From the NCBI GenBank assembly GCA_947623955.1, contig CANQIP010000016.1, positions 1 to 33,591 of the forward strand: a stretch of 33,591 nucleotides of DNA, in the 5' to 3' direction. The translations under genes and the position numbers were made by a program. Positions 1-33,591 of this stretch are shown here, piece by piece. This DNA is from an uncultured Clostridia bacterium. GTDB lineage: Bacteria; Bacillota; Clostridia; UBA1381. Under the pieces are notes generated by a model. That model worked only from the letters and a program-made list of their open reading frames with translations, searched no databases and was not told where the DNA came from. Each line of letters opens with the position of its first letter. Position 1 is the stretch's first letter.

Positions 1-1199
1 CCCTTTCTTAAAAGCGACAGTATCAGCGGCGCGACCTTTCTTCCGACCGACTGGAAAAGCGTTATGATAATCATCGTTACGGAAATGCACGGTCCGGTTA
101 TGCAGATGATACGCTGGAACGTGCTGCCGTATTGCACTGTCAGCGGGTCGTTTATGAACGCCTTTACGACCGGTGACGCGCACAGCAGCAAAAACGCCGT
201 ACCCGCGGCCGCGACTATTAGACTGTACGCGAACGTCGTCTTTACCGCCGACATCATGCGCTTGAAATTCTTCGAGGAATAGTTGTAGCCGATAAGCGGT
301 ATAACGCCCTGCGACATTCCCGTTGCCATGGCGTACGTGAGCATATCGACCTTTTTCGCTATGCCTATGCCCGCGACAGCCTCGTTGCAGTACGACACCA
401 TAAGGCGGTTCATGCAGACATTCGAGAACACGCCCATTATGTTCATAATGCTGCTCGGCAGTCCGACCATAAGCACCTCGAACGGTATCTTCTTTCCGAG
501 CGTGTAGTATGCGGGGTTTAAAGTTAGGACGGTGTTGCTGCGTTTTCTGATAATCAGTATGATAAAATAAATCGTCGCGGTGAGGTTTGAGAGCATCGTC
601 GCGATCGCCGCGCCCGCTATTTCGAGCCTGAACACGGAAATAAAAATCGGGTCGAGAATGATGTTGAGTATACCGCCCATCGTCATGCCGAAGCTCGCCT
701 GTTTCGCGTAGCCCTCCGACCTCACGAGATGCGCGAGCGCGGCATTGAGTACCGTCGGTGCCGCGCCTATCGTTATCGCCCAGAATATGTACTGACTGCA
801 AAATTCGTATGTGTCTTTATTCGCCCCGACAGCCGGAAGTATCGCGCCTTTAAGCAGAAACACGACTATGCCGTACAGAACCGCCGCAGCTCCCGCCGTC
901 CACACGCTGAAGGCGCAGGCTCTTTTCGCCTTATTGTTATTGCCCGCGCCGAGCGAGCGCGATATAAGGCTCGAACCGCCTATGCCGAACAAATTCGCCA
1001 TACCCGTGAGCAGAACAAACAGCGGCATACACAGCGACGCGGCGGCAACTTGATTGGGGTCGCCTATCTGCCCGATGAAAAACGTGTCAGCCATGTTGTA
1101 CACGACCGTTATAAGCTGACTTATTACCGTCGGCACAACCAATGAAATTACGGCTCGGTTTATCGGTGTGTTTTCAAATAAATCCTTGTTGCTTTCCAT
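1..1199 (-). CDS. MATE family multidrug/Na+ antiporter, 3' end outside window
   Basis: An integral membrane exporter of the MATE superfamily, which pumps drugs or metabolites out using a cation gradient. Translating the minus strand from ATG at 1197-1199 gives about 399 residues with no stop before the window edge. The family is usually about 450 residues, so roughly the last 50 are missing. The N-terminus has the family signature: a short cytoplasmic tail, then PTVISQL, YNMADTFFIGQ and the GIGGSSLISRSLG loop. The second half repeats the fold, with GLPSSIMNIMG and QGVIPLIGYNY as in other MATE proteins. A GAGGG ribosome binding site lies about 8 bases upstream of the ATG. It follows the oxidoreductase remnant on the same strand. 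The substrate cannot be inferred. Confidence 0.93.
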   Translation of the reverse strand, partial: MESNKDLFENTPINRAVISLVVPTVISQLITVVYNMADTFFIGQIGDPNQVAAASLCMPLFVLLTGMANLFGIGGSSLISRSLGAGNNNKAKRACAFSVWTAGAAAVLYGIVVFLLKGAILPAVGANKDTYEFCSQYIFWAITIGAAPTVLNAALAHLVRSEGYAKQASFGMTMGGILNIILDPIFISVFRLEIAGAAIATMLSNLTATIYFIILIIRKRSNTVLTLNPAYYTLGKKIPFEVLMVGLPSSIMNIMGVFSNVCMNRLMVSYCNEAVAGIGIAKKVDMLTYAMATGMSQGVIPLIGYNYSSKNFKRMMSAVKTTFAYSLIVAAAGTAFLLLCASPVVKAFINDPLTVQYGSTFQRIICITGPCISVTMIIITLFQSVGRKVAPLILSLLRK

Positions 1200-1252
1200 G
1201 CTATTTTCCCTCTTTTTTTCTTGTAGGTCAAAAACAAATCGGCGGCGCGCTG

Positions 1253-1411
1253 TCAGGGCTTTAATTCACGCTCGGCTTTCAGGAGTATTCCTTCCGCGTC
1301 CGCGCCTATTTCCGTCACCTCGCCGCGGAGCCGTTCAAGAAGGCTGTGCGCGAGACGGTTTGTGCGCGACTCCTTTCTGACGCACGTGTTCACGTATAAA
1401 ATTTTATCCAT
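1253..1411 (-). pseudogene. Internally deleted NAD(P)H-dependent oxidoreductase (flavodoxin fold) remnant
   Basis: A 52-codon reading frame too short to be a working enzyme. A strong GGAGG sits 8 bases upstream of the ATG at 1409-1411. The first 34 residues or so (KILYVNTCVRKESRTNRLA, then LLERLRGEVTE) match the start of flavodoxin-fold NAD(P)H-dependent oxidoreductases, where this segment binds the flavin phosphate. The frame then jumps directly to IGADAEGILLKAE. That resembles the extreme C-terminus of the same family (commonly LD-[IV]-[YWH]-GADVE-x-IL). About 130 middle residues, including the active-site region, would be absent, with the frame kept. I read this as an in-frame deletion remnant that may still be translated. 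Family assignment is from memory of the motifs. Alternatively it could be a genuine small protein. Confidence 0.6.
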
Positions 1412-1436
1412 AATCATAACCTCCGTAATCTCATTT

Positions 1437-2135
1437 TCAATTATGCGCGTCAGCCAAGCGGTTCTCGCCCGTCGCGTAGTCTATTTCAACGTTCGGCTGG
1501 ACGTTGTAGCAATACACGTTAAAGCACAAATCGCCGCCGTCCTCGACGGAGTACGCCTCCATAGTAACGCCGCTTGCAAGGAGGTTGCCGCCGGCAAAAA
1601 TCGGCGTTACGCGGTACATGACGTGGTTGCCTGTTTTTCTTATGTATCTCGCGACCGTGTTCTCGTACGGCAGCATACCCTCTATGTTCATATACGCCGT
1701 TCCGGTTATGAGATTGCGCTCGTTCGCGTTCTCGCCCGTAAGCTGGTAGCCGATGATGTGGCAGCGGTGGTAAATATAATCGCCGTCTATAAAATCATAT
1801 TTCGCGTTTTTCCAGCCCGTGGGTTTTATCGAGCTTATGTCTCCCCTCTCCTCGCTCGGCATGGTGTCGCGCGACAAACAGGCGGTCGCCGCACCGCAGC
1901 GTCCGAGATAGTCGAGCTCGCTGTATTTTTCAAAGCTTTGCGTTGTTTTTTCATCGTCGGTAAAGCTTGGAATATTATTATTCAGCACGACGCTTGCGTT
2001 ACCGCTGTACGGCGGTATGCTGTCGAGCGCGTAGCTTTCGGCGCTGTGGCTGCCCTTTATGTATTTCGCCGCGACCACCGTTACCGCTAGCAGCGCAAGC
2101 GTTAAAATCGTCGTTGAGATTTTTCCCTTCCTCAA
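1437..2135 (-). CDS. Secreted DNA/RNA non-specific endonuclease (streptodornase/EndA-like)
   Basis: A probable exported nuclease of 232 residues. Residues 1-26 form a basic N-terminus plus hydrophobic stretch, a signal peptide or signal anchor. The catalytic core at about 95-225 has the order GDISSIKPTGW, YHRCHIIGYQLTGENANE, RNLITGT, GMLPYE and MYRVTPIF, followed by a C-terminal YNVQP...IDYATGE. This matches streptococcal DNase and EndA-type beta-beta-alpha-metal nucleases. His126 in RCHIIG is the expected general base, and Asn141 in the NERNLITG segment is a likely Mg2+ ligand. The start is a TTG at 2133-2135 with AAAGGAG 7 bases upstream; no better ATG exists. It lies 34 bases downstream of the secreted peptidase gene, so the two are probably co-transcribed. 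Likely roles are nucleotide scavenging, DNA uptake or competition. Confidence 0.9.
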   Translation of the reverse strand: MRKGKISTTILTLALLAVTVVAAKYIKGSHSAESYALDSIPPYSGNASVVLNNNIPSFTDDEKTTQSFEKYSELDYLGRCGAATACLSRDTMPSEERGDISSIKPTGWKNAKYDFIDGDYIYHRCHIIGYQLTGENANERNLITGTAYMNIEGMLPYENTVARYIRKTGNHVMYRVTPIFAGGNLLASGVTMEAYSVEDGGDLCFNVYCYNVQPNVEIDYATGENRLADAHN

Positions 2136-2169
2136 TTTAAATCTCCTTTTACAATTTATTATATATCAT

Positions 2170-4269
2170 TTACCCGGACGCGTCGATTATCTGTGCGCCT
2201 CTGTACGGATTATTCTTGTCGTTCCAGACAAGCAGTCTCAATTCGTGTGTAACGCCGTCTTTTACGTAGTCTAAGCATATATCTCCGCTCTCGGTCATTA
2301 CCTTTCTCACCTTGACTACCCTTATGAGTGTGCCGTTTTCGTACTCGGCTGCATACACGTTTATATCCGCGCCCGCCCCGTCCGCGTTGACTGTTATCGG
2401 AACGGTTATAACGCCGTCCGTATACAACGCGTCTCCGATGCTGATTGCCTCCGGTATCGGTGTGGGTGTTGGCGTTGGTGTGGGCGTAGGCGTTGGTGTC
2501 GGTGTTGGCGTAGGGGTCGGAGTTGGCGTGGGGGTTGGCGTGGGGGTCGGGGTAGGCGTTGGCGTTGGTGTGGGTGTAGGTGTAGGTGTAGGTGTCGGCG
2601 TAGGCGTAGGTGTGGGTGTGGGTGTGGGCGTAGCATCCGGCATCACAATGCCGTCGGGGTACAGCGAAAAGCCTTCCATATGGTTCTCCATCGCCTGCCG
2701 CAAAAGCCTGTACCGATTGGGACACAGAATTTGTATCGCCCTCCGGCGGTCACGGTTGCCGTAACACGTAAAATAGAAACGGCAAAATTCGGCGAAGTCC
2801 TCCGCCAGATATTTGGAATCGGTCGACGCGCCGTAGCTTGACATGGAGAACATATCATTTTTCCGCGCAGCCTCCCACAATCCGCTTTGGTACGACCAAA
2901 AGTACCCGCCGCTGCCGAGACGTGCGTCAAAGCTGTGACCCATTTCATGTATTATGCTGTCAAGTATAGACTGCTCGCTGTTCGGGTGGTTCAGTTCGAT
3001 ATACAGATGCACTCCCGCGCTGTAATAGGAGTTGAGCGATGAGTATTCCGACATCAGCGTTTTAATATCCTTTCGGTAAATGTAAGGAATATGTACAACA
3101 ATTTCTTCAAAGTATTTCGCGTCGGTTTCGGCGACATTGTTACCCGCCTCGACCCACATTTCCAAATTCTGCGTCGTTTGACCGTCCGCCTCCGTGATAA
3201 TCAAGTCGTAGACAGTAAATTCCTTTGTACTGCTTTTGCTGCTCCACGAATACCAACTCGGGTGTCCGTACTCGGTTCTTGCATCTCCGCGCTTTGCCGT
3301 AACGCCGTCCGTTCCCGGTAAATCATACGGAACGTGGTAACTCGACTGCAAGTGCTTTGTCACATATCCGCCGCTTACGGAAAGGTACGACGAAAGCGCG
3401 GACATAAGCTGAGCCTCCGTGGGTTTCTTTCCGTTCCTGTAAAGCTCGTCCAGTCTTCCGCGTGGAGACTGATTTTCTGCCATAGCCGTTCCGTTGCGCT
3501 CGAACGCGTCGCCCGCAACGCTCTCGTAGACGCGCACAATTCGCTCTCTCTGCGCGTCGGTTAGATTTGCCCATGCCTGCGTTTTTGACAGCTTGTAAAG
3601 CGGACTTTCGTCCGGCAGCTCCTCAAACGTAATCTTCGCCCTATGTTCCCTATCGGTCGCTATGACCTTACCGTCCTCCGAAATGCCCATATATAGGTCG
3701 TTTTCAAGGTTTTTAAGATAATACGACGGCTTGTCGTCGGCATAGTCCTCGCTCTTTTCTCTGAACCAGTGCTGGGTGTTGTCGTTCATACCGTAAAATT
3801 CCGTTTCCGTGTTCACGTCCTTGTTGCCGAATTTATATTGCGCGGACGGCAGCTGTTCGCCCAAATCCGCCGTTGCTATTCTTCGCGTAAAGTCGTTCCA
3901 CACCTCCACGTTTTGGTATTCCCACACGTAATCTTCCTCATAGTCGTCCCATACCTCGACATACTGCCGTTCAATACGCGGCTGATTGGAACTGCGCACC
4001 TCAAACGCGTAGCTGCCGTCAGCCATGTCACGCGGCAGGAATTGGTCACTCATATCGTTTACGGATATTTCGTCGGCAATTATTTTATCGTCCCGGACGC
4101 GCAGCTTATGACCTTCGGCATAAACGTGCTGATACATTCCCGCAAAGCCTTTGTAGACTGCGTCCGTTTCATCGTCCGCTTTCGCATACTCAAAGGGCGC
4201 AGCGGAGAAAATTGCGAAAACAGCGCACATGACGAGGCAGTAAAACTTATATCTGTTCCGTGTATTCAT
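2170..4269 (-). CDS. Secreted anthrax-lethal-factor-like (M34/ATLF) zinc metallopeptidase with Thr-Pro linker
   Basis: A 699-residue secreted protein. Residues 1-31 form a signal peptide. Residues about 32-430 are an unrecognised N-terminal region containing Tyr- and Trp-rich segments. The catalytic module has HEMGH at 441-445 (zinc ligands His441 and His445, base Glu442), then SSYG at 477-480 and YLAEDFAEF at 487-495. Glu490 is 49 residues after His441, the same spacing as His686 to Glu735 in anthrax lethal factor, and the SYG tyrosine is also present. After the peptidase come 29 Thr-Pro dipeptides and a C-terminal domain of about 90 residues, probably a beta-sandwich, ending near [11 protein letters not shown]. 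The ATG at 4269 is chosen over an in-frame GTG at 4290 because GGGAGG lies just upstream of the ATG. It has its own promoter. The target is unknown; a role as a toxin or in surface processing is inference. Confidence 0.85.
2458..2631 (-). repeat. 29 tandem Thr-Pro codon pairs (degenerate hexamer repeat)
   Basis: This stretch encodes 29 uninterrupted Thr-Pro dipeptides linking the peptidase module to the C-terminal domain. At DNA level it is a run of six-base units whose third codon positions vary among all four bases for both Thr and Pro. It is therefore not a perfect microsatellite. The peptide is expected to be an extended, possibly O-glycosylated spacer. The plus strand of the same segment reads as Gly-Val repeats, which is only a shadow. 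Confidence 0.95.
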
Positions 4270-4320
4270 AATTTTCCCGCCTCCCTTCACGCTCCGAATT
4301 GCTTATGTGTATATATAATC

Positions 4321-4349
4321 ATTTTATCACAAAACGCATTTTTATTCAA
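4321..4349 (-). promoter_or_regulatory. Sigma-A-type promoter for the secreted peptidase gene
   Basis: On the minus strand, TTGAAT (4344-4349) and TAAAAT (4321-4326) are separated by 17 bases. This lies about 50 bases upstream of the peptidase start and just downstream of the terminator of the preceding gene. It probably drives the peptidase and then the nuclease. Confidence 0.65.
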
Positions 4350-4384
4350 GGGTTACGGACTATATAAGCCCATAATTCCATATT

Positions 4385-4411
4385 AAAAAAACGGGGTTTA
4401 CCCGTTTTTTT
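4385..4411 (-). terminator. Rho-independent terminator after the small membrane protein gene
   Basis: An inverted repeat of A7-CGGG and CCCG-T7 surrounds a short loop, giving a hairpin followed by seven U on the minus-strand transcript. It starts 5 bases after the stop codon of the gene at 4417-5016. Confidence 0.8.
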
Positions 4412-4416
4412 AGTAT

Positions 4417-5016
4417 TTACGTACCGATAACCTGTTTCCATTTTTCATACGGTCCCTGATGAACGTACATGGACTTAAAGCAGTAGAGAAAGTCCGTTAT
4501 AAGCAATATCATCATAATTATACCTATGACCTTTACCGCCCTGTTCGGCATATGGTGGATGCTCTCCATAAGCGGCTCGTAGCAATAGCCCATAAACAGC
4601 GTTATTACCGCCGCGAACATCATGGAGGTCGGTATGGATGTGTACCGCGTAATGTGCAGCGGTATGCGCGTGTAGTCCCAGTAGTGAAATCCAAACTCGT
4701 CCTCCACAAACGTGCCGAGCATTATTTCGCCGAGACTTACGATAACCATTGCTATGAGAAAATACAGTATATAGCTCTGGCTGCGCGTTAAGTGTCTGTG
4801 ATTGCTCTCGCCTATTTTTATGTTATTCGGAGTGCCGACAACCAAATAAAATCCCACAATCGTCAAGCCGTACCCGAGAAGGAACGGAAGGTTCATGCTC
4901 CTGTTGTCCATGTAGCCGCACGTCAGGGCGAGCCAGCCGTTTTCAAGCTGAAATCCCATAAACGACACTATGACCGTCATAATGTTAAGCTCGTAGAAAT
5001 TATATCTTTTTTTCAT
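4417..5016 (-). CDS. Small multi-pass membrane protein of unknown function
   Basis: About 199 residues with five or so hydrophobic spans: near 10-30, 45-60, 82-102, 128-148 and 162-182. I do not recognise the family with confidence. The segment FGFHYWDYTRIPLHI, ahead of a membrane span, recalls the W-D-Y motif of the putative ABC-transporter permease family PF06541 (CmpB/YvoF-like), but the match is weak. Charged loops and the NPL-free, Met-rich spans give no catalytic clue. The ATG at 5014-5016 is preferred to an in-frame TTG at 5022 because GGTGG lies 6 bases upstream of the ATG. It is a single-gene unit with its own promoter and terminator. Confidence 0.75.
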   Translation of the reverse strand: MKKRYNFYELNIMTVIVSFMGFQLENGWLALTCGYMDNRSMNLPFLLGYGLTIVGFYLVVGTPNNIKIGESNHRHLTRSQSYILYFLIAMVIVSLGEIMLGTFVEDEFGFHYWDYTRIPLHITRYTSIPTSMMFAAVITLFMGYCYEPLMESIHHMPNRAVKVIGIIMMILLITDFLYCFKSMYVHQGPYEKWKQVIGT

Positions 5017-5051
5017 ATCCAACCACCACTAATATTCATATCGTTCCCTAT

Positions 5052-5080
5052 ATAATAACACATTTTGCCGAAATGCTCAA
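5052..5080 (-). promoter_or_regulatory. Sigma-A-type promoter for the small membrane protein gene
   Basis: On the minus strand, TTGAGC (5075-5080) and TATTAT (5052-5057) are separated by 17 bases, about 35 bases upstream of the ATG at 5016. Confidence 0.6.
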
Positions 5081-5102
5081 TACCTTTATTAAAATTTATT
5101 TC

Positions 5103-6278
5103 TCAGTAATACTTGACCGTAACGGTCTTTCCCATGCTCTCGGCAGCGCTCTTTATGCCCTCTACAAGGCTCATGCGCACCGTGAGGTCAAAGCTTACGC
5201 CCGTGTCCTTGTGCGCCTCGTTTATCGCCGTGCCGACGAACATGTTGAGCGTCGTACATTCCTCGATGATCATACGCGCTATTTCCGACGCGCCGTTACC
5301 GGAGTCAAGCTCCACGAAAAAGTCCGCGTCGATGTCGTCGGACGCGTAGCGTTTTAAAAGTCCCAGAGCCTTGTTGAGCGTAAGAACGCCCTCGGTAACA
5401 AGGTCTATGCCGTCTATTTCGGCTGTCGGCGGGACGTCACCGTCCGACGACGACATATTTGTTTTTATCTTCTTACCGAGCACGCGTGCGGCAATATTCG
5501 CGCTTGTGCCGCCGGAGATTATCTTTTTACCGTCCGTTTCCATAAATTCACGCATCAGGCGTTCGTCGTCGTCCGCGCTTTTGGGCGGGCCCGTGAACAG
5601 ATTTACGACCTGCTCCTCCACGACCCGCGCCACGGCGACGGTAGTATCGTCGCCCGGCTTTGATATGTAAAGTTCGTCGCACGCCTGACTTAAAACAGAC
5701 GCGAGACGCGACGCTGAATTTGTTTTCGGCACGCGGCTTAACGTATACTCCGCCATTTTATCCCAAGTCCAGCCGTTAAGGTCGAGTATGTCGCCCGCGC
5801 CCGCGTAGATAACTCCGTCGCTCATCAGCACAAAGCTGTCGCCTTTTTGCGCTTTAAAACGGTACTCGCGTATCTTCTTGCCGCCTATTTCACGCGTTTT
5901 GTACGGGTATTTCACGATTTCCTTATTCCGCACGAACACGCAGTCGGGGTTGTCGTACTCGACGAGGTACGCGTCGCCGCTGTGCGATATTTGCAGTATC
6001 GAAAACGTCGCGTACGCCACCTTTCTGACGCTGCATATAGGGAGCGTACTCGCGATCGTTTCAACGCACTCGTCTATCGTCGCGCCCTCGGCAGTCATTG
6101 TGGCGAGTATTTTTGAGGTGAGCGTCGCGAGTATGTTCGCCTTTACGCCGCTGCCCATGCCGTCGGCGAGAATAAGAATGTCGCTGTCGGCTGTTTTCAC
6201 TATCTCAACCTTGTCGCCGCAAAGTTCCTCGCCGTATTTGTTAAGGCTTTTCCAAGCCATGTCGGTCGTCACATTCAT
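5103..6278 (-). CDS. SpoIIE/PP2C-type serine phosphatase paired with sensory hydrogenase
   Basis: A cytoplasmic 391-residue protein. Residues 1-215 are a PPM/SpoIIE phosphatase domain with metal-binding motifs LADGMGSG (about 37-44), LMSDGV (about 151-156) and GDDTTVAVA near residue 205. These enzymes dephosphorylate Ser/Thr on partners such as anti-anti-sigma factors. The remaining 175 or so residues form a separate C-terminal module beginning around IISGGTSANIAARVLGKK. I cannot name it, although phosphatases encoded beside PAS-hydrogenases commonly carry an extension of this kind. Only 3 bases separate its ATG from the hydrogenase stop, and its GAGGA ribosome site lies in the hydrogenase C-terminal codons, so the two are translationally linked. 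The likely role is the output arm of an H2 or redox signalling pathway; the target is unknown. Confidence 0.88.
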   Translation of the reverse strand: MNVTTDMAWKSLNKYGEELCGDKVEIVKTADSDILILADGMGSGVKANILATLTSKILATMTAEGATIDECVETIASTLPICSVRKVAYATFSILQISHSGDAYLVEYDNPDCVFVRNKEIVKYPYKTREIGGKKIREYRFKAQKGDSFVLMSDGVIYAGAGDILDLNGWTWDKMAEYTLSRVPKTNSASRLASVLSQACDELYISKPGDDTTVAVARVVEEQVVNLFTGPPKSADDDERLMREFMETDGKKIISGGTSANIAARVLGKKIKTNMSSSDGDVPPTAEIDGIDLVTEGVLTLNKALGLLKRYASDDIDADFFVELDSGNGASEIARMIIEECTTLNMFVGTAINEAHKDTGVSFDLTVRMSLVEGIKSAAESMGKTVTVKYY

Positions 6279-6281
6279 AAT

Positions 6282-7985
6282 TTAATCCTCTAATATAAGG
6301 TCGCGCAGCTTTGTCATTGTCACCTTCGTTTCAGCCGTCGTTTCGCCGAGAAGTCCGGCGATTTCCTGCGCCACCGTCATCTGCTTGTCTATAACCTTTT
6401 TCGCAATATCCATAGCCTCAAGCTTGAAATTGTAGTGCTGCTCCTTTATTTTTTCCTCGTTCGTTATGTCGTGGAACGTTAAGAGCGCGCAGTCCATATT
6501 CCCGATATACGCGACGTTTCTGCGCATTATAAGCCCCTCATGCTCCAGCTTTATTTTGACGTCCTGTATTGAGCGTTTTTCGCTTAAAGCCTTTTCAACG
6601 TCGTCCGCCTCCATAAACTCAAATATGTACCGTTCGAGCGCCTCCTCCTTGCTCACGCCGAGAAGTGTCTGCGCCTTTTTGTTACACTCTATGATACGCA
6701 TTTCCGAGTCGATTATAAGTATCGCGTCGGGCGTTACGTCGAGCACGACGTTCGACATCGACTCCGACTGCATAAGCGTGTACGGCAGACACATGTTGAT
6801 TTCAGCCTTGCCGTTGTACACCGCGGCAGCCTTTTCACGGCACGTCGAGTAGCCGCACGCGCCGCAGTTAAGCTCGTCCTTTTCGCTGTACTTGCCGATT
6901 GCTTTTAGTATCTCGCGGTACTCCTTCTCGCTCGGCAAATCCTCGTGCAGCGAGCGATCGCCGAATTCGCGTTCAAGCTCGCCCGAAGAGAGGTATTCTA
7001 TTTCGGACGGGGTTTTGTACGACGCGTCCTTTTCAAGCTTTACCCTCGCCTTTACGAACGACTTGTTCCATTTTGAGCTTGCGGGGCCCTTTACGCACCC
7101 TCCGGCGCACACGTTAGCCTCGATAAAGCATTTGTCAAGCCCGCCCTCTTTGAGACATTCGAGCATTTCCATACAGTTTTTGAGACCGTCCACCTGTACC
7201 TTGTCGTAGCCCTCCATGTCCTCGTCGGCGATTACCGACTGTATAACTCCGCCGCCTATCGGGTAAAGGCGGTTTACCTCGGGCGTGGGGTTCGCGAACG
7301 GTTTTTCCTCACATTCGCGCACGTTTATTCTGGCTGCGTTGAACCAGTCGTCTATTTCCTCAAACGTCAAAATCGCGTCAACCGCACCGAATATTCTGTC
7401 GTCGCCCACAGCCTCCTGCTTTTTCGCTATGCAGGGGCCCAGAAACACGACGCGTGTGTCCGCGCCGTACGTTTTCTTTATGTACCTGCCGTGCGCTATC
7501 ATCGGCGACACGACGGGCGCGAGGTATTTCGCGCACTCGGGGTAATACTTTTCGACAAGGTCGTTTACGCTCGGGCAGCAGGTGGTTATGATGTTCTCCA
7601 TTTCACCCTCGCGGATAAGACGCTTGTACTCGTTCGTAACCATAGCCGCGCCCTCGGCGGTCTCGCGGACGGCGTAAAAACCGAGGCTCATAAGCGCGCC
7701 GACAAGCTGCTCCGGTCGGTCGAATTCGAGTACGCCCATGTATGACGGCGCGATAGAGATAACCGTGCGCTCGTTGTTTTTTAAATACCCCTTTACGCGC
7801 TCGACATCGCTCGCGAACGTTTTCGCGTTCTGCGGGCAAACCTCTAGGCAGTGACCGCAGTGTATGCACCTTTCCTGTATTATCCTCGCCTGCTCGTTCT
7901 GCACGGCGATCGCCTTCACGTCGCAGTTGCGCACGCACTTGTAGCAGTGTCGGCATTTCGCGTCCTTAAAATCTATTACCCTCAT
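6282..7985 (-). CDS. Putative sensory [FeFe]-hydrogenase with PAS domain (HydS-like, group C type)
   Basis: A 567-residue iron-sulfur protein. Cys11/14/17/21 and Cys40/43/46/50 form two ferredoxin-like [4Fe-4S] sites. The H-cluster domain has TTCCPS (Cys136-Cys137), GPCIAKK (Cys185) and EANVCAGGC (Cys293 and Cys297), so all four H-cluster ligands are present. Cys374/377/382/399 form a further FeS motif (CGACGYSTC). A PAS domain follows at about 405-505, then a short helical tail. Catalytic hydrogenases lack the PAS domain; this architecture, beside a PP2C phosphatase, defines the putative H2-sensing class exemplified by HydS proteins. No maturation genes (hydE/F/G) are in the window. The ATG at 7985 is preferred over the adjacent GTG at 7988 given AAGGGG 7 bases upstream. 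A good promoter precedes it. Confidence 0.9.
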   Translation of the reverse strand: MRVIDFKDAKCRHCYKCVRNCDVKAIAVQNEQARIIQERCIHCGHCLEVCPQNAKTFASDVERVKGYLKNNERTVISIAPSYMGVLEFDRPEQLVGALMSLGFYAVRETAEGAAMVTNEYKRLIREGEMENIITTCCPSVNDLVEKYYPECAKYLAPVVSPMIAHGRYIKKTYGADTRVVFLGPCIAKKQEAVGDDRIFGAVDAILTFEEIDDWFNAARINVRECEEKPFANPTPEVNRLYPIGGGVIQSVIADEDMEGYDKVQVDGLKNCMEMLECLKEGGLDKCFIEANVCAGGCVKGPASSKWNKSFVKARVKLEKDASYKTPSEIEYLSSGELEREFGDRSLHEDLPSEKEYREILKAIGKYSEKDELNCGACGYSTCREKAAAVYNGKAEINMCLPYTLMQSESMSNVVLDVTPDAILIIDSEMRIIECNKKAQTLLGVSKEEALERYIFEFMEADDVEKALSEKRSIQDVKIKLEHEGLIMRRNVAYIGNMDCALLTFHDITNEEKIKEQHYNFKLEAMDIAKKVIDKQMTVAQEIAGLLGETTAETKVTMTKLRDLILED

Positions 7986-8023
7986 CACGCTACCCCTTCC
8001 GCGGTAAATTTACTTCTCATACC

Positions 8024-8052
8024 ATTATACCGCATCGTTAAAAAATAATCAA
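8024..8052 (-). promoter_or_regulatory. Promoter of the hydrogenase-phosphatase operon
   Basis: On the minus strand, TTGATT (8047-8052) and a perfect TATAAT (8024-8029) are spaced by 17 bases. The 10-base palindrome GTAAATTTAC at 8004-8013 lies between the -10 box and the start codon and could be an operator. Confidence 0.75.
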
Positions 8053-8095
8053 TAGTAAAATACCGCCCGCGGGAGGCGTCGTTTTATACTGTTCC

Positions 8096-8124
8096 TTGAT
8101 TTTTCCGCTGAAGTGATGTATAAT
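8096..8124 (+). promoter_or_regulatory. Promoter of the four-paralogue surface protein array
   Basis: TTGATT (8096-8101), a 17-base spacer and a perfect TATAAT (8119-8124) lie about 20 bases before the first gene. It has the same -35, spacing and -10 as the divergent hydrogenase promoter. No comparable promoter was found between the four genes, so they are probably one transcript. Confidence 0.8.
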
Positions 8125-8144
8125 AGCCAAGAAGGGGGATTTTT

Positions 8145-8909
8145 ATGAAGAGATTTACTTTAGGCTTTATAATAGGCGGCATTATATGCTCCGCGCTGAC
8201 GGGGTTTGCGGTCGAGTACGCGGTAACGGCGAACCCGTTCCCTATCAAGGTTGACGGTGCTGCTAAGTCAATCGAGGGATATAACATAAATGACAGTACC
8301 TATTTCAAACTACGTGACGTAGCCGACGCGGTGGGCGGATTTACGGTAGGTTTTGTGAATAATACAATCACAATCAGCACATCGCAAGCCGAGCCGTCGG
8401 AGCAATCGCCGGAGCCCGCAAATACCGACGGAGCTATCACAATTTATGAGGGACAGCCGAGAGATAACCGCCTCGCGAAAGAGGGCGACACTTTCGTCAA
8501 AGCGGACGGTACGCAGATAGTGTTAAAGAAAGATGAAGTAACGGGCGTGTTGGGGTATAGACAAGGCGTTGCGCCGGATGTAGGTATAATGGATGAGATA
8601 GGACAAGGTGATGCTAAATTCACTGTTCCTTTGGAAGCAAATGGTAAACTGGTTACAAATAAATACGGTAATGACTCAACAGGTGCTTGGACTGCTGCAT
8701 CATTCTACAATGTAAATCCTCTGACTGGTGAGGGACATTGGGATAATGAATGGTCTGTAATTTCTCAAAAAACACATCCTCAAGCTCCTGGTACAACATT
8801 TGGTGAGATTTCAGAAGATAAGAACTTTATATGGGATGACGATGGTTGGGTACCATTAGCCTGTGATAATGGACACAAAATATTAGAGTATGTCAATACA
8901 CATCAGTAA
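8145..8909 (+). CDS. Secreted stalk-domain protein, array member A (C-terminal type 1)
   Basis: 254 residues. Residues 1-25 are a signal peptide or membrane anchor (FTLGFIIGG then SALTGFA). Residues about 28-79 resemble a single short copper-amine-oxidase-N/stalk repeat (ANPFPIKVDG, YNINDSTYFKLRDVADAVGGF), common in Firmicute surface proteins. Residues about 97-146 hold the array's shared module: ITIYEG, KEGDTFVKADGT, then GVLGYRQGVAPD. The last 105 or so residues are a distinct domain with VNPLTGEGHW, EW, SEDKNFIWDDD and a closing EYVNTHQ. This 3' third is visibly AT-richer than the 5' part. GGGGG in the leader is the ribosome site. It shares its C-terminus with member C and its N-terminus with B and D. 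The biochemical function is unknown. Confidence 0.88.
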   Translation: MKRFTLGFIIGGIICSALTGFAVEYAVTANPFPIKVDGAAKSIEGYNINDSTYFKLRDVADAVGGFTVGFVNNTITISTSQAEPSEQSPEPANTDGAITIYEGQPRDNRLAKEGDTFVKADGTQIVLKKDEVTGVLGYRQGVAPDVGIMDEIGQGDAKFTVPLEANGKLVTNKYGNDSTGAWTAASFYNVNPLTGEGHWDNEWSVISQKTHPQAPGTTFGEISEDKNFIWDDDGWVPLACDNGHKILEYVNTHQ

Positions 8910-8927
8910 TAGATAGGGGGATTTTCC

Positions 8928-9698
8928 ATGAAAAAGTTCACTTTAGGTTTTATTATAGGCGGTGTTATATGCTCCGCGCTGACGGGGTTTGCGGTCGAGT
9001 ATGCCGTTACGGCGAACCCGTTTCCGATCAGGGTTGACGGCGTTGCAAAATCAATCGAAGGCTACAACATCAACGACAGCACATACTTTAAACTGCGCGA
9101 CGTAGCCGACGCGGTGGGCGGATTTACGGTAGGTTTTGTGAATAATACAATCACAATCAGCACACAAGCCGAGCTGTCTGAACAGCCGTCCGAGTCCGCA
9201 AGCAACGACGCGCCTATCACAATCCACGAGGGCGAGGTATCGCAGAGAAGATTTGCAAGAGAGGGCGATACCGTTATAAAGGCTGACGGTACGGCGGTAG
9301 TGCTGAAAAAAGGGGTGCATGGCATTTTAGGTGAAGGTCAGGGAGTTGCGCCGGATCTCGGCGTTACGGTAACAGGTGTTGGTAATACCACAGTTACAAT
9401 GACAAATGTAACAGGTTTAGTATTCTCAGGTGATGTTGGAGACCAAGTTGATTCAACGGGTATGACAGTTAATAATCAGTCATATTATGTTAATTTAGTA
9501 ACGGGTGAGGGTCATTGGGCAGCTGAATGGAGGGTTATAACTTCTGCACCAACAGAACCCGGAGAATTTGCAGACCAATTATCAGAAGATAAAAACTGGG
9601 TTTGGTCTGGAACTTTACAATCTTGGATGGAAGTATCAGTACAGGCTATGCCACAAGAAGCATTAAACAGAGTATTGGCAGCTAATGGCTTAAATTAA
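8928..9698 (+). CDS. Secreted stalk-domain protein, array member B (C-terminal type 2)
   Basis: 256 residues, starting 18 bases after member A with GGGGG just upstream. The signal peptide and stalk-like domain (residues 1-79) differ from A at only four positions. The shared module reads ITIHEG, REGDTVIKADGT, GILGEGQGVAPD. The C-terminal type 2 domain (about 145-256) begins LGVTVTGVGNTTVTMTNVT and contains SYYVNLVTGEGHW, SEDKNWVW and a C-terminal Asn-Gly-Leu-Asn. It keeps the VNxxTGEGHWxxEW and SEDKN motifs of type 1, so the two types are distant homologues. The segment 8964-9241 is base-for-base identical to member D. The role is unknown; probably exposed at or released from the cell surface. 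Confidence 0.87.
   Translation: MKKFTLGFIIGGVICSALTGFAVEYAVTANPFPIRVDGVAKSIEGYNINDSTYFKLRDVADAVGGFTVGFVNNTITISTQAELSEQPSESASNDAPITIHEGEVSQRRFAREGDTVIKADGTAVVLKKGVHGILGEGQGVAPDLGVTVTGVGNTTVTMTNVTGLVFSGDVGDQVDSTGMTVNNQSYYVNLVTGEGHWAAEWRVITSAPTEPGEFADQLSEDKNWVWSGTLQSWMEVSVQAMPQEALNRVLAANGLN
8964..9241 (+). repeat. 278-bp exact direct repeat, copy 1 (in member B)
   Basis: Comparing line by line, 8964-9241 and 10940-11217 are identical over 278 bases. They cover the signal peptide, the stalk-like domain and the start of the shared module of members B and D. Divergence begins immediately on both sides. The identity implies recent duplication or ongoing gene conversion. Confidence 0.93.
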
Positions 9699-9731
9699 AA
9701 TTTTGTTATATATAAAAACGAGGTAACGCAT

Positions 9732-10880
9732 ATGAGAACGAAAAAAATTACGGCGGCGATAGCAGCGGCGGCGCTTGTGACTGGAACGATTGCAAGTGCG
9801 GCGACGTTTCCCGATGTGAAGTCCGGGGATTGGTATTACGACACGGTTACGGCGATGACGAATAAAGGGTTATTCGCGGGAATTGAAGAAAACGGCACGG
9901 TGTATTTTAAGCCGGAGAGCACGATGACGCACGCGGAGTTTATTGCGGTTGTGGACAGAATTTTAAATCTCGACACAAGCATAAAGGGTGAAACGTGGTG
10001 GTATGGAGTGTATCACGCCGCGGTTGACACAAATTTAATAACAAGCGGCGAGATGAGCGAAACCGACATGGACAAGGACATAACGCGTCAGGAAATGGCA
10101 ATGATAGCGGTACGCGCCATTGAAAAGCGGGGCGAAACGCTCTCAAAGCAGTATGCCGATAACGTTCAGGCATCGATCCCCGACAACCAAAAAATCGACA
10201 GCCGCTACCGCGATTTCGTTCTGACGGCATATGAAAACGGTATACTCTGCGGCGTGGACGACATCGGCACGTTTGATCCTGACGGCACACTTACGCGCGC
10301 TGCTGCGGCGACGGTACTGAACCGCATAACCGAACCGTCAACAAGAGAGAACCGCGATTTCTCGCAGCCGCCCGATACGCTGCACAACTACAACCCCATA
10401 ACGATTTACGAGGGTCAGCCCCGAACGGAGGAAAATATGCGTCTGGCGCGTGAGGGCGATATATACGTCAAGGCGGACGGCACGCGGGTAGTATTGAAAA
10501 CAGATGAATTGACGGGCGTGTTGGGTTACGGTCAAGGCGTTGCGCCGGACATTGGTTTGACAGAGATGGTCGGACAGGGTAAAGCAGCAACCCCTCATAC
10601 ATTGGTTGCCAATGATAGAATGGTTACAAATAAATACGGTAATGACTCAACAGGCTCTTGGACTGCCGCATCATTCTACAATGTAAATCCTCTGACCGGT
10701 GAGGGTCATTGGGATAAAGAATGGTCTGTTATAGCTATAAAAACGCGTCCTAAAGCCCGCGGTACAGTATTGGGTGAAATTTCAGAAGATAAGAACTTTA
10801 TATGGGATGATGACGTTTGGGTTTGTTTAGCCTCAAACAATGGACATAGCCTATTAGAGTATGTCAATACACATCAGTAA
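9732..10880 (+). CDS. S-layer-homology-anchored protein, array member C (C-terminal type 1)
   Basis: 382 residues. Residues 1-24 are a signal peptide (AAIAAAALVTGTIASA). Three SLH motifs follow at about 26-67 (FPDVKSGDWYYD), 85-130 (WWYGVYHAAVDTNLI) and 145-195 (DFVLTAYENGILCG, FDPDGTLTRAAAATVLNRI). They would bind secondary wall polymers. From about residue 217 it carries the array's shared module (ITIYEGQPR, REGDIYVKADGT, GVLGYGQGVAPD) and a type 1 C-terminal domain nearly identical to that of member A, ending in the same EYVNTHQ. The SLH block thus replaces the stalk-like N-terminus of its neighbours, an N-terminal swap. GAGG lies 8 bases before the ATG. This member indicates that the shared C-terminal domains work at the cell wall. 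Confidence 0.9.
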   Translation: MRTKKITAAIAAAALVTGTIASAATFPDVKSGDWYYDTVTAMTNKGLFAGIEENGTVYFKPESTMTHAEFIAVVDRILNLDTSIKGETWWYGVYHAAVDTNLITSGEMSETDMDKDITRQEMAMIAVRAIEKRGETLSKQYADNVQASIPDNQKIDSRYRDFVLTAYENGILCGVDDIGTFDPDGTLTRAAAATVLNRITEPSTRENRDFSQPPDTLHNYNPITIYEGQPRTEENMRLAREGDIYVKADGTRVVLKTDELTGVLGYGQGVAPDIGLTEMVGQGKAATPHTLVANDRMVTNKYGNDSTGSWTAASFYNVNPLTGEGHWDKEWSVIAIKTRPKARGTVLGEISEDKNFIWDDDVWVCLASNNGHSLLEYVNTHQ

Positions 10881-10903
10881 TAGATAGGAGGAAGGAATTT
10901 TCC

Positions 10904-11674
10904 ATGAAAAGATTTACATTAGGTTTTATTATAGGCGGGGTTATATGCTCCGCGCTGACGGGGTTTGCGGTCGAGTATGCCGTTACGGCGAACCCGTTTC
11001 CGATCAGGGTTGACGGCGTTGCAAAATCAATCGAAGGCTACAACATCAACGACAGCACATACTTTAAACTGCGCGACGTAGCCGACGCGGTGGGCGGATT
11101 TACGGTAGGTTTTGTGAATAATACAATCACAATCAGCACACAAGCCGAGCTGTCTGAACAGCCGTCCGAGTCCGCAAGCAACGACGCGCCTATCACAATC
11201 CACGAGGGCGAGGTATCACAGAGAAGATTTGCAAGAGAAGGCGACATCGTTATAAAAGCAGACGGCACGGAGGTAGTGCTGAAAAAGGGACCGCACGGGG
11301 TACTTGGCGAAGGTCAGGGCGTTGCGCCCGACCTCGGCGTTACGGTAACAGGTGTTGGTAATACCAAAGTTACAATGACAAATGTGACAAAGTCTGTTTT
11401 TTCAGGTGATGTAGGCGCTCAGGTTGATTCAGTAGGAGAACGTATCAATAATCAATCCTATTATGTAAATCAGATAACAGGAGAGGGACATTGGGGCTCA
11501 GAATGGATGGCAATGAAGTCCATACCGACAACAGAGGGTACAGTTAAATATCAGTTGTCAGAAGATAAAAATTGGTATTGGGATGATGTTATGCACTCTT
11601 GGACGGAGGTTTGTGTTCAAAATATAGGGCCAAAGACTTTAGCAAAAATAAATGAAGTTAATGGCTTAAACTAA
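10904..11674 (+). CDS. Secreted stalk-domain protein, array member D (C-terminal type 2)
   Basis: 256 residues, 23 bases after member C with AGGAGG upstream. Its first 115 residues are almost the same as member B. The shared module reads REGDIVIKADGT, GVLGEGQGVAPD. The type 2 C-terminal domain has diverged more (LGVTVTGVGNTKV, SYYVNQITGEGHW, SEDKNWYWDD), yet ends with the same Asn-Gly-Leu-Asn and is followed by the same AT-rich bases as B. This pattern (conserved front, diverging back) suggests selection for variation in the exposed C-terminal domain. It is followed by the bidirectional terminator shared with smpB. Function unknown. Confidence 0.87.
   Translation: MKRFTLGFIIGGVICSALTGFAVEYAVTANPFPIRVDGVAKSIEGYNINDSTYFKLRDVADAVGGFTVGFVNNTITISTQAELSEQPSESASNDAPITIHEGEVSQRRFAREGDIVIKADGTEVVLKKGPHGVLGEGQGVAPDLGVTVTGVGNTKVTMTNVTKSVFSGDVGAQVDSVGERINNQSYYVNQITGEGHWGSEWMAMKSIPTTEGTVKYQLSEDKNWYWDDVMHSWTEVCVQNIGPKTLAKINEVNGLN
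10940..11217 (+). repeat. 278-bp exact direct repeat, copy 2 (in member D)
   Basis: Partner of 8964-9241. The two copies lie 1,976 bases apart in the same orientation, so homologous recombination between them would delete or amplify one C-D unit. Confidence 0.93.
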
Positions 11675-11704
11675 AATTTTGTTGTGTATGAGTGTAAAAT
11701 AAAA

Positions 11705-11729
11705 CGCGGCACAATGCCGCGCAATTTTT
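11705..11729. terminator. Bidirectional terminator between the array and smpB
   Basis: The stem CGCGGCA / TGCCGCG (11705-11711 and 11715-11721) has a three-base loop. It is followed by a T-run on the plus strand (CAATTTTT) and, reading the minus strand, by TTTTATTTTA. It can end transcription from both the surface protein array and smpB. Confidence 0.8.
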
Positions 11730-12201
11730 AATATCTGTTGTAATTTTTGACCGCCCTGTCCATATTGCGTTTCGCGTCCTTTTTCACGATGTCGGCGCGT
11801 TTGTCGTAGAGCTTTTTACCCTTCGCGACCGCGAGCGACATTTTCACGCGCGAGCCTTTGAGGTACACGCTCAAGGGTATGAGCGAGTAACCGTCCTGCG
11901 CGATATAGCCTATGAGCTTTATTATCTCCTTCTTGTGGAGCAGCAGCTTTTTTTCGCGCAGCGGGTCGCGGTTAAAGATATTGCCCTGCTCGAACGGGCT
12001 TATGTTCATCTGCTTGACGAACACCTCGCCGCCCGTTATCTGCGCGTAAGCGTCGGATATGTTGACCTTTCCGGCGCGCACCGATTTGACCTCCGTGCCG
12101 AAAAGCTCGATACCCGCCTCGTACGTTTCCTCTATGAAATACTCGTGGCGCGCTTTTTTGTTCTGCGCCAGAATTTTTATGTTTTCCTTTTTGTCAGCCA
12201 C
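11728..12201 (-). CDS. smpB: SsrA-binding protein SmpB (trans-translation)
   Basis: 157 residues, the usual length. SmpB binds tmRNA and delivers it to stalled ribosomes. Family motifs are [16 protein letters not shown] near the start, [16 protein letters not shown], the [21 protein letters not shown] segment, and a basic C-terminal tail with GKKLYDKR and [11 protein letters not shown], which enters the mRNA channel. The start is GTG at 12199-12201, with AAAGGAGG 7 bases upstream. An upstream in-frame ATG at 12219 would place the ribosome site inside the gene. It has its own promoter and a terminator directly downstream. No tmRNA gene was recognised nearby. Confidence 0.95.
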
Positions 12202-12229
12202 AGCGCGCCCTCCTTTCATTAACGTGTTT

Positions 12230-12258
12230 ATTGTACCATATCGCGAGTGCGTTTACAA
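12230..12258 (-). promoter_or_regulatory. Promoter of smpB
   Basis: On the minus strand, TTGTAA (12253-12258) and TACAAT (12230-12235) are spaced by 17 bases, 28 bases upstream of the GTG start. It sits in the 70-base gap after the thioesterase gene. Confidence 0.65.
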
Positions 12259-12271
12259 CATAAACCGTTCG

Positions 12272-12751
12272 TCATTTTTTGCGCCCGCCGCGCATATTGT
12301 AACGTTTTTCGCCTTCCTTGTACAGCTTTTTCTCGTATTCGCCCGCGCCTTCAAGCGACAGTGCGGGTACCTTTGCGGGATTGCCGTTTTTGTCGAGCGA
12401 TACCATTGTGAAAAACGCGGTCAGCGCGATTTGCTTTTCGCCGCTTATGAGGTTCTCGCTCTCCACCGTCACGAAAATTTCCATCGACGTGCGTCCGGCG
12501 TATATTACCTGCGCCTTGCACGTCACAAGCTCGCCGATATGTATCGGTTTTTTGAAGTTGATTTCCGCTATCCGAGCCGTTACGACGTTTGTGTGCGCGT
12601 GTTTCATCGCGGCGACGCCCGCGGTCGAGTCCATGAGCTTTATTATTTCGCCGCCGTGTACGTTGCCGGCGGGGTTTGCCTGCATCGGCATGACCTCCTG
12701 CGCCAGTACCGAGTACGACTCCTTCATCGTTCTTTCGATTTTCTTTGCCAT
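12272..12751 (-). CDS. Acyl-CoA thioesterase, hotdog fold (YciA/BFIT family)
   Basis: 159 residues with a single hotdog domain (about 8-130) that hydrolyses acyl-CoA thioesters in the cytoplasm. The N-terminal motif QANPAGNVHGGEIIKLMDSTAG contains the Asn and His-Gly-Gly typical of the family's active site, with Asp41 on the following helix. RIAEINFKKPIHIGELVTCKAQV is the standard second half. The C-terminal 30 or so residues are charged and probably unstructured. AGGAG lies just upstream of the ATG. It begins 11 bases after recN ends, so it is likely in the nadK-argR-recN transcript. The substrate is unknown. Confidence 0.9.
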   Translation of the reverse strand: MAKKIERTMKESYSVLAQEVMPMQANPAGNVHGGEIIKLMDSTAGVAAMKHAHTNVVTARIAEINFKKPIHIGELVTCKAQVIYAGRTSMEIFVTVESENLISGEKQIALTAFFTMVSLDKNGNPAKVPALSLEGAGEYEKKLYKEGEKRYNMRGGRKK

Positions 12752-12762
12752 TTTAATTCTCC

Positions 12763-14430
12763 TTATCCGCGTGCGTCCGACAGCATTTGCCGCGCGTGCT
12801 TTAGCGCCAGATCGCTTACCTCGCGCCCGTCTATAATACGCGCAAGTTCCTCTTCCCTGCCGCGCTCGTCGAGTTCCGTAAGCGTTGTGCTTGCCATTTC
12901 GCCGTCCGTGTTCTTCTGTATCAGGTAATGGTTGTCAGCCGCCGCCGCAAGCTGCGGAAGGTGGGTTATACATATTACCTGCTTGTTTTTGCCTATGCCC
13001 TTGAGTTTTTCGGCTATGCTTACCGCCGCCCTGCCCGAAACGCCCGTGTCTATCTCGTCGAATATGAGCGTGCCTACCTCGTCGGTGTCGGCGAGAATTG
13101 ACTTTATCGCGAGCATCACGCGTGACAGCTCGCCGCCCGACGCTATTTTCACAAGCGGCTTCAACGGCTCGCCGGGGTTCGCGCTTATCAGAAACTCCGC
13201 CTTGTCCATGCCGTTGTCGTAAAACTCATCCGCGCTCTCCACGCTTACGCAAAAGCGCGCCTTCTCCATGTTAAGCTCGCCGAGCGACGTTTCTATGCGC
13301 TTTTCAAGGTCGGCAGCCGCTTTTTTCCGTATGTCCGTAAGCTTTTTGCCCTCGGCACGGAGACGGTCGGTTGTTTCGTTTAATTTTTCCGTAAGCTCAG
13401 CCGTCTTTTCGTCGCTAAGCTTTATGTCGTCAAGCTCACTTTCGGCTTTGGCAAGGTAGTCAAGAACCGCCTGCACGCTGCCGCCGTACTTGCGTTTAAG
13501 GCGCGATATTGTTTCGAGACGTTCCTCCGTTTCGTTAAGCTCGCGCTCGTCGTACTCCACGCCGTCGCCGTACTCCTTTATCTCGTGCGCAGCGTCCTCC
13601 ATCGTGTACATAATGGTGTTTACCGCCTCGTAAAGTTCGTTAAGGCGCGGGTTAAGCCCGCTTATACGTGAGAGCGCGTCCGCGGCTATGCTAACGCCGT
13701 CGTAAGCCGGCTGCGCCTCGTCGCCTCCGTACAAATTGGCGTACGCTTCGTCTATCGCCGTTTTTATCTGCTCCGCGTTCGCGAGTACCGTGCGCCGAGC
13801 CGTAAGCTCCTCTTCCTCATTTGCGGCAAGGTTCGCGCCCTTTATCTCGTTTATCTGATATTCGAGCAAATCCATACGCTGCATTTTCTCGCGCTCGTCC
13901 ATTTTGAGCGAGTCGAGCTTTTTCAAAATACCGCGACGCTCCGCGAGCAGACTTTTGTATCTGTCAAGCTGCTCCGCGTCGTCCGCGTAAGCGTCGAGAA
14001 AGCCCATGTGGCGCGACGGCGTCAAAAGCGCCTGATTGTCGTGCTGACCGTGTATGTTCACAAGACTGTCCGATATTTCGCGCAGCACGTTGAGCGTCAC
14101 AGCCATACCGTTTACGCGCGCGCTGCTCTTGCCGTCGGCGGTCACGCGGCGCGTTATTATAAGCTCGCCGTCCTCCGCGTCTATATCGTTGTCGGCGAGC
14201 AGCTTTTGTATACTCTCGGGCGCGTCAAAAACAGCCTGTACGACCGCCTCATCGCTGCCGAAACGTACAGCCTCTCTGTTTGCCCGATCGCCGAGTATCA
14301 TGTTTATCGAGTCGATAATTATTGACTTGCCCGCGCCCGTCTCACCCGTGAGAACGGTCACGCCGCCGTGAAAATCGACGGTCAGCTTGTCTATTACGGC
14401 AACGTTTTTTATGGATAAACCTGTGAGCAT
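12763..14430 (-). CDS. recN: DNA repair protein RecN
   Basis: 555 residues, normal length. RecN is an SMC-like ATPase that acts at DNA double-strand breaks. It has a Walker A GETGAGKS at about 31-38, the LVNIHGQHDNQALL segment, and a long central coiled coil (about 165-370) rich in Glu, Lys and Leu. The C-terminal ABC signature region KIASGGELSRVMLAIK is followed by Walker B LIFDEIDTGVSG and ICITHLPQLAA. The ribosome site GGAGGAG is formed by the last codons of argR (Asn-Gly-Gly-Glu-stop), and the genes are 5 bases apart, so translation is coupled. Confidence 0.97.
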   Translation of the reverse strand: MLTGLSIKNVAVIDKLTVDFHGGVTVLTGETGAGKSIIIDSINMILGDRANREAVRFGSDEAVVQAVFDAPESIQKLLADNDIDAEDGELIITRRVTADGKSSARVNGMAVTLNVLREISDSLVNIHGQHDNQALLTPSRHMGFLDAYADDAEQLDRYKSLLAERRGILKKLDSLKMDEREKMQRMDLLEYQINEIKGANLAANEEEELTARRTVLANAEQIKTAIDEAYANLYGGDEAQPAYDGVSIAADALSRISGLNPRLNELYEAVNTIMYTMEDAAHEIKEYGDGVEYDERELNETEERLETISRLKRKYGGSVQAVLDYLAKAESELDDIKLSDEKTAELTEKLNETTDRLRAEGKKLTDIRKKAAADLEKRIETSLGELNMEKARFCVSVESADEFYDNGMDKAEFLISANPGEPLKPLVKIASGGELSRVMLAIKSILADTDEVGTLIFDEIDTGVSGRAAVSIAEKLKGIGKNKQVICITHLPQLAAAADNHYLIQKNTDGEMASTTLTELDERGREEELARIIDGREVSDLALKHARQMLSDARG

Positions 14431-14435
14431 TTATG

Positions 14436-14891
14436 TCATTCTCCTCCGTTAAAAAGCTTTCTGAGCTTTTCCGTTATTTCACGCGCCTTACTTTCCGACG
14501 CGGCTATTATAAGGAGCGTGTCGTCGCCGGCTACCGAGCCCAAAAAGTCGCCCCTCATGGTGCTGTCTACCGACGCAGCCACAGCCGACGCCATACCCGG
14601 GTACGTCCTTACCACGACGCTGTTGAGCGCGTACTCGACGCTGCGAACGGTGTCGGTTATCACGTTTATGCGCCTGTCCATTTCCTCGGGAATGTCGTCC
14701 GGCGAGGAATAGACGCTGCCGCCCGACGGCATGGGGATTTTTACAAGTCCCAAATCCTTTATGTCGCGCGATACCGTCGCCTGCGTCACCTTATAGCCGC
14801 ACTTTTCAAGCTCCTCTATAAGCTGCTCGTGGGTTTTGATATTCTGCTCGTGTACGATGCGCAGAATTTGTCCCTGCCTCTTGTACTTCAT
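14436..14891 (-). CDS. argR: Arginine repressor ArgR/AhrC
   Basis: 151 residues. The N-terminal winged helix-turn-helix (about 1-70) contains VTQATVSRDIKDLGLVKIP, the DNA recognition helix of the ArgR family. The C-terminal domain (about 80-150), which hexamerises and binds arginine, includes VVVRTYPGMASAVAASVDS and GSVAGDDTLLI. It controls arginine synthesis and breakdown. The ATG at 14891 is chosen over an in-frame GTG at 14897, since GGAGG lies 8 bases upstream of the ATG and would overlap the GTG. It sits 17 bases after nadK and just before recN, a classical Clostridia order. No arginine genes are in the window. Confidence 0.96.
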   Translation of the reverse strand: MKYKRQGQILRIVHEQNIKTHEQLIEELEKCGYKVTQATVSRDIKDLGLVKIPMPSGGSVYSSPDDIPEEMDRRINVITDTVRSVEYALNSVVVRTYPGMASAVAASVDSTMRGDFLGSVAGDDTLLIIAASESKAREITEKLRKLFNGGE

Positions 14892-14908
14892 TTTCACAAC
14901 CTCCGCTG

Positions 14909-15751
14909 CTATGACAGCTTGCTTATAAGCGTGTCATAGAATGACTGATTTCCGATTTTGATAAGCTCAAAATCATATTCCGATTCCGTTATGATTACCT
15001 CGTCATTGTCCGTGATGCCGCACCTGATGCCGCCGTCAGCCGTCACAAATGCCTCGCTGCCGCCATAAAAGCTGTTAATTTTTATTTTTATTGTTTTGCA
15101 TGAAGGGAGTACCGCGCTGCGCGCAGATAATGTGTGTGCGCAAATCGGCGTCGCCACGAGCAGTCTCATTCCCGGCTCTACTACGGGCCCGCCCGCCGAT
15201 ATTGAATAGCCCGTCGAACCCGTCGGAGTGGCGATTATAAGTCCGTCCGCGCTGTAACGGTTCACACGTTCGCCGTCCGCGAAAAGCTCGACCGCGATAA
15301 GCTGGTCGCCGAGCGATTTCGACACTACCACGTCGTTGAGCGCGTGAAAGCTTTTTTCGCTGCCGTCATTCTTGCGTATGACCGCCTTTATCATCATGCG
15401 TTTTTCCGTGCCGTAATCGCCCGATAAAAGCTTTTCGAGCGCGCATTCAGTATCGGACGGCTCTATTTCAGCCATAAACCCTATTTTGCCGAGGTTGATG
15501 CCGAGTACCTTCACGCCGTTTTCCGCACATTCCGCAGCTCTTTGCAGTATCGTTCCGTCGCCGCCGAGCGCGACCGCAACGTCCGCGCTCGAAAGGAGCT
15601 CCGCGCTTACCGCGTACTTTATCCCGAGCGACGCGGCTATATGCTCGTCGTCGGTGCATAGTTCCGTTTTGTCCTTTAAAAAGCCGACGATACGCCTTGT
15701 GTTTTCAAACTCCCTGTCCTTTGCCCCGTTTATAATTAAAGCCGTTTTCAT
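14909..15751 (-). CDS. nadK: NAD kinase
   Basis: 280 residues. Phosphorylates NAD to NADP. The signature GGDGTIL is at about 64-70, followed by GINLGKIGFMAE. The second domain has ALNDVVV, then SADGLIIATPTGSTGYSISAGGP (NAD-binding loop). GGAGG lies upstream of the ATG at 15749-15751, and a very good promoter lies just upstream. It is the first gene of the nadK-argR-recN-thioesterase unit. The rRNA methylase gene tlyA, which often precedes nadK in Clostridia, is not present here; the preceding gene is the GH27-rhodanese fusion. Confidence 0.96.
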   Translation of the reverse strand: MKTALIINGAKDREFENTRRIVGFLKDKTELCTDDEHIAASLGIKYAVSAELLSSADVAVALGGDGTILQRAAECAENGVKVLGINLGKIGFMAEIEPSDTECALEKLLSGDYGTEKRMMIKAVIRKNDGSEKSFHALNDVVVSKSLGDQLIAVELFADGERVNRYSADGLIIATPTGSTGYSISAGGPVVEPGMRLLVATPICAHTLSARSAVLPSCKTIKIKINSFYGGSEAFVTADGGIRCGITDNDEVIITESEYDFELIKIGNQSFYDTLISKLS

Positions 15752-15792
15752 AAACCAACACCACCTCCGCGGCGCATAAGTGTATTTATATT

Positions 15793-15821
15793 ATTATACA
15801 CCCTCCGCCGTTATTTTTCAA
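15793..15821 (-). promoter_or_regulatory. Promoter of nadK-argR-recN
   Basis: On the minus strand, TTGAAA (15816-15821) and TATAAT (15793-15798) are separated by 17 bases. The -35 box overlaps the last codons (Leu-Glu-Lys) of the upstream GH27-rhodanese gene. Confidence 0.75.
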
Positions 15822-17298
15822 GCTTGACCGCGCCGAGATAATACACGTTTTCGTAGCCGAGGTATTCAAGGCACAGCTTTGCCTGCATCGCACGCTTGCC
15901 CGTCGCGCAGTATACGATTATTTTCTGCGACTTGTCGGGTATAACGTGTTTCGCTATCGCGCCCACGGCGAGGTAGCAGATGTTCACCGCACCGTCCAAA
16001 TGCGATTTTTCAAACTCGCTCTCCTCGCGTGCGTCAACAAGAACGGCTCCGTTTTCAACAAGTTCTTTCGCCTCGTCAAGCGTTATTTTAACGGTCGGTT
16101 TACTCTCTATTTCGCCTATGTCGTCCTTGTTCGCTACGGGAACACTGTCCTCGGTTTCAATTCTGTATACGATTACGCCGTGACCTTTCACCCTTGCCGC
16201 AATTTCGTTATTTATCGTAACGTCCGCGCCGTTTGTAATGTCTCTCGCGGATATGACCCTGCCCGCAAGACCGACCTCCGCAAGCGCCGCACTCATGTCA
16301 AGCGTACCGGTACTCCTGTTTAAGAGCGCGACCGCCTTGACGCGCGAGTTTTTCTCTCCCAAATCCTTTATCCAAACCTCGCCGACCGTTTTACCGTCCG
16401 CGTCCTTAATTTCCTTCGCGACATACGCCTGCAGGCACGCGCTGTCCTGATTTATCGCTATAAGCTCGCGGTTTTTGAGTATTTCGAGCGTTTCATCGCT
16501 TATTTTCGTGAGGTCGCAGCCAATCATAAGCGGCGTTGACATCATGCACCACATCGCGAAATGCGTCTTTTCCTCCTCGTGCGTCATGCCGCCGTTGCCG
16601 AGCTGCATCATGTCGAGGTCGTTCACGTGTCCGGGCGACGCGTAACGCGCAAGCGGCTTTATCATGTCTATCTGGTACATCACCGAGTCAAAGTCGGGGG
16701 CTATGTCCGCGCCGGTGCGCCACGAGTCCGCGACCTTCGCAGCCCACGGCCCGGGGAACTGCCAGCGGCAGATGTTGTACACAAGCTGTCTGCCCGTTTC
16801 GCGGCGAATATCGTCTATAATATTCCCTATCTTTGTGTACTGCTCCTTCTCGTCAAGTCCGAGCCGCACGCCGCCGCACCAGTCGACCTTTATAAAATCG
16901 TAGCCGCAGTCAACGAGGAACATACGCAGATCCCGTTCCTCATAGCCGTACAGACCGACGCCCGCGCCGTCCTTATTCTCGCCGTCGTAATAGTGACCGC
17001 AGGTGTTGTCGCCGCCGTCCGAATAAATGCCCGCCTTAAGTCCGAGCGAATGAGCGTAATCGGCTATAACCTTTATGCCGTTCGGAAAACGTTCCTTGTG
17101 GAACAGGAGTTGTCCGTCCGCAGCGCGTCCGCCGAAAAAACCGTCGTCCATATTAAAATACGTGTAGCCGCAGTCCGCAAGTCCCGTTTTCACGAGCGCG
17201 TCCGCCTGCTCCTTCATTATTTCCTCGCTTATATGCGTTCTGAAACAATTCCACGACGCCCAGCCCATAAGCGGCGTTTTCCTGTACAATTCTCCCAT
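15811..17298 (-). CDS. GH27 family glycosidase (alpha-galactosidase-like) fused to C-terminal rhodanese domain
   Basis: 495 residues, no signal peptide, so probably cytoplasmic. Residues 5-385 form a GH27 TIM barrel and C-terminal beta-domain, with TPLMGWASWNCF, NMDDGFF, GIYSDGG and FIKVDWCGG. Asp139 is the expected nucleophile, and Asp198 in WRTGADI the acid/base. GH27 enzymes cleave alpha-galactosides, alpha-N-acetylgalactosaminides or beta-L-arabinopyranosides. Residues about 400-495 are a rhodanese-like domain (LVDAREESEFEKSHLDGAVNI) with an intact active loop YCATGKR (Cys464), competent to carry a persulfide. The ATG at 17298 has GGGAGG 6 bases upstream; an ORF extension to 17337 lacks a ribosome site. 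The fusion is unusual, and why a glycosidase needs a sulfurtransferase domain is unclear. Confidence 0.9.
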   Translation of the reverse strand: MGELYRKTPLMGWASWNCFRTHISEEIMKEQADALVKTGLADCGYTYFNMDDGFFGGRAADGQLLFHKERFPNGIKVIADYAHSLGLKAGIYSDGGDNTCGHYYDGENKDGAGVGLYGYEERDLRMFLVDCGYDFIKVDWCGGVRLGLDEKEQYTKIGNIIDDIRRETGRQLVYNICRWQFPGPWAAKVADSWRTGADIAPDFDSVMYQIDMIKPLARYASPGHVNDLDMMQLGNGGMTHEEEKTHFAMWCMMSTPLMIGCDLTKISDETLEILKNRELIAINQDSACLQAYVAKEIKDADGKTVGEVWIKDLGEKNSRVKAVALLNRSTGTLDMSAALAEVGLAGRVISARDITNGADVTINNEIAARVKGHGVIVYRIETEDSVPVANKDDIGEIESKPTVKITLDEAKELVENGAVLVDAREESEFEKSHLDGAVNICYLAVGAIAKHVIPDKSQKIIVYCATGKRAMQAKLCLEYLGYENVYYLGAVKLEK

Positions 17299-17327
17299 AG
17301 CGTCCTCCCGTATGTCTGTTTTCCTAT

Positions 17328-17356
17328 ATCTTACCACATCGGGGCGAAATATGCAA
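17328..17356 (-). promoter_or_regulatory. Promoter of the GH27-rhodanese gene
   Basis: On the minus strand, TTGCAT (17351-17356) and TAAGAT (17328-17333) are 17 bases apart, about 30 bases before the ATG at 17298. It is back-to-back with the promoter of the RnfC-like gene. Confidence 0.65.
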
Positions 17357-17371
17357 GACGCAATAATTTAT

Positions 17372-17400
17372 TTGCTTTTTTCGCGGCATTATGGTAAAAT
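17372..17400 (+). promoter_or_regulatory. Promoter of the RnfC-like gene
   Basis: TTGCTT (17372-17377), a 17-base spacer and TAAAAT (17395-17400) lie 32 bases before the ATG. Confidence 0.65.
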
Positions 17401-17432
17401 ACGTTTATATAACAAAAAAGGAGACAACAAAA

Positions 17433-18464
17433 ATGGCGATTTCCTTTAAGGGTGCAAAAAAATACGCGAAACATAACGGTTTTTCGCGGACGCGTGAAAT
17501 CAGAACGCCCATTCCCTCGTCAATGCACCGTTACCCACTCGGGCAGAACGGCTTTTCGCTCGAACCCGTCGTGGCTGAGGGTGATTTTGTGCTGATAGGT
17601 CAGAAGATAGCCGATATAGCCGAGTTTGACACCGTTCCCGTTATAAGCGGCTCGTCGGGCAAGGTGGTTTCCGTGGACGAAAACAGCGTCACCGTCGAAA
17701 ACGATATGATGTTCGCCCGCGCTCCGCACGTAAAGGCGGCAAAGCCCGTAAGCGAGCTTACTACGCGCGAGACGCTGTGGCTTTTGAGAGAGGGCGGCGT
17801 GTACGACAGCATACAGCGCGCGCCGCTGCACACACTGCTTTCCGAAAGACGCGTGAGCGACTGTATAATCGTCTGCTGCTTTGACTCCGACCCCTACGTT
17901 TCATCACCGCAGATGTCGGCGAGGGATAACGCGGAGGTGATTATATCCGCGCTCGAAACGGCTATGCGGCTGTCGGGCATAACGACGGCGTACATAGCGG
18001 TCGAGAACGACACAAAAAAAACTTACGCCGATTTTAAATATCATCTGCGCTATCACCCCAAAATTTCGCCTGTGATTTTAAAGGCGCGATACCCGCAGAG
18101 CAGGAGCGAGATACTTATAAACGCCGTGACGGGCAGTCCGCTGACAAACGCGCTCATACTGTCGCCCGAAACGCTCGTGAATATGTCGGGCGTGCTTAAT
18201 ACGGGCGCGCCGGTAACGAATAAGCTTGTAACCGTATCGGGAGACGAGATTTTGGAGCCCGAGACATTCTCCGTGCCGATAGGCGCGTCGGCGGCGTCCG
18301 TAATCGAAAGCGGCGGCTACTCGTCGCCCGCGTATGTGATTGACGGCGGTGTCGTCGACGGAGAACGGATAACCGACCTCGACGCGCCCGTAACGCACGA
18401 CACAAAAGCGCTCATCGCGTTTAACGACGAAAAAAACATACCGAAATACAGAAAGCTGCCGTGA
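17433..18464 (+). CDS. Truncated, cofactor-poor RnfC-like protein
   Basis: 343 residues resembling electron transport complex subunit RnfC. The N-terminal barrel-sandwich segment reads TPIPSSMHRYPLGQNGFSLEP, then VAEGDFVLIGQKIAD and VISGSSGKVVSV. A middle domain has LLREGGVY, PYVSSPQMSARDNAEVII and ARYPQSRSEILINAVTG, which aligns with the RnfC kYPqGxExxLI segment. A SLBB-like part follows (NTGAPVTNKLVTVSG, PIGAS). Two usual features are missing. The glycine-rich FMN/NADH loop (GxGGAGFP) is replaced by YDSIQRAPL, and the C-terminal ferredoxin-like cysteine motifs are absent; RnfC is normally about 440 residues. No other rnf genes are near. AAGGAG precedes the ATG at 17433. It may be a structural or regulatory derivative. 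Confidence 0.75.
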   Translation: MAISFKGAKKYAKHNGFSRTREIRTPIPSSMHRYPLGQNGFSLEPVVAEGDFVLIGQKIADIAEFDTVPVISGSSGKVVSVDENSVTVENDMMFARAPHVKAAKPVSELTTRETLWLLREGGVYDSIQRAPLHTLLSERRVSDCIIVCCFDSDPYVSSPQMSARDNAEVIISALETAMRLSGITTAYIAVENDTKKTYADFKYHLRYHPKISPVILKARYPQSRSEILINAVTGSPLTNALILSPETLVNMSGVLNTGAPVTNKLVTVSGDEILEPETFSVPIGASAASVIESGGYSSPAYVIDGGVVDGERITDLDAPVTHDTKALIAFNDEKNIPKYRKLP

Positions 18465-18480
18465 CAATCACAGCAGCTTT
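18452..18480. terminator. Convergent hairpin overlapping both stop codons
   Basis: A near-perfect palindrome: AAAGCTGC pairs with GCAGCTTT, then one mismatch, then GTGA pairs with TCAC around a CAA loop. It contains the TGA stop of the RnfC-like gene (18462-18464) and the stop of the phospholipase-type gene (18468-18470). The plus strand then reads TTCTCTTT. It can serve as a terminator for both converging genes. Confidence 0.7.
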
Positions 18481-19121
18481 TCTCTTTCAGCTATCAGTCG
18501 TAAAAGATACGACGCGCACTCTATGAAGTTTTCTATTTCCTCCGGTCGGGTGTATATGTATTCCCTGTCCGGCACTTCCTCGTAATTCGTGTAGTAGTCC
18601 GTGATGAATTTTATCTGCGCCGTAAGCTGTCCTTTTTCGTAATACGGCAGGTAGTCCTTCACCTCGGTGATGGTCGTCAGAATGTCGTACACGGGGTGGT
18701 GTTTCGACCTTTGCAGATACGCCGCGTCGATTTCGTTCCAGTCCTTTTTTATCACGCTCAGAAAATGCGGATTTTTATCGTACTGTTCCTTGTATTTTAT
18801 ATGCGTCGGCATATACATCGTCACCGACCACATTATATCCGTCATAAGATGAAGGTAGTAGCCGAGATAGAACCAGTAATCGCCGCCGCTTGCGCCCGTG
18901 ACGTACCGCGCCTTAAAATCCTTGTATCGGCAGTCGTTTTTCGCGCCTGTCGGCGACCAGTGCGTCACCGTCGGGGGCGGCTCAAACTCGCCCTCGCTGT
19001 CCTTTTTCCCGTAACCGCAGTCGGGCGCGACCGTACCCGTCACAAATTCCCTGTGATATTCCTTCGGCACTCTGTCCAAAAATCTTCCGGCTATACGCAG
19101 ATGCACTCCCCAAGTTGCCAT
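18468..19121 (-). CDS. Zinc-dependent phospholipase C family protein (PF00882-type)
   Basis: 217 residues, no signal peptide. The pattern of His and Asp residues matches the zinc-dependent phospholipase C/S1-P1 helical fold: N-terminal MATWGVHLRIA (the Trp2-type start places the N-terminus near the metal site), TGTVAPDCGY, VTHWSP, YLGYYLHLMTDIMW. Bacterial cytoplasmic members of this family are common and mostly uncharacterised, so the true substrate may not be a phospholipid. A GGAGG lies upstream of the ATG. It begins 18 bases after the last M42 aminopeptidase gene and is probably its operon partner. It converges on the RnfC-like gene with only 3 bases between the stop codons. Confidence 0.85.
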   Translation of the reverse strand: MATWGVHLRIAGRFLDRVPKEYHREFVTGTVAPDCGYGKKDSEGEFEPPPTVTHWSPTGAKNDCRYKDFKARYVTGASGGDYWFYLGYYLHLMTDIMWSVTMYMPTHIKYKEQYDKNPHFLSVIKKDWNEIDAAYLQRSKHHPVYDILTTITEVKDYLPYYEKGQLTAQIKFITDYYTNYEEVPDREYIYTRPEEIENFIECASYLLRLIAEREKLL

Positions 19122-19139
19122 TTTTACACCTCCAAAATT

Positions 19140-20129
19140 TTACCATTCGGTTTCCGCCGCGAGCTTTATAAGTCTCGCGCAGTTTTCTATGTCGGAAATA
19201 CTCGCCGTTTCCGATACCGAGTGTATATACCGCGTCGGCACGGATATGCCGCCCGTTTTTATTCCCGCGCGGGTCAGGTGAATAGCGCCCGCGTCCGTGC
19301 CGCCGTCCGTCATTATTTCAAGCGTATGCGGCACGTTGTTTTTTCGTGCCGTCTGAATGAGCCTGTCCCTTACGGACGCGTCACATATCACGGATCTGTC
19401 CATTACCTTTATCGCCGCGCCGCCGCCAAGTTTTACGCCGCTTTTCGCCATACCCGGCACATCGCCCGTATCGGTTGTGTCAACGGATATGGCAACATCG
19501 GGTTCAAGCGCGAACGCGGCTGTTTTCGCGCCGCGAAGTCCGACCTCCTCCTGCGTGGTGAACACAAATATCAAGTCGTTCATATCGCCTTTTATTTCAC
19601 TCATCGCTGCCATCATAGCCGCGCATCCGGCGCGGTTATCGAGAGCCTTCGATATTACCGTGTCGCCGCGTGTGTAAAAGTCTCCGACAAACGCGGCGCA
19701 GTCGCCTATCTTTGCAATTTCTTCAGCCTCTTCCCTGTTTTGCGCGCCTACGTCTATAAACATCTTGTCCGTTTTCGGCTTGTCGCCGAGCTTTTCCTCG
19801 TCGGCGGCTATTACGCCCTCCGCGCCGTTTAAAAAGCGCACGCGCAGGTTTATTAGATTTTTTACGTTCAGTCCGCCAAGCGGCGCGAAATACAAAAATC
19901 CCTTTTCGTCCGCGCCCGTTATTATAACGCCGATTTCGTCCATATGCGCGGCGAACATTATTTTTTTACCGTTTCCGCGTCGGCGGGCGATGAGGTTACC
20001 CATGCCGTCGGCGTACACCTCTCCGCAGTATTTCTCCGCATACCGCGCAATGTAATCCCTAATGCCGCTTTCGCAGCCGGACGGCGCGTCAATACGCGTC
20101 ATGTCCTCCAGTAATTTCAAAATTTCCAT
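19140..20129 (-). CDS. M42 family aminopeptidase, catalytically intact (copy 3 of operon)
   Basis: 329 residues, the family length. M42 enzymes are dinuclear metallo-aminopeptidases that build hollow TET dodecamers and trim peptides in the cytoplasm. Every expected residue is visible: His62 in AAHMDE, Asp in ALDNR, Glu-Glu in TQEEVG, Asp in SVDTTD, and His in YIHSVSE. The insertion dimerisation domain (about 70-165) is normal. Its ATG shares one base with the stop of the upstream pseudo-peptidase (TAATG), so expression is coupled. Family members are called glutamyl aminopeptidases or cellulase M, but specificity cannot be read here. Confidence 0.95.
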   Translation of the reverse strand: MEILKLLEDMTRIDAPSGCESGIRDYIARYAEKYCGEVYADGMGNLIARRRGNGKKIMFAAHMDEIGVIITGADEKGFLYFAPLGGLNVKNLINLRVRFLNGAEGVIAADEEKLGDKPKTDKMFIDVGAQNREEAEEIAKIGDCAAFVGDFYTRGDTVISKALDNRAGCAAMMAAMSEIKGDMNDLIFVFTTQEEVGLRGAKTAAFALEPDVAISVDTTDTGDVPGMAKSGVKLGGGAAIKVMDRSVICDASVRDRLIQTARKNNVPHTLEIMTDGGTDAGAIHLTRAGIKTGGISVPTRYIHSVSETASISDIENCARLIKLAAETEW

Positions 20130-21130
20130 TATATCAGTTCTCCGATTTTATTGAGGTAAAGTCTTATAAATTTTTCCGTTTCTCCTATGTCGCCCTTGTC
20201 GGCTATTGACACGGGAGATTTCTCATAGCGGCACGGTATAAGCGCGCTCACGACGCGCGCGTCCGTAAGCTGCGCCGTTCCTCCGTCTGTAGGGTCGGAC
20301 GTTACGCCGCGGTTTACCCGTATGCCGCTTTCATCTGACGCATCGAGCAGCTTTTCGGCAAGGCTGCGGTCGCTTATTACCCGCGCGTCGCGCAGGCTTA
20401 CCGTTACGCCCTCACCGAGTTTTAACCCCCGCGTCTCGCAGCCGTACATATCAGTCGTGTCGGCTGCCGTCACGGTGAGAACCGCGTCGGCGTTTAGCTT
20501 GTGCGACACCGCAGCCGCGCCGCGCGAGCCAACCTCGTGCTGAACGGTGAACACAGCGTAAAAGTCGTAGGGGTATTCGCCGCCGAGCGCGTTTATGAGC
20601 GCCGCACACGCCGCGCTCCGTTCGAGCGCCTTACCCTTAACGCGTCCGCCGAGGTCGGCAAACGAGGTGTCAAACGTCGCATACTCGCCGAGATGCACGC
20701 GCTTTTCCGCGTCGGCTTTATCCTTCGCGCCTATATCTATAAACAAATCCTTCGTCTTTGTGACCGTCTCGCGCTCGCTCTTTGTGCGAAGATGCACCGC
20801 CTTCATGCCAATTACGCCCTTTTCGCCGCCGCGCGTAACGACGCGCTTTGACACGAGCTTTCGCGCGTCAATGCCGCCTACAAGCTTAAATTTCAAGTAG
20901 CCCTTGTCGGTTATTTTGCTTATTATAAGCCCGACTTCATCCATGGGAGCCGTCACGGCTATCGTTTTGCCGCGTGCTTTGCCCTTTTTGAGAGCGATCA
21001 CGTTTCCCATGGTGTCAACGGTTATCTCGTCGGTTTTGTCCTTTATTTCGTCGATTATGAGCCGTCTCACATCATTCTCCGCGCCGCTGACGCCGAAGGT
21101 CTCGGAAAGCCGTTTCATAAGGTCAGCCAT
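20129..21130 (-). CDS. M42-family pseudo-aminopeptidase, metal site lost (copy 2 of operon)
   Basis: 333 residues, full length and unbroken, with the M42 fold clearly readable (FGVSGAENDVRR, DTMGNVIAL, LVGGIDARKL). The catalytic residues are replaced. The metal His of the HxDE motif is Pro62 (TAPMDEVG). The bridging Asp of ALDxR is Glu170 (ALERSA). The general-base Glu of QEEVG is His198 (QHEVG), while Glu199 is retained. The Asp of the SVD motif is Thr221, and the final His of YxHS is Lys304 (YEKS). An active enzyme is very unlikely. The start is ATG at 21130, inside the 3' end of the previous gene, with GAGG 10 bases upstream. Flanking intact paralogues suggest a structural or regulatory subunit of a mixed TET particle. 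Confidence 0.93.
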   Translation of the reverse strand: MADLMKRLSETFGVSGAENDVRRLIIDEIKDKTDEITVDTMGNVIALKKGKARGKTIAVTAPMDEVGLIISKITDKGYLKFKLVGGIDARKLVSKRVVTRGGEKGVIGMKAVHLRTKSERETVTKTKDLFIDIGAKDKADAEKRVHLGEYATFDTSFADLGGRVKGKALERSAACAALINALGGEYPYDFYAVFTVQHEVGSRGAAAVSHKLNADAVLTVTAADTTDMYGCETRGLKLGEGVTVSLRDARVISDRSLAEKLLDASDESGIRVNRGVTSDPTDGGTAQLTDARVVSALIPCRYEKSPVSIADKGDIGETEKFIRLYLNKIGELI

Positions 21131-22140
21131 TTCGTATCGACCTCGCTTTCCTTTATAAATTCCGTGAGAAGATCTGCCGTCGCCTCTGCGTCGGATACGT
21201 CGAGCGTTTCGACGGACGTGTGCATATATTTTAGCGGTATCGACAAAAGCGCGGTCGGTATGCCGTCTCGTGCGGTCTGTATCTCCCACGCGTCCGTACC
21301 CGTGTCGCCGCCCTCAACCTCGACAACGGCTTTTATACCGTGATTTTCGGCTGTTTTGAGCAGACGGTCGGTAAAGCGCGGGTGAAGGTTTGGGCCTACG
21401 CACACAGCCGTGCCGCAGCCCGTTTCAAACGCGTCGGAATTGTCGGGCGTGGCGGCGTGCGTCACGTCTATCGCTATTGCCATGTCGGGGTTCACGCCGT
21501 AGGCGGTCGTCCTGCCGCCGCGGCAGCCGACCTCCTCCTGTACAGCCGCCACGGCGTACACGTCGACGTTTAAATCGGCGTTTTGTATATTCTTCATCAC
21601 CGTTATTATCGCCGCGACGCTCGCGCGGTCGTCGAGCGACTTTCCGCTGAACTGCGTATCGCCCAAGGCTCCCACCGACTGCGCTATCGTTACGCTGTCG
21701 CCGACGGACACGCACTCCTTGACCGTCCTTGCGTCAAGTCCCGTGTCGATAGCCATGTCGCGTATATCGACGCTCTTGCCGTCCTCAAGAAAACGCTCGG
21801 GCTGTATTCCTATCACGCCCCACAAATCGCGCTTTCCGTGTACCGTTACCTCGCCCGACGGGAGCGTAGTCTTGTCCACGCCGCCGACGTTTGTGAACGT
21901 TAGGTAGCCCTCGTCGGTTATTGACGTGACCATAAGTCCTATCTCGTCGCAGTGTGCCTCGATCATGACGGACGGCGCGTTTTCCTTTCCGCACAGCTTA
22001 CATCCTATCACGCTGCCGAGCGCGTCGGTTTTAACGCTGTCGCAGTACGGCGCGAGGAGATTTTTTATTTCGTCCGTTATTCTGTATTCAAATCCCGATA
22101 TGCCGCGCATATCGCTGAGTTGTTTGATTAGGTCTTTCAT
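21115..22140 (-). CDS. M42 family aminopeptidase, catalytically intact (copy 1 of operon)
   Basis: 341 residues. It has the complete dinuclear site: His63 in EAHCDEIG, Asp in SLDDRA, Glu-Glu in VQEEVGCRGG, Asp in AIDVTH and His in YMHTSVET. The bulk of the sequence is clearly diverged from copy 3, so these are old paralogues rather than a fresh tandem duplication. AAAGGA lies about 10 bases upstream of the ATG at 22138-22140. Its last 16 bases overlap the start of the pseudo-peptidase gene. It follows the palindromic repeat region that separates this operon from murD; I found no clear promoter there. Confidence 0.95.
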   Translation of the reverse strand: MKDLIKQLSDMRGISGFEYRITDEIKNLLAPYCDSVKTDALGSVIGCKLCGKENAPSVMIEAHCDEIGLMVTSITDEGYLTFTNVGGVDKTTLPSGEVTVHGKRDLWGVIGIQPERFLEDGKSVDIRDMAIDTGLDARTVKECVSVGDSVTIAQSVGALGDTQFSGKSLDDRASVAAIITVMKNIQNADLNVDVYAVAAVQEEVGCRGGRTTAYGVNPDMAIAIDVTHAATPDNSDAFETGCGTAVCVGPNLHPRFTDRLLKTAENHGIKAVVEVEGGDTGTDAWEIQTARDGIPTALLSIPLKYMHTSVETLDVSDAEATADLLTEFIKESEVDTKWLTL

Positions 22141-22174
22141 TACATTGTGTTCCTTTTAAGTGGGATTGGGGTGT

Positions 22175-22279
22175 AAAACCCCTCCGACGCCTACGGCGCC
22201 ACCTCCCCTAGTAGGGGAGGCATACGATGAGGCTCCCCTACTAGGGGAGCTGTCACACGTAGTGTGACTGAGGGGTTTT
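22175..22279. repeat. 105-bp palindromic MITE/REP-like element
   Basis: Bounded by a perfect 10-base inverted repeat, AAAACCCCTC (22175-22184) and GAGGGGTTTT (22270-22279). Inside are two 17-base near-identical palindromes (CTCCCCTAGTAGGGGAG at 22203-22219 and CTCCCCTACTAGGGGAG at 22233-22249), a GTCACAC-GTA-GTGTGAC hairpin (22252-22268) and a GACGCC-TAC-GGCGCC hairpin. There is no open reading frame. It looks like a non-autonomous mobile or REP-type element. From general familiarity, similar units recur between genes in many gut Clostridia genomes. Confidence 0.75.
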
Positions 22280-22282
22280 GCA

Positions 22283-22386
22283 GGCGACCGCGAGGGTCGC
22301 CCGCGGGCTGGGGGATTCCTTTTCAATTTCTACAATGAATCCCTCCACCGCCTTCGGCGGTTCCCCTCCCTTTGACAAGGGAGGCT
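22283..22386. repeat. Companion hairpin repeats between murD and the M42 operon
   Basis: A GGCGACC/GGTCGCC hairpin lies at 22283-22301. A second unit at 22338-22386 begins AATCCCTC and contains ACCGCC-TTC-GGCGGT (22348-22362) and CCTCCCTT-TGAC-AAGGGAGG (22366-22385). Its composition and stem arrangement echo the 105-bp element, so this is probably a related, partial copy. Together the repeats fill the 270-base gap at 22141-22410, which has no gene and no evident promoter. Confidence 0.65.
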
Positions 22387-22410
22387 ATCGCCGCAAAATC
22401 TCGCTTTACC

Positions 22411-23784
22411 TTATCTCAATTCATTCACGATTTTCTTAAACAAAGTACCGCGTTCCTCGAAGTTTCGGAAAATGTCGTAGCTGGTGCTTGCGGGCGAAAG
22501 GAGTACCACATCGCCGCTTTCGGCGCGGCTCCTCGCGGTGTTTACCGCGTCCTCGTAGCTTTGGACGCGTATCACTTCTATATTTTTACCCTTTCCCGTG
22601 CGTTTTATTTCTTTTTGCAGCGCTCCTTCTATAACGTCCGAGGTCTCGCCTATGAGCACAAGCGTCTTTACGTACTCGGCAAGCGCAGGTCCGAGTGCGT
22701 CATACGGTATTTTCTTGTCTCTGCCTCCCGAAATCAAAATCACCTTTTCGGGGAACACGCGCAGCGTGTTTATAGTTCTGTTCGGGCTTGAATCAATGGA
22801 GCTGTTGTAATAGCGCACGCCGTCGAGTATTCTGACAAGCTCTATTCTATGCTCCACGCCGCCAAAGGTTTTTGCTATATCACGTATCACATCGTCGCCG
22901 ACAAGCCCCGACACTGCGGCGATCGCAGCCATATAGTTTTCCACGTTGTGCATACCGGGGATTTTGATGTCGTTGATATTGAGTACCTCGACGTTCCCGC
23001 GCTTTATTATGTCGCCGTCAAGGTACACGTCCGCCTTGCCGCGTCTCGAAAAATACCGTACCGCACCGTTCGCCTCCCTGCCGATTTTTGCGGTCACGTC
23101 GTTGTCCGCGTTCACGACAAGAACATTGCCCTCCCTCTGGTAGCGCATAATGTTCTTTTTTGCGTCTATATACTCCTCGTAATCCTTATGCTTGTCGAGG
23201 TGGTTCGGGCTTATATTTGTTATAACGGCTATTTCGGGAGATTTGCGCATGGTGTGCAGCTGGAACGACGAAAGTTCCAAAATAACCCAATCGTCCTCTT
23301 TCATTTTGCCCGTGTCGGTAAGCACGGGCGCGCCGATATTGCCGCCGAGCCATGTCGTGTAGCCCGCGTTTGTCATCATCTTGTGGATAAGCGTAGTGGT
23401 GGTCGTTTTACCGTCGCTGCCCGTCACCGCTATAATATGCGCGGGGCAAACGTCGAAGAAAACTTCCATCTCGCTTGTAACTATGCTGCCTCTCTCCTTC
23501 GCGGCGAGCAGCTCGGGCTCATCAAAACGCATACCCGGGGTTTTGAATATAACGTCGCCGGAAAGGTCTTTGAGATAGTCGTCGCCGAAAATAAGGTTCA
23601 CGCCTATCTTTTCAAGTTCATCCGCCGTTTCAGCCATATCCTTTCTCGCGCTCTTATCACGCGCCGTTACATTCGCGCCGTGCGCCGCAAGAAATTTTAT
23701 AAGCGGCAGATTGGATATGCCTATGCCTACCACGGTAATGTCTTTGCCTTTTACACTTTGTGCAAATTCGTCAAACTTTGTCAT
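22411..23784 (-). CDS. murD: UDP-N-acetylmuramoyl-L-alanine--D-glutamate ligase
   Basis: 457 residues, normal length. The enzyme adds D-Glu to UDP-MurNAc-L-Ala in peptidoglycan synthesis in the cytoplasm. It has an N-terminal Rossmann-like UDP-binding domain (VVGIGISNLPLIKFL), the ATP loop VTGSDGKTTTTTLI at about 118-131, LELSSFQL, NISPNHLDKH, and a C-terminal domain from about 300 with GGVEHRIE, YYNSSIDSSPNRT and ISGGRDKKIPY. GAGAGG lies before the ATG. It starts 26 bases after the ispH-rpsA terminator and no clear promoter was seen, so it may depend on read-through. The neighbouring division and cell-wall genes usually clustered with murD are absent here. Confidence 0.96.
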   Translation of the reverse strand: MTKFDEFAQSVKGKDITVVGIGISNLPLIKFLAAHGANVTARDKSARKDMAETADELEKIGVNLIFGDDYLKDLSGDVIFKTPGMRFDEPELLAAKERGSIVTSEMEVFFDVCPAHIIAVTGSDGKTTTTTLIHKMMTNAGYTTWLGGNIGAPVLTDTGKMKEDDWVILELSSFQLHTMRKSPEIAVITNISPNHLDKHKDYEEYIDAKKNIMRYQREGNVLVVNADNDVTAKIGREANGAVRYFSRRGKADVYLDGDIIKRGNVEVLNINDIKIPGMHNVENYMAAIAAVSGLVGDDVIRDIAKTFGGVEHRIELVRILDGVRYYNSSIDSSPNRTINTLRVFPEKVILISGGRDKKIPYDALGPALAEYVKTLVLIGETSDVIEGALQKEIKRTGKGKNIEVIRVQSYEDAVNTARSRAESGDVVLLSPASTSYDIFRNFEERGTLFKKIVNELR

Positions 23785-23813
23785 ATTTTTATACCTCTCT
23801 GCTATAAAAATCG

Positions 23814-23840
23814 AAAAAGGCAGGATTTACCTGCCTTTTT
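23814..23840 (-). terminator. Rho-independent terminator of the uvrC-to-rpsA operon
   Basis: A perfect inverted repeat of 11 bases, AAAAAGGCAGG and CCTGCCTTTTT, around a five-base loop, positioned 9 bases after the stop of ispH-rpsA and reading into U residues on the minus-strand transcript. Confidence 0.88.
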
Positions 23841-23849
23841 TCATTACGA

Positions 23850-25997
23850 TTATTCAGCGTCCTCCGCTTTTTCCTCCTCCGCAGCTGTTTCCTCTGCCGC
23901 CGTCTCCTCTGCAGGAGCGGTTTCTTCTGCCGCTGTCTCTTCTACGGGAGCGGTTTCCTCTGCGGGGGCGGTTTCTTCCTCAGGAGTTTCTTCCTCCGCG
24001 GGCTCGATCTCAATCTTCTCGTCAACCTCCACGTCGGGGTTTGTCGAGTATACGAGCGTTTCCGCGTTCAGGGGAACTTCATCCTCTTCCTTCTTGTCTT
24101 CCACAATCTTTGTGGGAATAAGCGCGCTGATTGAAAGGCTTATCTTCTTGTCGTCCCAGTTAACGTCCGTTACCTGAGCCTCTACTTCCTGACCGATTGA
24201 CAGTACATCCTCGGGCTTGCCAATCTTCTTGTCGGAAATCTGCGAAATATGGATAAGACCGTCCACGTTCGGGATAATCTCGGCAAACGCGCCGAACGGC
24301 AGCATACGTACTATCTTACACTTTACTATGTCGCCTATCGCAATCTTCGACTTCGCGATTACCCACGGGTTGTCCTCAGCCTTCTTGTAGCCGAGCGATA
24401 TTTTCTTTGTTTCGGGGTTGATGTCCTTGATGTATACCTCGAGAACGTCGCCCTCTTTAACTACCTCCGACGGATGCTTTATTCTGTTCCACGAAAGCTC
24501 GCTGATGTGAACGAGACCGTCCACGCCGCCGATGTCAACGAACGCGCCGAAGTTTGTGATTGACTTTACAACGCCCTCGTACTTCTTTCCTACTTCCGCC
24601 TCAGCCCAGAACTTGGCTTCCTTTTCCTTTCTTTCCGCCTCTATGATTACGCGTACCGAACCGATAACGCGCTTTCTTCTGTCATCAATCTCTATAATCT
24701 TGTAGTTTACTATATCTCCCACAAGGCTTTGAAGGTCCTGCACAAATCTTCCCGATACCTGACGGGCTGGGATGAATACCTGTGTGTCCTCCGTTATGGC
24801 GATAACTCCGCCCTTAACGGCTTTGGTAATCTTGCCTTCGAGGGTTCTGCCTTCCTCGTAAGCCTCTTTAATCTTGATCCATCCTTCTTCGTTTATCACC
24901 TTCTTGCGTGATAAAACAACCTTTCCCTCACCGTCATTTACGCCTACAACATAAACCTTGATCGTGTCGCCTTCTTTTACAACATCCGACGGCTTAAGTG
25001 CGGGGTCGTTCGTAAGCTGATCCGCCGCGAGCTGTCCGTTATACTTGAACCCGCCCAAATCAACGATAACTTCATTGCTGCGAACCTCCACAACGGTTCC
25101 TTCAACAATGTCCCCGTTATTCAGAGTCTTGCTCGAATACTGTTCAAACAGCTCCGCAAAGTTCTCCTCATTTTTTACATTTTCACTCATAGCCTTTTTT
25201 ACCTCCTCGATAATACCTCCGGGCGTGGACGCGCCGGCGGTAATACCTATTTTATTATGTGTTTTTTCCGCGGGTAGATCCCGCGCTGTTTCAACGTGAT
25301 AGGTCTTTGGGCAGTTCCGTTTCGATATTTCGTACAGCTTTCTTGTGTTCGAGCTTTCCCTTCCGCCGATTACAATCATCATATCCGAAATACGCGAAAG
25401 TTCCTCCGCTTCCTTTTGCCTGTCTTTCGTCGCACTACATATTGTATCAAATATTAGGGTACTTTTGCAAGTTTTTTTTATATTTTGTACGATTTCACCA
25501 AAAAAATCCTTATTTATTGTTGTTTGTGCTACAATGCAAAGCTTTTTCCCGCACAATTCCGGCGGCGGTATATAGTTTCGGTCGTTCACAATGACCGCGC
25601 TGCCGTTGCAGTGACCGTTTATACCTATGACCTCGGGGTGTTTTTCGTCGCCGACTATCACGATTTGACAACCCTCGGCGTAATGCTCCGATACTATCTT
25701 GTGTATCTTCGCGACGAACGGACATGTGAGGTCAATGCACTGTCTCTCGCCTATCTCCCTGTATACGTCCTCGCCCACGCCGTGTGCGCGTATCACGACG
25801 GCGCAGTCCTTCGGTATATCGCTTACGCGCTCATACGATTTAACGCCCTTTTCCTCAAGTTCCGCTATGACCTGACCGTTATGGATAAGGTGTCCGAGCG
25901 TCGCGATTTTGTTTCCCTTTTCTATTTCGGCGTAAACTCCGTCCACGGCGCGTTTCACACCGTAGCAAAAGCCTGCCGTTTTCGCAACCGTAATCAT
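23850..25997 (-). CDS. ispH-rpsA: Bifunctional HMBPP reductase (IspH) / ribosomal protein S1 fusion
   Basis: 715 residues. Residues 1-281 are IspH, the last enzyme of the MEP isoprenoid pathway. Its [4Fe-4S] ligands Cys11, Cys92 and Cys187 are present, with HNGQV and RAHGV substrate motifs. Residues about 300-640 hold four S1 RNA-binding domains (VEGTVVEV, LEGKITKA, YEGVVKSITNFGAFVDIG, VKCKIVRMLPFGAFAEI). The final 60 or so residues are an acidic Glu/Ala/Pro/Thr low-complexity tail. Such IspH-S1 fusions are known in Clostridia. The ATG at 25997 overlaps the plsC stop (ATGA), indicating coupled translation. It is followed by a strong terminator. Whether the two parts stay joined in the cell cannot be told from sequence. 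Confidence 0.96.
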   Translation of the reverse strand: MITVAKTAGFCYGVKRAVDGVYAEIEKGNKIATLGHLIHNGQVIAELEEKGVKSYERVSDIPKDCAVVIRAHGVGEDVYREIGERQCIDLTCPFVAKIHKIVSEHYAEGCQIVIVGDEKHPEVIGINGHCNGSAVIVNDRNYIPPPELCGKKLCIVAQTTINKDFFGEIVQNIKKTCKSTLIFDTICSATKDRQKEAEELSRISDMMIVIGGRESSNTRKLYEISKRNCPKTYHVETARDLPAEKTHNKIGITAGASTPGGIIEEVKKAMSENVKNEENFAELFEQYSSKTLNNGDIVEGTVVEVRSNEVIVDLGGFKYNGQLAADQLTNDPALKPSDVVKEGDTIKVYVVGVNDGEGKVVLSRKKVINEEGWIKIKEAYEEGRTLEGKITKAVKGGVIAITEDTQVFIPARQVSGRFVQDLQSLVGDIVNYKIIEIDDRRKRVIGSVRVIIEAERKEKEAKFWAEAEVGKKYEGVVKSITNFGAFVDIGGVDGLVHISELSWNRIKHPSEVVKEGDVLEVYIKDINPETKKISLGYKKAEDNPWVIAKSKIAIGDIVKCKIVRMLPFGAFAEIIPNVDGLIHISQISDKKIGKPEDVLSIGQEVEAQVTDVNWDDKKISLSISALIPTKIVEDKKEEDEVPLNAETLVYSTNPDVEVDEKIEIEPAEEETPEEETAPAEETAPVEETAAEETAPAEETAAEETAAEEEKAEDAE

Positions 25998-26563
25998 AGC
26001 TTTTCCCTTATCCTTGCCATAACGTCGTCGGCTGCCGCCTGAGTTTCCTCCTGCGTAAGCTTTTTCGTGAAGTCGAGGTACACAGGCTCGCCGTAGGTGA
26101 CGGTTATTTTGCGCATCCACTTGTACTCGCCCGATATTGACGCGGGTATCACGGGTACTTTTGCGCGGTGCGCTATCGCGACCATGCCGGGCTTTGCCTT
26201 GGGGCGAGAGTTGTCGGTTACTCGTCTGCCCTCGGGGAATATCAGCATTGCGTCGCCCTCGGCGAGTATTTTAAGCGAACCCTTTATCGCTCCCAAATCG
26301 CCGTGTCCGCGTGATATGGGGAACGCGCCGAGCGATTTTATAAGAAAGCCGAAAAATTTATTTTTAAAAAGTTCCTCTTTCGCCATAAAACGCAGTCTTC
26401 GCGGACACGTCAGGCCCGCCATTACGGGATCCCAGTAGCTGCGGTGGTTATACGCTATTATAACGCCGCCCTCTTTCGGTATGTTCTCCCTGCCGACCGT
26501 TTTTATACGGAATACGACGAGAAGCGCGACGCGCACTATCCATACTGCTATATTATAAAACAT
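25994..26563 (-). CDS. plsC: 1-acyl-sn-glycerol-3-phosphate acyltransferase
   Basis: 189 residues, short but typical for Clostridia. It makes phosphatidic acid from lysophosphatidic acid at the membrane. The N-terminal hydrophobic segment (2-20) is the anchor. Catalytic motif I is NHRSYWD (HX4D), the RRLRFMAKEELF region forms motif II, FPEGRR is motif III, and VIPASI is motif IV. AGGAG lies 10 bases before the ATG, which sits 11 bases inside the end of cmk. It is part of the cmk-plsC-ispH-rpsA gene order that is conserved in Clostridia. Confidence 0.94.
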   Translation of the reverse strand: MFYNIAVWIVRVALLVVFRIKTVGRENIPKEGGVIIAYNHRSYWDPVMAGLTCPRRLRFMAKEELFKNKFFGFLIKSLGAFPISRGHGDLGAIKGSLKILAEGDAMLIFPEGRRVTDNSRPKAKPGMVAIAHRAKVPVIPASISGEYKWMRKITVTYGEPVYLDFTKKLTQEETQAAADDVMARIREKL

Positions 26564-27224
26564 CTCTTATAAGCTCCTTTACGCGTTCTACAGCCTCGTC
26601 AAACGTGAGGTCGGTCGTGTCGAGGAGCGTCGCGTCGTCCGCCTTTTTAAGCGGCGACATTTCACGCTCCGAGTCGTTTTTGTCGCGGTACTCTATGTCG
26701 GCTTTTAGCTTTTCGTAGTCGCATCCGACGCCTTTAGCCGTAAGCTCGTCATACCGACGTTTGGCGCGCGCGTCAACCGACGCGGTTAGGAATATTTTCA
26801 CCTGCGCGTCGGGCAGTACGGTCGAGCAGATGTCGCGTCCGTCCATTATCACGTCGTCCGTTTTCGCCATTTCGCGCTGCATCGCCACGAGCTTTACGCG
26901 CACCTCGGGTATTACGGCTATGTCCGACGCGCCGACCGACACGTCCTCCTGTCTTATACGCTCCGAAACGTCCTTGCCGTTTAAATACACGCGCTGCGCG
27001 CCGTTTTCTTTTTTGAGCGCGATTTTTATCTCGTCAAGACGGCTGATAAGTTCAGTGCGGTCACCGCGTATATCTATGCCGTTCTCTATCGCGAAAAGCG
27101 CGGCTGCGCGGTACATCGCGCCCGTGTCTATGTAGGTGTAACCCATATCCTTCGCGACGGCTTTGGAAACGCTGCTCTTGCCCGCACCCGCGGGCCCGTC
27201 AACGGCTACGGCTATGTGTTTCAT
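26553..27224 (-). CDS. cmk: Cytidylate kinase
   Basis: 223 residues. Phosphorylates CMP and dCMP. The P-loop is DGPAGAGKSSVSK near the start, followed by YIDTGAMYRA, the CMP-binding VIMDGRDICSTVLPDA motif, and the LID region RAKRRYDEL. The ATG at 27224 has GGGAGG upstream; a longer frame to 27344 overlaps aroH and is not used. It overlaps plsC at its 3' end by 11 bases and follows aroH by 14 bases. Confidence 0.96.
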   Translation of the reverse strand: MKHIAVAVDGPAGAGKSSVSKAVAKDMGYTYIDTGAMYRAAALFAIENGIDIRGDRTELISRLDEIKIALKKENGAQRVYLNGKDVSERIRQEDVSVGASDIAVIPEVRVKLVAMQREMAKTDDVIMDGRDICSTVLPDAQVKIFLTASVDARAKRRYDELTAKGVGCDYEKLKADIEYRDKNDSEREMSPLKKADDATLLDTTDLTFDEAVERVKELIRDVL

Positions 27225-27238
27225 AGTTTTTCCTCCCA

Positions 27239-27601
27239 TCACTTTGCCAAATCGGGTCTTAACTTCTTTGCGCCGCGAAGGTAGACGTGGTTGATCTCTT
27301 CCTTCGTCTTGTCGGTGTTGATATGTATCATAATACGTATGCACTTTTCGAGACTGCCGTCAATTTCGGGAGCCTGCATATCGAGCAGCGGCACGAACGT
27401 AAGCCCGAACTCCCTTGCCGCCGCCGCGGGAAATACAGCCGTCAAGTCCTTTGTGACGGTGAAAATGATTGAAATCGAGTCGGCGCGTTTTAAATCGTTC
27501 GCGTCCTCTATCGCCTTTATAAGCTCCAGTGTCGCGCCGAGTATCGACTCGCGCGTGTTTTCCTCCGCGGTCGTCGCGCCGCGTATTGCTCTTACTGCCA
27601 T
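27239..27601 (-). CDS. aroH: Chorismate mutase, AroH type
   Basis: 120 residues. A monofunctional trimeric chorismate mutase converting chorismate to prephenate for Phe/Tyr synthesis. Motifs are VRAIRGATTAEENT (Arg7 of the active site region), SIIFTVTKDLTAVFPA, the conserved Cys-Ile-Arg-Ile segment (KCIRIMIHIN), and HVYLRGAKKLRPDL at the C-terminus. AAAGGA lies upstream of the ATG. It is 17 bases downstream of the HutP-like gene. Chorismate mutase next to cmk, plsC and ispH is a recognised clostridial arrangement. Confidence 0.95.
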   Translation of the reverse strand: MAVRAIRGATTAEENTRESILGATLELIKAIEDANDLKRADSISIIFTVTKDLTAVFPAAAAREFGLTFVPLLDMQAPEIDGSLEKCIRIMIHINTDKTKEEINHVYLRGAKKLRPDLAK

Positions 27602-27618
27602 AATTATTTTCCTTTCGT

Positions 27619-28032
27619 TTATACTACTCTGTGTCCCATGCCTATCGCCACGTCGTTAAGGTTCAACAGCCCTATCGCGAAAAACACGCACACGCTTATA
27701 TGCGCGCCGCAGCGTGCTATTCCGATCTTACCGCCGAGGTTAAGCCCGACGCACTTATTGACTATCTGCTGCAGCGCCTCGTGAGCCGCCCCCGCGACCG
27801 CGCCTTCCTCGGCATGGGTGGAGCTTATTACTCCCTCGCGTTTCGCCGCCACAACGGCGCGTTCGAGTATCTTCGGCACCGCGCTGAAAAAGTCGCTGCC
27901 GAAATCTATCGCCGCCGAGCGTATGCCGTTCGACGCGTTTACGTCCTTCATTTCGGTTTCCGCGTCGCGCGTGTCGGTCATGGCAATTTCGATTGCCGCC
28001 TTACACACCTCTCTGCTCCCTACGTCAGCCAT
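27619..28032 (-). CDS. HutP family protein (RNA-binding antiterminator homologue)
   Basis: 137 residues with the clostridial HutP look: EVCKAAIEIAMTDTRDAE, ILERAVVAAKREGVI, EEGAVAGAAHEAL, LNLGGKIGIAR and a C-terminal VAIGMGHR. In Bacillus, HutP with histidine and Mg2+ binds RNA to allow transcription of the histidine-utilisation operon. Here no hut genes are nearby, and the Bacillus His-x3-His metal pair is not clearly kept (EEGAVAGAAHEAL aligns there), so ligand and target may differ. GGAGG precedes the ATG, with 3 bases to the upstream flavoprotein gene, so it is embedded in the long operon. Confidence 0.85.
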   Translation of the reverse strand: MADVGSREVCKAAIEIAMTDTRDAETEMKDVNASNGIRSAAIDFGSDFFSAVPKILERAVVAAKREGVISSTHAEEGAVAGAAHEALQQIVNKCVGLNLGGKIGIARCGAHISVCVFFAIGLLNLNDVAIGMGHRVV

Positions 28033-28035
28033 AAT

Positions 28036-29262
28036 TTATACCTCCCCCGACGTGCTCTCTCCGGCAAGATAGCCGGTCGAAAACGCAGCCTGTAAATTAT
28101 ATCCGCCCGTGTAACCGTCCACGTCTATCACCTCGCCCGCGAAGTACAAGCCCTTTACGAGCTTTGACTCCATCGTGGACGGGTTTATCTCCTTCACGCT
28201 CACGCCGCCGGACGTTACGATAGCCTCCTCGACGGGGCGCGTGCCGACCGCCATAAGCGTGAGATTTTTAAGCGTATTAACCACCGCCGTTCTTTCCGTG
28301 CGCGTAATTTCGCTTATGTTCCTGCTATCGGGCACGCCCGACTGTTTTACGACTATCGGTATGAGCGCCTTCGGGAGCAGGTCGTCAAGCGCGTTTATCA
28401 GCTTTTTGCGGCTGTACTTCTCAAAATCGCGCATCACACGCGCCGTCAGCTTTTCCGTGTCGAGCGCGGGCTTTAAGTCTATTGATATTTTGTATTTCTC
28501 CGCGCCGATATTTTTCAGGTACGCGGACATGGACAGTATTATCGGTCCCGACACGCCGAAATGCGTGAACAGCATCTCGCCGAAGTCGGAGAATACCTTT
28601 CTGTTTTTACCGTCATACGCCGTCACGCGCACGTTGCGCAGCGACAGCCCCATTACGTCCCTTACCCACTTTTCCTCGGTTATGAGTGGTATTAAGGACG
28701 CCTTAGGCATCACGATCGTGTGACCTACCTCTTCGGCAAACGCGTAACCGTCGCCGGTCGAGCCGGTTCTCGGGTACGACTTTCCGCCGGTACATATTAT
28801 TACCTTGTCGGCGGATATTTTCCCTTTATTTGTTCTTACGCCCTTTACTTTGCAGTTTTCGGTTATAAGCGATTTGACCGAGGCGTGCGTAAGCGTCGCT
28901 CCGTGCGACAGCGCGTACTTGCGAAGAGCCTCCGCAACGTCCGTGGCGCGGCCGCTTTCGGGGAACACCCTGCCGCCGCGCTCGACCGTCGTTTTAACGC
29001 CGAAACGCTCTATAAGATTTATTATATCACGGTTTGTAAAATTATACAATGCCGAATATAAAAATCTGCCGTTACGCGGATACTGCCCGATAAAGTCGGA
29101 TATGTCGGCGTTGTTTGTGAGGTTGCACCGACCCTTACCCGTTATGCCTATCTTCATGCCGACGCGCTCGTTTTTTTCTATGAGCGTAACGTCGGCTCTC
29201 TCCGACGCTTTACCCGCGGCTACAAGCCCCGCCGCGCCTGCTCCGACAACAACAACCCTCAT
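28036..29262 (-). CDS. BaiN/HI0933-type FAD-dependent oxidoreductase
   Basis: 408 residues. The N-terminal Rossmann FAD motif is VVVGAGAAGLVAAGKA. The next signature, GMKIGITGKGRCNLTN, is diagnostic of the HI0933/YtfP (COG2081) family, together with FPESGRATDVAEAL, TGGKSYPRTGSTGDGYAFAEEVGH, and the C-terminal EVIDVDGYTGGYNLQAAFSTG. Homologues have been annotated as aminoacetone oxidase-like, and BaiN was proposed to act in bile-acid dehydroxylation, but function is not firmly known. The ATG at 29262 overlaps the upstream stop by one base (TGATG). A GTG three bases earlier is less likely. Confidence 0.92.
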   Translation of the reverse strand: MRVVVVGAGAAGLVAAGKASERADVTLIEKNERVGMKIGITGKGRCNLTNNADISDFIGQYPRNGRFLYSALYNFTNRDIINLIERFGVKTTVERGGRVFPESGRATDVAEALRKYALSHGATLTHASVKSLITENCKVKGVRTNKGKISADKVIICTGGKSYPRTGSTGDGYAFAEEVGHTIVMPKASLIPLITEEKWVRDVMGLSLRNVRVTAYDGKNRKVFSDFGEMLFTHFGVSGPIILSMSAYLKNIGAEKYKISIDLKPALDTEKLTARVMRDFEKYSRKKLINALDDLLPKALIPIVVKQSGVPDSRNISEITRTERTAVVNTLKNLTLMAVGTRPVEEAIVTSGGVSVKEINPSTMESKLVKGLYFAGEVIDVDGYTGGYNLQAAFSTGYLAGESTSGEV

Positions 29263-30845
29263 CACTTCACGCTCCAGCCGTTCACGTTTCTGAAATGGCG
29301 CGTAATGGACGGTACTATCGGCGTTTTTATTTTCGCGCCCGACATCACTATGCCCTTGCGGAAGAACAGCGCGGTAAACGGCGTTTCGTCCGTGACGGCG
29401 GTTCCGTAGTTTCGGTAAAGTTCCTTTAGCTGTTCCTCGTCATACGTCATGCCCATCTGTCCGACAAGCGTGTCGAGCGTCGTGTTCACGTACCCGAAGG
29501 AGTTGCCCGCCGATGATATGAGCATTGATAAATCGTTGTTTGGCGGCAGCACCATTTCGTCCACCACCACATCAAAATTCCTTGTGTTTACGCGGTTCCT
29601 GTAATCGTCGTACGGCACGGCTACGACCTCCGTACCTATGCCGAATTCGTTGAACATTTCGGCTATCCTGTTCGCTACAGCCGTTTTCTCGGCGTTGTCG
29701 CTGTCGGTAAGCACGGTAAACGACAAAATCTGCTTTGAGCCGTCAACCGTGCGCTCGTAGTCGCCGTCATCATTCGTACCCCAGCCGTCGTCGCCGAGCA
29801 GAGACGCTGCGGTGAGCTCGTCGCGTCTGAATTTTGTGTTCGTGTCGTAGTTGTATATCGACGACGGATTTATCGGCGCGTCAACGGCTACACCGCGCGA
29901 GTATATTACGGAATTTACTATATTGTCCTTGTCTATAAGCTTTGCTATTCCCTTTCTTGTGTTCACGCCCGTGAAAAGCGGGTTCGTCGTGTTAAATCCG
30001 AGGTACGTCATGCGGTTCGTCGTGTACTCGTTAACGTTCGCGCTGCCGCGCGGCGAGTACTCCGAAAGGTCAGCCGTATCGCCTGTCATAAGGTCTATCT
30101 CGCTCGCCTCGAACATCGACTCGTATTTTTCGAGGCTCGGTATCATGTACGCCGTAATGCTGTCGATCTGCGCCCTGCCGCCGTGGTAGCCGTCGTAAGC
30201 GTTAAACAGCAGTCTGCCCGACGTGGGCTGCGAGTCGTAGCGGAACGGGCCCGTACCGACGGGTATAAAATTCTTTGAACCCGACATATCGGTGCGGTAC
30301 TGCACTATCGGGAACGTCAGCAGCGTCACAAAATTCGGCACGGCGTAATTGAGCGTAATGCGCAGCTTGTCGTCGTCTATGCCCGTGTAATCGGCAATAT
30401 TCAAAACATGGTCGGTGTACGCCGTTATGCCCGAGTGTATCTGCTTTATCGTGTACGCCGCGTCCATAGCAGTAAAGCGCGTGCCGTCGTGCCACGTCAC
30501 ATCGGAGCGCAGCTTTATTTCAAACGTCCTGCCGTCCGGCGAAACGGTGTAGCTTTCAGCCAGAACGGGTACGGGGCGCATCTTTTCGTCTATGTCAAAA
30601 AGAGGCTCGTAAACAAACTCCATTGCCTCCTTTACCGTTTCCGACGTCGTAAGCAGCGGGTTAAACGTGTCGTGGTCTATAATACCTATGCTGATACTGT
30701 TCGATATTTCCGGCGGCGCAACCTCGCCCGCGGTCATTTCCTCCGCGCTTTCCTCGTATTCGCCCGTAAGCGTGTCGAGAAATTCGCAGCCCGCAAGCGA
30801 TATTAAAATTACAGCCGACAAAAAAAGTGATACAATCTTTTTCAT
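29262..30845 (-). CDS. Oligopeptide-type ABC transporter substrate-binding lipoprotein
   Basis: 527 residues. The N-terminus (MKKIVSLF...) is a lipoprotein signal with lipobox LAGC, so it is probably tethered to the outer face of the membrane. The body is a family 5 (SBP_bac_5/OppA) binding protein: FEFVYEPLFDID-like segment, LAESYTVSPDGRTFEIKLRSDVTWHDGT, VGTGPFRYD, GFNTTNPLF, RKGIAKLIDKDNI. GGAG lies 6 bases before the ATG at 30845. No permease or ATPase genes are adjacent, so it is an orphan. It may serve a transporter encoded elsewhere, for oligopeptides, dipeptides or nickel. Confidence 0.93.
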   Translation of the reverse strand: MKKIVSLFLSAVILISLAGCEFLDTLTGEYEESAEEMTAGEVAPPEISNSISIGIIDHDTFNPLLTTSETVKEAMEFVYEPLFDIDEKMRPVPVLAESYTVSPDGRTFEIKLRSDVTWHDGTRFTAMDAAYTIKQIHSGITAYTDHVLNIADYTGIDDDKLRITLNYAVPNFVTLLTFPIVQYRTDMSGSKNFIPVGTGPFRYDSQPTSGRLLFNAYDGYHGGRAQIDSITAYMIPSLEKYESMFEASEIDLMTGDTADLSEYSPRGSANVNEYTTNRMTYLGFNTTNPLFTGVNTRKGIAKLIDKDNIVNSVIYSRGVAVDAPINPSSIYNYDTNTKFRRDELTAASLLGDDGWGTNDDGDYERTVDGSKQILSFTVLTDSDNAEKTAVANRIAEMFNEFGIGTEVVAVPYDDYRNRVNTRNFDVVVDEMVLPPNNDLSMLISSAGNSFGYVNTTLDTLVGQMGMTYDEEQLKELYRNYGTAVTDETPFTALFFRKGIVMSGAKIKTPIVPSITRHFRNVNGWSVK

Positions 30846-30859
30846 TTTTTTCTCCAATG

Positions 30860-31654
30860 TCATATAAGTTCGAGGAATGCTCCCATGTTTCCCCGCTTTC
30901 CGTTCGTTTTTCTGTGCGAAAATAAAAATCCGCTGTTTTCGTATGTGTCAATTCCGCAGTCGTTCACGCTCTTTACGCCCTCATTTTCAAGCTGTATACG
31001 TATCGCCTTCTGCATATCGACGTGGTACTTATCTCCGTATTTAACGGCTGTGTCCGCGCCGAACTCCCGAATGAAAATTTCGGCGACCTCGTCGCCGACC
31101 TCAAAGCTTTCGCATTGTATGGACGGCCCTATCGCGGTGAGAATGTCCGAGGGGTTCGAGCCGTATTCCGCAGCCATTTTACGCACGACCTTTGCAGATA
31201 TGCGTTGCACAGTCCCTCTCCAGCCCGAATGGGCAAGCGCGATAACTCGCCGCACGGGGTCTAAGAAAAATACGGGCGTGCAGTCCGCGTAAAGCGTGAC
31301 AAGCGGAATATTTGCCTTATCGGTTATAAGCGCGTCGACGCTCTCAAACGCGTTTTCGCGTACAACCCCGTTTCCGAGGTCGTTTTCCGACGCGGTGTGG
31401 ATTATGTCGCCGTGCGTCTGGTGCGACAGCACGAGGCGCGTGTGGTCGATACCGAGCGCGTTTGAGATTATCTCGTAGTTTTTAAGCACGTTTGCGCGGT
31501 CGTCGTCGCAGTGAAAGCGTAAATTCATCGACGCGTAGCAGCCCTTGCTCACGCCGCCCTCACGCGTGGAAAATCCGTGGCGCACAAGTCCCGTGTCCTC
31601 AAAGGAGGATATTGTGTAAAACTTTACGCCGTTTTTGTCATTCAGTTTCCACAT
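30860..31654 (-). CDS. pgeF: Peptidoglycan editing factor PgeF (YfiH, multicopper-oxidase-like fold)
   Basis: 264 residues. PgeF is a cytoplasmic hydrolase that removes faulty muropeptide precursors; members were earlier annotated as laccase or DUF152. Zn-binding residues are visible in SHQTHGD, LYADCTPVF and AHSGWRGT, followed by GPSIQCESFEVG and the C-terminal DTYENSGFLFSHRK. Start overlap with uvrC is 17 bases; the GGGGGAA ribosome site lies in the uvrC end. It fits with a repair and wall quality-control block. Confidence 0.94.
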   Translation of the reverse strand: MWKLNDKNGVKFYTISSFEDTGLVRHGFSTREGGVSKGCYASMNLRFHCDDDRANVLKNYEIISNALGIDHTRLVLSHQTHGDIIHTASENDLGNGVVRENAFESVDALITDKANIPLVTLYADCTPVFFLDPVRRVIALAHSGWRGTVQRISAKVVRKMAAEYGSNPSDILTAIGPSIQCESFEVGDEVAEIFIREFGADTAVKYGDKYHVDMQKAIRIQLENEGVKSVNDCGIDTYENSGFLFSHRKTNGKRGNMGAFLELI

Positions 31655-33515
31655 CGCCGTTCCCCCTGAAATAATCGTACACGCTCTGCGCCGCCTTGCG
31701 GTTCATACCCTCCGCGCGCATAAGCTCGTTCACATCCGTTTCTTTTATTTTATCAACAGTTTTAAATTCAGTCAATAGGGCTTTTCGTCTTTTTTCACCG
31801 ACGCCCTCGATTTTGTCAAGTTCCGAGGTGATTTTGCCGCGCAGCTTGCGGTGGTAGGAGATCGCCGTGTTGTGCACCTCGTCCTGTATGAGCGTTATCA
31901 GCTTAAATACGGGGCTCGACGGATTTATGCCTATCTCGCCGTCCTCCGATACGAGCGCGCGCGTGCGGTGACGGTCGTCCTTTACCATGCCGAAAGTCGG
32001 TATGTCGGTCTCTATCATTTCGAGCAGTTCCGTTATCGTGCTTAAATGTCCCTGTCCGCCGTCGAGAAGTATTAGGTCGGGCAGCGGCAGGAATTTCGCG
32101 TCTTTGCGCAGCAGTTCGCCGGTACGTATTTTATCCTCTTCGTCGAGCGCGTGGCGGAAACGGCGGTATATTACCTCGCGCATAGCCGCGTAGTCGTTCG
32201 CGCCCTCGAAGGATTTTATCTTAAACAGTCTGTGCTTGCGTTTCGCGGCTCTGCCATTTTCAAACACAGCCATTGCGCCCACGTTGTCCTCGCCCTGTAT
32301 GTTCGATATGTCGTAAGCCTCTATGCGGTTCGGACGCTTTTCAAGCTTTAAAAGCTCCTGCATACTGTCGAGAACGGTGTTCTTCTCGCGCTCCTTCATC
32401 ACGCGTATCTTGTAATTGCCGAGCGCGACCTCGGCGTTCGAGTGTACCATTTCTATCATATGGTGTTTCTCGCCGCGCACGGGGCGCGTGATCGTCACCT
32501 TTCTGCCCTTAATGCTGCGCAGCCACTCCGAAATCGCGTCAATGTCGTCTATCTCGTATTCCGTGAGTATCTCGCCCGGGATATACTCCGCGCTCTGGTA
32601 AAACTGTTTCACGAAATCGGTCATTATCTCGCGTTCGGTCGAGTTTGTGACGTTGTCTATCTTGTAGCTTTCGCGTCCTATCACCTTTCCGCCGCGTATA
32701 AAGAACATCTCGCAGAACGCCGTACCCGCGTCCCGCGCGAGAGCTATCGCGTCGCGGTCGTCCTGACGGTCGGTGTTTATAATCTTCTGCTGCTCCTCTA
32801 TATCCTTCACGGCGCGTATCTTGTCGCGTATGTCAGCCGCCTTTTCGTAGAGCATATTCCTTGACGCCTCGTTCATTTCCTCCGTAAGGCTCTGCAAAAG
32901 CTCGCGGTGGTTGCCGTCGAGAAAACGGCAGATATTGAAAAATACCTGTCTGTACTCCTCCCGGCTTACCTTGCCGGTACACGGAGCAAAGCAGTTGTTT
33001 ATGTGGTAGTTGAGGCACGGTCTGCCCTTCCTTATATCGTCGGGGAATTTTCTGCGGCACGTCGGCGGCTTAAACAGCTTTTGCACAAGTTCGAGCGTAT
33101 TTTTGAGCGTAATACCCGACACGTATGGCCCGTAGTACTTCGCGCCGTCCTTTTGCAGCTTTCGCACCTTTAAAAGTTTCGGGTACGGCTCGTTTATCGT
33201 GACCTTGATATACGGGTAGTGCTTGTCGTCTTTTAAAAGTATGTTGTACTTCGGACGGTGCTTTTTTATGAGGTTGCATTCGAGCGCGAGCGCCTCCGTT
33301 TCCGAATCGGTCACAATGTACTCGAACCACGCCACGTTCGACACCATAGCAAGCACCTTCGCGGTGTGGTTGGAGTTTTTGCGGAAATACTGACGCACGC
33401 GGTTTTTGAGTATCTTCGCCTTACCGACGTAGATAACGTCGCCGTCGGAGTTGTGCATGATATACACGCCCGGTCTGTCGGGCAGATTTTTCAGTTCTTC
33501 TTCCAAATCAAACAT
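31638..33515 (-). CDS. uvrC: Excinuclease ABC subunit C
   Basis: 625 residues, normal length. UvrC makes both cuts in nucleotide excision repair with UvrA and UvrB. It has a GIY-YIG nuclease domain at 1-85 (LPDRPGVYIMHN, VIYVGKA), a cluster of four Cys (PTCRR, RPCLNY, NNCFAPC) which in UvrC proteins may bind an Fe-S cluster, a UVR domain near 200-235 binding UvrB, and an RNase H-like nuclease (EAYDISNIQGED, LILLDGGQGH, VKDDRHRT, DEVHNTAISYHR). A C-terminal helix-hairpin-helix follows (KIEGVGEKRRKALL). ATG at 33515 with AGAGGAG upstream is chosen. It is the first visible gene of the nine-gene run. Confidence 0.97.
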   Translation of the reverse strand: MFDLEEELKNLPDRPGVYIMHNSDGDVIYVGKAKILKNRVRQYFRKNSNHTAKVLAMVSNVAWFEYIVTDSETEALALECNLIKKHRPKYNILLKDDKHYPYIKVTINEPYPKLLKVRKLQKDGAKYYGPYVSGITLKNTLELVQKLFKPPTCRRKFPDDIRKGRPCLNYHINNCFAPCTGKVSREEYRQVFFNICRFLDGNHRELLQSLTEEMNEASRNMLYEKAADIRDKIRAVKDIEEQQKIINTDRQDDRDAIALARDAGTAFCEMFFIRGGKVIGRESYKIDNVTNSTEREIMTDFVKQFYQSAEYIPGEILTEYEIDDIDAISEWLRSIKGRKVTITRPVRGEKHHMIEMVHSNAEVALGNYKIRVMKEREKNTVLDSMQELLKLEKRPNRIEAYDISNIQGEDNVGAMAVFENGRAAKRKHRLFKIKSFEGANDYAAMREVIYRRFRHALDEEDKIRTGELLRKDAKFLPLPDLILLDGGQGHLSTITELLEMIETDIPTFGMVKDDRHRTRALVSEDGEIGINPSSPVFKLITLIQDEVHNTAISYHRKLRGKITSELDKIEGVGEKRRKALLTEFKTVDKIKETDVNELMRAEGMNRKAAQSVYDYFRGNGDVETE

Positions 33516-33551
33516 AATCGCAGCTCCTCTTTGCGCCGTCGGTTTCATTAC

Positions 33552-33585
33552 AAAAAATAACTCTACAAAAAATGCAGAGTTATTT
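33552..33585 (-). terminator. Rho-independent terminator of a gene upstream, outside the window
   Basis: An inverted repeat of 10 bases (AAATAACTCT and AGAGTTATTT, 33555-33564 and 33576-33585) with an 11-base loop. On the minus strand the second arm runs into six T. It lies 36 bases before uvrC, so it likely ends the previous gene's transcript. The uvrC promoter was not identified. Confidence 0.65.
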
Positions 33586-33591
33586 TATTCA

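Follow-up and report, generated by a model that had tools for sequence, protein, structure and literature searches.

Sequence evidence for conserved C-terminal tails at differing chromosomal sites in a family of probable surface proteins from Clostridia

Background

The exchange of C-terminal tips is best known from toxins. The excerpted account of the rhs genes describes a GC-rich conserved front and an AT-rich C-terminal part that meet at a conserved border motif, with the same tails common to several chromosomal positions, and it proposes homologous recombination (PMC2935791). The tips in that account are non-homologous, they are moved out into arrays of dissociated tips lying downstream, and the clade I cores cluster by position. 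Concerted evolution is a second point of reference: in the excerpted study, prokaryotic paralogs within a species resemble each other more than orthologs do (PMC6053082). We describe a pattern similar to tip exchange in an apparent surface binding domain of gut commensals. Among the matches listed in our literature search, no paper deals with this domain family or describes an exchange of this kind in surface proteins of the SLH or CAO-like type, and none was found containing the string GQGVAPD in a search that covered a minority of the subscription papers.

The array and its domain

The window is the whole stretch of 33,591 nucleotides that was analysed, from an uncultured Clostridia bacterium. 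It holds four adjacent plus-strand genes at 8145..11674, as the initial annotation had said. The likely genes on either side are on the minus strand, and the next likely plus-strand gene to the right begins at 17391; real genes around the array were told from mere ORFs by reading the ORF list. The features are as follows.

8096..8124, plus strand: sigma-70-like promoter TTGATT-17-TATAAT, upstream of the array
8145..8909, plus strand: gene 1, 254 aa; CAO-like chassis, type A domain, tail group T8
8436..8579, plus strand: gene 1, conserved N-terminal third of the domain (ITIYEG through QGVAPD)
8580..8909, plus strand: gene 1, AT-rich tail, stop included; GC3 0.23 against 0.56 upstream of the tail
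8928..9698, plus strand: gene 2, 256 aa; CAO-like chassis, type B domain, tail group T4
9216..9356, plus strand: gene 2, conserved N-terminal third of the domain
9357..9698, plus strand: gene 2, AT-rich tail; GC3 0.24
9732..10880, plus strand: gene 3, 382 aa; SLH chassis, type A domain, tail group T6
9804..9944, plus strand: gene 3, the better of two SLH stretches given by Pfam, residues 25-71
10398..10550, plus strand: gene 3, conserved N-terminal third of the domain
10551..10880, plus strand: gene 3, AT-rich tail; GC3 0.33
10904..11674, plus strand: gene 4, 256 aa; CAO-like chassis, type B domain, tail group T15
11192..11332, plus strand: gene 4, conserved N-terminal third of the domain
11333..11674, plus strand: gene 4, AT-rich tail; GC3 0.31
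11704..11722, both strands: terminator-like hairpin between the array and smpB

The order is therefore A-B-A(SLH)-B. Because the gaps are short (18, 33 and 23 nt) and the array lies between a sigma-70-like site and a terminator-like hairpin, a single transcript, as first proposed, is likely. Near-copies of the promoter element (at most 3 mismatches) occur at 7 places in the same genome; 6 precede genes of the domain family and 1 precedes a chassis gene with another C-terminus. The first genes in the three other genomes are preceded by a similar element. Export of all four proteins stands as a prediction, based on a hydrophobic N-terminus read by eye in each.

The motifs ITIxEG, EGDxxxKADGT, QGVAPD, TGEGHWxxEW and SEDKNxxW are present in all four proteins, in agreement with the initial annotation. 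It had divided them between a module and a separate C-terminal domain. AlphaFold2, run on 38 sequences, instead predicts with high confidence that the GQGVAPD module and the C-terminal part form one domain of about 150 residues (pLDDT 95.6, pTM 0.88), and the same region is again confident in a full-length prediction of gene 1. The 38 domains, tails included, align with motifs in common. The family was rightly left unnamed, since the domain has no significant match in Pfam, NCBIfam, PHROGs or PADLOC. We rejected the WW domain (PF00397): its scores in the array proteins are 13.3 and 12.8 bits against a curated cut-off of 26.9, and a scan of 14 members gave weak matches in 5 (best E 0.034).

Copies and chassis

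The genome of the window has 15 domain matches (E 2.6e-109 to 1.2e-26), a count that omits two weaker entries of the list, at E 0.29 and 1.15. Contig C45 ends with a match and C41 begins with one, and these two look like parts of a single split gene, which brings the count to about 14 genes. Ten are in arrays of at least two and 4 are single. Tandem arrays, which do show the alternating C-terminal types raised by the initial annotation, are thus common without being obligatory. The domain is expanded to 11-20 matches per genome in four related genomes (15, 20, 14 and 11), from which 13, 19, 14 and 10 genes were analysed; partial genes and loci absent from the collection scan make up the rest. 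All 56 genes were grouped by tail, and 55 were used for flank and edge comparisons, L070_9051 being left out because it reads GVAPG. Neither dissociated tips nor silent pseudogene cassettes were noticed.

In these four genomes the domain sits on two unrelated front ends, which we call chassis: a short CAO-like front or an SLH front. Pfam detects SLH in two stretches of gene 3 (E 2.7e-15), confirming the one SLH anchor first reported, and finds none in genes 1, 2 and 4. In other Clostridia the relatives of the domain are C-terminal domains of SLH proteins, with SLH present in all four outgroup proteins checked with Pfam. Action at the cell surface, the original suggestion, fits these relatives and is probable on that ground. 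The CAO-like label denotes a resemblance based on weak similarity. The chassis resembles a protein of its own genome (47% over 44 residues, E 5e-8), and that distant relative matches PF07833 (E 4.4e-7); genes 1, 2 and 4 themselves have no match to the PF07833 profile up to E 1. Related tails can occur on both chassis, since tail group T11 unites one CAO gene and one SLH gene.

Tails keep their identity at differing sites

GC3 is lower in the tail (0.20-0.39) than in the front (0.49-0.67) in every gene measured in the four genomes. The 56 genes fall into 22 tail groups, and tails are 90-99% identical across species. There are 23 reciprocal best tail pairs between genomes with at least 90% nucleotide identity. 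Counting a 600-nt flank as matching when its score is over 0.7, neither flank matches in 14 of the 23, one matches in 5, both match in 2, and a flank is missing in 2. Among these 14, the pair of gene 2 and L085 is at the same site inside an array; the other 13 are at sites not found to be the same. Conversely, the tail group differs in 5 of the 7 gene pairs between genomes in which both flanks match. The tail of gene 2 is 99.1% identical to that of the sole gene at the corresponding site in genome G008.

In 6 of 10 pairs the shared tail block starts 12-27 nt upstream of where GVAPD ends; in the other four its left edge is at +3, +47, -159 and -186. The right edge is at most 9 nt from the stop in 4 of 7 pairs and 52-75 nt before it in 3; 4 of 8 start edges were located 37-84 nt upstream. 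As judged from these alignments, the AT-rich tail, which starts at the GQGVAPD codons, ends with the stop and covers two thirds of the domain, behaves as one unit. Its haplotypes are conserved across species yet found at differing chromosomal sites and on differing chassis in the genomes compared. The initial annotation called the proteins mosaic, and they are, but what went unnoticed is what we consider the strongest feature: the comparisons suggest an exchange of tails between sites with its boundary at the GQGVAPD codons.

Fronts follow neither site nor tail

From the start codon to GVAPD, synonymous divergence is far above that of neighbouring genes, and it is independent of site, of tail and nearly of species. 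When pairs from different species are sorted into four classes, by whether the site and the tail agree or not, front identity is 0.843-0.847 in every class (581 pairs, from the 40 of 41 CAO genes with a complete front). Where both site and tail are the same (L025_7657 in the window's genome, L080_5995 in G008), pS is 0.55 in the front, 0.58 in the module and 0.06 in the tail. Five ordinary genes beside the array have pS 0.09-0.22 between the same two genomes, without a consistent 5'/3' contrast; a first set of flank values came from automatically picked ORFs filtered by pN, and the comparison was repeated with these five real genes at one site. By these measures the front is inherited neither with the site nor with the tail.

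Identity of fronts within a genome is 0.858 against 0.846 between genomes, so concerted evolution of the classical kind is weak. Linkage disequilibrium between front codons decays within about 10 codons. A remnant of linkage is left, as the association index is above chance in the window's genome, in G007 and in the pool, and not in G008. Long identity runs are not in excess in the fronts (43 against 42.2 +- 8.1 permuted), so mosaic blocks are not seen directly. Simulated conversion with tracts of 30-60 nt and 2-3 hits per position comes near the observed identities, as a fit to modern sequences and not a test. The comparison of genomes suggests that the shared front parts are constantly reshuffled.

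Interpretation and alternatives

We believe, with a confidence that is real but modest, that this is a lineage-specific family of exported, probably surface-attached recognition proteins, in which a stable repertoire of tails is re-paired with chassis by recombination. The chassis, either a CAO-like front with its hydrophobic N-terminus or two SLH domains, would display a single domain of about 150 residues with a putative role in ligand recognition. General homologous recombination among copies may be the cause: short-tract conversion would act on the conserved front, and occasional longer events ending near the stop codon would move whole tails. The benefit would be that distinct binding specificities are kept as a set and can be combined anew with promoters and anchors.

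Copies have only a short homologous stretch beyond the stop, which should make transfer of whole tails by ordinary recombination rare. One might also propose a dedicated cassette exchange for a non-toxic surface recognition domain whose fold is not yet solved. Its units would have their limits at the start codon, the GQGVAPD codons and the stop, and they would be re-paired among a set of chromosomal sites, each keeping its own promoter and terminator, giving a combinatorial repertoire of anchor, promoter and specificity. We consider such a system unlikely, though worth keeping in mind.

It is important to ask if the pattern was made by assembly. Short-read metagenome assembly could have linked the front of one copy to the tail or flank of another wherever the sequence is conserved. 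The four main genomes are in 20-56 contigs, three are labelled MAGs and they are at least mostly metagenome-derived; contigs C45 and C41 break within a family gene, the G010 contig stops 80 nt past smpB, and the left edge of the tail block is within the best conserved stretch. However, exact shared stretches of at least 55 nt within a genome span GVAPD in only 4 of 376 pairs, and the start and stop codons in none of 376. A false join at GVAPD would move the tail and its downstream flank together, but relocated tails part from the flank near the stop. The frames are intact and the pattern is repeated in several assemblies, so we regard an artefact as rather improbable.

Differential loss would have long ancestral arrays reduced to species-specific subsets at each site, with tails that never moved. 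The array at one site does vary, with four genes in the window's genome, two in G007 and one in G008. This scenario requires old duplicates of one tail at many sites, yet the pS of relocated tails is low (0.07 for T8; 0.11 and 0.19 for T1), and it leaves unexplained the loss of front orthology where site and tail agree. We give it little credence.

We give equally little to targeted hypermutation, in which synonymous sites from the start codon to GVAPD would mutate far faster under protein-level selection. It would account for orthologs with the same site and tail in which about half of the synonymous sites of the front differ, against very few differences in promoter and tail, and for the missing long identity runs. 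But decay of linkage disequilibrium with distance is a prediction of recombination and not of hypermutation. Genes 2 and 4 have chassis 98.3% identical in nucleotides over tails only 68.7% identical, which looks like a conversion event. The reverse transcriptase of a diversity-generating retroelement (RVT_1) was not found in G000, G008 and G011 (85-88% complete) and occurs once in G007. The changes of tail site would also stay unexplained.

Rapid diversification of tails under immune or phage pressure, close to the phage or immune interaction of the initial annotation, is just as doubtful. Paralogous tails do differ strongly, with dN/dS of 0.23-0.41 within types against 0.05-0.17 in fronts, the synonymous sites being near saturation. 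However, pN between orthologous tails of different species is 0.004-0.020 (9 pairs), indicating purifying selection, so tail variants are old and conserved and not fast-changing; silent cassettes, again, were not noticed. The domain has no relatives in viral contigs, in phages (gene 1 domain as query) or in plasmids (gene 2 domain as query), and with PADLOC also giving no match we found no evidence for that interaction. Readings as a mobile element were rejected as well; an ORF listing of the neighbours of 18 loci showed no recombinase common to them.

Least probable is a polymorphic toxin or contact-inhibition family with toxic tips as in Rhs or CdiA: the GC-rich front, AT-rich tail and conserved boundary motif match the excerpted rhs description (PMC2935791), but the aligned tails are homologous variants of one domain, the genes of the window array are directly consecutive (gaps of 18-33 nt) with no immunity-like ORF between them, and profile searches matched the domain proteins to no toxin family.

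If recombination among copies is indeed the explanation, the family would be a natural case for measuring short-tract gene conversion in bacteria against known sites. The domain, extracellular and so far without a name, would then be a likely recognition module of the gut, and its predicted fold looks accurate.

Comparison with known systems

Gene 3 and the four outgroup proteins are alike as SLH surface proteins (PF00395), and genes 1, 2 and 4 have the CAO-like front instead. The likeness of that chassis to the copper amine oxidase N-terminal domain (PF07833) is weak and runs through the relative in its own genome. As far as the excerpted sources go, the array family is like Rhs (PMC2935791) in its GC-rich front, AT-rich tail, border motif and same tails at different positions, and in the homologous recombination proposed for it. 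It is unlike Rhs in that its tails are homologous and belong to one domain, its fronts do not cluster by position, and YD repeats have no Pfam match in the four array proteins. Gene conversion between paralogs is what it would have in common with concerted evolution as excerpted (PMC6053082). The difference is that here the fronts are scrambled and equally unlike everywhere, while whole tails keep their identity across species.

The array and its domain

The four genes of the array all end in the same C-terminal domain of about 155 residues:

8145-11674, plus strand, four-gene array (gene calls in the window)

Genes 1, 2 and 4 have in common a front (start codon to the module, the conserved first third of the domain), some 97 residues long and hydrophobic at its N-terminus, here called the CAO-like chassis; the front of gene 3 is SLH (Pfam E 2.7e-15). 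The domain is of type A in genes 1 and 3 and of type B in genes 2 and 4. A sigma-70-like site precedes the array and a terminator-like hairpin follows it. The promoter element occurs at 7 places in this genome when up to 3 mismatches are allowed, six of them before family members; the seventh precedes a chassis gene whose C-terminus is different.

The initial annotation described a module and a separate C-terminal domain. These are a single predicted fold with GQGVAPD inside it, because AlphaFold2 is confident across the whole region in genes 1 and 2: the gene 2 domain has a pLDDT of 95.6 and a pTM of 0.88, and in full-length gene 1 the domain region is mostly above 93 and the front 26-60. The 38 sequences that align from ITIxEG to the C-terminus came from the window and from scanning the collection. 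The annotation could name no family, and this still holds, as no sequence or structure library searched gave a significant match. A similarity to the WW domain falls under the cut-off.

The array's neighbours are on the minus strand, one which we take to be a 568-residue ferredoxin-like and hydrogenase-like gene and, at the other side, presumably smpB. The gap between smpB and the array, just 53 nt in the window, holds a 425-residue ORF in the related genome G008 (L159 5941-7215), by eye methyltransferase-like with a STAS-like end; G007 has a related ORF, perhaps broken (L158 5392-6513). At 2170-4290, minus strand, the window encodes a protein of 706 residues that looks secreted and contains a long linker of Thr-Pro repeats.

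Phage-like and recombinase-like genes were seen near other loci. In L164 (contig C10:2500-22000 of this genome) a gene at 9911-10453, plus strand, has the family promoter and chassis with a different C-terminus, and sits inside a prophage tail gene block of opposite strand (Prophage_tail, SPP1_Dit, Mtd_N and amidase matches). Downstream of two family loci (L018 9946-11505, L050 7136-8788) is a gene starting MANRIQL(K/R)RG which by eye resembles the Mtd_N-type protein of L164. In two genomes (L070 4682-6202, L071 6612-8138) a family gene is followed directly downstream by what looks by eye like a large serine recombinase gene.

Distribution

The domain is present in 6 of 61 genomes (this one and its relatives), including 5 of 16 within the genus, and a class-wide profile search finds it in 11 of 291, this genome counted. 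Matches number 15 here (about 14 genes), 20 in G007, 14 in G008, 11 in G011, 4 in G053 and 1 in G009. Scanning the named collection turned up 45 loci; rabbit-gut (Lapin) metagenome genomes account for many of them and Oscillospiraceae for others. Since all four outgroup domain proteins tested with Pfam carry SLH, the combination of SLH and domain probably predates that with the CAO-like chassis.

Two relatives without the domain, G001 and G013, have closely similar chassis joined to other C-termini; such chassis, 72-86% identical, were seen in L168 (G001), L169 (G013) and L139 (C10 of this genome), with C-termini of about 100 residues. G010 is close to this genome (smpB 99% identical, flank 93.7%). 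No domain was matched in it and its chassis matches are weak (best 51%); its array site is unreadable because the contig ends 80 nt past smpB.

Tails, fronts and sites

The tails (GQGVAPD codons to stop) differ from the fronts in composition. In four genomes GC3, the GC content of third codon positions, is 0.20-0.39 in tails and 0.49-0.67 in fronts; six ordinary window genes have 0.61-0.73. Such a contrast is rare among outgroup genes.

We grouped the tails of 56 genes by single linkage at 88% nucleotide identity or more, giving 22 groups, and grouped loci by their flanks. The tail groups do not map onto sites. The smpB site carries T8, T4, T6 and T15 here, T5 and T1 in G007, and T4 in G008, while the C14 site carries T1 here and T4 at the matching G007 site (flanks 0.93 and 0.92). 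Among 23 reciprocal best between-genome tail pairs (at least 90%), the 600-nt flanks match on neither side in 14 (one of them at the same site, within an array), on one side in 5 and on both in 2, a flank being missing in 2. Where both flanks match between genomes, the tail group differs in 5 of 7 pairs. T11 occurs with both chassis, CAO in one genome and SLH in another.

Front identity, compared among 40 CAO genes, is independent of both site and tail. Between species it averages 0.846 for different site and tail (489 pairs), 0.847 for different site and same tail (47), 0.843 for same site and different tail (41) and 0.846 for same site and tail (4), with a maximum of 0.899; within genomes it is 0.858 (178 pairs differing in both). 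The cleanest case has the same site and tail here and in G008 (L025_7657, L080_5995). Synonymous differences (pS) reach 0.55 in the front and 0.58 in the module, against 0.06 in the tail; the promoters show no difference until about 3 nt short of the start codon. Five real genes by the window array have pS of 0.09-0.22 between these genomes and no consistent 5'/3' contrast. Within the array, genes 2 and 4 have fronts 98.3% identical and tails 68.7% identical, a likeness of fronts that would reflect recent exchange or duplication.

For 10 same-tail pairs (tails at least 94%), the left change point of the tail block falls 12-27 nt before the GVAPD end in 6. The other four lie at +3, +47, -159 and -186, of which -186 is hardly supported. 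The start edge is between -2 and +5 in 4 of 8 same-site pairs and 37-84 nt upstream in 4. Of 7 same-site, different-tail pairs, 4 have their right edge at most 9 nt from the stop and 3 have it 52-75 nt short of the stop.

Probable cause of the pattern

General recombination between family copies is the most economical cause, though it is not proven. Codon association in fronts is low (rbarD about 0.0045, against about 0.17 in type B tails), yet above chance in the pool, and it decays within some 10 codons. A simulation of conversion within each genome (15 copies, 25 settings, 6 runs each), which is a fit to the observed values, comes near them when tracts average 30-60 nt and each position is hit 2-3 times. 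With 60 nt and 3 hits it gives 0.843 for same-site, 0.840 for different-site and 0.866 for within-genome pairs, the largest between-genome value being 0.897. A direct search of fronts gave no excess of long identity runs, which means that no individual conversion tract is visible.

The most serious rival is assembly error. Arrays of this type may break short-read assemblies: contigs C45 (end) and C41 (start) of this genome appear to split one family gene, and the G010 contig stops just after smpB. However, exact repeats of at least 55 nt seldom cross the junctions (GVAPD in 4 of 376 pairs, the start or stop codon in 0 of 376 each), and relocated tails separate from their downstream flank close to the stop codon, a pattern not expected from false joining at GVAPD. 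A diversity-generating retroelement is unlikely on the reverse-transcriptase searches of the genomes.

Function and known systems

Same-group tails are conserved between species (nonsynonymous differences 0.004-0.020, nine pairs) and paralogous tails are strongly different. Old, distinct and conserved variants on common anchors would fit ligand recognition better than antigenic escape or toxins; candidate ligands may be glycans, mucus, plant fibre or partner proteins.

An account of rhs genes (PMC2935791) describes a GC-rich core, an AT-rich tip, a border motif and tips common to several positions, a pattern closely resembling the front and tail arrangement here. Two features that define Rhs are nevertheless absent from the family. 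It is not Rhs, because its tails are homologous and it lacks YD repeats, yet by analogy it appears to work like Rhs tip exchange.
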